Shown here piece after piece: positions 1-64,000 of a stretch of DNA of 64,000 nucleotides. Numbering within the stretch: position 1 is the stretch's first letter; every line of letters starts with the position of its first letter. Both the position numbers and the translations under genes were made by a program. Origin of the DNA: Sphaerimonospora thailandensis (lineage in GTDB: Bacteria; Actinomycetota; Actinomycetes; Streptosporangiales; Streptosporangiaceae); the NCBI RefSeq assembly GCF_016863115.1, contig NZ_BOOG01000009.1:1-64000 (forward strand). The letters run 5' to 3'. The notes under the pieces were generated by a model. The model did not search any database and was not told the DNA's origin. It was given only the letters and a program-made list of their open reading frames with translations.

Positions 1-791
1 AGCAGGTAGAACCAGTGGTTCTGCGGGCCGGCCGCCACGTGCGCCTCGGTGCGGGGAATGGCGGGGCCGTAGCAGTTGGGGTCGCCCAGCGCGCCCGGGT
101 TGTACATGTTGCGGATCGGGCCGCGGCCGAGAAGGTTGACGTCCTCGCCCACCAGGTAGTCCGGCGGGTCGTTCGGGTTGTTGGCGTAGTGCTCGGTCAG
201 TGCGCCGAAGATGTCGCCGGCCGACACCCCGAGGGCCTGCGCCTCGTTGCCGGTGCCCGTCCCGCCGGTGCCGGAGGTCTGGTAGATCCTTTGGCCGTAC
301 TCGTAGGCGAGCACGTCCATCGCGGTCACCCAGCCTGATCGGGCGTTGTAGGCGATGATCATTTGGCCGGGCGAGGGGGGTGTGGTCCCGCTTCGGGAGG
401 CCAGGCGGGCCGGGTAGCCGTGTCCGGTTCTGCCCAACCAGGCGCGCAGCATGTCCCAGTGCTTCTGGGCGGCGTACATGACGTCCACGCAGGCCCGCGA
501 CTCCTCGGTCGGCGTGCCCGTCGGCAGCACGACAGGTCGGCCGTTCGGGTCGAGGCACTCGATGCCCGGTCTGATCGGGTCGATCATGACATCGCCGGTC
601 GAGGTACTGGTCACGTCGATGCCGACCCGGCCGCTGTAGCGCCCATCAGCCATGACTCCGACGTTCATGACGCGCTCGACCTGGTCGGGCACCGCGCCGG
701 TCGCGGCGGCGGCCTGCGGGGCCGACGGCGATGCGATCGCCGCCGTGGCCGACAAGAGAAGCGCGGCTGCTGTCCGTCCGGAGTTTCTCAT
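1..791 (-). CDS. Secreted thermolysin-like (M4) protein with degenerate zinc site, partial
   Basis: The reading frame starts at ATG 791, with a GAGAGGAA ribosome site just upstream, and runs off the window; 263 residues are visible. Residues 1-30 form a signal peptide. The rest resembles the mature catalytic domain of thermolysin-family (M4) proteases, including GDIFGALTEHYANN (192-205), YLVGEDV and the late histidine in EAHVAAGP (H251). The usual long inhibitory propeptide (FTP/PepSY) is absent: mature-like sequence begins right after the signal. The zinc motif HExxH reads YEYGQ (163-167), and the third ligand, Glu of NExxxD, is V189 in GVSAGD. All three zinc ligands are therefore lost, while the general-base Glu (E164) remains. 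A secreted non-catalytic M4 homologue is the likely product. It lies downstream of leuA on the same strand, beyond a strong hairpin. Confidence 0.8.
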   Translation of the reverse strand, partial: MRNSGRTAAALLLSATAAIASPSAPQAAAATGAVPDQVERVMNVGVMADGRYSGRVGIDVTSTSTGDVMIDPIRPGIECLDPNGRPVVLPTGTPTEESRACVDVMYAAQKHWDMLRAWLGRTGHGYPARLASRSGTTPPSPGQMIIAYNARSGWVTAMDVLAYEYGQRIYQTSGTGGTGTGNEAQALGVSAGDIFGALTEHYANNPNDPPDYLVGEDVNLLGRGPIRNMYNPGALGDPNCYGPAIPRTEAHVAAGPQNHWFYL

Positions 792-940
792 CGCTCGCGG
801 TTCCTCTCGGAGGGCCTCTGGGAACGGGACCGCGCCCGGTGAAGGGCACATTCCTCTCCAACGTCCTACCGAGTGGCCGCTCTGACCACATGCCAATCTT
901 CTATAGAACGCCGTTATGGCCGGACATGCGGAAAAGCAGT

Positions 941-975
941 GGGGCGGCACCCGGGGATCGCTCGGGTGCCGCCCC
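941..975 (-). terminator. Hairpin terminator downstream of leuA
   Basis: A perfect 13-bp stem (941-953 pairs with 963-975) closes a 9-nt loop. It is GC-rich with no clear U-tract, as is usual in actinomycetes. It sits between the end of leuA and the M4-like gene on the same strand, so it probably ends the leuA transcript. Confidence 0.65.
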
Positions 976-978
976 AAC

Positions 979-1117
979 TGCAAGATCACGAAAGCCTTTT
1001 GGGCAGGTCAACGGCCATACGTGCGAGTTTCTGCAAGATCACGAACCGGATCGGGGCAGGTCATGCCGCCTTTCTGCGAGCAATTGCAAGATCACGGCCG
1101 GGTTGGTTGGGGGGAGG

Positions 1118-1120
<3 letters not shown>
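979..1120. repeat. Tandem repeat, about 53-bp unit, 2.7 copies
   Basis: The 12-mer TGCAAGATCACG recurs at 979, 1032 and 1085, exactly 53 bp apart. GGGCAGGTCA recurs at 1001 and 1054 at the same spacing. The third unit diverges and ends in GAGGTCA, which includes the leuA stop codon (1118-1120). The array fills the gap between the leuA stop and the terminator hairpin. Its function is unknown. Confidence 0.8.
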
Positions 1121-6717
<5,597 letters not shown>

Positions 6718-6739
6718 AGCTCCAGAAAGGCATGTCGGC

Positions 6740-7441
6740 ATGGGTGTCAACCACGAGGATCCGCACGGCGATCACGTGCTGCCGCACGGGCGCGCGCTAC
6801 GGCTCGGCATCGGCGGCCCGGTCGGCGGAGGCAAGACCGCCCTCGTCGCGGCCCTGTGCCGCAGCCTCGGCCTGGCCCATCGCCTGGGCGTGGTGACCAA
6901 CGACATCTACACGACCGAGGACGCGGACTTCCTGCGCCGCGCGGGCGTCCTCGCCCCGGAGCGGATCGTCGCGGTCCAGACCGGATGCTGCCCGCACACC
7001 GCGATCCGCGACGACATCGCGGGCAACCTCGACGCGGTGGAGACGCTCGAAAAGCGCTTCGGACCGCTCGATCTTGTGATCATCGAAAGCGGCGGCGACA
7101 ACCTGACCGCCACCTTCAGCCGTGGACTGGCGGACCGGCAGATCTTCGTCCTCGACGTTGCGGGGGGCGACAAGGTGCCCCGCAAGGGCGGTCCCGGGGT
7201 CACCACCGCCGACCTCCTGGTGATCAACAAGACCGACCTGGCCTCGCTGGTCGGCGCCGACCTGACCGTGATGTCACGTGACGCGCGGGCCGTACGGCAC
7301 GGCAGGCCGGTCCTGTTCACCTCGATCAGGCGGGACACGGGCGCCCGCGAGGTCGCCGAATGGGTCATCGGCCTCCTGGAGGACCGGCCGCGTGAGCGAC
7401 ACGTGGCAGACCGGACCCGGACCGCGTCGGAAACGGCCTGA
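6740..7441 (+). CDS. ureG: Urease accessory GTPase UreG
   Basis: A SIMIBI-class GTPase that carries nickel to apo-urease. The 233-residue protein has the P-loop GGPVGGGKT, the switch [12 protein letters not shown], the metal-binding Cys-Pro-His motif in [11 protein letters not shown], and the NKTDLA guanine-specificity motif. Its histidine-containing N-terminus ([13 protein letters not shown]) may hold nickel, and no separate ureE is found in the cluster. ATG 6740 was chosen because AGAAAGG precedes it. It is followed after 4 nt by ureD. Confidence 0.94.
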
Positions 7442-7445
7442 CCAC

Positions 7446-8303
7446 ATGACCATCGTGAGCGGCATGACGGGGACGGCCCCTCCGACCGCTGGGACCGTCA
7501 TGAGCGCGACCGGCGCCGGCGCGATCACCGCCCGCGCGGTGATCAGGACGGCGGCCGGTCCCGGCGGCACGACCCGGCTGGAAACCCTGCTGTCCGATCC
7601 GCCGCTCACGCTGCGGCGGACCGGACCCGCCCGGGTCCACCTGGTCGGATCGGGGGCGGGCCCCCTGGGCGGCGATCACCTCACGCTCGACGTCGACATC
7701 GCCCCCGGCACCGCGCTGGAGATCCGGTCGGTCGCCGCCATGCTGGTCCTGCCCGGTCCGGCCGACTCGACGATGACCGTCAACGCACGGGTGGGCGCGG
7801 GCGCCTCGCTGCGCTACTCCCCCGAGCCGACCGTGCTCGCCGCCGGATGCACCCACCGCCTCACCGTACGGCTCTCGCTCGCGGCCGACGCCGAGGTGTT
7901 CTGGCGGGAGGAGATCATCTTCGGACGGCACGGGGAACGGCCCGGGCGCGGCCACAGCAGGTTCGACGTCACGGTCGCCGACCGGCCGCTGCTCCGCCAG
8001 GACCTGGTCGTCGGCAGGCCCTCGGTCGAGGGCAGTCCCGCCGTCTACGGCCACGCCCGCTGCGTGGGATCCAGCCTGGTCGCCGGTCCCCGCTGGTCGG
8101 CCCGGGCCGTACCGGCGATCGGGAACGACCCGCCGACGGCGCCCGTGCAGGCGAGCGGAGACGGCTGGACGGCGCTGCCCCTGGCCGGACCCGGCGTGCT
8201 CGTCTCGGCGCTCGCCCCCGACGCGGTCGAGCTCAGGGCCCGCCTGACGCGCGGCGAGGAGGCCGCCGAACGGATAGCGGCCGGAAGGATCGTAGCCTGG
8301 TGA
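7446..8303 (+). CDS. ureD: Urease accessory protein UreD (UreH)
   Basis: UreD is the platform protein that binds apo-urease and recruits UreF and UreG. The 285-residue frame carries family features: GPLGGDHLTLDVDIAPGTAL, the SLRYSPEPTVLAAG segment and FDVTVADRPLLRQDL. Several in-frame starts lie close together (7446, 7464, 7500); the first is kept because it begins 4 nt after ureG. It closes the canonical actinobacterial order A-(BC)-F-G-D. Its stop overlaps the next gene. Confidence 0.9.
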   Translation: MTIVSGMTGTAPPTAGTVMSATGAGAITARAVIRTAAGPGGTTRLETLLSDPPLTLRRTGPARVHLVGSGAGPLGGDHLTLDVDIAPGTALEIRSVAAMLVLPGPADSTMTVNARVGAGASLRYSPEPTVLAAGCTHRLTVRLSLAADAEVFWREEIIFGRHGERPGRGHSRFDVTVADRPLLRQDLVVGRPSVEGSPAVYGHARCVGSSLVAGPRWSARAVPAIGNDPPTAPVQASGDGWTALPLAGPGVLVSALAPDAVELRARLTRGEEAAERIAAGRIVAW

Positions 8304-8782
8304 CCGTGGCCGAACTCACTCCCCCGCCGGACGGAACCCCGCGTCCTCACACCGGCGGTCTGCCGGCCGCCGGTGTGACCGTGACCGGTCTGGCGATGGC
8401 CGTCACCGCGCTGCTGCCCTGGGCGGGGGTGACCGCGAAGACCGCCCTCCTCGACGCGGAGCTCACCCACTCGGTCCGCGGGGTCGACTACGGGGCGGGG
8501 TGGTTCGTCATGGGGGCGGGGATCGCCGCGATGCTGCTCGGGCTGCTCGGCCTGCGGCGCGACCGGCTGTACGCGGGGTTCGCGATCCTGCCCGGCGCGG
8601 TGGCGGCCTTCGCGCTCGCGATGTTCCTCACCGATCCCCGGGAGTTGGCCGACCGGCTCGACTTCCGCATCCCCGGGCTGCTCGACGTGCACCCGGCGAT
8701 CCAGTACGGCTGGTTCGCCGCCCTGCTGGCCTCCATCGTCGTGGCCGCCCTCGCCGCCGCCGCCTTCCTCCGTCAGTCGTAG
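8300..8782 (+). CDS. Small four-helix membrane protein, unknown
   Basis: A 160-residue protein with four predicted membrane helices (about 22-40, 60-80, 85-103, 135-157) and a longer soluble loop before the last. I do not recognise the family. GTG 8300 overlaps the ureD stop (GTGA) and has GGAAGGA at good spacing, so it is translationally coupled to the urease operon. A role in urea or ammonia transport is possible but unsupported. It converges with era and overlaps its 3' end by 10 bp. Confidence 0.75.
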   Translation: MTVAELTPPPDGTPRPHTGGLPAAGVTVTGLAMAVTALLPWAGVTAKTALLDAELTHSVRGVDYGAGWFVMGAGIAAMLLGLLGLRRDRLYAGFAILPGAVAAFALAMFLTDPRELADRLDFRIPGLLDVHPAIQYGWFAALLASIVVAALAAAAFLRQS

Positions 8783-9705
8783 AAGCCGAGGCGGCGCAGT
8801 TGCTTGGGGTCGCGCTGCCACTCCTTGGCGACCTTGACGCGGAGGTCGAGGTAGACGCGGGTGCCGAGCAGCGCCTCGATCTGCTGACGGGCGCGAGTGC
8901 CGACATCCTTCAGCCTGGCTCCCCCGGGGCCGATGACGATGGCCTTCTGCGACGGCCGCTCGACGTACATGAACGCGTAGACGTCGAGGAGGTCGTCGCG
9001 GCCCTCGCGCGGGGTCATCTCCTCCACCACTACCGCGATCGAGTGCGGCAGCTCGTCGCGTACGCCCTCCAGCGCGGCCTCTCTGATCAGCTCGGCGACC
9101 AGGACCTGCTCGGGCTCGTCGGTCAGCTCCCCTCCGGCGTACAGCGGCGGAGACTCGGGCAGCCGCGCGATGAACTGGTCGGCGAGCACGCCGAGCCGTT
9201 CGCCGTTGGCCGCCGAGACCGGAATGATCTCCTCGAACTCGGCCAGTGCCGACACCGCCAGGAGCTGGCCGGCGATCTGCTCGGGGGTGGCGAGGTCGCA
9301 CTTGGTGACGACCGCGATGACCGGGGTCTTCTTCACCGCGGCCAGCTTGTCGACGATGAACCGGTCGCCCTTGCCGACGGGCTCGTTGGCCGGCACGCAG
9401 AAGCCGATCACGTCGACCTCGGTGAGCGTGGACAGCACGAGGCTGTCCAGCCGCTCGCCGAGCAGCGTGCGCGGACGGTGGAAACCCGGCGTGTCCACGA
9501 TCACGAGCTGCGCGTCGGGCCGGTGCACGATGCCGCGGATCGCCCGGCGCGTCGTCTGCGGCTTCGACGAGGTGATCGCCACCTTGGTGCCGACCAGGGC
9601 GTTCATGAGCGTGGACTTGCCGACGTTCGGCCTGCCGACGAAGCAGGCGAACCCCGCGTGGAAGTCCGCGCCGGCGCCGAAGCCGGCGTGGAGGTCCGTG
9701 TTCAT
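8773..9705 (-). CDS. era: GTPase Era
   Basis: Era binds the 3' end of 16S rRNA and helps mature the 30S subunit. The 310-residue protein has G1 GRPNVGKS (24-31), G3 DTPGF (71-75), G4 written TKCD (134-137) rather than NKxD, and a C-terminal KH domain with GPGGARLKDVG that contacts rRNA. Its start lies 1 nt after the stop of the upstream deaminase-like gene. With phoH, ybeY and the CBS protein it forms the conserved actinobacterial ribosome-maturation block. Confidence 0.96.
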   Translation of the reverse strand: MNTDLHAGFGAGADFHAGFACFVGRPNVGKSTLMNALVGTKVAITSSKPQTTRRAIRGIVHRPDAQLVIVDTPGFHRPRTLLGERLDSLVLSTLTEVDVIGFCVPANEPVGKGDRFIVDKLAAVKKTPVIAVVTKCDLATPEQIAGQLLAVSALAEFEEIIPVSAANGERLGVLADQFIARLPESPPLYAGGELTDEPEQVLVAELIREAALEGVRDELPHSIAVVVEEMTPREGRDDLLDVYAFMYVERPSQKAIVIGPGGARLKDVGTRARQQIEALLGTRVYLDLRVKVAKEWQRDPKQLRRLGFYD

Positions 9706-9706
9706 G

Positions 9707-10042
9707 TCAGATGTACCGGCCCTTCAGGGAACCGTCCGGAGCGGCGAGGAACAGTGTGCCGTTGCCCAGGTCATTGACGACGGCGAGGTCGGCCGCGGCC
9801 GGGTCGTCGGCGTCGGTCACCAGCGCCGCCGCCTCCAGGGATTTCGCACCGCTGGACACCGCCATGGCGGCCGCGACCTGGATCGCCGACAGCGTGAGCG
9901 ACGGCAGCGCGACCCCGGCCGCGGCGTAGGTCCGTCCCGTCTCGTCCCGAACGGCGGCACCCTCGGGTGAACCGTTGCGGGCGCGGACCGACCTCGCCAG
10001 CGTAATGATCTTGTTGTCCTCGGGGTCCAGCGTCTCTGTCAC
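9707..10042 (-). CDS. Cytidine-deaminase-like protein lacking the active site
   Basis: A 111-residue protein starting at GTG 10042. Its position between the CBS-domain protein and era, and the segment GAAVRDETGRTYAAAG, point to the deaminase-fold protein found here in many actinobacteria. The catalytic HAE/CAE and PCxxC zinc motifs are missing: the equivalent helix reads SLTLSAIQVAAAM. It is unlikely to deaminate cytidine. It is co-transcribed with era, with stop and start almost touching. Family assignment rests on context and fold-level resemblance. Confidence 0.7.
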   Translation of the reverse strand: MTETLDPEDNKIITLARSVRARNGSPEGAAVRDETGRTYAAAGVALPSLTLSAIQVAAAMAVSSGAKSLEAAALVTDADDPAAADLAVVNDLGNGTLFLAAPDGSLKGRYI

Positions 10043-10114
10043 GAGTCAAGCGTACCGATCCCCGGGACCGGGCCGCCTGAGCGCATGGAGCCGCGAGAAC
10101 ACCGGACCGCACAA

Positions 10115-10153
10115 GTACGGGGCACTCGTCCGATGCGGACGAGAGCCCCGTAC
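10115..10153 (-). terminator. Long hairpin between the CBS-protein gene and the deaminase-like gene
   Basis: GTACGGGGC and GCCCCGTAC enclose CTCGTCCG-ATG-CGGACGAG: a 17-bp stem with one mismatch and a 3-nt loop. It lies downstream of the CBS-domain gene and 73 bp before the deaminase-like gene, so it probably ends the phoH-ybeY-CBS transcript. No U-run follows. Confidence 0.6.
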
Positions 10154-10342
10154 GTGTACAGATCCCCCCACGAGGGTCCGGATCGTCGTGAACCCCTCCC
10201 GGCGTTCCGGCTCCCTCACCAGATGCCCCGTTCCCTCCCGGGCCACCTGATGCGACTATGCCCCGCGTCGCTTGCAAATCGCTTAAAAGCCGCTTGCAGT
10301 GCGCCGCTTACACTGCCCGCCTCTCGCACTGTGCCGTGGCTG
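10154..10342. other. Intergenic region with phased CGCTT repeats
   Basis: No gene is seen. CGCTT (AAGCG on the other strand) occurs at 10269, 10280, 10291 and 10305, spaced 11, 11 and 14 bp, in a locally AT-richer patch. Phased pentamers can bind multimeric regulators, but no regulator is identified. The promoter of the deaminase-like gene and era probably lies in this region or just downstream, between 10043 and 10114. Confidence 0.35.
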
Positions 10343-11641
10343 TCAGTCGCGTTCGGCGGTGGCGGCGACGATCTCGTCGCCGCTGTCGGGTGGCGGCACG
10401 CGGCGCACGACGACGGTGCTGATCCGGTTGCGGCGGCCCGCCAGGTTCTCCGCGGTGAGCCGCAGCCCGCCGACCGTGGCCTGGGAACCGGCGATCGGCA
10501 CCCGGCCCAGCGCGTGGGCGAGCAGCCCGCCGACGGTGTCGACGTCCTCGGCTTCGATCTCGGTGCCGAACAGCTCGGCCAGTTCGTCGACCGGCAGGCG
10601 GGCGGTGACCCGTACCGCGCCGTCGTCGAGCCACTCGACCGGAGGGATCTCCTGGTCGTACTCGTCGGTGATCTCCCCGACGATCTCCTCGATCACGTCC
10701 TCGATTGTGACGAGTCCGGCGGTGCCTCCGTACTCGTCGATGACGATGGCGAGATGGGTCTGCCGGGCCTGCATCTCGCGCAGCAGCTCGTCGATCGGCT
10801 TGCTCTCCGGGACGTAGGTCGCCGGGCGCATCAGCCCGTCCACCCGTGCACCGGAGTCGCCGGTGTCCTGCATGCGGCGCACGATGTCCTTGAGGTAGGC
10901 GATGCCGACCACGTCGTCCTCGTTCTCGCCTACCACGGGGATGCGGGAGAAGCCGCTGCGCAGGGCCAGTGAGAGCGCCTGGCTCAACGTCTTGCCCCGC
11001 TCGATGAAGACCATGTCCGTACGCGGGACCATGACCTCGCGGACCAGGGTGTCGCCCAGCTCGAACACCGAGTGGATCATCTCCCGCTCATCGGGTTCGA
11101 TGACGCGGCGCTCCTCGGCCAGGTCGACCAGCTCCCGCAGCTCGGCCTCGGAGGTGAACGGGCCCTCACGGAACCCCCGCCCCGGCGTGAGCGCGTTGCC
11201 CAGCAGGATCAGCAGTTTGGGCAGCGGGCCGAAGATCCTGGTCAGGCCGTACACGACGGGCGCGCTCGCCAGCGCGACCGGTTCGGCGTGCTGCCGGCCG
11301 AGCGTCCGCGGCGACACGCCGACGATCACATAACTCACGATGATCATGACGACGGCGGCCGCCGCGTAGGCCTGCCCCCGGTCGCCGAGCCAGTCGATGA
11401 ACAACAGGGTGGCGATCACGGTGGCGACCAGCTCACAGCTCAGCCGGAGCAGCAGCACCAGGTTCAGGTAGCGTGGCGGGTCTGCGAGGATCGCGCGCAG
11501 CCGCCGCGCCCCGCGCCGCCCCTCCTTGAGGAACTCCTCGGCCCGCACCCGGGAGATGCGGGTCAGCGCGGTCTCGGCACTCGCCAGCAGGCCGCCGATC
11601 ACGATCAGGATGACGGCAGACAGCAGCCAGCCGTTGTTCAC
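10343..11641 (-). CDS. CNNM/CorB-type membrane protein with CBS domains
   Basis: A protein of the hemolysin-C/CorB (CNNM) family, linked to magnesium or cobalt handling. The 432-residue product has an N-terminal DUF21 region of four hydrophobic segments, a CBS pair ([45 protein letters not shown]) and a C-terminal CorC/HlyC transporter domain ([24 protein letters not shown]). GTG 11641 was preferred because it overlaps the ybeY stop (GTGA) and homologues start near here; GTG 11665 is possible. It follows ybeY and precedes the deaminase-like gene and era. Confidence 0.9.
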
Positions 11642-12129
11642 GGCTTCCGCCGCACCTCCCGCCACGATCCGAGCAGCTCATCCTGCAGGCCGAACATCTC
11701 GGCATGCTCCTCGGGCTCCGCGTGGTCGTAGCCGAGCAGGTGGAGGATGCCATGCGTGCACAGCAGCTCAAGCTCCTCCTGCGCGGTGTGCCCGGCCTCC
11801 GCCGCCTGTCGGGCAGCGACCTGCGGACAGAGCACGACGTCGCCGAGCAGCGCCGGGTCCGGAGAGGAGTCCTCGTCCCGGCCGGAGTCCGGCCGCAGCT
11901 CGTCCATCGGGAAGGCGAGCACGTCGGTCGGGCCCGGCTCGCCCATCCACCGCTCGTGCAGCTCGGCCATCGCCGCCTCGTCGACCACCAGGATCGACAG
12001 CTCGGCGAGCGGATTGACGCCCATCCGGCTGAGCGCGTGACCGGCCAGCTTCACGAGCGCGGACTCGTCGACCTCCACGCCCGACTCGTTGGCCACCTCG
12101 ATGCTCAAACCGATCTCCTCGTCCGGCAT
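11638..12129 (-). CDS. ybeY: Endoribonuclease YbeY
   Basis: A zinc metallo-endoribonuclease that acts in 16S rRNA 3'-end maturation and 70S quality control. The 163-residue protein has the H3 motif [11 protein letters not shown] (H126, H130, H136). ATG 12129 has GAAGGA 7 nt upstream; a longer frame from 12186 runs through tandem repeats and is less likely. Its stop overlaps the start of the CBS-protein gene. Confidence 0.95.
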
Positions 12130-12183
12130 GTTCGTGTCCTTCGCCCCCGCGCTCACCGTGCCCTCGCTCACTGTTTCTCCGCC

Positions 12184-12234
12184 CACCGTCTGCCTCGTGT
12201 CACCGTCTGCCTCGTGTCACCGTCTGCCTCGGGG
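12184..12234. repeat. 17-bp tandem repeat, 3 copies, at the phoH 3' end
   Basis: The unit CACCGTCTGCCTCGTGT occurs at 12184 and 12201 exactly, and at 12218 with changes at the end. On the minus strand the first copy encodes the last residues of PhoH and its TGA stop. The other copies repeat that gene end in the gap before ybeY. Confidence 0.85.
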
Positions 12235-13272
12235 CCGCTTCGAGATGGCCTGCGGCTCGGCGGCCAGGGCGGCGTCGTAGCGGCCGTAAGCGTCGACGAT
12301 GTCGCTGACCAGCCGGTGCCGGACCACGTCGGCGCTGGTGAGCCTGCTGAAGTGGATGTCCTCGATGCCTTCGAGGATGTTCTGGACGACCTTCAGCCCG
12401 CTCTGCTGGCCGCCCGGGAGGTCGATCTGGGTCACGTCTCCGGTGACGACGATCTTCGAGTTGAAGCCCAGCCGGGTCAGGAACATCTTCATCTGCTCGG
12501 GCGAGGTGTTCTGCGCCTCGTCGAGGATGATGAACGCGTCGTTGAGCGTGCGCCCGCGCATGTACGCCAGCGGCGCGACCTCGATCGTGCCGGCGGACAT
12601 CAGCCGCGGGATCGACTCGGGATCGATCATGTCGTGCAGCGCGTCGTAAAGCGGCCGCAGGTACGGATCGATCTTCTCGTAGAGGGTGCCGGGCAGGAAA
12701 CCCAGTCGCTCGCCGGCCTCGACTGCGGGCCGGGTCAGAATGATCCGGTTGACCCGCTTGTTCTGCAGGGCCTTCACGGCCTTGGCCATCGCGAGGTACG
12801 TCTTGCCGGTGCCGGCGGGGCCGATGCCGAAGACGATCGTGTGCTTGTCGATCGCGTCGACGTACCGCTTCTGGTTGACGGTCTTGGGGCGGATCGTCCG
12901 GCCGCGCGCGGAGAGGATGTCCAGAGACAGCACCTCGGCGGGGCGATCGGTCGCCATCCGCACCATGGCGATGCTGCGCTCCACGGCGTCGGCGGTCAGT
13001 TCGGCGCCCGAGCCGACCAGTTCGACAAGCTCCTCGAACAGGCGGACGACGACGCCGCTCTCCTCGGGATTGCCCGTGATCGTGATCTCGTTGCCACGCA
13101 CGTGAATGTCCGCTTTGAAGGACTTCTCGATGACCCGCAGCAGCTCGTCACGCGAACCGAGGAGGCTGACCATCGACTGCCCCTCGGGAATGACCACCTT
13201 GGCCTGGGTCTTGTTGACCTGCTGTGACGCCTGGGTCTCTTGTGACGTCTGGGTTTGTGGTGACTCGGTCAT
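12217..13272 (-). CDS. phoH: PhoH-like ATPase
   Basis: A P-loop ATPase of the PhoH/PhoH1 type, next to ybeY in most actinobacteria and tied to RNA metabolism. The 351-residue protein has Walker A GPAGTGKT (151-158), Walker [10 protein letters not shown] (247-255) and [12 protein letters not shown]. The first 25 residues are Gln/Thr/Ser-rich and encoded by an 18-bp duplication (13223-13258), so the N-terminus is variable. It ends in a 17-bp tandem repeat that includes its stop. Confidence 0.93.
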
Positions 13273-13410
13273 GGGCGGCCCTACGGCCTGTTCGCCTCCC
13301 TGGTCGTGTCACGCAGATCTTCCTGCCTGCCGCTGTCGCTACGGCAAAGATCCACAGGACACTCCTTAGTTCCTTTTCATGCTAGCGCCCCCAGCCGTGG
13401 CGCCGACGGC

Positions 13411-13755
13411 TCAGCCAGGCGGCCAGGTGAGATCCCGGCCGCCCAGCACGTGCGCGTGGACGTGGAAGACCGTCTGGCCGGCGCCGAGCCCGGTGTTGAA
13501 CACCACCCGGTACCCCGCGTCCGCCACACCCTCCTGCACGGCCACCGCATGACACGCCTTGAGCAGGTCATCGGCGAGGCCGTCGTCGGCCGCGGCCAGT
13601 GCGGCCACGTTCTCGTAATGGGACTTCGGCACGACGAGGACGTGGGTGGGCGCCTGCGGGTTGATGTCACGGAACGCCAGTGCGCGGCCGACCTCCATGA
13701 CGATGTCAGCGGGCACCTGCTTGGCCACGATCTTGCAGAACAGGCAGTCGGTCAC
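13411..13755 (-). CDS. HIT family nucleotide hydrolase (HinT-like)
   Basis: A purine-nucleoside phosphoramidase-type protein of 114 residues with the histidine triad HVHAH (98-102) and the N-terminal Cys pair CLFC (4-7). The branch is common beside phoH in actinobacteria. It probably hydrolyses AMP-lysine or similar adducts; the natural substrate is unknown. It lies upstream of phoH on the same strand with a 138-bp gap, so co-transcription is possible but unproven. Confidence 0.9.
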   Translation of the reverse strand: MTDCLFCKIVAKQVPADIVMEVGRALAFRDINPQAPTHVLVVPKSHYENVAALAAADDGLADDLLKACHAVAVQEGVADAGYRVVFNTGLGAGQTVFHVHAHVLGGRDLTWPPG

Positions 13756-13783
13756 AAGGCAACATTAGCCGTTGTCGATCCGT

Positions 13784-13813
13784 GATGACGCTGATGATCC
13801 CGCCGGATAATCT
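13784..13813 (+). promoter_or_regulatory. Candidate promoter of the ECF sigma gene
   Basis: TGACGC near 13784 is followed, after about 16-18 bp, by TAATCT (13808-13813). The start point would fall near 13820, after GTG 13817, which argues for translation from ATG 13874. Confidence 0.4.
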
Positions 13814-13873
13814 GAGGTGTGCGAGACTGCACAAGAGAAAATCCCTAGCGTCGGCCGAGGACATCGCTGGGCC

Positions 13874-14479
13874 ATGCCCCCTAAAGAGTCGGAAGAACGT
13901 AAACCCCCCGGGAACGACGAGCGTCCTATCGACGTGACCACCGAGACCCTCGTGGTCGACAGGTCGCTGAGAGCGGCGCCCGTCGGCTGGGACGCAGACA
14001 TGGCCGTTACGGCGCTCTACAGCGCCCACTATCGGTCGCTGGTACGCCTCGCGGTGCTGCTGGTGCGCGATGTGGCCAGTGCCGAAGAGGTCGTCCAGGA
14101 CGCGTTCGTCGCCATTCACGGGGCGTGGCGCCGGCTGAGAGACACCGACAAGGCACTCGCCTACCTGCGCCAGTCGGTCGTCAACCGCTCTCGTTCGGTG
14201 CTGCGTCATCGCGCGGTCGTCGAGAAGTACGCCCCGAAGGGCCTTCCCGACGCGCCCAGTGCGGAGAACGGCGCGATCGGCGAGCTGGAGCGTTCGGCGG
14301 TCATCGAGGCGCTTCGCAAACTGCCGGCCCGGCAGCGCGAGGCGCTGGTGCTGCGCTACTACGGTGACCTGTCGGAGGCTGAGATCGCACACGCGATGGG
14401 CATCAGCAAGGGCGCGGTGAAAAGTCACACGGCCCGTGGCATGGCCTCACTACGGATGGCACTGGAGCAGTTCTCATGA
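13874..14479 (+). CDS. ECF-type RNA polymerase sigma factor
   Basis: A two-domain extracytoplasmic-function sigma factor of 201 residues. Region 2 is LYSAHYRSLVRLAVLLVRD followed by EEVVQDAFVAIHGAW; region 4 is LPARQREALVLRYYG followed by AEIAHAMGISKGAVKSHTARG, with its helix-turn-helix. A Lys/Glu/Pro-rich N-terminal tail precedes region 2. GTG 13817 would extend it by 19 residues but lies before the likely transcription start. Its stop overlaps the next gene (ATGA), so the pair is coupled. It is inserted on the plus strand in an otherwise minus-strand block. Confidence 0.9.
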   Translation: MPPKESEERKPPGNDERPIDVTTETLVVDRSLRAAPVGWDADMAVTALYSAHYRSLVRLAVLLVRDVASAEEVVQDAFVAIHGAWRRLRDTDKALAYLRQSVVNRSRSVLRHRAVVEKYAPKGLPDAPSAENGAIGELERSAVIEALRKLPARQREALVLRYYGDLSEAEIAHAMGISKGAVKSHTARGMASLRMALEQFS

Positions 14480-15189
14480 CCTTCCCGCCCGACGACGAGC
14501 ACGGCGAACTGCTCCGCCGTGCCCTGCGCGCGGAGGCGGACTCGGTCGTACCGTCTCCCGAAGGACTCGAGATCATTCGCGGCCGGATCGCGCGGCGCGG
14601 CCTGCGCAACCTGTTCTGGTGGCGGATCGGCGCGTCCCTCGCCGGCGCCGCCCTGGTGGCGGGCGCGGCCGTGATGATCGTTCCCGACCTCCGCACCCAG
14701 GTGGTCGAGATCACCGGCCTCTCCCAGACGACGAGCGGTGACGACGGGGAACGTGACACCTCGTCCATCACGCGCCCGCCGGCCCCACCGCCCCCCGCCG
14801 TCATCGTCGTCCCCTCGGTCGGCGGCACGCGCGCCCAGCCGCCGAGTCCTACCCCGACGCCCACGCCGACACCGCACCGGACCGGCCCGAGCGCCAGGCC
14901 CTCGCCGTCGAAGCCGGGCCCGTGCCCCTCCCCCACGTCGGCTCCCGACCCGGACGGGCCGGCGGTGGTCGAACCGGATCACGGTGCCGCGCCCTTGGTC
15001 GCGTCGTCCTGCCCGCCGGAGCCGACGGCGCAGCCGCCTGTGCCGGTGCCGACGGTCACGGCCGCGCCCGGGGCGTCGCCCAACCCGTCGCCACCGCCGC
15101 AGCGGCCGACCCCGCGACGGCCGCACAGCCCGGCTCCCACCCCGGTCCCCGCTCCCACCCCCTCTCCCAGCGACGCGCCGCCGCCCTAG
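14476..15189 (+). CDS. Single-pass membrane protein, likely anti-sigma factor
   Basis: A 237-residue protein with a short cytoplasmic N-terminus (about 1-50), one membrane helix (about 51-72) and a Pro/Thr/Ser-rich extracytoplasmic tail of some 150 residues. The tail includes a TPTPTPTP run and two cysteines. It overlaps the sigma gene by 4 nt. The layout is that of an anti-sigma factor, but the ZAS zinc motif HxxxCxxC is not seen, so the role is inferred from context. The tail may reach into the cell wall. It converges with rsmE. Confidence 0.7.
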   Translation: MTFPPDDEHGELLRRALRAEADSVVPSPEGLEIIRGRIARRGLRNLFWWRIGASLAGAALVAGAAVMIVPDLRTQVVEITGLSQTTSGDDGERDTSSITRPPAPPPPAVIVVPSVGGTRAQPPSPTPTPTPTPHRTGPSARPSPSKPGPCPSPTSAPDPDGPAVVEPDHGAAPLVASSCPPEPTAQPPVPVPTVTAAPGASPNPSPPPQRPTPRRPHSPAPTPVPAPTPSPSDAPPP

Positions 15190-15220
15190 AAGAGACGGTC
15201 GTACGGCTGGGCGAGGTCGC

Positions 15221-16003
15221 CTACCAGCGGCCGCAGCGGGTGAGCAGCACGGCGGCCGCGGCGATCCCGGCCGTCGACGTGCGCAGCACCGTGGGCCCGA
15301 GCAGGGCGGGTACGGCTCCAGCCGCGCGGAACGCGGCGATCTCCTCGTCGGTGATGCCGCCCTCGGGACCGACCACGACGACGATGTCCCGCGGATCGTC
15401 CCGCGGATCGTGGCCATCGCCGAGGTCGGCGGGCATGGCGAGACCGCTGAGGGGTTCGGCGGCCTCCTCGTGCAGCACGACCGCCAGCGCGGACGAGACG
15501 ATCAGTTCGGCGACCCGGGCAGTGGTGGCCTGGTCGGTCACCACGGGCAGGTGGAACCGGCGGGACTGCTTGGCGGCCTCGCGGGCCGTGCCGCGCCAGC
15601 GGCCGAGAGCCTTGGCCGCGCGATCGCCCTTCCACTGGGTCACGCAGCGGGCCGCGGCCCAGGGCACGATCACGTCCACGCCCGCCTCGGTCATCATCTC
15701 GACCGCGAGTTCGCCCCGGTCGCCCTTGGGCAGGCCCTGGACCACGACCAGACGGGGCCGGGGCGGCTCGACCTCGAACCGGCGCAGCACCTCGGCGGTC
15801 AGCCGGTCCCTGCCCACGTCCAGCACCACGCACTCGGCGACCCGGCCCGCGCCGTCGGTCAGGTCGATCCGCTCGCCGGGGCGCATCCTGCGGACGGCGG
15901 CAGCGTGCCGTCCCTCCGGGCCGTCGAGGACGATGCGGTCACCGCCGGTCGCGTCACCGGTCGCGCGGCCGGCCGCCTCCGACAGGAACACGGGAACGCT
16001 CAT
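15221..16003 (-). CDS. rsmE: 16S rRNA m3U1498 methyltransferase
   Basis: A SPOUT-class enzyme that methylates N3 of U1498 in 16S rRNA. The 260-residue product has the N-terminal PUA-like part (HAAAVRRMRPGERIDLTDG), the GLPKGDRGELAVEMMTEAGV segment and the C-terminal SAM knot VVGPEGGITDEEIAAF. ATG 16003 lies 14 nt after the dnaJ stop. Order hrcA-dnaJ-rsmE is conserved in actinobacteria. Confidence 0.94.
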   Translation of the reverse strand: MSVPVFLSEAAGRATGDATGGDRIVLDGPEGRHAAAVRRMRPGERIDLTDGAGRVAECVVLDVGRDRLTAEVLRRFEVEPPRPRLVVVQGLPKGDRGELAVEMMTEAGVDVIVPWAAARCVTQWKGDRAAKALGRWRGTAREAAKQSRRFHLPVVTDQATTARVAELIVSSALAVVLHEEAAEPLSGLAMPADLGDGHDPRDDPRDIVVVVGPEGGITDEEIAAFRAAGAVPALLGPTVLRTSTAGIAAAAVLLTRCGRW

Positions 16004-16017
16004 GTGCTCGCGTCGCG

Positions 16018-17157
16018 TCAGCGGCCGTTGAAGGCGTCGCGCAGCCGGGAGAAGAAGCCCTGCTGGCCGGGGGAGAACTTGCCCGGCGGGCGCTCCTCGC
16101 CCCGCAGCTTGGCCAGCTCCCGCAGCAGTTCCTCCTGCTGCGGGTCCAGCTTCAGCGGGGTCTCGACGTTGACGTGGATCAGCAGGTCGCCCCTGCCGGT
16201 CTCGTTCAGCCGCTGCACGCCCTTGCCGTACAGGGGGATGACCTGGCCCGCCTGGGTGCCGGGCCGTACGTCGATCTCGTGCGCGCCGTCCAGCGTGTCG
16301 ATGCTGAGCGAGGTGCCGAGGGCGGCGGCCGTCATCGGAATGTGCACTGTGCAGTGCAGGTCGTCGCCCCGGCGCTCGAAGATCTGGTGCGGAAGCTCGG
16401 CGATCTCCAGGAAGAGGTCGCCGGGGGGCCCGCCGCCGGGGCCGACCTCGCCCTCGCCTGCGAGCTGGATGTGGGTGCCGTCCTCGACGCCGGCCGGGAT
16501 CCTCACCTTGAGCGTCCTGCGGGTGCGCACCCGGCCCTCGCCGGAGCACTCCATGCACGGGTGGCGGATCACGCTGCCGTAGCCCCCGCACTGCGGGCAC
16601 GGGCGGGAGGTCATGACCTGGCCGAGGAACGAGCGGGTCACCTGGGACACCTCGCCGCGGCCGTGGCACATGTCGCAGGTGTCGGGGTGGGTGCCCGACG
16701 CGGCGCCCGAACCCTGGCAGACGTCGCACAGCACTGCCGTGTCGACCACGATCTCCCGGGTGGTGCCGAACGCGGCCTCCGCCAGGTCGAGCTCGACCCG
16801 GATCGTGGCGTTGCGTCCCCGCCGAGCCCGCGAGCGCGGCCCACGAGAGGCGCCGGCCGAGCCGAAGAACGCGTCCATGATGTCGCTGAACGGGAAGCCC
16901 GCACCGAAACCGCCCGCACCGGCCCCCGCGCCTCCGCCGAACGGGTCGGCGCCGAGGTCGTACATGCGGCGCTTGTTCGCGTCGGACAGCACCTCGTACG
17001 CCTGGGTGATCTCCTTGAACCGTTCCTGGGTCTGCGGATCGGGATTGACGTCCGGATGCAGCTCGCGGGCGAGCCGCCGATACGCCTTCTTGATCTCGTC
17101 CGGGCCGGCGTCGCGGCGGACTCCGAGGATCTCGTAATAGTCCTTTGCCACTGCCAC
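16018..17157 (-). CDS. dnaJ: Chaperone protein DnaJ
   Basis: The J-domain co-chaperone that stimulates DnaK. The 379-residue protein has the HPD triad (34-36), a Gly/Phe-rich region, four zinc repeats CxxCxGxG ([32 protein letters not shown]) and the C-terminal substrate-binding domains. This is the actinobacterial DnaJ2 type, next to hrcA rather than dnaK. It starts at GTG 17157, right after the hrcA TAA. Heat control is expected from the CIRCE element upstream of hrcA. Confidence 0.96.
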
Positions 17158-18171
17158 TTATGACCCCGCCAGGATCTGGCCGACGTAGCGCGCAACGGCG
17201 CGTACCGCACCCATCGTCACCGGATAGTCCATTCGCGTCGGGCCCAGCACTCCGAGCCGGGCCAGTTCCTTGTCGCCCGAACCGTACCCCGCGGCCACGA
17301 TAGAGGTGCCCCGCAGCCCGCTGTAGGGGTTCTCCGAACCGATCCGGACGGTGAGTTCAGAAATTCCGGCGGTCTCACCGAGGAGCCGCATGAGGACCAC
17401 CTGCTCCTCCAGCGCCTCCAGCACGTCGCGCAGTCCCACGCTGAAGTCGGCGGCGGCGAGGTTGGCGGCGCCGGCGAACACGATCTTCTCTTCGTGTCTC
17501 TCCACGAGCGTTTCGAGGAGCACGGAGAGGATCGTGACGGCCACCTGCCGGTCCTCGGGCGGCAGCCGCTCGGGGAGGTCGGCGACGGTCTCCGGCACCA
17601 TGGACAGGCCGCAGCCGTCCAGGCAGCTGTTGAGCACCGCGCGCAGGTTCCCGATCCGGTCGTCGGCGACATCCTCGGGGAGATCGATCACCCGCTGCTC
17701 GACGCGGCCGGTGTTCGTGATCAGCACGAGCATGACCCGCCGCTCGGCCAGGGGCACGATCTCCACGTGCCTGATCGACGACCTCGTCAGCGAGGGGTAC
17801 TGGACCACGGCCACCTGCCGGGTGAGCTGCGCGAGCAGGCGCACCGTGCGCATGACGATCTCATCGAGGTCCACCGCTCCGGCGAGGAACGTCTCGATCG
17901 CCCTGCGCTCCGCCCTGGACAGCGGTTTGATCGACGAGAGCCGGTCAACGAACAGCCGGTAGCCCTTGTCGGTCGGCACTCTTCCCGCGCTCGTATGCGG
18001 CTGACGGATGTATCCCTGCTCCTCCAGCGCCGCCATGTCGTTGCGGATCGTCGCCGGGGAGACGCCGAGGTTGTGCCTGTCCGTGAGGGCCTTGGAACCC
18101 ACCGGCTCATTGGTGGACACGTAGTCCTCGACGATGGCACGCAACACCGCCAGCTTGCGGTCGTCGAGCAA
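17158..18171 (-). CDS. hrcA: Heat-inducible transcription repressor HrcA
   Basis: HrcA represses chaperone genes by binding CIRCE and needs GroEL for activity. The 337-residue protein has the winged helix ([37 protein letters not shown]) and the GAF-like core. The start is the rare TTG 18171, set by GGAGGTG 5 nt upstream; homologues begin with the same LDDRK. The gene sits behind a CIRCE box and a 17-bp tandem repeat, so it is probably autoregulated and drives dnaJ and rsmE. Confidence 0.95.
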
Positions 18172-18184
18172 TGTGTCACCTCCC

Positions 18185-18235
18185 TGTGCCTGCGGAACCC
18201 TTGTGCCTGCGGAACCCTTGTGCCTGGGAAACGCC
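18185..18235. repeat. 17-bp tandem repeat, 3 copies, in the hrcA leader
   Basis: TGTGCCTGCGGAACCCT occurs at 18185 and 18202; a third, diverged copy begins at 18219. The array lies between the CIRCE element and the hrcA ribosome site, in the presumed 5' untranslated region. Confidence 0.85.
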
Positions 18236-18239
18236 GCCT

Positions 18240-18266
18240 CTGGCACTCTGTGTTCCCGAGTGCCAA
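18240..18266 (-). promoter_or_regulatory. CIRCE element (HrcA operator)
   Basis: CTGGCACTC-n9-GAGTGCCAA matches the CIRCE consensus TTAGCACTC-n9-GAGTGCTAA at most positions and keeps the exact 9-bp spacer. It lies 69 bp upstream of the hrcA start, as expected for HrcA autorepression. Confidence 0.9.
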
Positions 18267-18417
18267 GTGTACGGCCCCCGCGACCGGTGATGCGATAACG
18301 GCGGCGACACAGTGGACAAGCAGCCCCAAGTGTGTCGCGAGGGATATTTTCCTCGCATTTCGGCAAGCCACGATCCGGGGGAGCGCCCCCGCCGGGCGGT
18401 GCGATTCGCCGCCTCGC

Positions 18418-18445
18418 TTGCGCGCGTTCCCGGGTTTGCTAGCGT
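18418..18445 (+). promoter_or_regulatory. Promoter of the DUF3097 gene
   Basis: TTGCGC (18418-18423) and TAGCGT (18440-18445) are 16 bp apart. The -10 ends 7 nt before ATG 18453, so the mRNA is probably leaderless. Confidence 0.55.
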
Positions 18446-18452
18446 TCCCGGC

Positions 18453-19274
18453 ATGTATGGGCGGGACGTGCTTTCCGGCGACTGGCGGCGGCCCCGACGC
18501 GGGCAGATCCCTGAGGTCCCCGCCGAGCTCGACCTCGTGGTCGAGGACGCGGAGGGCCGGTTCTGCGGCGCGGTCGTGGCCTGCGACAAGGAGGCCGTCA
18601 CCCTGGAGGACCGGTTCGGCCGGCGACGGGTCTTCCCGCTGTCGCCCGCGGGGTTCCTCCTCGACGGCGGGCCCGTCACTCTGGTACGGCCGGCCGCCGC
18701 ATCGAAGGGCCCCCGCCGGAGCGCCTCCGGGTCCATCGCGGTCGAAGGGCTGCGTGCCCGCGTCGCCAGGGAGAGCCGGATCTACGTCGAGGGGGTGCAC
18801 GACGCCTCCCTGGTGGAGAAGATCTGGGGACACGACCTGCGGGTTGAAGGCGTGGCCGTCGAGTTCCTGGAGGGAGTCGACGACCTGCCCGCCATCGTCG
18901 CGGAGTTCGCCCCCGGGCCGGGGCGGCGGCTGGGCGTGCTCGTCGACCACCTCGTGCCCGGTTCGAAGGAGAGCCGCATCGCCGCCCGGGTGTCGGGAGA
19001 CCATGTGCTGGTCGTCGGCCATCCATACGTGGACGTCTGGCAGGCGGTCAAGCCGGCCGTGCTCGGCATCCCTGCCTGGCCGGACGTGCCAAGAGGCGTC
19101 CCCTGGAAGGAGGGCGTGATCGCGGCCCTGGGCTGGCGGATGGACCCCCAGGAGGCGTGGCGCCACATCCTCGGGCGCGTGGGCGCGTACACCGACCTGG
19201 AGCCCGAACTCCTCGGCCGCGTCGAAGAGCTGATCGACTTCGTCACCGACCCCACCGCGGACACTCAGCCGTAG
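18453..19274 (+). CDS. DUF3097 family protein
   Basis: A 273-residue actinobacterial protein of unknown biochemical role. It opens with MYGRDVLSGDWRR, followed by a small beta-barrel-like part (VVEDAEGRFCGAVV; FGRRRVFPLSPAGFLLDG), then a part resembling the TOPRIM fold (IYVEGVHDASLVEKIWG; LGVLVDHLVPGSKESRIA; GHPYVDVWQAVKP). The acidic motifs EGVHD and DHLVPGSKE are where metal-binding residues would sit, so nucleic-acid chemistry is possible. The ATG is fixed by a -10 box 7 nt upstream. Its end overlaps hemW by 10 bp in convergent orientation. Confidence 0.88.
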   Translation: MYGRDVLSGDWRRPRRGQIPEVPAELDLVVEDAEGRFCGAVVACDKEAVTLEDRFGRRRVFPLSPAGFLLDGGPVTLVRPAAASKGPRRSASGSIAVEGLRARVARESRIYVEGVHDASLVEKIWGHDLRVEGVAVEFLEGVDDLPAIVAEFAPGPGRRLGVLVDHLVPGSKESRIAARVSGDHVLVVGHPYVDVWQAVKPAVLGIPAWPDVPRGVPWKEGVIAALGWRMDPQEAWRHILGRVGAYTDLEPELLGRVEELIDFVTDPTADTQP

Positions 19275-20494
19275 GCGAGGGCGAGGTCGCGGATCAGGGC
19301 GTCGGCGAGGAGACGGCCGCGCAGCGTGAGCACGGCCCGGCCGCGCTTGAAAGGCTCCACCTCCAGCAGGCCGTCGGCCAGCGCGCGGGCACACGCCGTA
19401 CGGGCCCCGGAGACGATGCCGGACAGCGGGAAGCCGCTCGACAGGCGCAACTCCAGCATCAGCCGCTCGACGGCCTGATCGCCGGGGGTGAGCACCTCAC
19501 GGGCGTGGGCCGGCGAGGACCCCGACGCGAGGCGGGCGGCGTAGGCGGCCGGATGCTTGACGTTCCACCACCGGGTCCCACCGACGTGGCTGTGCGCGCC
19601 CGGCCCGGCGCCCCACCAGTCGCCACCGGTCCAGTAGAGCAGGTTGTGACGGCAGCGCGCCTCGTCCGTCACGGCCCAGTTGGAGATCTCATACCAGTTC
19701 AGGCCGGCCGCCGACAGCTTCTCCTCGGCGATGAGGTAGCGGTCGGCCGCCACGTCGTCGTCGGGCATCGGCAGCTCACCGCGGCGGATGCGCGCGGCCA
19801 GCCGGGTGCCGTCCTCGACGATGAGCGAGTACGCCGAGACATGGTCGGGGCGGGCGGCCAGGGCTGCGTCCAGGGAGGCCCGCCAGTCGTCGTCGCTCTC
19901 CCCCGGCGTGCCGTAGATCAGGTCGAGGTTGACGTGCTCGAAGCCGGCCTCGCGCGCCTCGCGTACGGCCTGGGCCGCCCGCCCGGGGGTGTGCCGGCGG
20001 TCGAGCACCCGCAGCACGTGCTCGGCGGCGCTCTGCATGCCGAAGCTCATCCGGGTGAAGCCGCCGCTCCGCAACGTCTCCAGGTGCGCCGGGTCGACGG
20101 ACTCGGGGTTGGCCTCGGTGGTCACCTCGGCGCCGGGGGCCAGGCCGAACTCCTCACCGATCGCGCGGAGGATCCGTACCAGATCGGCCGCCGGCAGCAG
20201 CGTCGGCGTGCCGCCGCCGAAGAACACGGTCTCGACGGGTGGTGCGGCGTCCCCCAGCACCCGGCGGGCCAGCCGCACCTCCGCGACCACCGTGTCCGCG
20301 TAGTCCCGTCGCGACGCGCCCGGGCCCAGTTCCTCGGCCGTGTAGGTGTTGAAGTCGCAGTAGCCGCAGCGGGTGAGGCAGAACGGCACGTGCACGTAGA
20401 AGCCGAACGGGCGGGAGCCCAGCCCGGCCAGCGCCCCGGGCGGCAGCGCGCCGGAGGCGGGGACGGGGTCGCCGTCGGGAAGCACGGAAGGCAC
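19265..20494 (-). CDS. hemW: Radical SAM heme chaperone HemW
   Basis: HemW (formerly taken for HemN) binds heme and hands it to respiratory proteins. The 409-residue product has the Fe-S motif CLTRCGYC (CxxxCxxC) after YVHVPF, the FFGGGTPTLL and EANPESVD segments, and the HemW-specific HNLLYW near the C-terminus. The cysteine absent from HemW but present in true coproporphyrinogen dehydrogenases is not seen. GTG 20494 gives the usual PSVLPDGDPVP start; TTG 20515 is possible. It is divergent from the chitinase. Confidence 0.92.
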   Translation of the reverse strand: MPSVLPDGDPVPASGALPPGALAGLGSRPFGFYVHVPFCLTRCGYCDFNTYTAEELGPGASRRDYADTVVAEVRLARRVLGDAAPPVETVFFGGGTPTLLPAADLVRILRAIGEEFGLAPGAEVTTEANPESVDPAHLETLRSGGFTRMSFGMQSAAEHVLRVLDRRHTPGRAAQAVREAREAGFEHVNLDLIYGTPGESDDDWRASLDAALAARPDHVSAYSLIVEDGTRLAARIRRGELPMPDDDVAADRYLIAEEKLSAAGLNWYEISNWAVTDEARCRHNLLYWTGGDWWGAGPGAHSHVGGTRWWNVKHPAAYAARLASGSSPAHAREVLTPGDQAVERLMLELRLSSGFPLSGIVSGARTACARALADGLLEVEPFKRGRAVLTLRGRLLADALIRDLALAYG

Positions 20495-20527
20495 GCCTAC
20501 CAGTCTGCCGCCCAATGACCGATGCCA

Positions 20528-20556
20528 TTGACGCCCCGATGACCGCGGTCTACGAT
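20528..20556 (+). promoter_or_regulatory. Chitinase promoter TTGACG-17-TACGAT
   Basis: TTGACG (20528-20533) and TACGAT (20551-20556) are separated by 17 bp, a near-consensus housekeeping promoter. The predicted start point is near 20563, directly before a palindrome. Confidence 0.7.
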
Positions 20557-20566
20557 CCTGCTCAAT

Positions 20567-20587
20567 TTATAAGAAAGTTTCTTATAA
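20567..20587 (+). promoter_or_regulatory. Perfect AT-rich palindrome, likely operator
   Basis: TTATAAGAAA-G-TTTCTTATAA is a perfect 10-bp inverted repeat around one base, very AT-rich against the GC-rich background. It lies just after the predicted chitinase start point and 30 bp before the coding start. It does not match the DasR site. A repressor operator is the likeliest reading; the regulator is not in sight. Confidence 0.65.
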
Positions 20588-20617
20588 GTTCTTCCCCCCA
20601 AGCAGCTGAGGAGAATC

Positions 20618-21904
20618 GTGCGACGACTTCTCAAGAACACCCTCGTCCTGGCGGTCGCGACCGGCCTCGCGGCCACCGCCGTACCGTCGGCGGCCCAGGC
20701 CGACGCGCAGGGACGTCCCGGCCATGACCGGTACAAGCGGGTGGCCTACTTCGTCCAGTGGGGCATCTACGGGCGCGACTACCACGTCAAGGACGTGGAG
20801 ACCAGCGGCGCGGCGGCCAAGCTGACCCACATCAACTACGCCTTCGGAAACGTGGGCGAGGAGGGCACGTGCGTGTCCTTCGACGCCTGGGCGGACTGGC
20901 AGCGCGGAGTCCCCGCCGAGCAGAGCGTCGACGGCGTGGCCGACGCCGACGACCAGCCGCTCAAGGGCAACCTCAACCAGCTCAAGAAGCTCAAGGCCAA
21001 GCACCCCGGGCTGAAGGTCCTCATGTCGCTCGGCGGGTGGAGCGGCTCGAAGTACTTCTCCGACGCGGTGCTCACCCCCGAGGCGCGGACCAAGCTCGCC
21101 GCCTCGTGCGTGGACCTCTGGCTGAAGGGCAACCTGCCCGGCCTGCCGGAGGGCGCCGGGGCCGGGGTGTTCGACGGCATCGACCTCGACTGGGAGTGGC
21201 CCGGCTCCGACGGCAACGAGGGCAACGTCATCCGCCCCGAGGACAAGCAGAACTTCACGCTGTTCGTGGCCGAGCTGCGCCGCCAGATGAAGGCGTTCGA
21301 CCGCGACAGCGAGCTCACCGCGTTCCTGCCGGCCGCCGCCGCCAAGATGGACGCCGGCTTCGAGGTCCGCAAGGTCTTCGACCAGCTCGACTTCGCCACC
21401 GTCCAGGGCTACGACCTGCACGGCACCTGGGAGACGCAGACCGGCCACCAGGCCAACCTGCTGACCGACAGGCGCGACCCCAACCCGGTGCGCTACAGCG
21501 TGGACCAGAGCGTCAAGGACCTGATCTCCCGGGGCGCGCCCAAGCGGAAGATCGTCATCGGCGTCCCCGCGTACGGCCACGGCTGGACCGGCGTGAAGAC
21601 CAAGGGCAAGGGCAACGGCCTGTACGCGCCGGCCACCGGAGCCGCCCCCGGTAAGTGGGAGGCCGGCAGCGAGGACTACAAGGACCTGGTCAAGAAGCCC
21701 GGCAAGCGCTACCGCGACATGCTGACCGGCACGATGTGGCTGTACGACGGCAACGAGTTCTGGTCCTACGACGACCCGACCGTCATGCTGCAGAAGGCCG
21801 CCTACATCCGGCTCAAGGGCCTGGGCGGCTCGATGATGTGGTCGATCGACCAGGACGACGCCAAGGCGTCCCTCACCTCGGCGCTGTACTCCATCCTGCG
21901 CTGA
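20618..21904 (+). CDS. Secreted GH18 chitinase
   Basis: An endochitinase-like enzyme acting on chitin outside the cell. The 428-residue protein has a signal peptide (1-29, cut near AQA-DA) and a single family-18 catalytic domain with SLGGWSGS (137-144), the active-site DGIDLDWEW (186-194; catalytic Glu193) and the C-terminal MMWSIDQDD. No carbohydrate-binding module is attached. GTG 20618 has GAGGAG 6 nt upstream. Promoter and a candidate operator precede it, and a strong terminator follows. Confidence 0.94.
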   Translation: MRRLLKNTLVLAVATGLAATAVPSAAQADAQGRPGHDRYKRVAYFVQWGIYGRDYHVKDVETSGAAAKLTHINYAFGNVGEEGTCVSFDAWADWQRGVPAEQSVDGVADADDQPLKGNLNQLKKLKAKHPGLKVLMSLGGWSGSKYFSDAVLTPEARTKLAASCVDLWLKGNLPGLPEGAGAGVFDGIDLDWEWPGSDGNEGNVIRPEDKQNFTLFVAELRRQMKAFDRDSELTAFLPAAAAKMDAGFEVRKVFDQLDFATVQGYDLHGTWETQTGHQANLLTDRRDPNPVRYSVDQSVKDLISRGAPKRKIVIGVPAYGHGWTGVKTKGKGNGLYAPATGAAPGKWEAGSEDYKDLVKKPGKRYRDMLTGTMWLYDGNEFWSYDDPTVMLQKAAYIRLKGLGGSMMWSIDQDDAKASLTSALYSILR

Positions 21905-21929
21905 GCTGAGATCACGGATATCGGGGGGC

Positions 21930-21964
21930 GGCCGGGGCCGGAGCGTTTCGCTCCGGCCCCGGCC
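21930..21964. terminator. Bidirectional terminator between chitinase and lepA
   Basis: A perfect 16-bp GC-rich stem (21930-21945 with 21949-21964) closes a TTT loop between two convergent genes. It can serve both. Confidence 0.85.
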
Positions 21965-21974
21965 CTGTCTCAGG

Positions 21975-23804
<1,830 letters not shown>

Positions 23805-23962
23805 CGAGGTCCGTTTCAACAAGGTCTTGGATAAGAGCAGGTGACTGGGTCGCGTCCCGCGGAACACGCCCACCCTCCGGTCGGGCCGTCTCCGCCTCAC
23901 CGGCGGCGGGCCCTCCCGTCAGGGGCTGGCGAAGCAGCCACCCTCCATGGTGGCATGTCCGG

Positions 23963-24985
23963 ATGCTTGCCATGACCACCAGGCGGGTTCTCCGGCTGTT
24001 CTTACGGTGGACCGCCCTCGCGGCGGCCGTAGTCGTCCTGCTCGGCCTCGCGGCGGTGGCCGCGCTGCGCTGGCAGTTCGCCGGCACCCCCGCGCCCTGG
24101 GCCAGGACGACCGGCCACGACGCGCTGTGGATGGGACACGCGTGGGTGGACGGCCGCCGCACCGCCGAGGACGTGGACGCCCTTGCCGTACGGCTGCGCG
24201 GAAGCGGGATCAGGGACGTGTACGTGCACAGCGGGCCGCTGGACTACGACGGCACACTCCGGCCGGATAAGTACCCCAACGCACAAAATTTCCTGAAATG
24301 GTGGCGCGAGCGGCTGCCCGAGGTCCGGGTCTCGGCCTGGCTCGGTCAGAAGGTGGGCGCGGACGAAAAGCCCCGCCTGGACCTCGCCGATCCGCCGGCG
24401 CGGGAGCGGATCGTCGCGGGCGCGCGTGCGCTGGTCGACCTGGGCTTCGACGGCATCCACTACGACTTCGAGCCGGTAGCGGACGGGGACGGGCCGTTTC
24501 TGAGCATGCTGCGGGAGACGCGGCAGGCGATCGGGACGAAGCTGCTGACGACCGCCACCCAGCAGATCGAGCCGCTCCCCGGACTGCGCCACCCGTCCCG
24601 CCTGGCGATCGGGCACGACAAGTACTGGTCGTCGGACTACTTCCGGCAGGTCGTCGAACTGACCGACCAGGTGGCCATCATGACGTACGACTCGGGCATG
24701 CCCCTGCGGTCCCTGTACGGCGGATTCGTCGTACGGCAGGCCGAGATCGCGATGGGACTGGTCCCCGAGGACAAGACCCTGCTCATCGGGGCGCCCGCCT
24801 ACCACGACCACGGGGTGACCTGGGGCGACGCAGCCGAAAGCGTCGCGGCCGCCGCCGACGGCACCCGGCTGGCCCTGACCGAACACGGCCCGAGGACCGA
24901 TCTCGGCCTGGCCCTCTACGTCGACTTCGCCGCCACCGAGGAGGACTGGGAGGAATACCGCACGGCCTGGGTCGATCCTCGCTGA
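23963..24985 (+). CDS. Membrane-anchored GH18-like glycosidase
   Basis: A 340-residue protein with one N-terminal membrane helix (about 12-37) and an extracytoplasmic TIM-barrel-like domain. The motif DGIHYDFEP (163-171) keeps the D-x4-D-x-E spacing of family-18 glycosidases (D163, D168, E170), and MTYDSGMP and IGAPAYHDHG match later strands. The substrate is unknown. ATG 23972 is an equally plausible start. It is the second GH18-type gene flanking lepA. It reads away from lepA and is followed by rpsT on the same strand. Confidence 0.7.
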   Translation: MLAMTTRRVLRLFLRWTALAAAVVVLLGLAAVAALRWQFAGTPAPWARTTGHDALWMGHAWVDGRRTAEDVDALAVRLRGSGIRDVYVHSGPLDYDGTLRPDKYPNAQNFLKWWRERLPEVRVSAWLGQKVGADEKPRLDLADPPARERIVAGARALVDLGFDGIHYDFEPVADGDGPFLSMLRETRQAIGTKLLTTATQQIEPLPGLRHPSRLAIGHDKYWSSDYFRQVVELTDQVAIMTYDSGMPLRSLYGGFVVRQAEIAMGLVPEDKTLLIGAPAYHDHGVTWGDAAESVAAAADGTRLALTEHGPRTDLGLALYVDFAATEEDWEEYRTAWVDPR

Positions 24986-25078
24986 CGCCGACTGCGGCCG
25001 TTCGTCCCATCCGCCGGCCGGTGCCGCGGTAGCATGAGCCCGCGCACGGGCCGGCGGAGGATGGCCCGGCGGCGTGAT

Positions 25079-25108
25079 TTGAGTGGCGAGCCCGGCTGTG
25101 GGTATTCT
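25079..25108 (+). promoter_or_regulatory. rpsT promoter
   Basis: TTGAGT (25079-25084) and TATTCT (25103-25108) are 18 bp apart. The message would carry a leader of about 70 nt before the rpsT start. Confidence 0.6.
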
Positions 25109-25184
25109 GTTGAACTGCGTGTGGCGCGCCCTCTCTCTTGCCCGCGCGCCCATCCGACCAAGACTTCACACCGAGGCTCTCTTC

Positions 25185-25457
25185 GTGGCGAACATCAAGT
25201 CCCAGATCAAGCGCAACCGGCAGAACGAGAAGCGTCGGCTGCGCAACAAGGCCGTCAAGTCGTCCCTGAAGACCGCGGTCCGCAAGTTCCGCGAGGCCGC
25301 CGAGCAGGGCAACGCCGAGGAGGCCGTGGTCCTCCTGCAGGCCGCCTCCCGTCAGCTCGACAAGGCCGTCAGCAAGGGCGTCATCCACAGGAACCAGGCG
25401 GCCAACCGCAAGTCGGCGATCGCCAAGCGCGCCGCCGCCCTGCAGGCCGCCGAGTAA
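25185..25457 (+). CDS. rpsT: 30S ribosomal protein S20
   Basis: A primary 16S-rRNA-binding protein of 90 residues that is mostly helical and very basic, with the family start [20 protein letters not shown] and the C-terminal [13 protein letters not shown]. The start is GTG 25185 with GAGG upstream. As in most actinobacteria it lies opposite holA and near lepA. A promoter 77 bp upstream and a strong hairpin downstream make it a single-gene unit. Confidence 0.96.
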
Positions 25458-25475
25458 CGTCCTACCGAGACACCA

Positions 25476-25503
25476 CGCCGCATCCCGGACCCGGGATGCG
25501 GCG
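25476..25503 (+). terminator. rpsT terminator
   Basis: A perfect 12-bp stem (25476-25487 with 25492-25503), a 4-nt loop and then TTCT lie 18 bp after the rpsT stop. It could also serve the convergent holA. Confidence 0.85.
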
Positions 25504-25616
25504 TTCTGGTGTCTGCGGGCAGATCCCGTGAACGGCGTCCCCAAGGACACCGCGCACCACCGACACGGCACACGGAGGGCTCGGAGCCTGCCCGAGGGAT
25601 GATCCCCCAGCTGGCG

Positions 25617-26582
25617 TCAGCGACCGGTGCGGCTGGCGACGATGACGTGGACGGCCCGCTCCAGCGCGTAGGCCGGGTCGGCGCCGGCCCCCTTGACCTG
25701 TTCGTCGGCCGAGGCGACCGCCTGCACGGCGGCGGAGATGCCCTCCGGGCCCCATCCGCCGAGCTGGCGCTTGACCCGGTCGATCTTCCACGGGGGCATC
25801 CCCACATGGGAGGCGAGCTGGCCACCGCGCAGGTTCCGCGGTGCGTCGCCGACCTTGGCCAGTGAACGGAGGCCGGTCGCGAGCGCGCTGACGAGCAGTA
25901 CGGGCGCGACGCCCGTGGCGAGGGCCCAGCGAAGCTGCTCCAGCGCCTCACCGAGCTTTCCCTCGATCGCCAGGTCGGCGATGGCGAAGCCGCTGACCTC
26001 TGCCCGTCCCCGGTAGTAGCGGGCGACGGCGGCCTCGTCGATGCTCTTGCCCGGGGTGTCGAAGGCCAGCTGGTCGCAGGCGGCGGCCAGCTCGCGCAGG
26101 TCGCTGCCCACGGCGTCGAGCAGCGCCTGGGCGGCCGGCGGCGAGATCGTCCGCCCGGCGCGGCGGGCCTCCGCCCTGATGAACTCGAGCCGCTCGCCCG
26201 CCTTGGTCGGCTTGGCGACGGTGATCACCTCGGCGCCGGCCTTCTTCACCCCGTCGACCAGTGCCTTGCCCTTCACACCACCGGGGTGGGCCAGCACCAG
26301 GACGGTGTCGTCGGCGGGATGTGCGGCGTATTTGACGATCTCGGTGATGACGTCCTTCGGCAGGTCCTGCGCCGCTCGGATGACCACGATCGATCGGTCG
26401 CCGAAGAGTGAGGGGGACGTGAGCATGGTCAGCTCCCCCGGCTCCACCCTGCCACCGACCAGATCGTGAACCTCCGCCTCCGGGTCCGTGGCGCGCACCG
26501 CTGTGACGACGGACGCGACGGCCCGGTCCGCCAGGAACTCCTCGTCGCCGACGACCAGGGTCACGGGTGCTGGATTGGCCAT
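25617..26582 (-). CDS. holA: DNA polymerase III subunit delta
   Basis: The delta subunit of the clamp loader opens the beta sliding clamp. The 321-residue product follows the family through VTLVVGDEEFLADRAV at the N-terminus, MLTSPSLFGDRSIVVIR, and the helical C-terminal domain (DRVKRQLGGWGPEGISAAVQ). ATG 26582 gives the standard MANPAPVTLVVG start. The upstream neighbour comEC-comEA is the normal context; here an antitoxin-like gene sits in between. Confidence 0.93.
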   Translation of the reverse strand: MANPAPVTLVVGDEEFLADRAVASVVTAVRATDPEAEVHDLVGGRVEPGELTMLTSPSLFGDRSIVVIRAAQDLPKDVITEIVKYAAHPADDTVLVLAHPGGVKGKALVDGVKKAGAEVITVAKPTKAGERLEFIRAEARRAGRTISPPAAQALLDAVGSDLRELAAACDQLAFDTPGKSIDEAAVARYYRGRAEVSGFAIADLAIEGKLGEALEQLRWALATGVAPVLLVSALATGLRSLAKVGDAPRNLRGGQLASHVGMPPWKIDRVKRQLGGWGPEGISAAVQAVASADEQVKGAGADPAYALERAVHVIVASRTGR

Positions 26583-26692
26583 GCAAGGCAGCATGCCACG
26601 CTCCCCGGCCCATGGCACATCCCGCATGGACGAAGCCCTTGACCTGCCCGGACCGTTGGGGCATTTCTAACGTACTGTGCCGTACGCCTGCC

Positions 26693-26974
26693 CTAGCGGT
26701 GACGTGGCCGATAGGGCGGCTCATGGCCCAGAAGCTCCTCGACCTGGGGTCGCAGCATACTGAGCAGTTCTTCCGCGAGACCTACCGCATCCTCGGCATC
26801 GGCGTGATGAACCACGCCAGCGCGGTACTCGACGCCATGTCATACGTAACGGAGACGGCCGGCGTCTCCCACGACATCCCGCGCTCCGAAGGCGGCGGCG
26901 ATAGCGGCCGCCGCCTCGAAGGTCACCGCATGTGACCCTTGCTCATGCTGAAGCGTCACCCGTGCTGGCGGCAC
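26693..26974 (-). pseudogene. HEPN toxin-like gene remnant
   Basis: A 94-codon frame next to the MNT-type gene is broken by an in-frame TGA at 26840-26842. Before it reads GRLRYV, after it HGVEYRAG. If the TGA was CGA, the sequence would be GRLRYVRHGVEYR, like the R-x4-6-H/EY motif of HEPN RNases. Downstream, DAVGLAEELLSMLRPQVEELL resembles the HEPN last helix. The N-terminal half of a normal HEPN protein (about 60 residues) is missing. The gene overlaps the end of its neighbour. Truncation plus a stop in the active site suggest a dead toxin. HEPN identity is inferred from context and motif. Confidence 0.55.
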
Positions 26975-26978
26975 TTTC

Positions 26979-27566
26979 TCACTCCCTCTCGTTCCGCGCC
27001 ACAAGCAGGTGAGGCCGAGCCAGCACCTCACGCACGAAACCGGTTTCCGCCTCCTGCCACTCCCCGAGAGGAATCACTGTGAGTTGGACCGGGCGCCCCA
27101 AACGCTCTTCCAGTTCCTCGTTGAGACGTCGCAGTTCACGCCGCGAATGCTCTCCGACCACGACGACATCGACATCGCGAGGAGGAGGACCGGGCCGGTT
27201 CAGGAACCGCTCGGCCCATGAGCCGATGATCAGCACCTGTTCGACACCTGGCAGACCATCAAACGCCTCAGCGATCACCATCGCCGGACCGAAAGCATAG
27301 CCAACGAGTTGACTCAGTGCAGCGTAATAGGGACTTTCTGTATTCGCCGAGAGCAACCTCGCCCGGCCTACCACGCGTTCCGCCAGAACTCCCGCCTGGA
27401 CAAGGCGGCCTGCCTCGCGCTGGACCGTGAGCCACGGGAGACTGAGTCGGTCCGCCAGCGCGGTGATCGACTCCTCTTCCCCTGGGTGAAGCAGCACCCA
27501 GGCCAGGACCCTCACCTGCGCCTCCGAGCGGAAGATCGGCAGCAGGGGCGGCGGCATAACCTTCAT
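26979..27566 (-). CDS. HTH plus MNT-type nucleotidyltransferase (antitoxin-like)
   Basis: A 195-residue protein with an ArsR-like winged helix (about 12-70; SEAQVRVLAWVLLHPGEEES, LSLPWLTVQREAGRL) and a minimal nucleotidyltransferase domain (about 85-185). The nucleotidyltransferase motif is IIGSWAERFLN followed by DVDVVVVG. Such proteins neutralise HEPN toxins, some by AMPylation. ATG 27566 has a -10 box (TAACCT) 7 nt upstream inside a palindrome, which points to a leaderless, self-repressed gene. Its partner downstream is broken, so it may now be an orphan antitoxin. Confidence 0.8.
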   Translation of the reverse strand: MKVMPPPLLPIFRSEAQVRVLAWVLLHPGEEESITALADRLSLPWLTVQREAGRLVQAGVLAERVVGRARLLSANTESPYYAALSQLVGYAFGPAMVIAEAFDGLPGVEQVLIIGSWAERFLNRPGPPPRDVDVVVVGEHSRRELRRLNEELEERLGRPVQLTVIPLGEWQEAETGFVREVLARPHLLVARNERE

Positions 27567-27590
27567 AAAACTAAGGTTAACCTCAAGTTG
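27567..27590 (-). promoter_or_regulatory. Promoter/operator of the MNT-type gene
   Basis: The perfect palindrome AGGTTAACCT (27574-27583), extended imperfectly by ACT/AGT arms, contains the -10 TAACCT (27574-27579 on the minus strand), 7 nt before the ATG. The HTH domain of the gene product is the natural candidate binder. Confidence 0.55.
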
Positions 27591-27635
27591 TTGAAGGATG
27601 CGGGAGGCTCCGGACGTCGTTTCATCTTCAAGCGT

Positions 27636-30149
27636 TCACGTTGTTCGGTGGCCGCGGGGGACCACGGCGAGGCGGCCGCCGCTCTCGACGACGGCCAGGT
27701 CACCGGAGAGATCGGTGCGGTAGGCCCGCATGCCGAGCCAGGCCAGGCGGCGCATGGTCAGCGGGGCGGGATGGCCGTAGTCGTTCGTCGCGCCGACACT
27801 GATCAGCGCGGCCCGCGCCCCGGTGGCGGCGAGGAACCCCGGATCCTGCCGCGACGACCCATGATGCGCGACCTTCAAGACGTCGACCCGGGGCACGCCC
27901 TGCCGCAGCAGCGCGTCCTGCGCCTCGGTCTCCAGGTCCCCGGCGAGCAGGGCCGACCCGATGACGTTTCCCGCGGCCCCGGACCAGCGGGCCACGAGCA
28001 CGACGCTGGCGTTGTTCGCGATCGCCCCCTCCCCCGGCCCCTGGCGGGCCTCACCGTCGCCGGGAGCGAGCACGGTGAGCTCGAGCGTGCCGTCCGAGCC
28101 GCCGAATCGCCACCGGGTGCCGGGGGTCACCACCCACTCGGGGATCCCCCTCTCCCGAAGGTCCCGGGAGACGCGGGCGGCCTCGCCCTCGGGCACCCGT
28201 CCGGGGCTGACCACGGCGGCCCCGACGGCCCGGCCGCGCAGGACGCCCGCGAGGCCTCCGACGTGATCGAGGTGCGGATGGGTGAGCACCATCAGGGGCA
28301 CCTTCCGGACGCCGAGGTCGCGCAGGCAGCGATCGGCCGGACCAGGGTCCGGACCGGTGTCGACCACCACCGCCTCTCCGGGTCCGGCCGACATGGCGAG
28401 GGCATCGCCCTGACCGACGTCACAGGCGACCAGCAGCCAACCCGGCGGAGGCCATGGCGCGGCCACCCTCCGGACCACGAGGACGGTCACCAACGCGCCG
28501 ATCACCACCGCGATGGCGATGCGCCTGCCCGTCGGCCGGCGCAGAACGAACCACCCCAGGACCGCCGCCGACGCCAGCAGGGCGACCCCGGGCAGACCGC
28601 CAGGCCATGAGACCGTCGCGAACGGCAGAGCCGCCGCCCGCTCCGCCACCCCGATGATCCAGCCGACCGCGAGCCCGGCGGGTCGCACCAGCAGCTGCGC
28701 CAGAGGCATGCTGATCGGCGCCACGAGCGCGGCGGCGAAGCCCAGCACGGTGGCCGGTGCGACGGCCGGTTCGGCCAGCAGGTTGGCCGGGATCGCGACC
28801 AGGTCGAGCGTGCCGGCCATCAGCACCAGCACCGGCGTCACCGCCGCCTGGGCCGCCGTCGGGACGGCCAACGCCTCGGCGACGAGCACGGGCATCCGGC
28901 GGGCCAGCCGATCGCGCCAACGCGGGGCGAGCACCAGGATGCCGCCGGTGGCGGCCACCGACAGGGCGAAGCCGTACTCTCTGGCCAGCCCGGGATTGAC
29001 CAGGATCAGCGCGAGCACGGTCGCGGATAAGGCGGCGACGCCGTCCCGGGAACGGCCGGTGCCGAGCGCGACGGCGGCGACCGAACCCATGACGAGGGCC
29101 CGGAGCACGCTCGGGGACGGCCTCGCCACCACCGCGAAACCGATCATCACGGCGATCGCGAGTGCGGCCCGCACCGGGAGCGGAAGACCTGCCCATCGCG
29201 TGATCAGAAGCGCCGCACCGGCGATGATCGCCAGGTTGGACCCCGAAACCGCTGTGAGGTGGCTCAGCCCAGCGGTCTTGAGGTCGCGTCGGACCTGGTC
29301 GTCCATCCGCGACACATCGCCGACGACCAGGCCGGGCAGCAGACCACGCTGGTCGGGCGACAGCACGTCGCTCGCCTCCCGTAACCCGGCACGCAGGGCC
29401 CCCGCCCCCCGCTGAATGAGCGACGGTCCCGCGTCAGGTGAATCGGGCTGCTGAGGCGGACCCCGCACGAGCATCAGCGCCGCCGTCAGTTCACCGGGAT
29501 CGGCCGGCGCCAATCGCCCCCGGATCCGGATGCGCTGACTCGGCAGCAGTTCGGTCCACCCCGGACCCGAGCCGAACATGACGACCGGGACGTCCACCCG
29601 GAACCGCGTCTCCGGGGTGTCGACCACGACCAGCCGCGCCTCGACCACGACGCTGTCGCGCCTGGTTACTCCCCCACGGCGCTGCCGGATCCGCGGGTCG
29701 TCGGTGATGACGGCCTCCGCCGTGACGGTGACGCCACGGGCCGCGAGGTCAGGCACCGGACCCGTACGCACGGAGTGCACCTTGAACGCGACCACAGCCG
29801 ACGCGGCCGCCACGCACACCAGCACGCCGGCACTCACCCTGGCGAGTGCCGTACCTCTGGCAGACCGTCCCGCTTCCGAGCGGGCCCATCTCCGGCAGGC
29901 CGCCCACGCCACCGGAGCCGCCAGAGCCGAGGTCGTCGCCACCCACGCCCCCGCCGCGGCCGGGCACCCCAGCAACACGAGAGCGGTCAGCCACACCGCG
30001 ACGGCGGGAGCGACCAGCACCGCGGACAGCCTCCGAACCGCAGCCACGCGACCGTCGGAGCCGACGCTGTCGGGACCGGAGTCGTCGGGGCCACGATCAC
30101 CGCCGGAGACCGGGTTCGAGCCGGGCCGGATGGGGCGGGCCCCGGTCAT
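27636..30149 (-). CDS. comEC: DNA uptake channel protein ComEC/Rec2
   Basis: The membrane channel through which single-stranded DNA enters during natural transformation. The 837-residue protein has an N-terminal membrane pair, a soluble OB-like region, the competence domain (GLLPGLVVGDVSRMDDQV; TAGLSHLTAVSGSNLAI), many helices and a C-terminal metallo-beta-lactamase domain (CDVGQGDALAM; LTHPHLDHVGG; VLKVAHHGSSRQDPGFL). ATG 30149 overlaps the comEA stop (ATGA). Whether the host is transformable cannot be judged; the pair is widespread in actinomycetes. Confidence 0.93.
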   Translation of the reverse strand: MTGARPIRPGSNPVSGGDRGPDDSGPDSVGSDGRVAAVRRLSAVLVAPAVAVWLTALVLLGCPAAAGAWVATTSALAAPVAWAACRRWARSEAGRSARGTALARVSAGVLVCVAAASAVVAFKVHSVRTGPVPDLAARGVTVTAEAVITDDPRIRQRRGGVTRRDSVVVEARLVVVDTPETRFRVDVPVVMFGSGPGWTELLPSQRIRIRGRLAPADPGELTAALMLVRGPPQQPDSPDAGPSLIQRGAGALRAGLREASDVLSPDQRGLLPGLVVGDVSRMDDQVRRDLKTAGLSHLTAVSGSNLAIIAGAALLITRWAGLPLPVRAALAIAVMIGFAVVARPSPSVLRALVMGSVAAVALGTGRSRDGVAALSATVLALILVNPGLAREYGFALSVAATGGILVLAPRWRDRLARRMPVLVAEALAVPTAAQAAVTPVLVLMAGTLDLVAIPANLLAEPAVAPATVLGFAAALVAPISMPLAQLLVRPAGLAVGWIIGVAERAAALPFATVSWPGGLPGVALLASAAVLGWFVLRRPTGRRIAIAVVIGALVTVLVVRRVAAPWPPPGWLLVACDVGQGDALAMSAGPGEAVVVDTGPDPGPADRCLRDLGVRKVPLMVLTHPHLDHVGGLAGVLRGRAVGAAVVSPGRVPEGEAARVSRDLRERGIPEWVVTPGTRWRFGGSDGTLELTVLAPGDGEARQGPGEGAIANNASVVLVARWSGAAGNVIGSALLAGDLETEAQDALLRQGVPRVDVLKVAHHGSSRQDPGFLAATGARAALISVGATNDYGHPAPLTMRRLAWLGMRAYRTDLSGDLAVVESGGRLAVVPRGHRTT

Positions 30150-31093
30150 ACGGTGACCTTGTCGCGCAGTTCCGCGAACTTCTTCTCCCCGATGCCGGAG
30201 ACCTGACGGAGCTGATCGACGCTGCCGAACCCGCCGTGGGCGTTCCGGAAATCGATGATCCGCTGGGCCAGCACATCGCCGACGCCCGGAAGAGTGTTGA
30301 GCTGCTCGACGGTCGCCGTGTTGAGGTTCACCACGCCGCCGCCGTCCGGCTGCGCGGCCAACGGGCCGCCTCCCCCGGCGTCCGTGTCCGCCCCCACGAC
30401 GATGTGCTCTCCGTCCGCGAGCCGGCGAGCGAGGTTGACCCCGCCCGGGTCCGCCCCCTTCTTCACGCCGCCGGCGGCCTCGACCGCGTCGACCACCCTT
30501 GATCCGGTCGGCAGCGCGAGCACGCCGGGCTTGCGGACCTTGCCGGTCACATAGACGATCACACTCGAGGTGGGAGACGGCGAAGCGGCCGATCTCACGC
30601 TCCCCGGTGGCGCGCTCTCCGGCCCCACGCCCTCCGCCGCCGCGCTCGCCAGGCCCGTGCTCATACTCATCGGAACGGGCGCGGCGACGGGTTCGGCGAC
30701 CGGCCGGGTCCGCCACACCACGAACCCGGCGATCGCCGCCGCGAGCACCCCGACAAGCACCAGAACCCGCAGACCAGGCCTACCTGGATCCAGCATCGGC
30801 ACCTCGTCACCGAACTTCACGCCACGGGATCTCCATCGGTCGACGATCTCGACCAGGCGGTTACGAAACGGGGGCGGCCTTCCGCCGGACTCGACCTCGT
30901 CGAGCGGCTCGGGCACGCCGAACGGCGGCGGCGTGAGCGGCGCCACCGGCTTCATCGGCGAGGAGCGGATGCGGGCGGCGGGCGGCTCCACCGCCATGGG
31001 ATGGATCAGGCCGCGCAGGCGCGTCTCGGCCGCGCGACTCTCGCCGGCACGATTCCCGGTCACCCGGTGGGCCCGCTGCTCTCTGCTTCGCAC
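30146..31093 (-). CDS. comEA: DNA-binding competence protein ComEA
   Basis: A membrane-tethered DNA receptor for uptake. The 315-residue protein has a long cytoplasmic N-terminus, one membrane helix (about 108-128), a Pro/Ser linker, an SLBB domain (VIVYVTGKVRKPGVLALPTG) and a C-terminal double helix-hairpin-helix (NLNTATVEQLNTLPGVGDV; QLRQVSGIGEKKFAEL) that grips DNA. GTG 31093 is supported by TAACGT 7 nt upstream, the leaderless pattern. The first 75 residues are unusually long for the family. Confidence 0.92.
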   Translation of the reverse strand: MRSREQRAHRVTGNRAGESRAAETRLRGLIHPMAVEPPAARIRSSPMKPVAPLTPPPFGVPEPLDEVESGGRPPPFRNRLVEIVDRWRSRGVKFGDEVPMLDPGRPGLRVLVLVGVLAAAIAGFVVWRTRPVAEPVAAPVPMSMSTGLASAAAEGVGPESAPPGSVRSAASPSPTSSVIVYVTGKVRKPGVLALPTGSRVVDAVEAAGGVKKGADPGGVNLARRLADGEHIVVGADTDAGGGGPLAAQPDGGGVVNLNTATVEQLNTLPGVGDVLAQRIIDFRNAHGGFGSVDQLRQVSGIGEKKFAELRDKVTV

Positions 31094-31100
31094 GCTGAGG

Positions 31101-31106
31101 ACGTTA
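31101..31106 (-). promoter_or_regulatory. -10 element of comEA (TAACGT)
   Basis: TAACGT on the minus strand lies 7 nt before GTG 31093, as expected for a leaderless mRNA. Confidence 0.5.
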
Positions 31107-31275
31107 GGTCGCCGCCGACCTGCCCATAGCGGCAGAACCCCGTTCTGTGGACAGTGGTCCCATTCACCGTACGACGAACAGGGCGTACCGTCGTCACCGA
31201 CGACACCCCGCGCTGCCTGGCCACCGCACCAACAGGGGTTTGCATCAGTCGGGCATTCGACGCAAAGATCTCCGG

Positions 31276-33459
31276 ATGATCTCCCCCAGCCCGATGCGAC
31301 GGCGGCGGTTCCTGCTTTTCGCTCTTGCCGTCACCGCGATCGGTGTCTCCTTCACGTTCGCCGAGCCGGGCCTGACGGGAATTGGCCTGTGGCTGCGGGA
31401 CCTCCGCGGCGTGATCTTCATCAGAGGGATCATGGAGGCCGTCGCGATCCTCCTGCTGGCGCTGCCCCTGGGAGTGCTGATCGACCGGGTACGGCGCCGG
31501 CCCGTCATGGTGCTGACGCCACTGCTCGGAACGGCGGCGGTGGCTTCCGTCGCGGCGGCCGATGGCCTTGGAGTGCTGTCCGGACCGCACCTCATCGCGG
31601 TGATGACGGTGACCGGGACCCTGGCGATGGCGGCACAGCTCGGCCAGGACGCCTACCTGCCGTCCGTCGTCGGGCGTGCGCGCCTGCTACCGGCGAACGC
31701 CCTGCTGTCGGTGCTGCCGCAGATCTTCCTGGTTGGGGTGATCGCGCTGCCGTCCTCGTTGGCCGGGCACGAGATCTGGTTCCTGGTCGTCATCAGCGTG
31801 GTGATGGCCGGAGGCGCCTTGCTGTTCCGCGGCGTCGACGCCGTCGAGCCGCCACCACCCCCGAGAGTGGGGCTGAGGCGGGAAGTGGCGGAGGGAATCC
31901 GCTTCACGGTGAAGCATCCGGTGGTACGGGCGATCGCCATCTATCTGGTGCTGTCGGCCCTGTTCGCGGAACTGTCCGACGAGGTGACGACCGAGGCGCG
32001 GAAGATGATGATCGACGCGGGGGTGGGATACACATCGGTGGGCGGGTTCTTGCTGTGGTCGACCATGACGTCGGCCTATGGCGCACCCATCCTGGGAGCG
32101 CTGCTGGCCGTGCTGCTTCACCGAAGGCTCGGCACCTTCCGCCTGGCCTGGTCGGCCATGCTGGTGAGCCAGCCGTTCATGCTGCTGCTCGCACTGTCCG
32201 GCACGGCCTGGGGGCACATCTGGTACGTGATCGGGACCGCTGTCGCTTGGGCTGGAGCGACGGTCGCCGCCATCGCCCTGCTCAGCCACCGCCAGGCCAT
32301 CACACCCGATCGGCTGCTCGGCCGAGTGGGCGGTGTGCTGGTTGTGCTCACCAGTCTGGCCGGAGCCGTGGGAGAGCTACTGGAGGAGCCCGCCGAGCGG
32401 CTTGCCGAACTCGGCGGTTCCACGCCCACGGCGCTGACCCTGCTACCCGGCCTGGCCCTGGCCACGGTCGCCGCGCTCGCCGCCGCCATCCCACTGCTGA
32501 GAACCCGGCGGTTGGCGCTGGACCACTTCGAACAGGACCACTTCGAAGCGGACCAAGGGGACGCCACAAGTTCGCCTTCATTAACGGTGCCCCGCGGCAT
32601 CCGGCGGGGCATGGAATGTCTGGTGACGCTCGCGCTGCTGACCGCGCTGCCGGCCGCCGACCTCGCATCCGGCGACATCACCAGTCCCGACCAGTGCGCA
32701 CCGCGGTATGACGACGGGTCGAGGGTCCGTACCGGGGATCGGGTGTTCGTCTGCGCGGCGCGAGCGGGCGGAAGATTCGCGAACGTCTCCGACCGGGACC
32801 TCCTGACGTACGGGCGCGCGATGTGCGAGGCCTACCCAGGCCGCGGCGCCGACAAATGGTTCCTCGTTCCCATCTGTCCCAAGGCCGCGGCCGAGGCTCA
32901 GGCGGAGATCGACGCCGAGGAGGCTGAGTATCAGGCGCGCGAGGCGGCCAACCAGAAGGTGTGCGACCGATTCCGGCATCGGCCCCTGGCCAGGCCGGTG
33001 CGTGTCATCCGCGAGCGGATGTCGACCGACTACGGCGTCATGGAGGCCTTCGAGTACGACGAGAGCCGTCCGACAGACCCGTACGAAGACGGCCTGCTGG
33101 AAAAGGCGCAGGACAACGGCCTGGTCGCCACCCTCCCCGGGCATCTGATGATCCTCAGCCACTCCGACTACGACATCTGTGTGACCGCCGAGACCTACCG
33201 GAGGAGGCCGCCCGTGGAGGTCAAGGGATGGCACCACGTGGTGGAGGTCGGCTACAAGAGCCTCACCGGCGACATCGAACTGATGGACCCGATGGTGGGT
33301 GAGGGCCTGCCGAACCTGGCCTTCCGGGGGAAGGGCCACTATCGGATCCGGGTCCACTACCGGAAGCCAGATTGGGAGGCTTGGACGCCCCAGCACCTCC
33401 TGATCGTGGTGTTCCCCGCCAAGGGCGACCAGGTCGTCGAGCACCGCCCATCGCGATGA
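31276..33459 (+). CDS. MFS permease fused to an unknown extracytoplasmic domain
   Basis: A 727-residue frame. Residues about 8-435 form a 12-helix major-facilitator permease with the loop LIDRVRRRPVM between helices 2 and 3, like MFS exporters of the enterobactin-exporter class. After a charged linker (DHFEQDHFEADQGD), a thirteenth hydrophobic segment (MECLVTLALLTALPAADLA) leads to a domain of about 235 residues. That domain has six cysteines (in DQCAP, VFVCAA, AMCEAY, PICPK, QKVCDR, DICVT), a Glu/Ala-rich helix and a beta-rich end. I do not recognise it. The even Cys count suggests disulfides outside the membrane. ATG 31276 is a best guess; no good ribosome site is seen. Confidence 0.75.
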   Translation: MISPSPMRRRRFLLFALAVTAIGVSFTFAEPGLTGIGLWLRDLRGVIFIRGIMEAVAILLLALPLGVLIDRVRRRPVMVLTPLLGTAAVASVAAADGLGVLSGPHLIAVMTVTGTLAMAAQLGQDAYLPSVVGRARLLPANALLSVLPQIFLVGVIALPSSLAGHEIWFLVVISVVMAGGALLFRGVDAVEPPPPPRVGLRREVAEGIRFTVKHPVVRAIAIYLVLSALFAELSDEVTTEARKMMIDAGVGYTSVGGFLLWSTMTSAYGAPILGALLAVLLHRRLGTFRLAWSAMLVSQPFMLLLALSGTAWGHIWYVIGTAVAWAGATVAAIALLSHRQAITPDRLLGRVGGVLVVLTSLAGAVGELLEEPAERLAELGGSTPTALTLLPGLALATVAALAAAIPLLRTRRLALDHFEQDHFEADQGDATSSPSLTVPRGIRRGMECLVTLALLTALPAADLASGDITSPDQCAPRYDDGSRVRTGDRVFVCAARAGGRFANVSDRDLLTYGRAMCEAYPGRGADKWFLVPICPKAAAEAQAEIDAEEAEYQAREAANQKVCDRFRHRPLARPVRVIRERMSTDYGVMEAFEYDESRPTDPYEDGLLEKAQDNGLVATLPGHLMILSHSDYDICVTAETYRRRPPVEVKGWHHVVEVGYKSLTGDIELMDPMVGEGLPNLAFRGKGHYRIRVHYRKPDWEAWTPQHLLIVVFPAKGDQVVEHRPSR

Positions 33460-34074
33460 ACCCCGCCTCGGGCTCGGCGGGTCTAAGGACTCGAGGATGG
33501 AATCACGGCTGGAGGGCGTTCTCGCGACACGTCAGAACGTGCCTCCGACGCCGTCCGAAATCCGAGATCGCCTTGGTGCCGACAGCGCCTCCTACCTACG
33601 CACGTCGGACTGGATGGTCGCCTCGCTGCGGACACGGTTGCGGTCAGCGAGACGCCGCATCAGGTCCTGGAGGTCTTCGCGCTCTACAGCAATAGACACC
33701 CACGAGAGCTATCACCTATGGATAAAACCGGCCATAGGCCACCTGAATGGGAATGGTCATGATACTTGCCAGATGGAGCACCGGAGTCCGATAAACAGAA
33801 GTTCACAGCGTCACCATCGTGACAAATCAGCAACCTCGCAGCCGCTCTGCGCAATGTTCACTGATCGGAGCTTCGCGAGATCCGCGAGATCCGCGAGTGC
33901 GATCAGAAAGAGCACTCCCGGCAATGCTTGATTAGCGCTCCACACCTTAGTTAAGACCAAATATGGATCCCGCTGCGACATGACCGAAAATACGGACAGC
34001 AAAGGTGCCTATGACCGTTATCCTCCAGATGAGGAACATCTGTCCGGGTCGGAAAAATCGGTTGCCGGGGGCCG
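33460..34074. other. Low-GC gap with possible decayed coding sequence
   Basis: No confident gene. From ATG 33497 a frame reads sensibly to about 33650 (PPTPSEIRDRLGADSASYL). A protein-like stretch then continues in another frame (ETPHQVLEVFALYSNRHP) to TGA 33760, which suggests a frameshifted remnant of unknown family. A 9-bp repeat CGCGAGATC lies near 33875. Base composition is lower in GC than the neighbours. Confidence 0.3.
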
Positions 34075-34080
34075 TACTGT
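34075..34080 (+). promoter_or_regulatory. -10 element of the GNAT gene (TACTGT)
   Basis: TACTGT lies 7 nt before GTG 34088, matching the leaderless layout and deciding the start against upstream ATG 33980. Confidence 0.5.
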
Positions 34081-34087
34081 CTTTGAT

Positions 34088-34882
34088 GTGACTGACACGG
34101 ACAGCCTGCTCGCGGCCTTCGACGAGCAGATGCGGATGGGGATCCCGGCCAATCCGTCGGACGGGGGGATGTACGAGCGTGACGGACCTGTGCTGCGGGT
34201 CACCTACCCGTTCCGAGGCTTCATCGGCACGCCTCGCGACATCGGTGTACGGGGCGCCGAGTTGGATCGGCTGATCGCCCGGCAGCGTGACTTCTTCGCC
34301 GCGCGAGGAGATGCGGTGGAGTGGAAGACCTATGGGCATGACCTGCCGCTCGACCTCCCCCAGCGGCTGCGCGCCGCGGGCTTCGTCCCCGAAGAGCAGG
34401 AGACCCTCCTCGTCGGCCGCACCGAGGAGATGGTCGCGGAGCCGGTGTTGCCGGACGGCGTCGCCCTCCGCCGGGTCACCGCCGATGGCGACATGCGCCG
34501 CATCGCGGCCATGGAGTCGATCGTCTGGAGTCAGGACTGGAGCTGGCTGGGCGACGATCTGATCTCGCGGGTGACCGCCGCCCCGGAGGAGATCGTGGTC
34601 TTGGTCGCCGAGGCCGACGGCGAAGTCGTCTCAGCGGCATGGCTTGTGTTCAGGCCGGGAACCGAGTTCGCCGGACTCTGGGGTGGCTCGACGCTGCCCG
34701 GATGGCGAGGGCGAGGGATCTACCGCGCGCTGGTCGCCGCGCGCGCCGGGCTCGCCGCCGCCCGGGGTGTCAAGTTCCTACAGGTGGACGCCTCCGACGA
34801 CAGCGCCCCCATCCTGCGCCGGCTGGGCTTCCACGCTGTGGGCACCACGACTCCCTACGTGTGGTCACCGCCGCGAAGCTGA
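34088..34882 (+). CDS. GNAT family N-acetyltransferase
   Basis: A 264-residue protein. The C-terminal half is a GNAT domain with the beta-bulge strand EVVSAAWLVFRPG, the acetyl-CoA loop LPGWRGRGIYRALV (Q/RxxGxG/A type) and the ending LRRLGFHAVGTTTPYVW. The N-terminal half (LLAAFDEQMR, YPFRGFIG) is typical of actinobacterial two-part GNATs of unknown substrate. The start is GTG 34088, set by a -10 box 7 nt upstream. It converges with the ATPase gene. Confidence 0.85.
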   Translation: MTDTDSLLAAFDEQMRMGIPANPSDGGMYERDGPVLRVTYPFRGFIGTPRDIGVRGAELDRLIARQRDFFAARGDAVEWKTYGHDLPLDLPQRLRAAGFVPEEQETLLVGRTEEMVAEPVLPDGVALRRVTADGDMRRIAAMESIVWSQDWSWLGDDLISRVTAAPEEIVVLVAEADGEVVSAAWLVFRPGTEFAGLWGGSTLPGWRGRGIYRALVAARAGLAAARGVKFLQVDASDDSAPILRRLGFHAVGTTTPYVWSPPRS

Positions 34883-34897
34883 GACACGACCTGGCTC

Positions 34898-36367
34898 TCA
34901 GGCTCCCGCATATAGCCGCTTGAGGTCGACGAGTTCGACGTCGGGGCGTTTGTCGGCAAGGCGGGTGAGATCGGCGGAGAAGCCGGAGCGGGAGAACAGG
35001 AGCAGCTTGGGGAGGGTGCCGACCTTGGCACTGGGGAGGAGGCCGCGTAGGTGTTCCAGACGTTCCAGTTGAGGTGTGTCCACAGGAGCCTCGGTGCTCT
35101 TGACCTCACCGATCGCCGTGACGCGGTCAGCGGAGAAGGAGGTCGACTCCAGGACCACGACATCGAGTTCGTGGCCGCGCCGGTGCTCTTGGCACGGAAG
35201 CTCTGTCGGACGTACAGATGTGGCGGTGCCGCCGAGGGTGTCGGGCTCCGCATGCTCGAAGCACCACTGCCGCGCGAGGTCCTCGAAGTGCGCGCCGTAA
35301 ATCTTGGAGTCGATGGTGTGCGCGTTGGCACGCCAGACGCGATCGGCCCGGCCGGCGATCAGTTCGGCCTCGTGACGTCGGATGAGGAGCTGATGCAGGC
35401 GTACGACAGGTTCGGCGACGCGGAAGACGCTGCGCTTGCCGCGCAGGGCATCGTCGATCTGTTCGATCAGGCCGATGTCCTGCAGGCCGGACAGCAGGTG
35501 TGCGAGCGCGCTGCTGGGACGCCCCAGTGCCGAGGCTATCTCCGAACGTCGGTGGTTACCGGCACTGATCGCACTCAGCGTGGCCGAGTATGAGGTCGGA
35601 TCGGTGATCGAAGGCTCCTCGCGGAGCAGCAGGGCACCCTCACGGAACATCGCGGAGGCCGGGTTCAGCAGCCGCCGCTGAATCCAACGATCGAAGTCGG
35701 CCAGCCCGGCAGGTCCCGATCCCCCGCTCATCTCGAGATAGGCGGGGGTCCCGCCGAGCAGGGCGTGCAGCCGGAACGCGAGCTCCGGATCGTGATCGGC
35801 GCCCCAGAAAGCCGCGGCCTCACGGAATCGGAACGGGCGCACGACCAACTCCATGACCGCCCGCCCGCGCAGCGGCGCACCACCGGAAAGCAGCTGCGCC
35901 ATCGTGGTCAGGGCGCTGCCGCACAGGATCAGCCGGGTCTGGGTGTGCTGCTTGGCGTATCCGAGCGGGCTGAGCGCCTGCTGAAGATAGGAGGGCAGCG
36001 CGGGCGTGGCCGAGACGAGGTAGGGAAACTCGTCGATGACGAGGGGGGTCGGCCGGTCTTCCCCCAGCCGAAGCAACTCGTCTATCGCTTCCCGCCAGCT
36101 TCCGAAGGCGAGCGGCTGACGTAGACCGCGATAGGCGGCATAGGCCGCTCCGAGGTCGGCGAGGTTCTGCGCCTCCGTCTGCTGGGTGGCGCCGAACAGG
36201 AACCCGCCGGTCTGCTGAGCCAGCAGTTCGAGCATGAGGGTTTTGCCTTGGCGGCGGCGGCCGTAGACAAGCCCGAGAGTCGCTCCTTGCAGGGGGGAAG
36301 CGACGAAGTCAGCGAGATCTGTCCACTCGGTGTCCCGGCCGAACAGACGCTCAGGCTTCTGCGGCAT
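34898..36367 (-). CDS. AAA ATPase with DUF234 nuclease-like C-terminus
   Basis: A 489-residue protein of the archaeal-type ATPase/DUF234 group. It has Walker A GRRRQGKT (about 37-44), Walker B LVIDEFPYLV and a sensor-like LCGS. A winged-helix part follows (RRSEIASALGRPSSALAHLL), then a C-terminal PDDEXK-like domain with HELDVVV and IGEVKS carrying the D...ExK residues. ATG 36367 was preferred over 36385 because GAGGGG lies 7 nt before it. The role is unknown; such genes are often accessory and move between genomes. A palindrome with direct repeats lies upstream. Confidence 0.85.
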   Translation of the reverse strand: MPQKPERLFGRDTEWTDLADFVASPLQGATLGLVYGRRRQGKTLMLELLAQQTGGFLFGATQQTEAQNLADLGAAYAAYRGLRQPLAFGSWREAIDELLRLGEDRPTPLVIDEFPYLVSATPALPSYLQQALSPLGYAKQHTQTRLILCGSALTTMAQLLSGGAPLRGRAVMELVVRPFRFREAAAFWGADHDPELAFRLHALLGGTPAYLEMSGGSGPAGLADFDRWIQRRLLNPASAMFREGALLLREEPSITDPTSYSATLSAISAGNHRRSEIASALGRPSSALAHLLSGLQDIGLIEQIDDALRGKRSVFRVAEPVVRLHQLLIRRHEAELIAGRADRVWRANAHTIDSKIYGAHFEDLARQWCFEHAEPDTLGGTATSVRPTELPCQEHRRGHELDVVVLESTSFSADRVTAIGEVKSTEAPVDTPQLERLEHLRGLLPSAKVGTLPKLLLFSRSGFSADLTRLADKRPDVELVDLKRLYAGA

Positions 36368-36416
36368 CGGACGGCCCCTCATCATCTGGTTCTCGGATGT
36401 AGTGGGTAGGCGAGCT

Positions 36417-36439
36417 TATGATAGCTGCAGCTATGATAG
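36417..36439 (-). promoter_or_regulatory. Palindrome and direct repeats upstream of the AAA ATPase
   Basis: TATGATAG occurs at 36417 and 36432, flanking the perfect palindrome ATAGCTGCAGCTAT (36421-36434). The AT-rich site lies 50 bp before the ATPase start and looks like an operator. Confidence 0.5.
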
Positions 36440-36568
36440 TTGGACTTACAAAATCACGCGCCTGGACCGAGACCGCTCTCCGCCGTCGTCTGGAGCGGAA
36501 TCCGGCGTCGCGTCAGCGCACCCGCGCCTGCCGGGTCCTTCCCGGGGCAGGGATCCGCTGGGCCGTGC

Positions 36569-37777
36569 TTACTGAACGGGGATGCCGCCGCGCCAGACCC
36601 GGCGGGCCTTGAGGCCGAACGACCAGGCGAAGGCGCCCTCGTGGTCGGCGTCCCACTGGACGATGTCGGCCACCCGGCCCGGCGCGAGAACGCCGCGGTC
36701 GTTGTACCCGAGCACCTGGGCGCCGCCCATCGTCGCCGCTCGCAGCGCGTCGTTCACGCTCATTCCGAAGGCCGCGACGGCCATGCCGATCACCAGCGAC
36801 ATCGACGTGATGCCGCAGTGGCCGGGGTTGTGGTCACTGCCGAGCGCCACGGGGATGCCCTGAGCCAGCATCCGCCGTACCGGCGGGAGGTGCCCCACCT
36901 GCAGCGCCGTACTCGGGCAGACGACGGCGGGCACGCCGTAGCGCGCCATCACAGAAAGATCCTCGTCGGAGGCGTGGTGCAGCAGGTCGGCCGAGGCGCA
37001 GCTCATCTCGGCGGCGAGCTGTACGGCACCGCGCCTGTTGTACGCACCGGCGTGGATGCGGGGCATGAGACCGACGTTGCGTCCGGAGGCGAGCACCCAG
37101 CGGGCCTCGTCCGCGGTGAAGTGGCCGTCGTCGCAGTAGACGTCGACGCTGTCCGCCCCGGCGGCCGCGGCATCCGCGCACCAGGAGGAGACCGCGTCGA
37201 CGTAGTCCCGCTGGCGGCCGAAGAACTCGGGAGGGACCACGTGCGCGGCGAGGAAGGTGACGTGCACCCGCGGCATCATCGGCTCTTTCTCGAGCTCGCG
37301 CAGCAGCCGCACGTCGGCCAGTTCGCCGTCACGGGTGAGGTGATAACCGGTCTTGGCCTCGACAGTCGTGGTGCCGCTGATCAGCCAGTCGTGCAGCCGC
37401 TCGCGGACACCGTTGCACAGGGTCCACGGGTCGGTGCCTCGGGTGACGGTGACGGTCGAGCCGATGCCGCCGCCGGCCGCGGCTATGGCCGAGGCGCTTG
37501 AGCCGCCGGACCGCATCGCCATCTCGGCGTACCGGTTCCCGGCGTACACGGGATGGGTATGCGCGTCGATCAGGCCGGGCGTCACGAGAGCGCCGCCCAG
37601 GTTCTCCACGTGGTCCACGTCGACGATGTCGTTGACGACACCTGGGACGCTCTGGGGGAGATCGGCGGCACGACCGACCCAGGCGATCCGGTCGTTGTGG
37701 ACGAGGATGGCGGCGTTGCCGCACACCTCGTGGCCCGTCCACAGGCGGCCGATGTTGGTGAGAAGCCGCACGGTCAT
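36569..37777 (-). CDS. hutI: Imidazolonepropionase
   Basis: It hydrolyses 4-imidazolone-5-propanoate to formimino-glutamate in histidine breakdown. The 402-residue amidohydrolase has the metal motif DAHTHPVYAG, the HAGAYNRRG and HHASDED segments, and LGSDHNPGHC. No other hut gene (hutH, hutU, hutF or hutG) is in the window, so the pathway is scattered. ATG 37777 overlaps the stop of a 30-codon ORF with a good ribosome site, so translation is probably coupled to it. Confidence 0.94.
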   Translation of the reverse strand: MTVRLLTNIGRLWTGHEVCGNAAILVHNDRIAWVGRAADLPQSVPGVVNDIVDVDHVENLGGALVTPGLIDAHTHPVYAGNRYAEMAMRSGGSSASAIAAAGGGIGSTVTVTRGTDPWTLCNGVRERLHDWLISGTTTVEAKTGYHLTRDGELADVRLLRELEKEPMMPRVHVTFLAAHVVPPEFFGRQRDYVDAVSSWCADAAAAGADSVDVYCDDGHFTADEARWVLASGRNVGLMPRIHAGAYNRRGAVQLAAEMSCASADLLHHASDEDLSVMARYGVPAVVCPSTALQVGHLPPVRRMLAQGIPVALGSDHNPGHCGITSMSLVIGMAVAAFGMSVNDALRAATMGGAQVLGYNDRGVLAPGRVADIVQWDADHEGAFAWSFGLKARRVWRGGIPVQ

Positions 37778-37866
37778 CCGACCACCTGCCCAGCATTACC
37801 GGACATCGAAACGGCCCGCTTCACGGGCTCCGCGCCCGCCGGGTCCGCTCGGTATCCGGACGTCAT
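37774..37866 (-). CDS. 30-residue ORF coupled to hutI
   Basis: ATG 37866 has AGGAGA about 9 nt upstream. The ORF begins MTSGYRADPAGAEP and ends GNAGQVVG, with its TGA overlapping the hutI ATG (ATGA). The product has no recognisable domain. It may be a leader that sets hutI translation, or the stub of a deleted upstream gene. Confidence 0.4.
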   Translation of the reverse strand: MTSGYRADPAGAEPVKRAVSMSGNAGQVVG

Positions 37867-38200
37867 CGGGGGGTCTCCTGCCTCATCGCGCACTGGTGTT
37901 CGTGCGACGACCCTACCGCCGGGTTGTGCAACCCGCGCGGTTCAGTTCAGTTACGGTATTTCACAAAGGGGCTTGATGTACAGGGTTATGGAAAGAACGT
38001 CGTTCTGTCTCAGCCGCCACGAATGTCCCGGAGACACCCCGCGGCCGGGTGGGCACTCTGTGCTGTCATCTCATTACCCGCACCATACGGTCACCATAGA
38101 CGCAGCCGATGTTAGCAAGGGGGACCCCGGCAGGACCATCACACACGCGCCGCGTGCGTGGTGAACCCGCCGGTCAGCTCGTCACCGCCCTTGGTGCGGC
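37867..38200. other. Intergenic region without a recognisable gene
   Basis: No coding frame with a ribosome site or protein-like composition is seen. The part next to 37867 should hold the hutI promoter. A TAGGGT at 37911-37916 on the minus strand is a possible -10 without a clear -35. Confidence 0.4.
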
Positions 38201-38224
38201 CGCCCCGGCCATGACGCCGGGGCG
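38201..38224 (-). terminator. hflX terminator
   Basis: A perfect 9-bp GC stem (38201-38209 with 38216-38224) and 6-nt loop lie 3 bp after the hflX stop. Confidence 0.65.
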
Positions 38225-38227
38225 CGA

Positions 38228-39640
38228 TCAGACCCTCTCGACGGGCTTGGCCACCCGGTCGAGCTCGGCGAACAGCCCGGCGAGGACCCTCGCGTGCAGG
38301 ATCGTCCCCTCGCCGGTGTGCTCCAGCGAGAGCACCTCGCCCTCGTCGTGGGCCCGGGCGACCAGGTCGCTCCTGTCGTACGGCACCAGCATGCGGACCT
38401 CGTGGTCCAGCCGGGGCAGCTCCCGCTCGATGAGCGCCATCAGGTCGGCGATGCCCGCGCCGGTGCGCGCGGACACGACGACGCTGTGCCGTTCCTTGAA
38501 CGTGAGCCGCGCCAGGACCTCCGGCTCCGCCGCGTCGGCCTTGTTGACGACCACGATCTCCGGGATGTCCCGCGCGCCCTCGATCTCGCCCAGCACCTCG
38601 CGGACGGCCGCGATCTGGGACTCCGGATCGGGGTGGGAGCCGTCCACCACATGGAGGATCAGGTCGGCGTCGCCGACCTCCTCCAGCGTCGAGCGGAACG
38701 CCTCCACAAGCTGGTGCGGCAGGTGGCGCACGAAGCCGACCGTGTCGGCGATCGTGAACAGCCGGCCCTCGGGCGTGTGCGCCCTGCGCACCGTCGGATC
38801 GAGGGTGGCGAACAGCGCGTCCTCGACCAGCACTCCGGCCCCGGTCAGCCGGTTGAGCAGCGACGACTTGCCGGCGTTGGTGTAGCCCGCGATCGCCACG
38901 GCCGGCACCTCGTGGGACTGGCGGCGGTGCCGCTTGGTCTCCCGGACCGTCGACATCTCCTTGATCTGCCGCCTGAGCCTGGCCATCCGTTCGCGGATGC
39001 GCCGCCGGTCCAGCTCGATCTTGGTCTCACCGGGACCGCGGCCGCCGATGCCGACGCCGCCGGCGGCGCGGCCGCCGACCTGACGGGACAGGTTGCCTCC
39101 CCAGCCGCGCAGGCGGGGCAGCAGGTACTGCAGCTGGGCCAGCTCGACCTGGGCCTTGCCCTCCTTGCTCTTCGCGTGCTGGGCGAAGATGTCCAGGATC
39201 AGCGCCGTACGGTCGACGACCTTGACGTTGACGACGTCCTCGAGTTGGCGCAGCTGGCCGGGCGTCAGCTCACCGTCGCAGATCACGGTGTCCGCGCCGG
39301 TCGAGGCGACGATGTCACGCAGCTCGCTCGCCTTGCCAGAACCGATGTAGGTGGCGGGATCCGGCCGGTCACGCCGCTGGATCAGGCCCTCGAGGACCTG
39401 CGACCCCGCGGTCTCGGCGAGCAGCTTCAGCTCCTGGAGGGAGTTCTCCGCGTCGACGACGGTGCCGCCGGTCCACACGCCCACCAGGATGACCCGCTCC
39501 AGCCGCAGCCGCCGGTATTCGACCTCGGTGACGTCTTCGAGCTCCGTCGACAGGCCCGCCACCCGGCGGAGCGCCTGACGCTCTTCCAGTTCGTAATCGC
39601 CCACTGCATCGTCTAGGGGCTCAAATCGCATGTATGTCAT
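38228..39640 (-). CDS. hflX: GTPase HflX
   Basis: A ribosome-binding GTPase that splits or rescues stalled 70S ribosomes. The 470-residue protein has the N-terminal HflX domain (DPATYIGSGKASELRDIV), the glycine-rich hinge (GGRAAGGVGIGGRGPGETKIE) and a G domain with GYTNAGKSS, DTVGFVRHLP and VVNKADAAE. It usually lies right after dapF; here some 15 kb separate them. A DUF4097 lipoprotein gene lies upstream on the same strand, past an 18-bp tandem repeat (39670-39705). Confidence 0.95.
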   Translation of the reverse strand: MTYMRFEPLDDAVGDYELEERQALRRVAGLSTELEDVTEVEYRRLRLERVILVGVWTGGTVVDAENSLQELKLLAETAGSQVLEGLIQRRDRPDPATYIGSGKASELRDIVASTGADTVICDGELTPGQLRQLEDVVNVKVVDRTALILDIFAQHAKSKEGKAQVELAQLQYLLPRLRGWGGNLSRQVGGRAAGGVGIGGRGPGETKIELDRRRIRERMARLRRQIKEMSTVRETKRHRRQSHEVPAVAIAGYTNAGKSSLLNRLTGAGVLVEDALFATLDPTVRRAHTPEGRLFTIADTVGFVRHLPHQLVEAFRSTLEEVGDADLILHVVDGSHPDPESQIAAVREVLGEIEGARDIPEIVVVNKADAAEPEVLARLTFKERHSVVVSARTGAGIADLMALIERELPRLDHEVRMLVPYDRSDLVARAHDEGEVLSLEHTGEGTILHARVLAGLFAELDRVAKPVERV

Positions 39641-39669
39641 CTCTGGCTAGGTCAACAATCCGACACCCC

Positions 39670-39705
39670 GGTGTCTTCCCCGGATGAGGTGTCTTCCCCC
39701 AGATG
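39670..39705. repeat. 18-bp tandem repeat, 2 copies, upstream of hflX
   Basis: GGTGTCTTCCCCGGATGA (39670) is followed at once by GGTGTCTTCCCCCAGATG (39688). It lies between the DUF4097 gene and hflX. Confidence 0.75.
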
Positions 39706-39757
39706 GTGACATGCCGCGCACCGATCACGCATCCCCATATCCAGCTCGGCCAGGCGC

Positions 39758-40447
39758 TCATTGCTTGTGGACGACGGCGTCGCCCGATCCGGTCTTCACG
39801 ACGATCGTGTGCGGCGCCGACGGGTCCTGGGCGACCTCCACCTTCTGCTCGCCCGAACCGGTCTGGGTGGTCACGTTGTAGGTGCCGTCCGGCACCCAGA
39901 CCTGGCCGTCGCCGGAGCCGGTCTGGACGGTCACCCGCTGGGGCGCCTTGCCGAACCTGAGCTTGACATCACCGGACCCGGTGTTCGCCGACACCTGGTC
40001 GCCGGCCAGCCCTCTCGCGTCGATCTCGCCGGAGCCGGTCGAGGCGGTCACCCGGCCGGTCAGGTCGCGCAGCGTGATCTCACCGGATCCGGTGTCGATC
40101 CGTACGGCCAGGCCGCGGGGGATGTCGACCCGATAGTCGACCGAATGAACGCAGTTCACGCAGCTGTACACCAGTTTGAGCGTGTCGCCGTCCACGCGGT
40201 GCCCGTCGCTCGGCCGCTCACCGTTCCAGCGCAGGGTCTCGGTGACGTGGACACCCTGGCGATCCGTCTCACCGACGACGACCTCACCCGACCCCGTGCG
40301 GATCTCAAGAGCGGCGACCTTGTCGGTCACGTCGTAGGACTGTGTGGCCTGCTCCTGCGGGCCGAATCCCACCCGGCATCCGGTGAGGGCCAGACTCAGG
40401 CCCAGTACTGCTGCCGCGGCGGCGACGATCGTCGTCTTCTGTCTCAT
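39758..40447 (-). CDS. DUF4097-type repeat lipoprotein
   Basis: A 229-residue lipoprotein with signal peptide and lipobox LALTGC. The mature part has a repeated strand unit containing TGSGE or TGSGD, seven copies, as in DUF4097 single-stranded beta-helix proteins. Two close cysteines occur in CVNC. The function is unknown; a cell-surface role is expected. Three ATGs lie close together (40456, 40453, 40447); the last has GAAG at the best spacing. It is divergent from aceB. Confidence 0.85.
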   Translation of the reverse strand: MRQKTTIVAAAAAVLGLSLALTGCRVGFGPQEQATQSYDVTDKVAALEIRTGSGEVVVGETDRQGVHVTETLRWNGERPSDGHRVDGDTLKLVYSCVNCVHSVDYRVDIPRGLAVRIDTGSGEITLRDLTGRVTASTGSGEIDARGLAGDQVSANTGSGDVKLRFGKAPQRVTVQTGSGDGQVWVPDGTYNVTTQTGSGEQKVEVAQDPSAPHTIVVKTGSGDAVVHKQ

Positions 40448-40555
40448 GGCCATCATTCTTCGGCCCGGGACAACCTCGCCCATCAGGGAAGACCCTCAAA
40501 CAGCCCCTGAACGACCCCTTGAGGTGCCCTGCCCAGCCCCCGTGTCGCCCCCGCG

Positions 40556-40585
40556 TTGTCCCTCGGATGAGCGGTGGGGTAGCGT
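40556..40585 (+). promoter_or_regulatory. aceB promoter
   Basis: TTGTCC (40556-40561) and TAGCGT (40580-40585) are 18 bp apart; transcription would start near 40592. Confidence 0.5.
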
Positions 40586-40608
40586 CGATTCCATCATCTA
40601 GAATTTTG

Positions 40609-40625
40609 TTTTCGCATTGTGGAAA
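40609..40625 (+). promoter_or_regulatory. Inverted repeat before aceB, candidate IclR-family operator
   Basis: TTTTCGCATTGTGGAAA is a near-palindrome (TTTC-CA / TG-GAAA arms) lying after the predicted start point and next to the ribosome site. The arms and size suit IclR-family repressors, and an IclR gene closes this cluster. The link is inferred. Confidence 0.5.
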
Positions 40626-40633
40626 GGACCTCG

Positions 40634-42220
40634 ATGGACGGCATTCAGATCACGGGTCCCATGCTCGACCGGTTCGACGAGATCCTGACTCCCGAAGCGC
40701 TCGACTTCGTGGCCGCCCTGCACCGGGAGTTCGACGAGACCCGTCGCCGGCTCCTCGACGCGCGCCAGGAACGGCAGGCCCGGCTCTCGGCAGGCGACAC
40801 GCTCGACTTCCTTCCCGAGACGAAGCACGTCCGGGAGTCCGAGTGGCAGGTCGCGCCGGCGGCACCCGGGCTGGCGGACCGCCGCGTGGAGATCACCGGG
40901 CCGGTCGACCGCAAGATGACGATCAACGCGCTCAACTCGGGGGCGAAGGTCTGGCTGGCCGACTTCGAGGACGCCAACACGCCGACCTGGGAGAACACGG
41001 TCAACGGGCAGCTCAACCTTCGCGACGCCCTCGACCGCACGATCGACTTCTCCTCCGGAGGCAAGGACTACGCACTGAAGCCGGACAAGGACCTCGCCAC
41101 GGTGGTCGTCCGTCCCCGCGGCTGGCACCTGCGGGACAAGCACCTCCTGGTGGACGGCGCCGAGATCTCGGGCTCGCTGCTCGACTTCGGGCTCTACTTC
41201 TTCCACTGCGCCCGACGGCAGCTCAGCAAGGGCCGGGGGCCGTACTTCTATCTGCCCAAGATGGAGTCGCACCTGGAGGCGCGCCTCTGGAACGACGTGT
41301 TCAACCGGGCCCAGGAGCTGCTCGACCTGCCTCGGGGGACGATCCGGGCCACCGTGCTCATCGAGACCTACCCCGCCGCGTTCGAGATGGAGGAGATCCT
41401 GTACGAGCTGCGTGAGCACTCCGCCGGGCTCAACGCCGGCCGCTGGGACTACCTGTTCAGCGTCATCAAGAAGTTCCGTACCCGGGGCCGGGAGTTCCTG
41501 CTGCCGGAGCGCAACGCGGTGACGATGACCGCGCCGTTCATGCGGGCCTACACCGAGCTGCTGGTGCGCACCTGCCACAAGCGGGGCGCGCACGCGATCG
41601 GCGGCATGGCCGCCTTCATCCCGTCCCGGCGCGACCCTGAGGTGAACAAGGTCGCCCTGGAGAAGGTGCGGGCCGACAAGACCCGCGAATCGGGCGACGG
41701 CTTCGACGGGTCCTGGGTGGCCCACCCCGACCTGGTGCCGATCTGCCGCGAGGTGTTCGACGGCGTGCTCGGCGCCCGGCCCAACCAGCTCGACCGGCTC
41801 CGCGAGGACGTCCGGGTCACCGCCGAGGACCTGCTCGCGGTGTCGAAGACGCCGGGCCAGATCACCGAGGCCGGGCTGCGGGCCAACGTGGACGTCGCGC
41901 TGCGCTACCTGGCGGCCTGGATGGGCGGCCTCGGCGCGGTGGCGATCCACAACCTGATGGAGGACGCGGCCACCGCCGAGATCTGCCGCTCCCAGGTGTG
42001 GCAGTGGATGCACAACGACATCGAGCTCGCGGACACCGGCGCGGTCGTGACCCGGGAACTCGTGGAGCAGATCATCGAGGAGGAACTGGCGGAGATCGCC
42101 ACCGAACCCGGATACGACGAGAAGCTCTACGCCCAGGCGACCGCCCTGTTCAAGGAGGTCGCACTCGACGACGACTTCGCCGAGTTCCTCACGCTGCCCG
42201 CGTACGCGCGCATGCCGTAG
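40634..42220 (+). CDS. aceB: Malate synthase
   Basis: It joins glyoxylate and acetyl-CoA to give malate. The 528-residue protein is of the malate synthase A type, with [25 protein letters not shown], the substrate-loop [27 protein letters not shown] and the catalytic-base region [11 protein letters not shown] 40634 has GGAAAGGA upstream; the frame opens at 40619. No isocitrate lyase is nearby, but glycolate oxidase genes follow, so the glyoxylate probably comes from glycolate. Confidence 0.96.
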
Positions 42221-42253
42221 ATCGCACGCGCCGACGTCACGAGGAGGTGACCG

Positions 42254-43705
42254 ATGTCCACAGTCGATCGGCTGGCGGCGCGCCTGGGCGAGCTGTTCCC
42301 GGCGGACGCGCTGATCACCGATCCGGTACGCCTGCGGACCTACGAGTGCGACGGGCTCACCTACCATCGGGCAACTCCGGGGGTCGTCGTGCTCCCGGAG
42401 TCGGCCGAGCAGGTCGCCGCGGTCGTGAAGCTGTGCGACGAGCACGGCGTGCCGTTCGTGGCCCGGGGCTCGGGGACCGGCCTGTCGGGCGGCGCGCTGC
42501 CCAGGACCGACGGCGTGCTGATCGTCACCTCGCGCATGCGGCGGATCCTCGAGATCGACATTCCGAACCGCCGCGTGGTGGCCGAGCCCGGGGTGACGAA
42601 CCTGGCCATCACCGAGGCGGTCCGCGACCAGGGCTACTACTACGCCCCCGACCCCTCCAGCCAGCAGATCTGCTCGATCGGCGGCAACGTGGCGGAGAAC
42701 TCGGGCGGCGCCCACTGCCTGAAGTACGGCTTCACCGTCAACCACGTCATCGCGGTCGAGATCGTCACCCCGGATGGGGAGATCGTCACGTTGTCGGAGC
42801 AGGACCCGGGTTTCGACCTGCTCGGCACGTTCATCGGCTCGGAGGGCACGCTCGGGATCACCACCGAGATCACCGTACGGCTGTCGCGGACGCCCGAGGC
42901 CGTGACGACCCTGCTGGCCGCCTTCGCCGACATCGAGGGCGGCGGCCGGGCCGTGTCCGCGGTCATCTCGGCGGGCGTCGTCCCGGCCGCGATCGAGATG
43001 ATGGACGCACTCGCGATCGAAGCGGCGGAGGCCGCCGTCGACTGCCGCTATCCGGCCGGGGCGGGAGCCGTGCTCATCGTCGAGCTCGACGGACCGGGCG
43101 CCGAGGTGACGCACCAGTTCGCGGCGGTGGAGCGGATCTGCCGGGACAGCGGCGCCTTCGAGATCCGGGTCGCGGCGTCGGCCGAGGAGCGCGCCGCGAT
43201 CTGGAAGGGCCGCAAGTCGGCCTTCGCCGCCGTCGGCCGGATCAGCCCGGCCTACATCGTGCAGGACGGGGTGGTGCCGAGGACGTCCCTGCCCGGGGTG
43301 CTCGCCGGGATCGACCGGCTGCAGGAGGAGTTCGGCATCCGGGTCGCCAACGTCTTCCACGCGGGCGACGGCAACCTGCACCCGCTCGTGCTCTTCGACG
43401 ACGCCGTGCCCGGTGAGGGCGAGCGCGCCGAGGACGTCAGCGGACGCATCCTCGACCTGTGCGTCGAGCACGGCGGCTCGATCACGGGCGAGCATGGTGT
43501 AGGTGTGGACAAGGCCAAATTCATGCCGCGAATGTTCAGCGAGGACGATCTCGACACCATGCAGCTCGTGCGGTGCGCCTTCGACCCGAGAAACCTGTCC
43601 AACCCCGGAAAGATCTTCCCCACTCCCCGGCTGTGCGGAGAGGTCCCCGGGGTGCGCCGGGGCGTCCACCCGCTGGTGGAGTCCGGCCTCGCGGAGCAGT
43701 TCTGA
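42254..43705 (+). CDS. glcD: Glycolate oxidase FAD subunit GlcD
   Basis: The catalytic FAD subunit that oxidises glycolate to glyoxylate. The 483-residue protein has the PCMH-type FAD domain (FVARGSGTGLSGGALP; CSIGGNVAENSGGAHCLKYG; LGTFIGSEGTLGI) and the FAD-oxidase C-terminal domain with NVFHAGDGNLHPL and SITGEHGVGVDKAKFM. A GAGGAGG site precedes ATG 42254. The stop overlaps the next start (TGATG), so glcD and glcE are coupled. Confidence 0.95.
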   Translation: MSTVDRLAARLGELFPADALITDPVRLRTYECDGLTYHRATPGVVVLPESAEQVAAVVKLCDEHGVPFVARGSGTGLSGGALPRTDGVLIVTSRMRRILEIDIPNRRVVAEPGVTNLAITEAVRDQGYYYAPDPSSQQICSIGGNVAENSGGAHCLKYGFTVNHVIAVEIVTPDGEIVTLSEQDPGFDLLGTFIGSEGTLGITTEITVRLSRTPEAVTTLLAAFADIEGGGRAVSAVISAGVVPAAIEMMDALAIEAAEAAVDCRYPAGAGAVLIVELDGPGAEVTHQFAAVERICRDSGAFEIRVAASAEERAAIWKGRKSAFAAVGRISPAYIVQDGVVPRTSLPGVLAGIDRLQEEFGIRVANVFHAGDGNLHPLVLFDDAVPGEGERAEDVSGRILDLCVEHGGSITGEHGVGVDKAKFMPRMFSEDDLDTMQLVRCAFDPRNLSNPGKIFPTPRLCGEVPGVRRGVHPLVESGLAEQF

Positions 43706-45045
43706 TGACCGCCCCCGGTCTTCCCGGTCTTCCCGGCCTTCCCGGGCTGAGCGGAGTGCGTGTCCGCGCGGCCGGCGCCGACGACGCCTTCCCCGGCGCG
43801 CGACCCCGGTGGGTCGCCCTGCCCGGGAGCGTCGATGAGATGGCCGCCGTCATGCGCGCGAGCGCGGCGCACGACCTGGCCGTCGTCCCGCTGGGCGGCG
43901 GAACCAAGCGGCTCTGGGGCGGCCTTCCGGCCCGCTGCGACGTCGTCGTCGGCACCGAGCGACTGGATCAGGTGATCGAACACGCCACCGGCGACCTGGT
44001 CGTCCGCGTCCAGGCCGGGGTGGCGATGGAGGCGCTGGCGGAGGCGCTCGCCGCGAAGGGCCAGGAGCTCGCCCTCGACGTGCCGGTGCCGGGCACCACG
44101 GTCGGCGGCCTGCTGGCCACCGCGATCGCCGGCCCGCGCCGGTTCCGGTACGGCACCGCCCGCGACCTGCTCATCGGGATCACCGTCGTCCTGTCGGACG
44201 GCACGATCGCCCGAGCGGGCGGCAAGGTCGTCAAGAACGTCGCGGGCTACGACCTGGGCAAGCTGTTCACCGGCTCGTACGGAACACTCGGCGTCATCGC
44301 GGACGCCACGTTCCGCCTGCAACCACTGCCCGCCACCCGCGCCTGGGTGACGCTCGACCTCGACGCCCAGGGGTCGCCGGACCGCCTGGGCGGGCTGGTG
44401 GCGGCCGTCGCCGCCTCGACGCAGGAGCCTGCCGCGATCGAACTCGACTGGCCCGGGCCGGAGAGGGGCGCGCCGAGCCTGGCCGTGCTGGTCGAGGGCG
44501 CGGCCGCCGCCGAGCGCGCCCTCGCCGTACGCGACCTGATGGGAGCGGGCGCCCGGGTCGGTGACGAGCCGCCGCCGTGGTGGGGGCGGCTGCCATCTGC
44601 CGGCCGGAGCGGGCCGATGGGACATCCCGGCGGCGGTCTCCTGCTGGAGATCAGGGCGGCGCCGTCCCGGCTTCCCGGCGTCGTCCCCGACATCGCGGCG
44701 GCCGCGCGGCGGACGGGGACCGAAGCGGCGGTACGCGGCTCGATCGCCGCCGGCGTGCTGCACGTCGCCGTTGACGGGGAACGGGCCGTTGACGGGGAAC
44801 GGGCCGCCGAGTTCGTCACCATGCTCCGCTCCCGGATCGAGGTCGCCCGGGACGGCGGCGTGGACGGCCGCGTCGTCATGCTCACGTCCCCCGAAGCCGT
44901 ACCCCCGGCGGCCGCCTCGGATCCCTGGGGACAGGAGTCGACCCGGCGCGAGCTGCTCCGGCGCGAACTGATGCTGCGGGTGAAGGAACGTTTCGACCCC
45001 GGCCACCGGATGTCCCCCGGCCGGTTCGCCGGAGGCATCCGATGA
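43705..45045 (+). CDS. glcE: Glycolate oxidase FAD-binding subunit GlcE
   Basis: The second FAD-linked subunit. The 446-residue product has the PCMH core (VVPLGGGTKRLWGG; PGTTVGGLLATAIAGPRRFRYG; KVVKNVAGYDLGKLFTGSYG) and ends with RVKERFDPGHRMSPGRFAGG-type sequence. The N-terminus carries a PGLPGLPGLPGLSG run made by 9-bp repeats. An exact 18-bp duplication (44767-44802) gives VDGERAVDGERA. ATG 43705 overlaps the glcD stop. Confidence 0.92.
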   Translation: MTAPGLPGLPGLPGLSGVRVRAAGADDAFPGARPRWVALPGSVDEMAAVMRASAAHDLAVVPLGGGTKRLWGGLPARCDVVVGTERLDQVIEHATGDLVVRVQAGVAMEALAEALAAKGQELALDVPVPGTTVGGLLATAIAGPRRFRYGTARDLLIGITVVLSDGTIARAGGKVVKNVAGYDLGKLFTGSYGTLGVIADATFRLQPLPATRAWVTLDLDAQGSPDRLGGLVAAVAASTQEPAAIELDWPGPERGAPSLAVLVEGAAAAERALAVRDLMGAGARVGDEPPPWWGRLPSAGRSGPMGHPGGGLLLEIRAAPSRLPGVVPDIAAAARRTGTEAAVRGSIAAGVLHVAVDGERAVDGERAAEFVTMLRSRIEVARDGGVDGRVVMLTSPEAVPPAAASDPWGQESTRRELLRRELMLRVKERFDPGHRMSPGRFAGGIR

Positions 45046-45079
45046 CCGTCATCACTCCCGGAAGGAGGGAGCGCGGATC

Positions 45080-45130
45080 ATGACTGGATCAGGAGATCCG
45101 TCCGCGCCGGCTCGATGGACCCCGAGCTGA
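45080..45130 (+). CDS. 16-codon ORF overlapping the glcF start
   Basis: ATG 45080 has an excellent AAGGAGGG site about 9 nt upstream but reads only MTGSGDPSAPARWTPS before TGA 45128. That stop falls 14 bases into glcF in another frame. Either glcF is translated by reinitiation, or the true glcF start was here and one base has been lost or gained between 45083 and 45128. Confidence 0.4.
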   Translation: MTGSGDPSAPARWTPS

Positions 45131-46425
45131 TCAAGGATTGCGTGCACTGCGGGTTCTGCCTGCCCACCTGCCCGACCTACGTCCTTTGGGGCGAGGAGAT
45201 GGACTCCCCGCGTGGGCGCATCCACCTCATGGGCCAGCATGTCGGGGGCACCCCGCTGACCGACGAGATGGCCGGGCACTTCGACGCCTGCCTCGGCTGC
45301 ATGGCCTGCGTCACCGCCTGCCCCTCCGGCGTTCAGTACGACCGGCTGATCGAGCAGACGAGGACGACCGTCGAGCGGGAGCACGTGCGAACCCCGGAGG
45401 ACCGCGCCGTCAGGGCCCTGGTCTTCGCGTTGTTCCCCCACCGTCGCAGGCTCCGGGCGCTACGCCTGCCCATGCGGCTGGGCGAACGGTTCCGCCTGAG
45501 CGAACGGCTGCGGCCGTTCCTCGAACGCGTGCACCCGTCCCTCGGCGCCATGGCCGAGCTCGCTCCCCCGCTGCCCCGGCACGTGCCGCGGCTGCCGCCG
45601 ATCGTGCGGGCGTGCGGGCGGCGCCGGGCCCGGGTCGGCCTGCTCACCGGCTGCGTGCAGGGTGAGTTCTTCCCGCAGGTCAACGCCGCGACCGCGCGGG
45701 TGCTGGCGCTGGAGGGCTGCGACGTCGTGATCCCGCCCGGACAGGGCTGCTGCGGCGCGCTGTCGGTCCACTCGGGCCGGGAGGCCGAAGCGCGACGGTT
45801 CGCGAAACGCACGATCGCCGCCTTCGAAGCCGTCGACACTGTCGTGGTCAACGCGGCCGGGTGCGGGTCGAGCATGAAGGAGTACGCCGAGGTGCTGGCG
45901 GGCGATCCCGCCCTGCGAGCTGAGGGCTGGCCGGAGCGGGCGCGGGCGCTGCGGATCCGCGACCTGGCGGAGTTCCTGGTCGAGCTGGGGCCGGTCGCGC
46001 CGCGTCACCCGCTGCCGATGTCCGTGGCCTACCACGACGCCTGCCACCTCGCCCACGCCCAGGGCGTACGGGCCCAGCCGCGCGAGCTGCTGGGCGCGAT
46101 TCCGGGGCTGGAGCTGCGGGAGATCGCGGAGTCGGCGATCTGCTGCGGATCGGCCGGGACGTACAACCTGTTCCAGCCCGAGGCGGCCCGCGAGCTGGGC
46201 GACCGGAAGGCCGAACGGGTGCTCGCCACCGGGGCCGACCTGCTCGTGTCGGCCAACCCCGGCTGCACGTTGCAGATCGCGGCCGCCGTCCGGCGCTCGG
46301 GAGGCGGCGAGATCCGGGTCGCGCACACCGCCGAGGTGCTCGACGCCTCCCTACGCGGGCGCGCTCCGGAGACGCTGCGCGGCCGCGCACCGGAGACGCC
46401 GCGCATGCGGGGAGGGGCAACGTGA
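45115..46425 (+). CDS. glcF: Glycolate oxidase iron-sulfur subunit GlcF
   Basis: It passes electrons from the GlcD/GlcE flavins to the respiratory chain. The 436-residue protein has two ferredoxin-type clusters (C9, C12, C15, C19 and C59, C62, C65, C69), each followed by Pro. It has two CCG domains, seen as GCCGALSVHSG and SAICCGSAGTYNLF. ATG 45115 lacks a proper ribosome site; a well-served ATG at 45080 is out of frame. The C-terminus holds a duplicated RGRAPET (24-bp repeat at 46351-46398). Its end overlaps the IclR gene. Confidence 0.92.
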   Translation: MDPELIKDCVHCGFCLPTCPTYVLWGEEMDSPRGRIHLMGQHVGGTPLTDEMAGHFDACLGCMACVTACPSGVQYDRLIEQTRTTVEREHVRTPEDRAVRALVFALFPHRRRLRALRLPMRLGERFRLSERLRPFLERVHPSLGAMAELAPPLPRHVPRLPPIVRACGRRRARVGLLTGCVQGEFFPQVNAATARVLALEGCDVVIPPGQGCCGALSVHSGREAEARRFAKRTIAAFEAVDTVVVNAAGCGSSMKEYAEVLAGDPALRAEGWPERARALRIRDLAEFLVELGPVAPRHPLPMSVAYHDACHLAHAQGVRAQPRELLGAIPGLELREIAESAICCGSAGTYNLFQPEAARELGDRKAERVLATGADLLVSANPGCTLQIAAAVRRSGGGEIRVAHTAEVLDASLRGRAPETLRGRAPETPRMRGGAT

Positions 46426-47192
46426 GCGTGCAGAGCGTCGACCGGGCGCTCGACGTGCTGGAGGCGCTGGCCGAGCACGGCGGTCAGGCCGGCCTGTCGG
46501 AGATCGCCGCTCGCACCGGCCTGCCGTACGGGACGATCCACCGGCTGCTGCGCACGCTGCTGGCCCGAGGGTACGTCCGGCAGGAGTCCGATCGGCGGTA
46601 CGCCCTCGGCGGCGCGCTGGTGCGCATCGGCGGCGCGGCGGAGCGGATGCTCGCCGTGTGGGCCGAGCCGTACCTGGCGAAGCTGGTGGAGTTGTCCGGC
46701 GAGACCGCGAACCTCGCCGTGCTGGAGGGCGACTTCGTCGTCTACGTCGCCCAGGTGCCATCGCCGCGCAAGCTGCGGATGTTCGCCGAGGTGGGCCGGC
46801 GGGTGCTGCCGCACAGCACGGCCGTCGGCAAGGTGATGCTGGCCGAGCGGCCCGACGCCGCCGCCGTGCTCGGCCGCACCGGACTGCCGCGCCGTACGGA
46901 CCGGACCATCACCACGGCCGGTGAGCTGCTGGGGGAGCTCGACCGGGTGCGGGCCCGGGGGTACGCGCTGGACCTGGGCGAGGAGGAGAACGGCGTGCAC
47001 TGCATGGCCGTGCCGGTGCACGACGGCGGCCGGACGTTCGCGGCGCTGTCCGTGTCGGGCCCGGCCGAGCGGATCGACGCGATCGAGCGCGAGGAACTGG
47101 CCGCCATGCTGCGCAAGGCCGCCGACGACTTCGGCGCGGCCCTGTTCGGCGGCGGGGGCGGCTCGGCGGGGGACGGTGACCGGGGACGGTGA
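46422..47192 (+). CDS. IclR family transcriptional regulator
   Basis: A 256-residue regulator with the N-terminal winged helix (LSEIAARTGLPYGTIHRLLRTL) and the IclR effector domain (PHSTAVGKVMLA; RARGYALDLGEEENGVHCMAVPV). GTG 46422 overlaps the glcF stop (GTGA), so it is made together with the glycolate oxidase. IclR proteins control glyoxylate genes in many bacteria; the inverted repeat before aceB is a candidate site. The effector could be glyoxylate or a related acid. Target and ligand are inferred. Confidence 0.92.
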   Translation: MSVQSVDRALDVLEALAEHGGQAGLSEIAARTGLPYGTIHRLLRTLLARGYVRQESDRRYALGGALVRIGGAAERMLAVWAEPYLAKLVELSGETANLAVLEGDFVVYVAQVPSPRKLRMFAEVGRRVLPHSTAVGKVMLAERPDAAAVLGRTGLPRRTDRTITTAGELLGELDRVRARGYALDLGEEENGVHCMAVPVHDGGRTFAALSVSGPAERIDAIEREELAAMLRKAADDFGAALFGGGGGSAGDGDRGR

Positions 47193-47247
47193 CCGCGGTG
47201 CGTGGCGGTTCCTCCCCCGTGGCCGGGAAACCGGGGAGGATGGGCGC

Positions 47248-47460
47248 ATGTGCCGAAGCATCAAGACATTGCGCCCGCCGTTCACCGAGCAGGTTTCCGA
47301 GGAGGACATCCGCGCGGCGGCCCTGCAGTACGTGCGGAAGATCTCCGGCTTCCGCGCGCCCGCCCAGCACAACGCGGAGGCGTTCGACCAGGCGGTCCAG
47401 GCGATCACAGCGGCCAGCGCGGCGCTGCTGGCCTCCCTTCAGGTGCGCGGCGCCCGCTGA
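47248..47460 (+). CDS. DUF2277 family protein
   Basis: A 70-residue protein with the family opening MCRSIKTLRPP and AALQYVRKISGFRAPAQHNAEAF (9 or so residues later), helical and soluble. It is conserved in actinobacteria and others; function unknown. GGAGGA lies 7 nt before ATG 47248. It follows the IclR gene by 55 bp on the same strand. An 18-bp imperfect repeat (GCCGAACGGAGAAA / GCCGTACGGAGAAA) follows its stop. Confidence 0.88.
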   Translation: MCRSIKTLRPPFTEQVSEEDIRAAALQYVRKISGFRAPAQHNAEAFDQAVQAITAASAALLASLQVRGAR

Positions 47461-47583
47461 GCCCCCGCCGAACGGAGAAACCCGGCCGTACGGAGAAATT
47501 CCGCGGGAAGAGGGAACCGGGCCCGGGGGCGCGGCGGAGTAGGGGATGAAGGGCGCGAACGCGCCTTACGGAAGGATTCCCCG

Positions 47584-47607
47584 ATGAACGGACACAACGG
47601 GTGGTGA
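47584..47607 (+). CDS. 7-residue ORF overlapping the sigma gene start
   Basis: ATG 47584, with GGAAGGA 7 nt upstream, encodes MNGHNGW and stops at TGA 47605. The stop overlaps GTG 47604 of the sigma factor as GTGA. The sigma start itself has no ribosome site, so translation may be by reinitiation. Confidence 0.4.
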   Translation: MNGHNGW

Positions 47608-48227
47608 GAACCGCGGCCACCGACATCCCCCGGCCTGTGTCGCCGTGGCCGGTTCACGCCGCTCCGCAGGCCGAGCCGTCCGACGCGGAGCTGATCAGCG
47701 CCTCGCTGAGCAGGTCCGACGAGTTCGCGGCCGTGTTCGACCGGCACGCCGACGAGATCCACGCCTACGTCGGGCGGCGCCTCGGGCCAGAGCACGCCGA
47801 CGATGTGACCGCCGAGACGTTCCTGCTCGCGTTCCGCAAGCGGCACCGGTACGACCCGGCCCGGCCGGACGCCAGGCCCTGGTTGTACGGCATCGCGAGC
47901 AGGCTCATCTCCGGCCACCGCAGGTCGGAGATGCGCAGGCTGAAGGCGTTCGCCCGGGTGGCGAACCGCGGCGGAGAGCCGTACGAGGAGGAGCGCACCA
48001 CCGAGCGGGCGAGTGCCGCCGCGATGCGACCCGCCCTCGCCGTCGCGCTCTCCCGGCTCTCTGCCGCCGAGCGGGAGCTTCTCCTGCTCATCGCGTGGGC
48101 GGACCTCACCTATGAGGAGGCCGCCGAGGCACTCGACATCCCCATCGGCACCGTCCGATCGCGGCTCCACCGGATCAGGGCCAAGCTCCGCCGTCATCTC
48201 AATCTCCCTGAGGAGGGCACCCCGTGA
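47604..48227 (+). CDS. ECF-type RNA polymerase sigma factor
   Basis: A 207-residue sigma-70-family factor: region 2 (FAAVFDRHADEIHAYVGRRLG, then AETFLLAFRKRHRYD) and region 4 (SRLSAAERELLLLIAWADL, then EAAEALDIPIGTVRSRLHRIRAKLR). Starts at 47601 and 47604 are both GTG; the second overlaps a tiny upstream ORF. Its stop overlaps the next gene (GTGA), which encodes a CU044_5270-type membrane protein. That pairing is common in this group of actinomycetes. Confidence 0.9.
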   Translation: MRTAATDIPRPVSPWPVHAAPQAEPSDAELISASLSRSDEFAAVFDRHADEIHAYVGRRLGPEHADDVTAETFLLAFRKRHRYDPARPDARPWLYGIASRLISGHRRSEMRRLKAFARVANRGGEPYEEERTTERASAAAMRPALAVALSRLSAAERELLLLIAWADLTYEEAAEALDIPIGTVRSRLHRIRAKLRRHLNLPEEGTP

Positions 48228-49384
48228 ACGACGAGATCAAGATGATCGCCCGCGAGCGGCCCGACGCGCCGCCCTACTCCCTGCCGGCCAGGGCGGCCGC
48301 GCGCCGGCGGCTGACCGGGGACGGCCCCGGCGGGCACGGGTTCGCCCGCGACCTGCTGCGCACCGTCTCCCGGCGGCCGTATGGCATGGCGATCGGCGGG
48401 GTCGCGCTGACCTCGGCGGCGGCCGTCGCCGTCATGACCGTGGTGCCGCATGGGGTCCCCGCCGACCCGGTCTCGGTAGCCCAGGCACCCTCGGCTCAGA
48501 CGCCGTCGGATCGGGTCCCGTCAACTCACGGAGGCAGTGATCCGGGGCAGGGGCCGGAAGTCGTCGTGGCACTGCCGAAAATCGCCAAGGTGTCGGCCGA
48601 GGAGGTGCTGGGGCGGGCCGCCCGCGCGGCGACCGATCTCAACCCGCGGGGCGACCAGTTCATCAAGGTCAGCTCGCAGACGATGTACGGGGCCTTCGGC
48701 GGCGGGGAGACCAACGTCGACACCGGTGAGGTCATCCCGGAGACCCGCTACCTCTACCGGACGAAGCGGACAATCTGGCTGTCCGCCGACGGCACCAGGG
48801 ACGGCTCGCTGAAGGTCGAGAACCTGACGCCCCGCGCCTACCCCGGCTGGCCGATCCCCGAGGAGGCCAATCGGGAGAAGGGCACCTGGTGGGCCTCCCT
48901 GCCGGTATGTGACGGCGCGCCGCGGGACACCGCCTACACCTCGCTGAAGAAGCTGCCGACCGACGCCAAGGGGATGCGCGACTACCTGTACTCACGCGAG
49001 CACGGCGACAACCCGCCGGACACGGGGGCCTGGGCGGCGGCGGGCGACCTTCTCCGGGAGACCTACATGCCGGCCGCCCAGCGTGCCGCGCTGTTCGAGG
49101 CGGCCGCCACCATCCCCGGCGTGACCGTCACAGAGGACGCACAGGACGCCGCCGGTCGCAGGGGCATTGGCGTCGGCCGGGTGTCGTTCGGCGTGCGGGA
49201 GGACATCATCTTCGACCCGGAGACGTACGAACTGCTCGGCGAGCGCGGCGTCGTGGTGGACGCGAAGAAGGCCAAGTCGCCGGTGGGCAGCCTGGTCGCG
49301 TCGACGGCTCAACTCGAGGTGACCGTCGCCGACAGCGCGCCCGAGGTGGACGACCCCGCGTCGAGATGCATGAACGGCGGCTGA
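48224..49384 (+). CDS. CU044_5270 family membrane protein, sigma partner
   Basis: A 386-residue protein with a cytoplasmic N-terminus (about 1-50), one membrane helix (about 54-74) and a large extracytoplasmic domain. The family is met directly after ECF sigma genes of this kind. The extracytoplasmic part has TRYLYRTKRTIWLSADGTRDG and IIFDPETYELLGERGVVVD, resembling the outer domains of lipoprotein-like sensors. It may hold the sigma factor at the membrane, but no known anti-sigma motif is visible. GTG 48224 is coupled to the sigma gene. Confidence 0.8.
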   Translation: MNDEIKMIARERPDAPPYSLPARAAARRRLTGDGPGGHGFARDLLRTVSRRPYGMAIGGVALTSAAAVAVMTVVPHGVPADPVSVAQAPSAQTPSDRVPSTHGGSDPGQGPEVVVALPKIAKVSAEEVLGRAARAATDLNPRGDQFIKVSSQTMYGAFGGGETNVDTGEVIPETRYLYRTKRTIWLSADGTRDGSLKVENLTPRAYPGWPIPEEANREKGTWWASLPVCDGAPRDTAYTSLKKLPTDAKGMRDYLYSREHGDNPPDTGAWAAAGDLLRETYMPAAQRAALFEAAATIPGVTVTEDAQDAAGRRGIGVGRVSFGVREDIIFDPETYELLGERGVVVDAKKAKSPVGSLVASTAQLEVTVADSAPEVDDPASRCMNGG

Positions 49385-49394
49385 CCCTCGCCCT

Positions 49395-49421
49395 CCCGGG
49401 GCAGGGTGACCCTGCCCCGGG
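49395..49421. terminator. Bidirectional terminator
   Basis: A perfect 12-bp stem (49395-49406 with 49410-49421) with a TGA loop lies between two convergent genes. Confidence 0.85.
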
Positions 49422-49430
49422 GACGCGGAC

Positions 49431-50207
49431 TCAGGCGCACTGCTCCAGCATGGCGGCCTTGTCGGCTGTGGTGACCGGGAGGTCGTACTTGAGGGAGACC
49501 TGGGCGAAGCGCACGGCGTAGGAGCAGCGGATGCTTCGTTGCGGCGGCAGCCAGGTCGCCGGACCGGCGTCGCCCTTGGACGCGTTGGTGGAGCCGTCGA
49601 CCGGGAGCAGGTTGAGCGGGTCGTTGGCGATCTGCTTGCGCTTGCTCTCGCTCCACCGGGAGGAGCCCATCTGCCAGCTGTAGGACAGCGGCACCAGGTG
49701 GTCGATCTGGACCTTCGCCGCGTGCTGCTTGGTCCAGTCGAGGGTCTTGCCGGTGTACGGGTCATAGATGGTCATCGAAATGACCACACAGTTCGAGCCC
49801 TGGCGATATTCGATCTTCCGCCCATCCCGTTTCAGCATGTCGTTGCGGGTGTCGCAGCCGTTGCGTCCCCAGGGGACGTCGTCGACGCTGTCCGCCCAGG
49901 CGTACCCGAACTTGTCCCGGGAGTAGCCGGTCTTCGGTCCGCGGCCCTTGGTCCGCACCTTGTCGATCAGCTTGCGCGCCTCGGCGCGGTCACCGGTCGT
50001 GGTGATCGGCGCGAGGCCGGGACCGGTGCCGTCGGGGTTCTTGAGGGGGCTGACCCCGAGCGCCGCGCCCTTCCCGGCCCCGCCGTCGGCGGCGCCGCTC
50101 TGCCCGAGGCCGATGTCGTCCATCGGCCCGCATCCGGCAAGTGCCCCGGTCAGTACGGCGGCCGCCACCGAGACGACGGCGACAGCCCTGGTTCCACGCC
50201 CGCCCAC
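49431..50207 (-). CDS. Secreted HNH nuclease-like lipoprotein (DUF1524)
   Basis: A 258-residue protein with a signal peptide and lipobox ALAGC, then a DUF1524/HNH domain. The motifs IDHLVPLSYSWQMG and NDPLNLLPVDGSTNASKGDAGP supply the His-Asn metal site; DTRNDMLKRDG precedes them. Cysteines in NGCDT, SNCVV and RCSY may pair. It likely degrades extracellular DNA for nutrients or in competition. GTG 50207 has AGGGG 5 nt upstream; GTG 50213 is also possible. Confidence 0.85.
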   Translation of the reverse strand: MGGRGTRAVAVVSVAAAVLTGALAGCGPMDDIGLGQSGAADGGAGKGAALGVSPLKNPDGTGPGLAPITTTGDRAEARKLIDKVRTKGRGPKTGYSRDKFGYAWADSVDDVPWGRNGCDTRNDMLKRDGRKIEYRQGSNCVVISMTIYDPYTGKTLDWTKQHAAKVQIDHLVPLSYSWQMGSSRWSESKRKQIANDPLNLLPVDGSTNASKGDAGPATWLPPQRSIRCSYAVRFAQVSLKYDLPVTTADKAAMLEQCA

Positions 50208-50328
50208 TGCCACCCCTAAGTAATGAAATCGCACACTTAGGTATAACAGTGCCCAAAGAAAGGGCAAATTAGGCGTTTACCGAACGTGTCGGATGCGGCC
50301 GCCCGGAAACACCGCCGCATCAAACCGA

Positions 50329-51273
50329 TCAGGCCGGGATCCACTCCTGCCAGACGATCTTGTTGGCCTCGACCCACTTCTGCGCGGCGGCCTCGGGGGA
50401 CATCTTGTTCACCGCGATGTCGTACGCGACCGAGTTCTGGTCGTCGTTCGTCCACGAGAAGTTCTTGACCAGCTCGTACGCCCTGCCGCCCGACTGGGCG
50501 AACGTCGTGCTGACAATCTTGTCGAGCAGGTACGGCGGGTAGTCGCAGGCGACCTGCTTCGGATCCTTGTCGCACCCGATGGCGTACGGAGGAAGGTTGA
50601 TCTTGACGAGTTTGAGCTGGTTGAACAGCCACTGCGGCTCGTAGAAGTACATGAGCAGCGGCTTCTTCTTCTCGGTGGCCTCCTGCGCCGCCTTGATCAG
50701 CGCGTCCTCACTGCCGGAGTAGACCACCTTGAACGGCAGGCCGAGGTTCTTGACGAGCGCCTCGTCGTTGGTCACGTAGGACCGGTCACCGGCCAAATAT
50801 TGACCCAGATCGCCACTCTTGTCCGTCTTGAACAGGTCCTTGTACTTCGACAGGTTCCGATAGTCCGTGATGTCCGGGTATCGCTGCACCATCCACTCGG
50901 GGACGTACCACCCGATGACCCCCTTGTTGCCGTTCTGTCCCGCGCTGATCGCGAGCTTGGAGTCCTCGATGTACGTCTTCTTCAACTCGGGATGGGCCCA
51001 GTTCTCGATCACGACGTCCACGGTGCCGTCCTCGAAGCCCTTCCAGGAGTCCGCCTCGCCGCTCTTCTTCAACTCGACCTTGTAGCCGAGCTCATGTTTC
51101 AGCAGGTAGGCCACGACGGCTGCGCTGGCCTCGTATCCAACCCACGGGTTGATCGCGATCCGTACGGTTCCGTCGGCGCCCTTGGGCGCGGAGCGCTCCG
51201 CTGAGTCGCTCCCACCGCACGCGGTGACCATCGCGATCGTCAGCAAACCGGCAAGGAGACGGACCCTCTTCAT
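50329..51273 (-). CDS. Glycine betaine/proline ABC transporter substrate-binding lipoprotein
   Basis: A 314-residue OpuAC-type binding protein with lipobox MVTACGG. The domain shows VRIAINPWVGYEAS, VDVVIENWAHPELK and PLLMYFYEPQWLFNQ, where the aromatic residues cage the quaternary ammonium group. ATG 51273 has GTGAGGT upstream. No permease or ATPase gene adjoins it, so it is an orphan binding protein that must borrow a transporter. It would serve osmoprotection or choline/betaine uptake. Confidence 0.9.
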   Translation of the reverse strand: MKRVRLLAGLLTIAMVTACGGSDSAERSAPKGADGTVRIAINPWVGYEASAAVVAYLLKHELGYKVELKKSGEADSWKGFEDGTVDVVIENWAHPELKKTYIEDSKLAISAGQNGNKGVIGWYVPEWMVQRYPDITDYRNLSKYKDLFKTDKSGDLGQYLAGDRSYVTNDEALVKNLGLPFKVVYSGSEDALIKAAQEATEKKKPLLMYFYEPQWLFNQLKLVKINLPPYAIGCDKDPKQVACDYPPYLLDKIVSTTFAQSGGRAYELVKNFSWTNDDQNSVAYDIAVNKMSPEAAAQKWVEANKIVWQEWIPA

Positions 51274-51437
51274 ATAGACCTCACCCGATCTTGAACGGCC
51301 GGCGGGCACGCGTTGCGGGGGGCGCGACGCGCACCTCGGGCCCCGCGGAAACTCCGAGCCTGCGCGGAATTTTCGCGCGTAAAGCATCGGGCAGAGTATC
51401 GCACAACCGGAAAGGCCGTATCGGTCGCGCCGACGAG

Positions 51438-51481
51438 ACCGCGGCCGGTATGCCGCGCACGTCCTGCCCGCCGGCCGCGGT
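51438..51481 (-). terminator. Hairpin downstream of the TPR-like gene
   Basis: A perfect 11-bp GC stem (51438-51448 with 51471-51481) with a 22-nt loop lies 20 bp after the stop of the TPR-like gene. The large loop makes it a weaker call. Confidence 0.45.
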
Positions 51482-51500
51482 GGTGGCTATGAGACAGGCC

Positions 51501-53783
51501 TTACAGGCCGTACTCCTTGGAGATGCGCTCGTGCCGCTCCGCCTCGATCCCGACCTCACGCGCCAGGTCAAGCCAGGCCAGCGGGTGGGACCACTGCTCG
51601 GTGACGTCGTCGAGCACCGCGTCGAGCTCGGCCGGCCGCACCGTGGGCGGGATCGCCACCCAGCCGAACACGCCGGACAGCCGCTCACCGGTCGCGGGAT
51701 GGGTGACCGTGTAGTTCTCGTCACTGTAGACCCACATGGGCCAGCCCCGCTCGGCCAGCACCTCGTTGAACTCCGCCCACTCCTCCTCAGAGGGTGCGGC
51801 TCCGTCGAAGAACCAACTCGTGTAACCGCCCGGCCGCAGCATGGTCACCCCGGCGAACGGGATGACGAAGCTCTCACGCTCCTGCTCGTTCTCCGGGATC
51901 GGCTCCAGCGGACGGGGATCGATGACGATCACATCACCCGCGTTGTACTCCATGCCGCGCGGCTGCGGGATGGCCAGCCTGGCCGTGGCCGGGCCGGTCC
52001 GCACCGCGAGCACCTCACGCTGGCTGCCGTCGGGAGCCGGCAGGATGGCCCGGACCAGGTGCCACTCCTCCTCGATCGGGCCCTCCGCCGACTGGATCGG
52101 CATGCCCAGCTTGGCGGCGCCGGCTCGGACGGTCGGCCAGTCCTCGATGGCGGTGGACAGGACGATGATCCGCCAGGTGTCCTCTTCCTCGCCCTCGCCT
52201 GACTCCAGCAGCGGCCGGAGGATCTCGGCGGCCTTGGCGTTGTCGCCCAGTTGCTGGGCCGCACCGGACCACAGTCGGCGCGCCTCGACCGTCGGATCGG
52301 CGGCGACGGCCCGCTCGCCCTCGGCGGCGGTCTCCTCCCAGCGCTCGCGGGCGCGGTAGAGCCGGGCCAGGGTCAGGTGCGACCCGGTCTCCGGCAGGCG
52401 GGCGGCGAGCCGCTCGACACGCTCGTCCTGTCCGGCCTCGATCAGCAGACCGGTGAGGTAGGCGATGTCCTCGTCCGAGGCGGCGACCGGGTCCCCGTCC
52501 TCCGCGATCATCTTCCAGTAGATGTCGGCGCCGATGGGCGCGTACCCGAGGAACCCGAGCGTCGTGGTGTGACGGCGGGTCGCCTCCAGATCGGTGCCGG
52601 ACAGCGACCACAGCCACCCGACCCACCGCTCGGGGTCGGCGGTACGGCCGTCGGCGGCGTCGAAGTAGGCGACCAGCTCGTCCTGGGGGCCGGGCAGCGG
52701 CGACTCGGCCGCGGCGTCAGCCGTCGCACGCAACTCGGCGACCCGCTCGGCGAGGCCCTCGGCGCCGCTGAGGTCGGCCAGCACGGACTCCGCGTAGTCG
52801 GCGAGCAGCCGGGCCTGCCAGACGCCCTGCCGGGCCACGGCGAGCCGACCGGCCGTGAGCGCCAGCTCGAAGCGTGCGCGGTGCCCGCCCATCGTCTCGA
52901 AGTAGGTGATCCACTGCCGGAGGATGCGGCCGAGCTGCCAGGAGTTGGTGATGGAACCGCTCGACGCGAGCAGGCTGACCGCGTGTGCCCACTCCACCCA
53001 CTCGCGGGGGTGCTCCCCGATGACGTCGAGGTCCGGCAGCGCCTCCACCGCCTCCTCGGTGCGGTCTTCGGTGGCCAGGATCAGCGACTTGAGCAGGTTC
53101 TCACGGCGGTCCTTCGCGACGGGGTCGTCCGGCTTGAAGCCGGTGGCGGCCTCCAGCCTCTCCAGCGCGTCCTGCGTCCGGCCGGCGGCCAGCAGCGCGC
53201 GGGCCGAGGCGGCGGCCAGTTCCCAGCTCGCCTCGCTGCCGGACTCGCGCAGCCGGTTGACGGCGGTCTCGGCATAGGCGACGGCCTCGGCCGCCTTCCC
53301 TGCGTCGAGCAGCGCGGCGACGTACTGAGTGATCAGACCGGAGAACGCGGGCGACTCGGGCCCGACTCCGCTGAGCGCGGCATTGAGCGCGGCCATCCGC
53401 TCACCCGCCAGGCCCGGGCCGTCGGTGTTCGCCTGGGTGATCGCGAGCACCTCGACGGCGGCGGAGGCGGACGGGCAGTCACGGACGTCGGCACGGCCGG
53501 CGAACTCCACCAGGGCCGCCGCGTCGTCGAGTGCGACCGCCCCGTTGGCCCGGTCGCCAACCCTGCCGATCATGTGCCAGTAGCGGGCGAACAGTTCCAG
53601 CCAGGGCTGTTCCAGGGTCTCGGCGTGCTGGGCGATGGCCGGTGCCATGACGTCCAGCTGGGCATACCGGCCCTCCAGCGCCTGCGCCGGGATGTCGCTC
53701 AGCGCCATGGCCAGCCCCATGTTGCCGGTCTCGTGCAGTTCACGCTGGGTGCCACCGACCCAAGCCCAGATGTCGACGTCCAT
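51501..53783 (-). CDS. Large TPR-like repeat protein, unknown function
   Basis: A 760-residue acidic, soluble protein without signal peptide or membrane segment. Residues about 60-560 are helical repeats resembling tetratricopeptide units, for example EAVAYAETAVNRLRESG, ALLAAGRTQDALERLEAA, LARLYRARERWEETAAEGERA and QLGDNAKAAEILRPLLE. The last 200 residues (from WHLVRAILP) form a beta-rich domain that I do not recognise, with WVAIPPTVRPAELDAVLDD near the end. No partner gene is adjacent. It may be a scaffold or a helper in a protein complex; no function is assigned. Confidence 0.7.
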   Translation of the reverse strand: MDVDIWAWVGGTQRELHETGNMGLAMALSDIPAQALEGRYAQLDVMAPAIAQHAETLEQPWLELFARYWHMIGRVGDRANGAVALDDAAALVEFAGRADVRDCPSASAAVEVLAITQANTDGPGLAGERMAALNAALSGVGPESPAFSGLITQYVAALLDAGKAAEAVAYAETAVNRLRESGSEASWELAAASARALLAAGRTQDALERLEAATGFKPDDPVAKDRRENLLKSLILATEDRTEEAVEALPDLDVIGEHPREWVEWAHAVSLLASSGSITNSWQLGRILRQWITYFETMGGHRARFELALTAGRLAVARQGVWQARLLADYAESVLADLSGAEGLAERVAELRATADAAAESPLPGPQDELVAYFDAADGRTADPERWVGWLWSLSGTDLEATRRHTTTLGFLGYAPIGADIYWKMIAEDGDPVAASDEDIAYLTGLLIEAGQDERVERLAARLPETGSHLTLARLYRARERWEETAAEGERAVAADPTVEARRLWSGAAQQLGDNAKAAEILRPLLESGEGEEEDTWRIIVLSTAIEDWPTVRAGAAKLGMPIQSAEGPIEEEWHLVRAILPAPDGSQREVLAVRTGPATARLAIPQPRGMEYNAGDVIVIDPRPLEPIPENEQERESFVIPFAGVTMLRPGGYTSWFFDGAAPSEEEWAEFNEVLAERGWPMWVYSDENYTVTHPATGERLSGVFGWVAIPPTVRPAELDAVLDDVTEQWSHPLAWLDLAREVGIEAERHERISKEYGL

Positions 53784-53887
53784 GAGCAGTCAGTCTGCCA
53801 GGTCGCCGACCATGTCCAAAACAGCCCACGGCGCGTCCCGAACAGCCCAGGGTGCCAAAGCCTGCCTCCGATCCTCACCTGTGCCGT

Positions 53888-53941
53888 GTGAACAGCACGG
53901 TCGTGAACAGCACGGTCATATACACGGTCATATACACGGAC
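53888..53941. repeat. Tandem repeats upstream of the TPR-like gene
   Basis: GTGAACAGCACGGTC occurs twice in a row (53888, 53903), followed by ATATACACGGTC and ATATACACGGAC (53918, 53930). This is a 15-bp and a 12-bp doublet side by side. Confidence 0.8.
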
Positions 53942-53950
53942 ATGTAACAG

Positions 53951-53986
53951 CCGCGGCGCCGCACCATGCGAGGTGCGGCGCCGCGG
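53951..53986 (-). terminator. Protease gene terminator
   Basis: A perfect 15-bp GC-rich stem (53951-53965 with 53972-53986) and 6-nt loop lie 36 bp after the protease stop. Confidence 0.85.
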
Positions 53987-54022
53987 TCGCTGCGGAAAAT
54001 CAGCTAACGACAGGCGAGGGGA

Positions 54023-55402
54023 TCAGATCCGCTGCCAGAGCGCGGGCACGTTCGGCGGCTCCCAGCCCGGCAGGGAGGTGTGCGACTGGAGGCACCGGTA
54101 GGTGGCGCCGCCGTAGGTCACCGTGGATCCCGCGGTGTACGAGGTGTACGTCTTCCAGGTGCCGCCGGGGTTGGGCGGGGTCGTCGGGCCGGTCGTCGGG
54201 CCGGTCGTCGGGCCCGCCGTCGGGCCGGGGTTGCTGCCCGGGGTCTTCAGCGTGAGGCCGTAGACCGAGAGGATCTCGTTGACCGGCTGGTAGTAGGTGG
54301 TGCCGCCGCTGCTGCAGTTGCCACTGCCGCCGGAGGTCACGCCCTGTGCCTGGTCACCGGAGATGAACGAGCCGCCCGAGTCGCCGGGCTCGGCGCACAC
54401 GCTGGTGCGGGTCACGCCGCTGACGGTGCCCTGGGAGTAGGTGACGCTGGTGTTGTGCTGCTGGACGGTGCCGCAGTGCCAGCCGGTGGTCGAGCCCGAC
54501 CGGCAGATCGAGGCGCCGACGAGCGCCTGGGTCGAGCCGCGGACGGTCAGGTTGCCGCCGTTCTGGTTCACGTACGGCTGGGCGGTCCAGCTGCTGTTCG
54601 CCGCGACCCACGCGTAGTCGTTGCCGGGGAACGACGAGCCCTGGAAGGTGCCCTGGGCGACCCGGTTGGAGCCGCTGGTGGAGGCGCCGGTGTTGCCGCA
54701 GTGACCAGCGGTCACGAAGCCCTGCGTGGTGCCCCGGGTCACCGGGAAGCCGATCGAGCAGCGGCTGCCGCTGCCGATGTAGTAGGCGTCGCCGCCGCGC
54801 AGGTCGTAGTAGGTCTGCGGCTGCTCGCTGGACTTCTCGACGCGGACGATCGAGCTGTCGAGGCCGCTGGCCGCGACGAACTTCTCGGCCGCCGCCGGCT
54901 CGGAGGACAGCACGACGACGCTGTTGTTCTGCACGTCGACGTACCAGACGGGCGCCGTCTTGGGAGCCTTGCTCGCGGCCCGGTCGAGGGCGTTCTTGGC
55001 CGAGACGAGCTTGGCGTACGGGTGCCTGACCACCTTGGCCTCCGCACCCTCCGCCGCGATGTCGGACTTCGCGGCCGAGTCGGTGGTGGCGACCACGAGC
55101 TTGGCGTCCGGGCCGGCGAGCCAGGAGCCGGCGAACCGGTTGCCGAGCCTGCCGCGCAGCCTGGCCTCGGAACGGGTGGCGCGATCCTCGTTGGCCAGCC
55201 GAGTCCTGGCCTGGTCGGCGTTGAGGCCGAGGTCACGCTGCATCGCCTGGACCAGGCCGGCCGGGGGGTCGCCCGCGGGGGCCTGGGCTGCCGCCTGCTC
55301 CTGCGCGGTCGGGCCGGGTTCGGCAACAGCCGCGCCGATCGGAATCGTGAGTCCGGCGGCCACCAGGGCACCGGCCACGATGAGGGAGTTCCTCCGGAAC
55401 AT
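54023..55402 (-). CDS. Streptogrisin-type S1 protease with chitin-binding domain
   Basis: A secreted, self-maturing serine protease of 459 residues: signal peptide (1-27), an alpha-lytic-type prodomain (about 50-195; VVRHPYAKLVSAKNALDRAA), and a chymotrypsin-like domain with His in TAGHCG, Asp in GNDYAWV and Ser in EPGDSGGSF. A PTTGPTTGPTT linker and a C-terminal CBM5/12-like chitin-binding domain (YTAGSTVTYGGATYRCLQSHTS... ending PALW) follow. This resembles Streptomyces griseus protease C. AAGGAGA precedes ATG 55402. With the chitinase it suggests attack on chitin-protein material. Confidence 0.94.
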   Translation of the reverse strand: MFRRNSLIVAGALVAAGLTIPIGAAVAEPGPTAQEQAAAQAPAGDPPAGLVQAMQRDLGLNADQARTRLANEDRATRSEARLRGRLGNRFAGSWLAGPDAKLVVATTDSAAKSDIAAEGAEAKVVRHPYAKLVSAKNALDRAASKAPKTAPVWYVDVQNNSVVVLSSEPAAAEKFVAASGLDSSIVRVEKSSEQPQTYYDLRGGDAYYIGSGSRCSIGFPVTRGTTQGFVTAGHCGNTGASTSGSNRVAQGTFQGSSFPGNDYAWVAANSSWTAQPYVNQNGGNLTVRGSTQALVGASICRSGSTTGWHCGTVQQHNTSVTYSQGTVSGVTRTSVCAEPGDSGGSFISGDQAQGVTSGGSGNCSSGGTTYYQPVNEILSVYGLTLKTPGSNPGPTAGPTTGPTTGPTTPPNPGGTWKTYTSYTAGSTVTYGGATYRCLQSHTSLPGWEPPNVPALWQRI

Positions 55403-55493
55403 GCAGTGTCTCCTTGAGAGAGCTGGGGGATGCCCCTCAAGGTAGCTGCGACCAGTTCTTTTAGGTATCTACCGTTTATCCCCTATCGCGGCG

Positions 55494-56363
55494 TTATGGC
55501 GTGGCCGAAAATGCGGGGACCGCGGGGTTTCCATGAGCGGATCCTGATTCGAGGAGTCCCGGCTCGATGACCCCGGACGCGACGAGTACGGCGGGGCCCG
55601 ACAGGTAGCTCGTGTCCGCGTCGAGGGTGACGGTGACCGAGCCGCCCAGCACGCGGACCTGCCAGGCGCCGGTCGGCTCCCCGGCTGCGCGGGCGGCGGC
55701 CACCGCGGTGGCGACCGCCCCGGTACCGCACGACCGGGTCTCCCCCGAGCCCCGCTCGTGCACCCGCATGGCGACAGCGTGATCACCTACCACGTTGATC
55801 AGTTCGACGTTGACGCCATGGGGGTAGACCTCCCGGTCGAACTCCGGCTCCCGGCCGAGGTCGAGGCCGGCGACAGGGTCGTCGATCAGGCAGGCCAGGT
55901 GCGGGTTGCCCATGTTCACGTTGAGGCCGTCGTACGTCCGCCCGGCGACGGTCGTACGGCTCTCGCCCAGGATCCGGGGCCGGCCCATGTCGACGGTGAC
56001 GTCCCCGGTCCCGCCGAGCCGTACGCGCTTGATCCCACCCCGGGTGGCGATGCCGAACTCCCCGGCCGCGGCCAGTCCCGCGTCGACGAGGTAGCGGGCG
56101 AACACGCGCACGCCGTTGCCGCACATCTCGGCGATCCCGCCGTCGGCGTTGCGGTAGTCCATGAACCACTCGGCCGCCCCGGCCAGATCGGCGACCTCGG
56201 CACAGCGCTCGGTACGCACGACCCGCAGCACGCCGTCGGCGCCGATCCCGGCGCGGCGGTCGCACAGCGCGGCGACCTTCGCCGGGGTCAACTCCAGCCG
56301 GGCGTCCGGGTCCGGCAGGATGACGAAGTCATTCTCGGTGCCGTGTCCCTTGACGAAGCGCAT
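55494..56363 (-). CDS. dapF: Diaminopimelate epimerase
   Basis: A cofactor-free epimerase that turns LL- into meso-diaminopimelate for lysine and peptidoglycan. The 289-residue protein keeps both catalytic cysteines, in AEMCGNGVR and TRSCGTGAVA, and the N-terminal FVKGHGTENDFV. ATG 56363 lies 1 nt after the miaA stop, so the two are co-translated. In relatives hflX follows directly; here the gene is followed by the accessory region. Confidence 0.96.
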   Translation of the reverse strand: MRFVKGHGTENDFVILPDPDARLELTPAKVAALCDRRAGIGADGVLRVVRTERCAEVADLAGAAEWFMDYRNADGGIAEMCGNGVRVFARYLVDAGLAAAGEFGIATRGGIKRVRLGGTGDVTVDMGRPRILGESRTTVAGRTYDGLNVNMGNPHLACLIDDPVAGLDLGREPEFDREVYPHGVNVELINVVGDHAVAMRVHERGSGETRSCGTGAVATAVAAARAAGEPTGAWQVRVLGGSVTVTLDADTSYLSGPAVLVASGVIEPGLLESGSAHGNPAVPAFSATP

Positions 56364-56364
56364 G

Positions 56365-57333
56365 TCACAGAAGTCTAGAGCGTTCCGGATTCGGCGTGTC
56401 CGCCCCAGTGCCCGGTCCGCCCCAGCGCCCGGTCCGCTCCAGCGCCCGGTCCACGAGGTCGGCGAAGGCCGCCGAGCCGGCGCCCGGGTCGAACGGCAGC
56501 CACACGACCCGGGGATCCCGGCGGAACCAGGACTCCTGGCGGCGGGCGAACCTGCGGGTCGCCCGCACGGTCTCCTCGCGGGCCTGCTCCTCGGTCCACT
56601 CCCCGGACAGGAAGCGCAGGACCTGGGCATAGCCGAGCGCCCGGCTCGCCGTCCGTCCCTCGGCCAGGCCCTGCTCCAGCAGACCGCGGACCTCGTCCAC
56701 CAGCCCGGCCTCCCACATGCGGGCGACCCTCAGCTCGATCCGCTCGTCGAGCACCGGCCGGGGCACCTCGACCCCGATCTGCACGCTCTCGTACACCGAG
56801 TCGTACGACGGCATCGTGGCGGAGAAGGGCCGGCCGGTCAGCTCGATCACCTCGAGGGCCCGGACGATCCGGCGGCCGTTGCTCGGCAGGATCGTCTCGG
56901 CCGCCACCGGGTCCCGACTCTTGAGCCGGTCGTACAGCACGGCCGGGCCGACCTCGGCGAGCTCCCGCTCCAGCCGGGCGCGCGACTCCGGGTCGGTGCC
57001 GGGGAACTCCAGATCGTCGAGGACGGCCCGGACGTAGAGCCCCGACCCGCCGGCCAGGATCGGCGTCCGCCCCCGCGCGAGCAGGTCCTCGACCAGCGGC
57101 CGGGCCAGCCGCTGATATTCGGCGACGCTGGCGGCCTGAGTCACCGGCCAGATGTCGAGGAGGTGATGCGGCACGCCCCGCCGCTCGGCGTGGGACAGCT
57201 TGGCCGTGCCGATGTCCATGCCCCGATAGAGCTGCATCGAGTCGGTGTTGATGACCTCGCCGTCCAGCCGGAGCGCCAACTCGACGGCCAGATCGGACTT
57301 TCCTGCCGCCGTGGCGCCCACGACCGCGATCAC
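56365..57333 (-). CDS. miaA: tRNA dimethylallyltransferase
   Basis: It adds a dimethylallyl group to A37 of tRNAs reading UNN codons; MiaB then methylthiolates it. The 322-residue protein has the P-loop GATAAGKSD, the DSMQLYRGMDIGTAK segment, GGSGLYVRAVLDDLEFPG and FARRQESWFRRD. GTG 57333 was chosen because AGGAG lies 8 nt upstream; GTG 57360 is further out. Downstream dapF follows without a gap. Confidence 0.95.
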   Translation of the reverse strand: MIAVVGATAAGKSDLAVELALRLDGEVINTDSMQLYRGMDIGTAKLSHAERRGVPHHLLDIWPVTQAASVAEYQRLARPLVEDLLARGRTPILAGGSGLYVRAVLDDLEFPGTDPESRARLERELAEVGPAVLYDRLKSRDPVAAETILPSNGRRIVRALEVIELTGRPFSATMPSYDSVYESVQIGVEVPRPVLDERIELRVARMWEAGLVDEVRGLLEQGLAEGRTASRALGYAQVLRFLSGEWTEEQAREETVRATRRFARRQESWFRRDPRVVWLPFDPGAGSAAFADLVDRALERTGRWGGPGTGADTPNPERSRLL

Positions 57334-57389
57334 TGGTTGCTCTCCTGGTTGCCGGCCCACACCGTCCAGTGTGGCAGTGCCGGGAAGCG

Positions 57390-57452
57390 CAGATGTCCCG
57401 GTGGTCAGATGTGCCGGTGTCAGATGTGCCGGTGGTCAGATGTGCCAGTCGA
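57390..57452. repeat. 15-16-bp tandem repeat, 4 copies, at the 3' end of the alkyltransferase gene
   Basis: Copies of CAGATGTGCCGGTGGT begin at 57390 (variant), 57406 (one base short), 57421 and 57437 (variant). On the minus strand the 57437 copy, with the base before it, encodes the last residues (DWHI) and stop of the alkyltransferase gene. The other copies fill the gap before miaA. Confidence 0.85.
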
Positions 57453-57966
57453 GCGTCGGCGGAAGATGGCCTTCGAGGGTCAGCAGCCAACGCTTGGACT
57501 CCACGCCGTCGCCGCCGCTGAACCCGCCCAGACCGTTGCCCGCGACCACCCGGTGGCACGGCACGATGATCGGGATCGGGTTGCCACCCATGATCGCCCC
57601 GATGCCGCGGGCCGGGACGCCGGTCCCGCTACTGGCCGCCAGCTCTCCGTATGTCACGACTTTTCCGTACGGAACGGTCGCGAAGAGCGTGCCGAGGACC
57701 TGACGCTGGAGCGTCGAGGTGAGCCGCCAGTCGACCGGGACGCCGAACTCCCGCAGGTCACCATGGAAGTAGGCGGCGAGCTCGGCGCGGGCGGGAGCCG
57801 TACGGGCGGGATCGTCGGCCACGGCCAGCCCGAGGCGGGCGGCGATGCGTGTCCGTACCCGCGGATCGTCGCGGAAGTGCGTGGCGACGACGCCCTCCTC
57901 CGTCACGGCCGCGAGCACGTCGCCGAGCCGGGTCGGGACGCTCCCGAACGCTACGGTTTCCCCCAC
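57436..57966 (-). CDS. ogt: Methylated-DNA-protein-cysteine methyltransferase
   Basis: A suicide repair protein that takes methyl groups from O6-methylguanine. The 176-residue product has the active site IIVPCHRVV, the helix-turn-helix TVPYGKVVTYGELAASSG and GNPIPI, and the C-terminal GGFSGGDGVESKRWLL. GTG 57966 has GGAG at good spacing; GTG 58002 would add 12 residues. It lacks the N-terminal Ada regulatory domain. The gene end is copied in a tandem repeat before miaA. Confidence 0.92.
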   Translation of the reverse strand: MGETVAFGSVPTRLGDVLAAVTEEGVVATHFRDDPRVRTRIAARLGLAVADDPARTAPARAELAAYFHGDLREFGVPVDWRLTSTLQRQVLGTLFATVPYGKVVTYGELAASSGTGVPARGIGAIMGGNPIPIIVPCHRVVAGNGLGGFSGGDGVESKRWLLTLEGHLPPTLDWHI

Positions 57967-58019
57967 TCGTCCATTCTCCACCGGGATCGGCACGACACGC
58001 ACGGAAGTTCAGGGCGAGA

Positions 58020-58964
58020 TCAGGGCGCCCACTTCGGCGCTATGTCCCTTTTGGGCACGGGGATCCGCATGAGGTCGCGCGCCACGATCACGTCCCCCGC
58101 GTACGTCTCGCGGACCTCGGCGACGAACCGGGGCTCGTCTTCGAAGGAGTAGCGCTCGGAGAAGTGGGTCAGCACGAGACGCCGCACCCCGCACTCCGCC
58201 GCCACCCGGCCGGCCTGCGCCGCGGTGAGGTGCCCGTAGGCGACGGCCAGTTCCGCCTCGGCGGACAGGAACGTCGACTCGATCACCAGCAGGTCCACGC
58301 CGTCGGCCAGCGCGAACACCCCGTCGCACAGCCGGGTGTCCATCACGAACGCGGCGCTTTGGCCCGGGCGTGGCGCGCTGCATTCGGCCAGCGTCACCGT
58401 CGAGCCATCGGGCAGGGTGAGCGAGCCGCGCCGCTGCAACTCGCCGACCATCGGCCCGTGCACACCCCGCCGGGCCAGCTCCTCGGGCAGCATCCGGCGG
58501 CCGGCCGGCTCGTCCAGGCGGTAGCCGTACGACTCGATGGGGTGTGACAGCGGCCGGGCGGTGAGCGTCACCGGACCGGCCGGCCACTCGACCAGATCAC
58601 CGGAGACCGGGCGTCGGACGATCACAGCGGTGTCGCCGAAGGAGGTGGCGTGGCGCAGCCGCCGCCAGTAGTGCTCGCCGGCCGCTGGATAGGCGGCCTG
58701 GACCTGGTGGTCCACCCGATCTCGCGCGATGCGCTGGATCACCCCGGGCACACCGAGGCAGTGGTCGCCGTGGAAGTGCGTCACGCAGATCCAGGTGAGG
58801 TCGTGCGAGCCCACCCCGGCGTGCACCATCTGCCGCTGGGTGCCCTCCCCCGGGTCGAACAGGAAGCCCTCGCCGTCCCAGCGCAGCAGATACCCGTTGT
58901 GGTTGCGATGCCGGGTGGGGACGGCGCTCGACGTACCCAGGACGACCAGTTCGCGAACGGACAC
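58020..58964 (-). CDS. rnz: Ribonuclease Z
   Basis: A metallo-beta-lactamase-fold endonuclease that trims the 3' ends of tRNA precursors. The 314-residue protein has [19 protein letters not shown], the metal motif [21 protein letters not shown] and [12 protein letters not shown] 58964 is set by TAGCAT 7 nt upstream, a leaderless layout. It precedes the alkyltransferase gene on the same strand and is divergent from the nitric oxide reductase. Confidence 0.93.
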
Positions 58965-58971
58965 ACTCGCG

Positions 58972-58977
58972 ATGCTA
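58972..58977 (-). promoter_or_regulatory. -10 element of rnz (TAGCAT)
   Basis: TAGCAT on the minus strand ends 7 nt before GTG 58964. It decides that start against upstream in-frame codons. Confidence 0.5.
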
Positions 58978-59121
58978 GGCGCTGCTTCCGTCGGCGGCCC
59001 CATCTCTCACGACATGAGCAGAAGATCACCGCGACGGTAATTTAACTGTCAACTTTGTAAAAAAACAATCGGGCACCCTTGGCGATCCACCGGGTCTCCG
59101 AAGATCAAAAGAGTCTCGCTG

Positions 59122-59219
59122 TCGTACAAAATCCCAGGTGGAGCGGGGATTTCAGGTGCGATCCGACACTGAAGGAGGGCGAGTGAAGGACCGCTGTTCA
59201 CCGCGGGTAGTTTGTACAA
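59122..59219 (+). promoter_or_regulatory. Paired GTACAA motifs upstream of norB
   Basis: TCGTACAA (59122-59129) and the perfect palindrome TTGTACAA (59212-59219) lie 90 bp apart in an AT-richer stretch before norB. They could bind a nitric oxide or redox regulator, but match no consensus that I can name with confidence. Confidence 0.3.
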
Positions 59220-59266
59220 CATTCTTCGTGAAAAAACTAAAGCAGTCAGGCGCCCAGGGAGGATGA
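59183..59266 (+). CDS. 27-residue ORF directly upstream of norB
   Basis: GTG 59183 has GGAGGG 3 nt upstream (rather close) and encodes MKDRCSPRVVCTTFFVKKL followed by KQSGAQGG, stopping 6 nt before the norB start. It has two cysteines and is basic. It could be a leader peptide that couples norB translation, or a real small protein. Nothing comparable is known to me. Confidence 0.4.
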   Translation: MKDRCSPRVVCTTFFVKKLKQSGAQGG

Positions 59267-59272
59267 GCGAGG

Positions 59273-61666
59273 ATGTCGGACATCACCGTCGAGCAGTCGG
59301 CCGAGGACGTTCCTCCGGCCAGACCCGATCCGGATTCCCCGGGCAGGCGAGCTCGCATGATCGGCCGCGGCTGGGTCCAGGCGGCCGTCCTGGTCACCGC
59401 CGTCGGCTTCCTCGTTCTCGGACTGCTCGCGGTCCGCACCTACCAGGCGGAGCCGCCCATCCCGCAACGCGTGTCCACCTCTGACGGACAGGTGCTCTTC
59501 ACCGGCGACGACGTGCGAAACGGTCAGAAGGTCTTCCTGAGCACCGGTCTCATGCAGTACGGCTCGATCTTCGGGCACGGCGCATACCTGGGCCCCGACT
59601 TCACCGCGGACTACCTGCACCGCAGCGCCACGTTCGTGCAGGAGCAGCATCGCAAGGCCGGGGCACAGGACGCGCACGCCGCCACCGTCTCCGATTTCCG
59701 TACGAACCGATACGACGAGCGCACGGGCACACTCGTCTGGACGGCGGCCCAGGCCGCGGCGTTCAAGCAGATCACGGCCCACTACGCGGACCTTCTCGGC
59801 CGTCCCGAGGGCAAGCAGGGGCTGCGCCCGGAAGCGGTGACCGACCCGAAGGACATCCACAACCTGACCGCCTACTTCGGCTGGTCGGCCTGGGCCGCCG
59901 CCGCGCAGCGGCCCGGCGAGACCTACTCGTACACCAACAACTGGCCCGCCGAGCCACTGGTGGACAACGGGCCGACCGGCCACATGGTGACCTGGAGCGT
60001 GCTCTCGCTGATCTTCCTGCTGGGCGGCGCCGGAGCGCTGTTCGCCGCGTTCGGCCGGTGGAACTTCCTGGGCTGGCACGGCCGCGACCAGCGGACCCTG
60101 CGCTTCCATTCGCCGCGCGACGTCCTGCTCACGCCGGCGCAGCGCACCACTGCCTGGTTCTTCTTCGCGATGGCAGGGCTGTTCCTGGTGCAGGTCCTCG
60201 TCGGCTCGGCCACCCAGCACTACCGTGCCGACCTCGGCACCTTCTTCGGCATTCCGCTGGACCGCTGGCTGCCGTACAACCTCACCCGCACCTGGCACAC
60301 CCAGCTGGCGATCTTCTGGGTGGTCACGTCGTTCCTGGCCATCGGCATCTTCCTGATGCCGCTGATCTCCCGCGGCTGGGAGCCGCGCAGGCAGGCGCTG
60401 CTGTCGCGGCTGCTGCTCGGGGCGCTCGTCGTGGTCGTCGGCGGCAGCCTGCTGGGCGAGCTGGCCGGGCAGCGGGGGTGGCTGGGCTCGATGTGGAGCT
60501 GGCTCGGCAACCAGGGCTGGGAATACCTCGACCTCGGGCGGCTGTGGCAGGTGCTGCTGGTCGCCGGGCTGACCCTCTGGGTGGTGATCCTCTTCCGGGG
60601 GCTGCGCAGACGGCTGCGCAGCGAGAGCGTGGCCAACATGCCGTGGCTGTTCTTCCTCGCCGCGCTCGCGCTTCCGGCGTTCTACGCCGTCGGCCTGCTC
60701 GCCACGCCGGACTCGTCGTTCACCAGCGCCGATTTCTGGCGGTTCATCGTGGTGCATCTGTGGGTCGAGGACTTCATGGAGCTGTTCACCACGGTCACCG
60801 TCGCCTACCTGTTCGTCATGCTCGGCGTGGTGCGCGAGCGGGTGGCACTGGCGGTGATCTATCTCGACATCGTCCTCTACAGCGCCGGCGGCGTGATCGG
60901 CACCATGCACCACCTGTACTTCTCCGGCGAGCCCGCCGAGCACCTCGCCCTCGGCGCGATGTTCTCCGCGCTCGAGGTCATCCCGCTGCTGTTCCTGACC
61001 GTGGAGGCCTGGAGCTTCCTGCAGCTCGGCGCCCGTAAGAAGAGCCCGTCGAGCACGCCGTTCCCGCACCGATGGGCCGTGATGTTCCTGGTCGCCGTCG
61101 GCTTCTGGAACTTCCTGGGTGCCGGGATCTTCGGGTTCCTGATCAACCTGCCGATCGTGTCCTACTACGAGATCGGCACCGGGCTGACCGCCAACCACGC
61201 GCACGGCGCGATGATGGGCGTGTACGGCATGCTGGCGGTGGGGTTCGCCCTGTTCGCGCTGCGCTACCTCATCCCGGAGGAGCGCTGGTCCGACCGCTGG
61301 CCGCGGCTGTCCTTCTGGTCGCTCAACCTGGGCCTGGCCTGGATGTCGTTCGCCACCCTCCTGCCCGGCGGCGCGCTGCAGCTCTACAAGGTCCTCGAAG
61401 CCGGATACGCCGACGCCCGCAGCCTGGGATACCTCCAGGGCAAGGCGAACGCCGTGCTGGAGTGGCTCCGGCTCCCGGGCGACGTGGTGTTCATGGTCGG
61501 CGGCGTGCTGCCGCTGCTGTGGATGACCTGGCTGGGGATCCGCTACCGGGTCGCCGCGGCACGGCGGGTGGACGCACCGGAGCAGGTCCTGCTCTTCACC
61601 GAGGTCGTCGAGCCCGATGATGTGGCGGCCGTCGGCGGCGACCCGGCCGAACCGGTGGGCCGATGA
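59273..61666 (+). CDS. norB: Quinol-dependent nitric oxide reductase (qNor)
   Basis: It reduces NO to N2O with electrons from quinol, mainly for NO detoxification when alone. The 797-residue membrane protein has the N-terminal extension typical of qNor, fused in place of NorC (GQKVFLSTGLMQYGSIFGHG). The heme-copper-type core carries His ligands in RTWHTQLAIFW, HLWVEDFMELFTTV and GTMHHLYF, with about 14 helices. GGGAGGATGAGCGAGG precedes ATG 59273. No nitrite reductase or other denitrification gene is in the window. The next gene overlaps its stop. Confidence 0.94.
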   Translation: MSDITVEQSAEDVPPARPDPDSPGRRARMIGRGWVQAAVLVTAVGFLVLGLLAVRTYQAEPPIPQRVSTSDGQVLFTGDDVRNGQKVFLSTGLMQYGSIFGHGAYLGPDFTADYLHRSATFVQEQHRKAGAQDAHAATVSDFRTNRYDERTGTLVWTAAQAAAFKQITAHYADLLGRPEGKQGLRPEAVTDPKDIHNLTAYFGWSAWAAAAQRPGETYSYTNNWPAEPLVDNGPTGHMVTWSVLSLIFLLGGAGALFAAFGRWNFLGWHGRDQRTLRFHSPRDVLLTPAQRTTAWFFFAMAGLFLVQVLVGSATQHYRADLGTFFGIPLDRWLPYNLTRTWHTQLAIFWVVTSFLAIGIFLMPLISRGWEPRRQALLSRLLLGALVVVVGGSLLGELAGQRGWLGSMWSWLGNQGWEYLDLGRLWQVLLVAGLTLWVVILFRGLRRRLRSESVANMPWLFFLAALALPAFYAVGLLATPDSSFTSADFWRFIVVHLWVEDFMELFTTVTVAYLFVMLGVVRERVALAVIYLDIVLYSAGGVIGTMHHLYFSGEPAEHLALGAMFSALEVIPLLFLTVEAWSFLQLGARKKSPSSTPFPHRWAVMFLVAVGFWNFLGAGIFGFLINLPIVSYYEIGTGLTANHAHGAMMGVYGMLAVGFALFALRYLIPEERWSDRWPRLSFWSLNLGLAWMSFATLLPGGALQLYKVLEAGYADARSLGYLQGKANAVLEWLRLPGDVVFMVGGVLPLLWMTWLGIRYRVAAARRVDAPEQVLLFTEVVEPDDVAAVGGDPAEPVGR

Positions 61667-62106
61667 GCGGCGAGGTCGTGTTCATAGCCGCGTATGCCGT
61701 GGCGCTGCTCGTGGTGGCCACCGTACTGGAGATCTACGGCCGCCAGCCGACCAGCGCCTGGGCCTCACGGGTGTTCGCCGGCTATCGGCGTGCGGTGCCG
61801 GACGCGCCGGGCCCCGCCGACCCCGAGGATTGGCCGCACTCCGAGGCGAGCCGCTTCCACCAGGTGGTGTCCCTGTTCGTCACGGTGGTCGCCGTGGCCC
61901 TCGTCGCGGGCGAACTGGTCCGCCACCACCGGCCGTTCGAGGCACTGACCCTGATCGCGGCCGGATCGGCGCACGGCCTGCTGGCCGCGCGGATCGTACG
62001 GCGACTGCGCCACGCCCGGGCGTCCCGTACGACTGGGCCGACTAAACGCGAGGAAGACCCGGTTGTGGAAAACGTCCCCGAGGCGAGACACCGGCGAGCA
62101 CACTGA
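61663..62106 (+). CDS. Small membrane protein coupled to norB
   Basis: A 147-residue protein with hydrophobic segments at about 5-23, 67-86 and 93-112 and a basic C-terminal tail. ATG 61663 overlaps the norB stop (ATGA), so both are made together. I do not recognise the family. A role as an accessory or assembly partner of the NO reductase is inferred from the overlap only. Confidence 0.7.
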   Translation: MSGEVVFIAAYAVALLVVATVLEIYGRQPTSAWASRVFAGYRRAVPDAPGPADPEDWPHSEASRFHQVVSLFVTVVAVALVAGELVRHHRPFEALTLIAAGSAHGLLAARIVRRLRHARASRTTGPTKREEDPVVENVPEARHRRAH

Positions 62107-62153
62107 ACGTGAAGGACAGAAACGGTCCGTAGCGATCAGGAAGAATCACCACG

Positions 62154-63074
62154 TTGCCGCAGTATGACCCCATACCGGAAACCCAGGAAACCCAGGAAAC
62201 TCAGAAGACCCGGCGTAGAGGTTCCGGGATTCTCGCCGTAGCGGGGATCACGGGCGTGGTCGCCCTCGCCGGCTTCGCCATCGCCCTCGGTGCCGCGCCC
62301 GAGCGCTCCCCGGCCGCCTCGGCACGATCAGGGGCGGATGGAATGCCCGCGCACTCCTTGGAGGAACCGCGCGACGTGCCGGCCGCCGGGACGGGTCTCA
62401 CACCTGAAGCCGACGCGCAGCGTGTACGGGACGTGGGGTCTCGTCCGGGTCCCGCCCCGATGCCGTATGCCGGGGCGGCGCCTGGGGCGCGAGCCGCGAC
62501 GAGCCCGGAGACCGCACCGAGCCCGGCCCCCGCGCCTACCGCGAGCGCGCGGCCCGAACTCGTCCCGGCCGAGCGGGTGACCGTGGGACCGGTCCCGCGA
62601 CCCACGGACACGACTCGCGAAGCGACCGGCCGGTCCCCGCACCTGGAAGGAGGCGGTACGGAACGCCACGTCGGTCCGGCCCGAAGACCGGGCGGCACCT
62701 CCTCGGGCGGCACCTCCTCGAGCAGCACCTCCTCAGGCAGCCGCGAATCCCGCTCCGGCCGCCCGTCGGTGCAACAACCGGCGGCGGGAAAGGCCTCGCC
62801 GAGCGCGGAACCGGCACCGCGGAGGATAGCGTCACCACGGAAGACACCGGCACCGCGGAAGACACCGGCACCGCGGAAGACACCGGCACCACGGGAATCC
62901 ACGGCTCCGGAGAAGTCATCGACGGCGGAAGGATCGGCGCGGCCGGCACCGGAGGACCCGGAAAGGGAGGCGCCGCGGCAACGTCATGGCCCGGCGCCGA
63001 ACCCCTGCGCGACCTTCCACGACATACGCCGGGACTACTGCTACCAGGTGCTCGACCGGCTGATGAACGGCTAG
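62154..63074 (+). CDS. Single-pass Pro/Ser/Thr-rich protein, unknown
   Basis: A 306-residue protein: short cytoplasmic tail, one membrane helix (about 27-45), then a long low-complexity region and a conserved-looking C-terminal tail with two cysteines (NPCATFHDIRRDYCYQVLD). The segment TPAPRK is repeated by an 18-bp tandem repeat (62835-62888). TTG 62154 with GGAAG upstream is the apparent start. It may span the cell wall. It converges with miaB. Confidence 0.65.
   Translation: MPQYDPIPETQETQETQKTRRRGSGILAVAGITGVVALAGFAIALGAAPERSPAASARSGADGMPAHSLEEPRDVPAAGTGLTPEADAQRVRDVGSRPGPAPMPYAGAAPGARAATSPETAPSPAPAPTASARPELVPAERVTVGPVPRPTDTTREATGRSPHLEGGGTERHVGPARRPGGTSSGGTSSSSTSSGSRESRSGRPSVQQPAAGKASPSAEPAPRRIASPRKTPAPRKTPAPRKTPAPRESTAPEKSSTAEGSARPAPEDPEREAPRQRHGPAPNPCATFHDIRRDYCYQVLDRLMNG
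62835..62888. repeat. 18-bp tandem repeat, 3 copies, within a gene
   Basis: Units of CCRCGGAAGACACCGGCA begin at 62835, 62853 and 62871. They keep frame and encode repeated TPAPRK. Confidence 0.85.
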
Positions 63075-63107
63075 AGCCGACTTCCCAGGCCTGCCCGGGT
63101 CGCTCTA
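63072..63107. terminator. Hairpin built from two opposing stop codons
   Basis: TAGAGC (63072-63077) pairs with GCTCTA (63102-63107), with a further CCCAGG/CCTGCCCGGG core. The stem base contains the TAG of the plus-strand gene and the TAG of miaB. It probably terminates both. Confidence 0.5.
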
Positions 63108-64000
63108 GACGGCCGAGCAGGCGGGAGGGTCGGCGGGGGCGGGAGCCGGACGGCCGATCGTGGGCATGCCGAGGCTGACGGCACGGCCCCGTTCGGGGGC
63201 GCCCTGGCGCGCCTCCCACGCGTCGCCGGCGCGGGTGCGCCGTACGGACAGGACCTTGTCGGCCACCAGGTGATGCGGCGCGGCATAGGTGACCTCGGCG
63301 GTCACCATGTCACCCGGCCGGGCGTCGGCGGCGGCGACGTGCACGAGGCGGTTGTCCGCCGCGCGCCCGGACAGGCGGTGCGTGGCGTCGTCCTTGCGGC
63401 CCTCCCCCTCGGCGATCAGCACCTCGACGGTCCGGCCGGTCTGCGCCCGGTTCTCCGCCCAGGAGATCTCGTCCTGGAGGGCGACCAGGCGCTCGTACCG
63501 CTCCTGCACGACCTCCTTGGGCACCTGGTCCGCCATCGTCGCGGCGGGTGTGCCGGGACGGATGGAGTACTGGAAGGTGAACGCGCCCGCGAAGCGGGCC
63601 TGCCGTACGACGTCGAGCGTCTGCTGGAAGTCCTCCTCGGTCTCGCCGGGGAAGCCCACGATGATGTCGGTCGAGATCGCGGCGTCGGGCATGGCCGCGC
63701 GAACCCGGTCGAGGATGCCGAGGTAGCGCTCGGAACGGTACGACCGGCGCATCGCCTTCAGCACCCGGTCGGAGCCGGACTGCAGCGGCATGTGCAACTG
63801 GTGCATCACGTTCGGCGTCTCGGCCATCGCGTCGATCACGTCATCGGTGAACGCGGCGGGGTGCGGCGAGGTGAAGCGCACCCGCTCCAGGCCGTCGATC
63901 TCCCCGCAGGCCCGCAGCAGCTTGCCGAACGCCAACCGGTCGCCGAACTCGGCGCCGTAGGTGTTGACGTTCTGCCCCAGCAGGGTGACCTCCAGCACAC
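63105..64000 (-). CDS. miaB: tRNA-2-methylthio-N6-dimethylallyladenosine synthase, partial
   Basis: A radical-SAM methylthiotransferase that acts after MiaA on A37 of tRNA. Only the C-terminal 297 or so residues are visible; the 5' end and the Fe-S cysteines lie beyond the window. Visible are [61 protein letters not shown] and the C-terminal TRAM domain ([31 protein letters not shown]). It normally lies close to miaA; here a norB region of nearly 6 kb separates them. Confidence 0.95.

Follow-up and report, generated by a model that had tools for sequence, protein, structure and literature searches.

A secreted, propeptide-less M4-family protein of Sphaerimonospora thailandensis without zinc ligands: a probable chitin-anchored pseudopeptidase

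The first gene of the 64,000-nucleotide window analyzed here (contig C9 of the assembly) encodes a homolog of the M4 proteases in which YEYGQ stands in place of the zinc-binding motif HExxH. Is this a gene in decay, or a pseudoenzyme maintained for another role? The open reading frame (positions 3 to 791, minus strand; 263 codons), identified from its translation, is the 5' part of an M4-family pseudopeptidase gene; read directly from 791 to 3, its product is MRNSGRTAAALLLSATAAIASPSAPQAAAATG...NHWFYL. Window position 1 is the start of the contig, and the frame is therefore cut there.

The source genome (6.18 Mb; 166 contigs; 99% complete) provides the remainder. A whole-genome profile search placed PF02868 matches at three sites, i.e., on contig C60, on the C9 piece (profile positions 8 to 96; 38.4 bits, over the cutoff), and at the start of contig C103 (profile positions 101 to 165; also over the cutoff), and the latter two contigs carry the only two partial M4 pieces of the genome. 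The C103 piece (L004, positions 1 to 409, plus strand) is in frame with the end of C9: the junction CT/C GCC GAG GGC AGC AAC continues the frame exactly and yields YL-L-AEGSNP, where relatives have FYLLAEGSNP/TNP. It supplies the remaining M4 C-terminal domain and a CBM5/12 module (PF02839; 57 bits; positions 1 to 44 of 44; conserved aromatics), and the joined frame comprises 399 codons (399 amino acids). We infer that the two pieces are one gene. The zinc-site changes described below are independent of this join, since they lie 210 to 305 bp inside C9. Several full-length active relatives carry a terminal CBM5/12 like that of the YEYGQ protein, including Streptosporangium, Microtetraspora, Nonomuraea, and Planomonospora members from the tree region around it; these tails support both its placement and the join. 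The first-pass annotation had missed the run-off of the gene at the contig start and the putative chitin-binding tail. The source genome holds 12 CBM5/12 matches, which suggest a chitin-degrading lifestyle; a further CBM5/12 lies in the window at 54032 to 54160 (minus strand), inside a 481-codon open frame.

Residue equivalences were obtained by alignment to thermolysin, with the substrate strand mapped via relatives. YEYGQ (positions 291 to 305, minus strand; TAC GAG TAC GGC CAA) replaces HExxH through H142Y and H146Q, with E143 kept (Y163, E164, and Q167 of the protein correspond to H142, E143, and H146). GVSAGD (213 to 230, minus strand; LGVSAGD, CTC GGG GTG TCG GCC GGC GAC) replaces NExxxD, with N165G (G188), E166V (V189), and D170 kept (D193). 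All three zinc ligands are thus lost, as is N165. The codons, read directly, and the thermolysin alignment agree with the first-pass reading of YEYGQ for HExxH and of Val for the third-ligand Glu, and they confirm that the changes from His to Tyr and from His to Gln are each one base from CAC/CAT. E166V is likewise a one-base change, while N165G (AAC to GGG) takes three. A sequencing error was ruled out: four zinc-site codons and the substrate strand differ, and such an error is not a sensible explanation because the change from Asn to Gly needs three base changes.

The substrate-binding strand (residues 130 to 147; 351 to 404, minus strand) is altered relative to the invariant VG..NAYWNG of active relatives, with T136, T137, and P139 at the positions of N112, A113, and W115 (N136T, A137T, and W139P). 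Other parts of the enzyme are kept: R203 (R227), the H231 equivalent (H251; 39 to 41, minus strand, from the alignment with relatives), all six cysteines of the relatives, and the fold motifs GDIFGALTEHYANN, YLVGEDV, and EAHVAAGP, which are present as previously described. D159, E200, D211, and E216 (within 144 to 317, minus strand) correspond to thermolysin D138, E177, D185, and E190, which form the structural calcium site, and are invariant among active relatives. Judged against active M4 enzymes, the protein therefore lacks HExxH, the third-ligand Glu, the N112-A113-x-W115 strand, and (see below) the propeptide, and it retains the His231 and Asp170 equivalents. By its sequence, it is almost certainly catalytically dead.

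PF01447 on the C9 piece scored 19.9 bits, just below its cutoff of 22.4, and is marginal. An AlphaFold model built on a 54-sequence alignment (pLDDT, 80.6; mostly above 80 past residue 40) had thermolysin as its best PDB match (E = 1.2e-10; TM, 0.70); a single-sequence fold (pLDDT, 42) was dropped. PF02868 on both pieces, together with this structural match, assigns the protein to the M4 family by sequence and by fold.

M4 proteases normally need their propeptide for folding and for staying inhibited. Here, a predicted signal peptide (MRNSGRTAAALLLSATAAIASPSAPQA; 711 to 791, minus strand; by sequence inspection) has no propeptide after it. The end of leuA lies 327 bp upstream of the gene, leaving insufficient room for a 200-residue propeptide, and tblastn with the propeptides of two relatives, for which positive controls worked, detected no remnant upstream in any frame. 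The absence that had been reported is thus genuine, in that none is encoded. A perfect 14-bp inverted repeat (940 to 976, minus strand) between leuA and the gene is possibly the leuA terminator, which would suggest that the gene forms its own transcription unit; a promoter/terminator consensus scan found nothing and did not list this repeat.

The site itself is a variable insertion site. In a genome of the same genus (G001), leuA is 95% identical, the M4 gene is absent, and an FGE-sulfatase-like (SUMF1-like) gene occupies its place downstream of leuA (L202, 6542 to 7237, minus strand). A genus-specific interspersed repeat with the core TGCAAGATCACG and units spaced 53 nt apart occupies window positions 978 to 1096 (plus strand); it occurs in 86 copies in the source genome and 248 in G001 (0 for a reversed control), in arrays of one to three units that often form facing pairs, and is found between leuA and the M4 gene here and downstream of leuA in G001. 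On C103, an AbiEi/AbiEii type IV toxin-antitoxin pair (L004, 512 to 2082, minus strand) adjoins the 3' end of the pseudopeptidase gene.

Neither 343 genomes of the family, nor 84,980 species genomes scanned by pattern, nor plasmids yielded a relative more than about 55% identical. Conservation of YEYGQ in orthologs, raised earlier as a mark of maintenance, was not found: the motif is a singleton of one genome, HExxH is intact in every one of the closest relatives, and the gene is missing from the same-genus genome. Another change, E143Q, is conserved in an orthologous pair (G322 and G323). Those two belong to a set of eight other propeptide-less M4 proteins in Streptosporangiaceae, i.e., G180 (HEYGH/NE), G191 (HQYGH), G322 and G323 (HQFGH; common gene neighborhood), G324 (REYGH), G249 and G253 (HEYGH with N165A; clustered with full-length M4 genes), and G006 (FVYGG/NR). 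When distinct sequences were counted and propeptide presence was assigned by blastp, catalytic residues were changed in six of the nine propeptide-less proteins versus 0 of 112 propeptide-bearing ones (Fisher, 2e-8, with kinship ignored), and at least one residue of the N112/A113 pair was altered in all nine. Three propeptide-less proteins retain HEYGH and the Glu; on this ground, the propeptide and the substrate strand were likely lost before the zinc ligands. The proposal that the propeptide is missing because there is no activity to restrain gains from the family-wide association and is qualified by the likely order of events.

Two further variants were seen in this survey. The G253 and G249 clusters (L194 and L195) each contain three M4 genes, i.e., two full-length forms, one HEYSH/ALDEG (N165D) and one HEYGH, and a propeptide-less HEYGH/LAE form. 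Full-length Actinokineospora M4 proteins (L087, L090-L092, L097, L100, L114, L118, L126, and L132) have Gly at the otherwise conserved Asn165 (LGE) with HExxH intact.

In a careful tree search, seven of the propeptide-less proteins grouped together (89/87), five of them as a core with strong support, and the YEYGQ and G006 proteins fell outside it. A first tree had united the YEYGQ protein and the short forms (SH-aLRT, 93), a grouping undone by the addition of L187/L188 and the careful search. The AU test marginally rejected the YEYGQ protein within the seven-member clade (P = 0.047) and did not reject its pairing with the G006 protein (L150; P = 0.28). Its placement is unstable, on a long branch, and long-branch attraction is suspected behind its grouping with Actinokineospora (98/90). 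Propeptide loss thus had at least two origins, probably three. After each, catalytic residues were lost as well; within the seven-member clade, this happened several times independently.

Is the gene maintained? It has a GC3 of 0.91 and no stop or frameshift, and it is about 45% diverged from every relative. A branch codon model (17 sequences) was written since NG86 and YN00 gave conflicting results or failed at GC3 values above 0.9. It rejected omega = 1 on the YEYGQ-protein branch (2dlnL = 82.6) and likewise for the remaining lineages with a changed site (G006, 38.6; seven-member short clade, 491). The estimate of 0.02 on the YEYGQ branch is unreliable because synonymous sites are saturated, and only the rejection of omega = 1 is used. 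This is the dN/dS check that the first-pass annotation had proposed, and it came out in favor of maintenance; the test averages selection over the whole branch, which may have been constrained for most of its length, with the loss coming only recently.

The distribution of changes is also informative. Among columns at least 98% conserved in 50 active relatives, 5 of 42 are changed in the C-part, three of them being the zinc ligands (hypergeometric P = 9e-4), and 10 of 23 are changed in the N-lobe, clustered at the substrate strand. Compared with active relatives, the protein is 35% identical in the N-lobe (versus an active-active mean of 67%), 67% identical from the zinc helix onward (versus 75%), and 58% identical over the C103 part (versus 60%), a contrast between N-lobe and C-part that is shared with the other propeptide-less relatives. 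The rejection of a neutral branch, the focus of the changes on zinc ligands and substrate strand, a C-lobe conserved almost as in active enzymes, and parallel cases among relatives uphold the earlier view of a maintained pseudoenzyme. The protein has lost catalytic residues while its fold has been kept under purifying selection, the combination that characterizes a pseudopeptidase.

On this evidence, the gene probably encodes a secreted, chitin-anchored M4 pseudopeptidase that acts by binding, with a propeptide-less, two-lobe M4 domain and a C-terminal CBM5/12. Its ancestor would have been an active M4-Ig-CBM5/12 protease of Streptosporangiaceae. The propeptide and the Ig-like linker would have been lost, the substrate-binding edge strand replaced, and H142, H146, and E166 lost, so that neither binding of the catalytic zinc nor peptide cleavage is expected of the protein. 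It would be secreted and fold without a propeptide; the CBM may tether it to chitin or a similar polysaccharide, and the former active-site face or the C-lobe surface may engage a partner protein or peptide. Conservation of the helical C-lobe, calcium site, cysteines, and CBM suggests such a binding role. We infer the absence of zinc and of activity, as well as chitin binding and partner binding, for this protein. A broader reading, which we put forward tentatively, is that Streptosporangiaceae repeatedly made propeptide-independent binding proteins from M4 proteases, with the propeptide and substrate strand lost first and the zinc site afterward, giving a distinct secreted class with one chitin-anchored member.

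The main rival is a decoy, in which the dead protease would shield an active secreted M4 enzyme by titrating proteinaceous metalloprotease inhibitors or by competing for substrate. Pseudopeptidases in general can regulate active cousins (PMC11266112), the short forms of G249 and G253 adjoin full-length M4 genes, and the source genome has an intact M4 gene on C60 (L005; HEMSH/NE; all motifs present). The C60 protein is, however, only a distant paralog (about 28% identity); replacement of the substrate strand, the expected inhibitor contact, should weaken inhibitor binding, and a CBM is unnecessary for such a role. We regard the decoy as unlikely.

Early decay, i.e., activity lost recently in one strain with the frame still unbroken, would agree with the occurrence of YEYGQ in one genome whose closest relatives all have HExxH and with the single-base nature of the changes from His to Tyr, His to Gln, and Glu to Val. 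It is nonetheless improbable given about 45% divergence without a stop or frameshift, the GC3 of 0.91, the rejection of omega = 1, the nonrandom concentration of changes on zinc ligands and substrate strand, the clean absence of the propeptide, and the changed-site parallels kept in other genera. More doubtful still is altered chemistry, in which the protein would bind metal or act as an enzyme via other ligands or hydrolyze through E143, H231, and D170: the E143, D170, R203, and H231 equivalents are retained, but no substitute ligand set is evident, the N112/A113 strand and N165 are lost, and other propeptide-less relatives have lost E143 itself (HQFGH, HQYGH, and FVYGG). An artifact, i.e., a contig-end misassembly or a two-gene chimera, might be suspected from the position of the gene at a contig end and from the higher similarity of its C103 part (72%, versus 52 to 55% for the C9 part) to active relatives, but it is scarcely credible when C9 and C103 meet exactly, to the base and in frame, at a conserved motif, as the only two partial M4 pieces of a 99% complete genome, with the key changes 210 to 305 bp inside C9, a C-terminal CBM5/12 that fits the architecture of relatives, and the same N-lobe/C-part contrast in other propeptide-less proteins.

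Having preferred a chitin-anchored binding protein, we compare it with known systems. Pseudopeptidases are well known (PMC11266112), and the protein falls within this known kind. No M4 pseudoenzyme was found in the openly available literature searched, although MEROPS may list M4 nonpeptidase homologs, and neither "thermolysin" nor "family M4" occurs in the pseudometallopeptidase review PMC11266112. Within that literature, M4 pseudopeptidases that pair propeptide loss with catalytic loss appear to be new. The natural propeptide-less set, three of which have the zinc site, offers existing genes with which to test how folding helper, substrate cleft, and catalysis are linked, and a chitin-anchored dead protease, if true, would give the thermolysin fold a new role.

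Like the MEROPS M4 enzymes (i.e., thermolysin, bacillolysin, aureolysin, and pseudolysin), the YEYGQ protein has the two-lobe fold, the calcium-site residues, a secretion signal, and the D170, R203, H231, and E143 equivalents; unlike them, it has no zinc ligands, N165, N112-A113-W115 strand, or propeptide. Its nearest sequences are actinomycete M4-CBM5/12 and M4-M28 fusions, and it has the CBM5/12 tail in common with Streptosporangium and Microtetraspora M4 proteins. The eight propeptide-less Streptosporangiaceae proteins resemble it in that the signal peptide directly precedes the M4 domain, the N112/A113 strand is altered, and catalytic residues are changed in five of the eight. They differ in their motifs (HQFGH, HQYGH, REYGH, and FVYGG) and in having an Ig-like tail or none rather than CBM5/12, and they probably had separate origins from the YEYGQ protein. 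The known metallopeptidase pseudoenzymes, i.e., inactive ADAMs (M12), AEBP1/CPXM (M14), and Ecm14 (PMC11266112), belong to other families and other organisms; like the YEYGQ protein, they have kept the fold, lost catalytic residues, and likely act by binding. The M14 pseudoenzymes interact with collagens in the extracellular space (PMC11266112), which is comparable with the CBM anchor of the YEYGQ protein.
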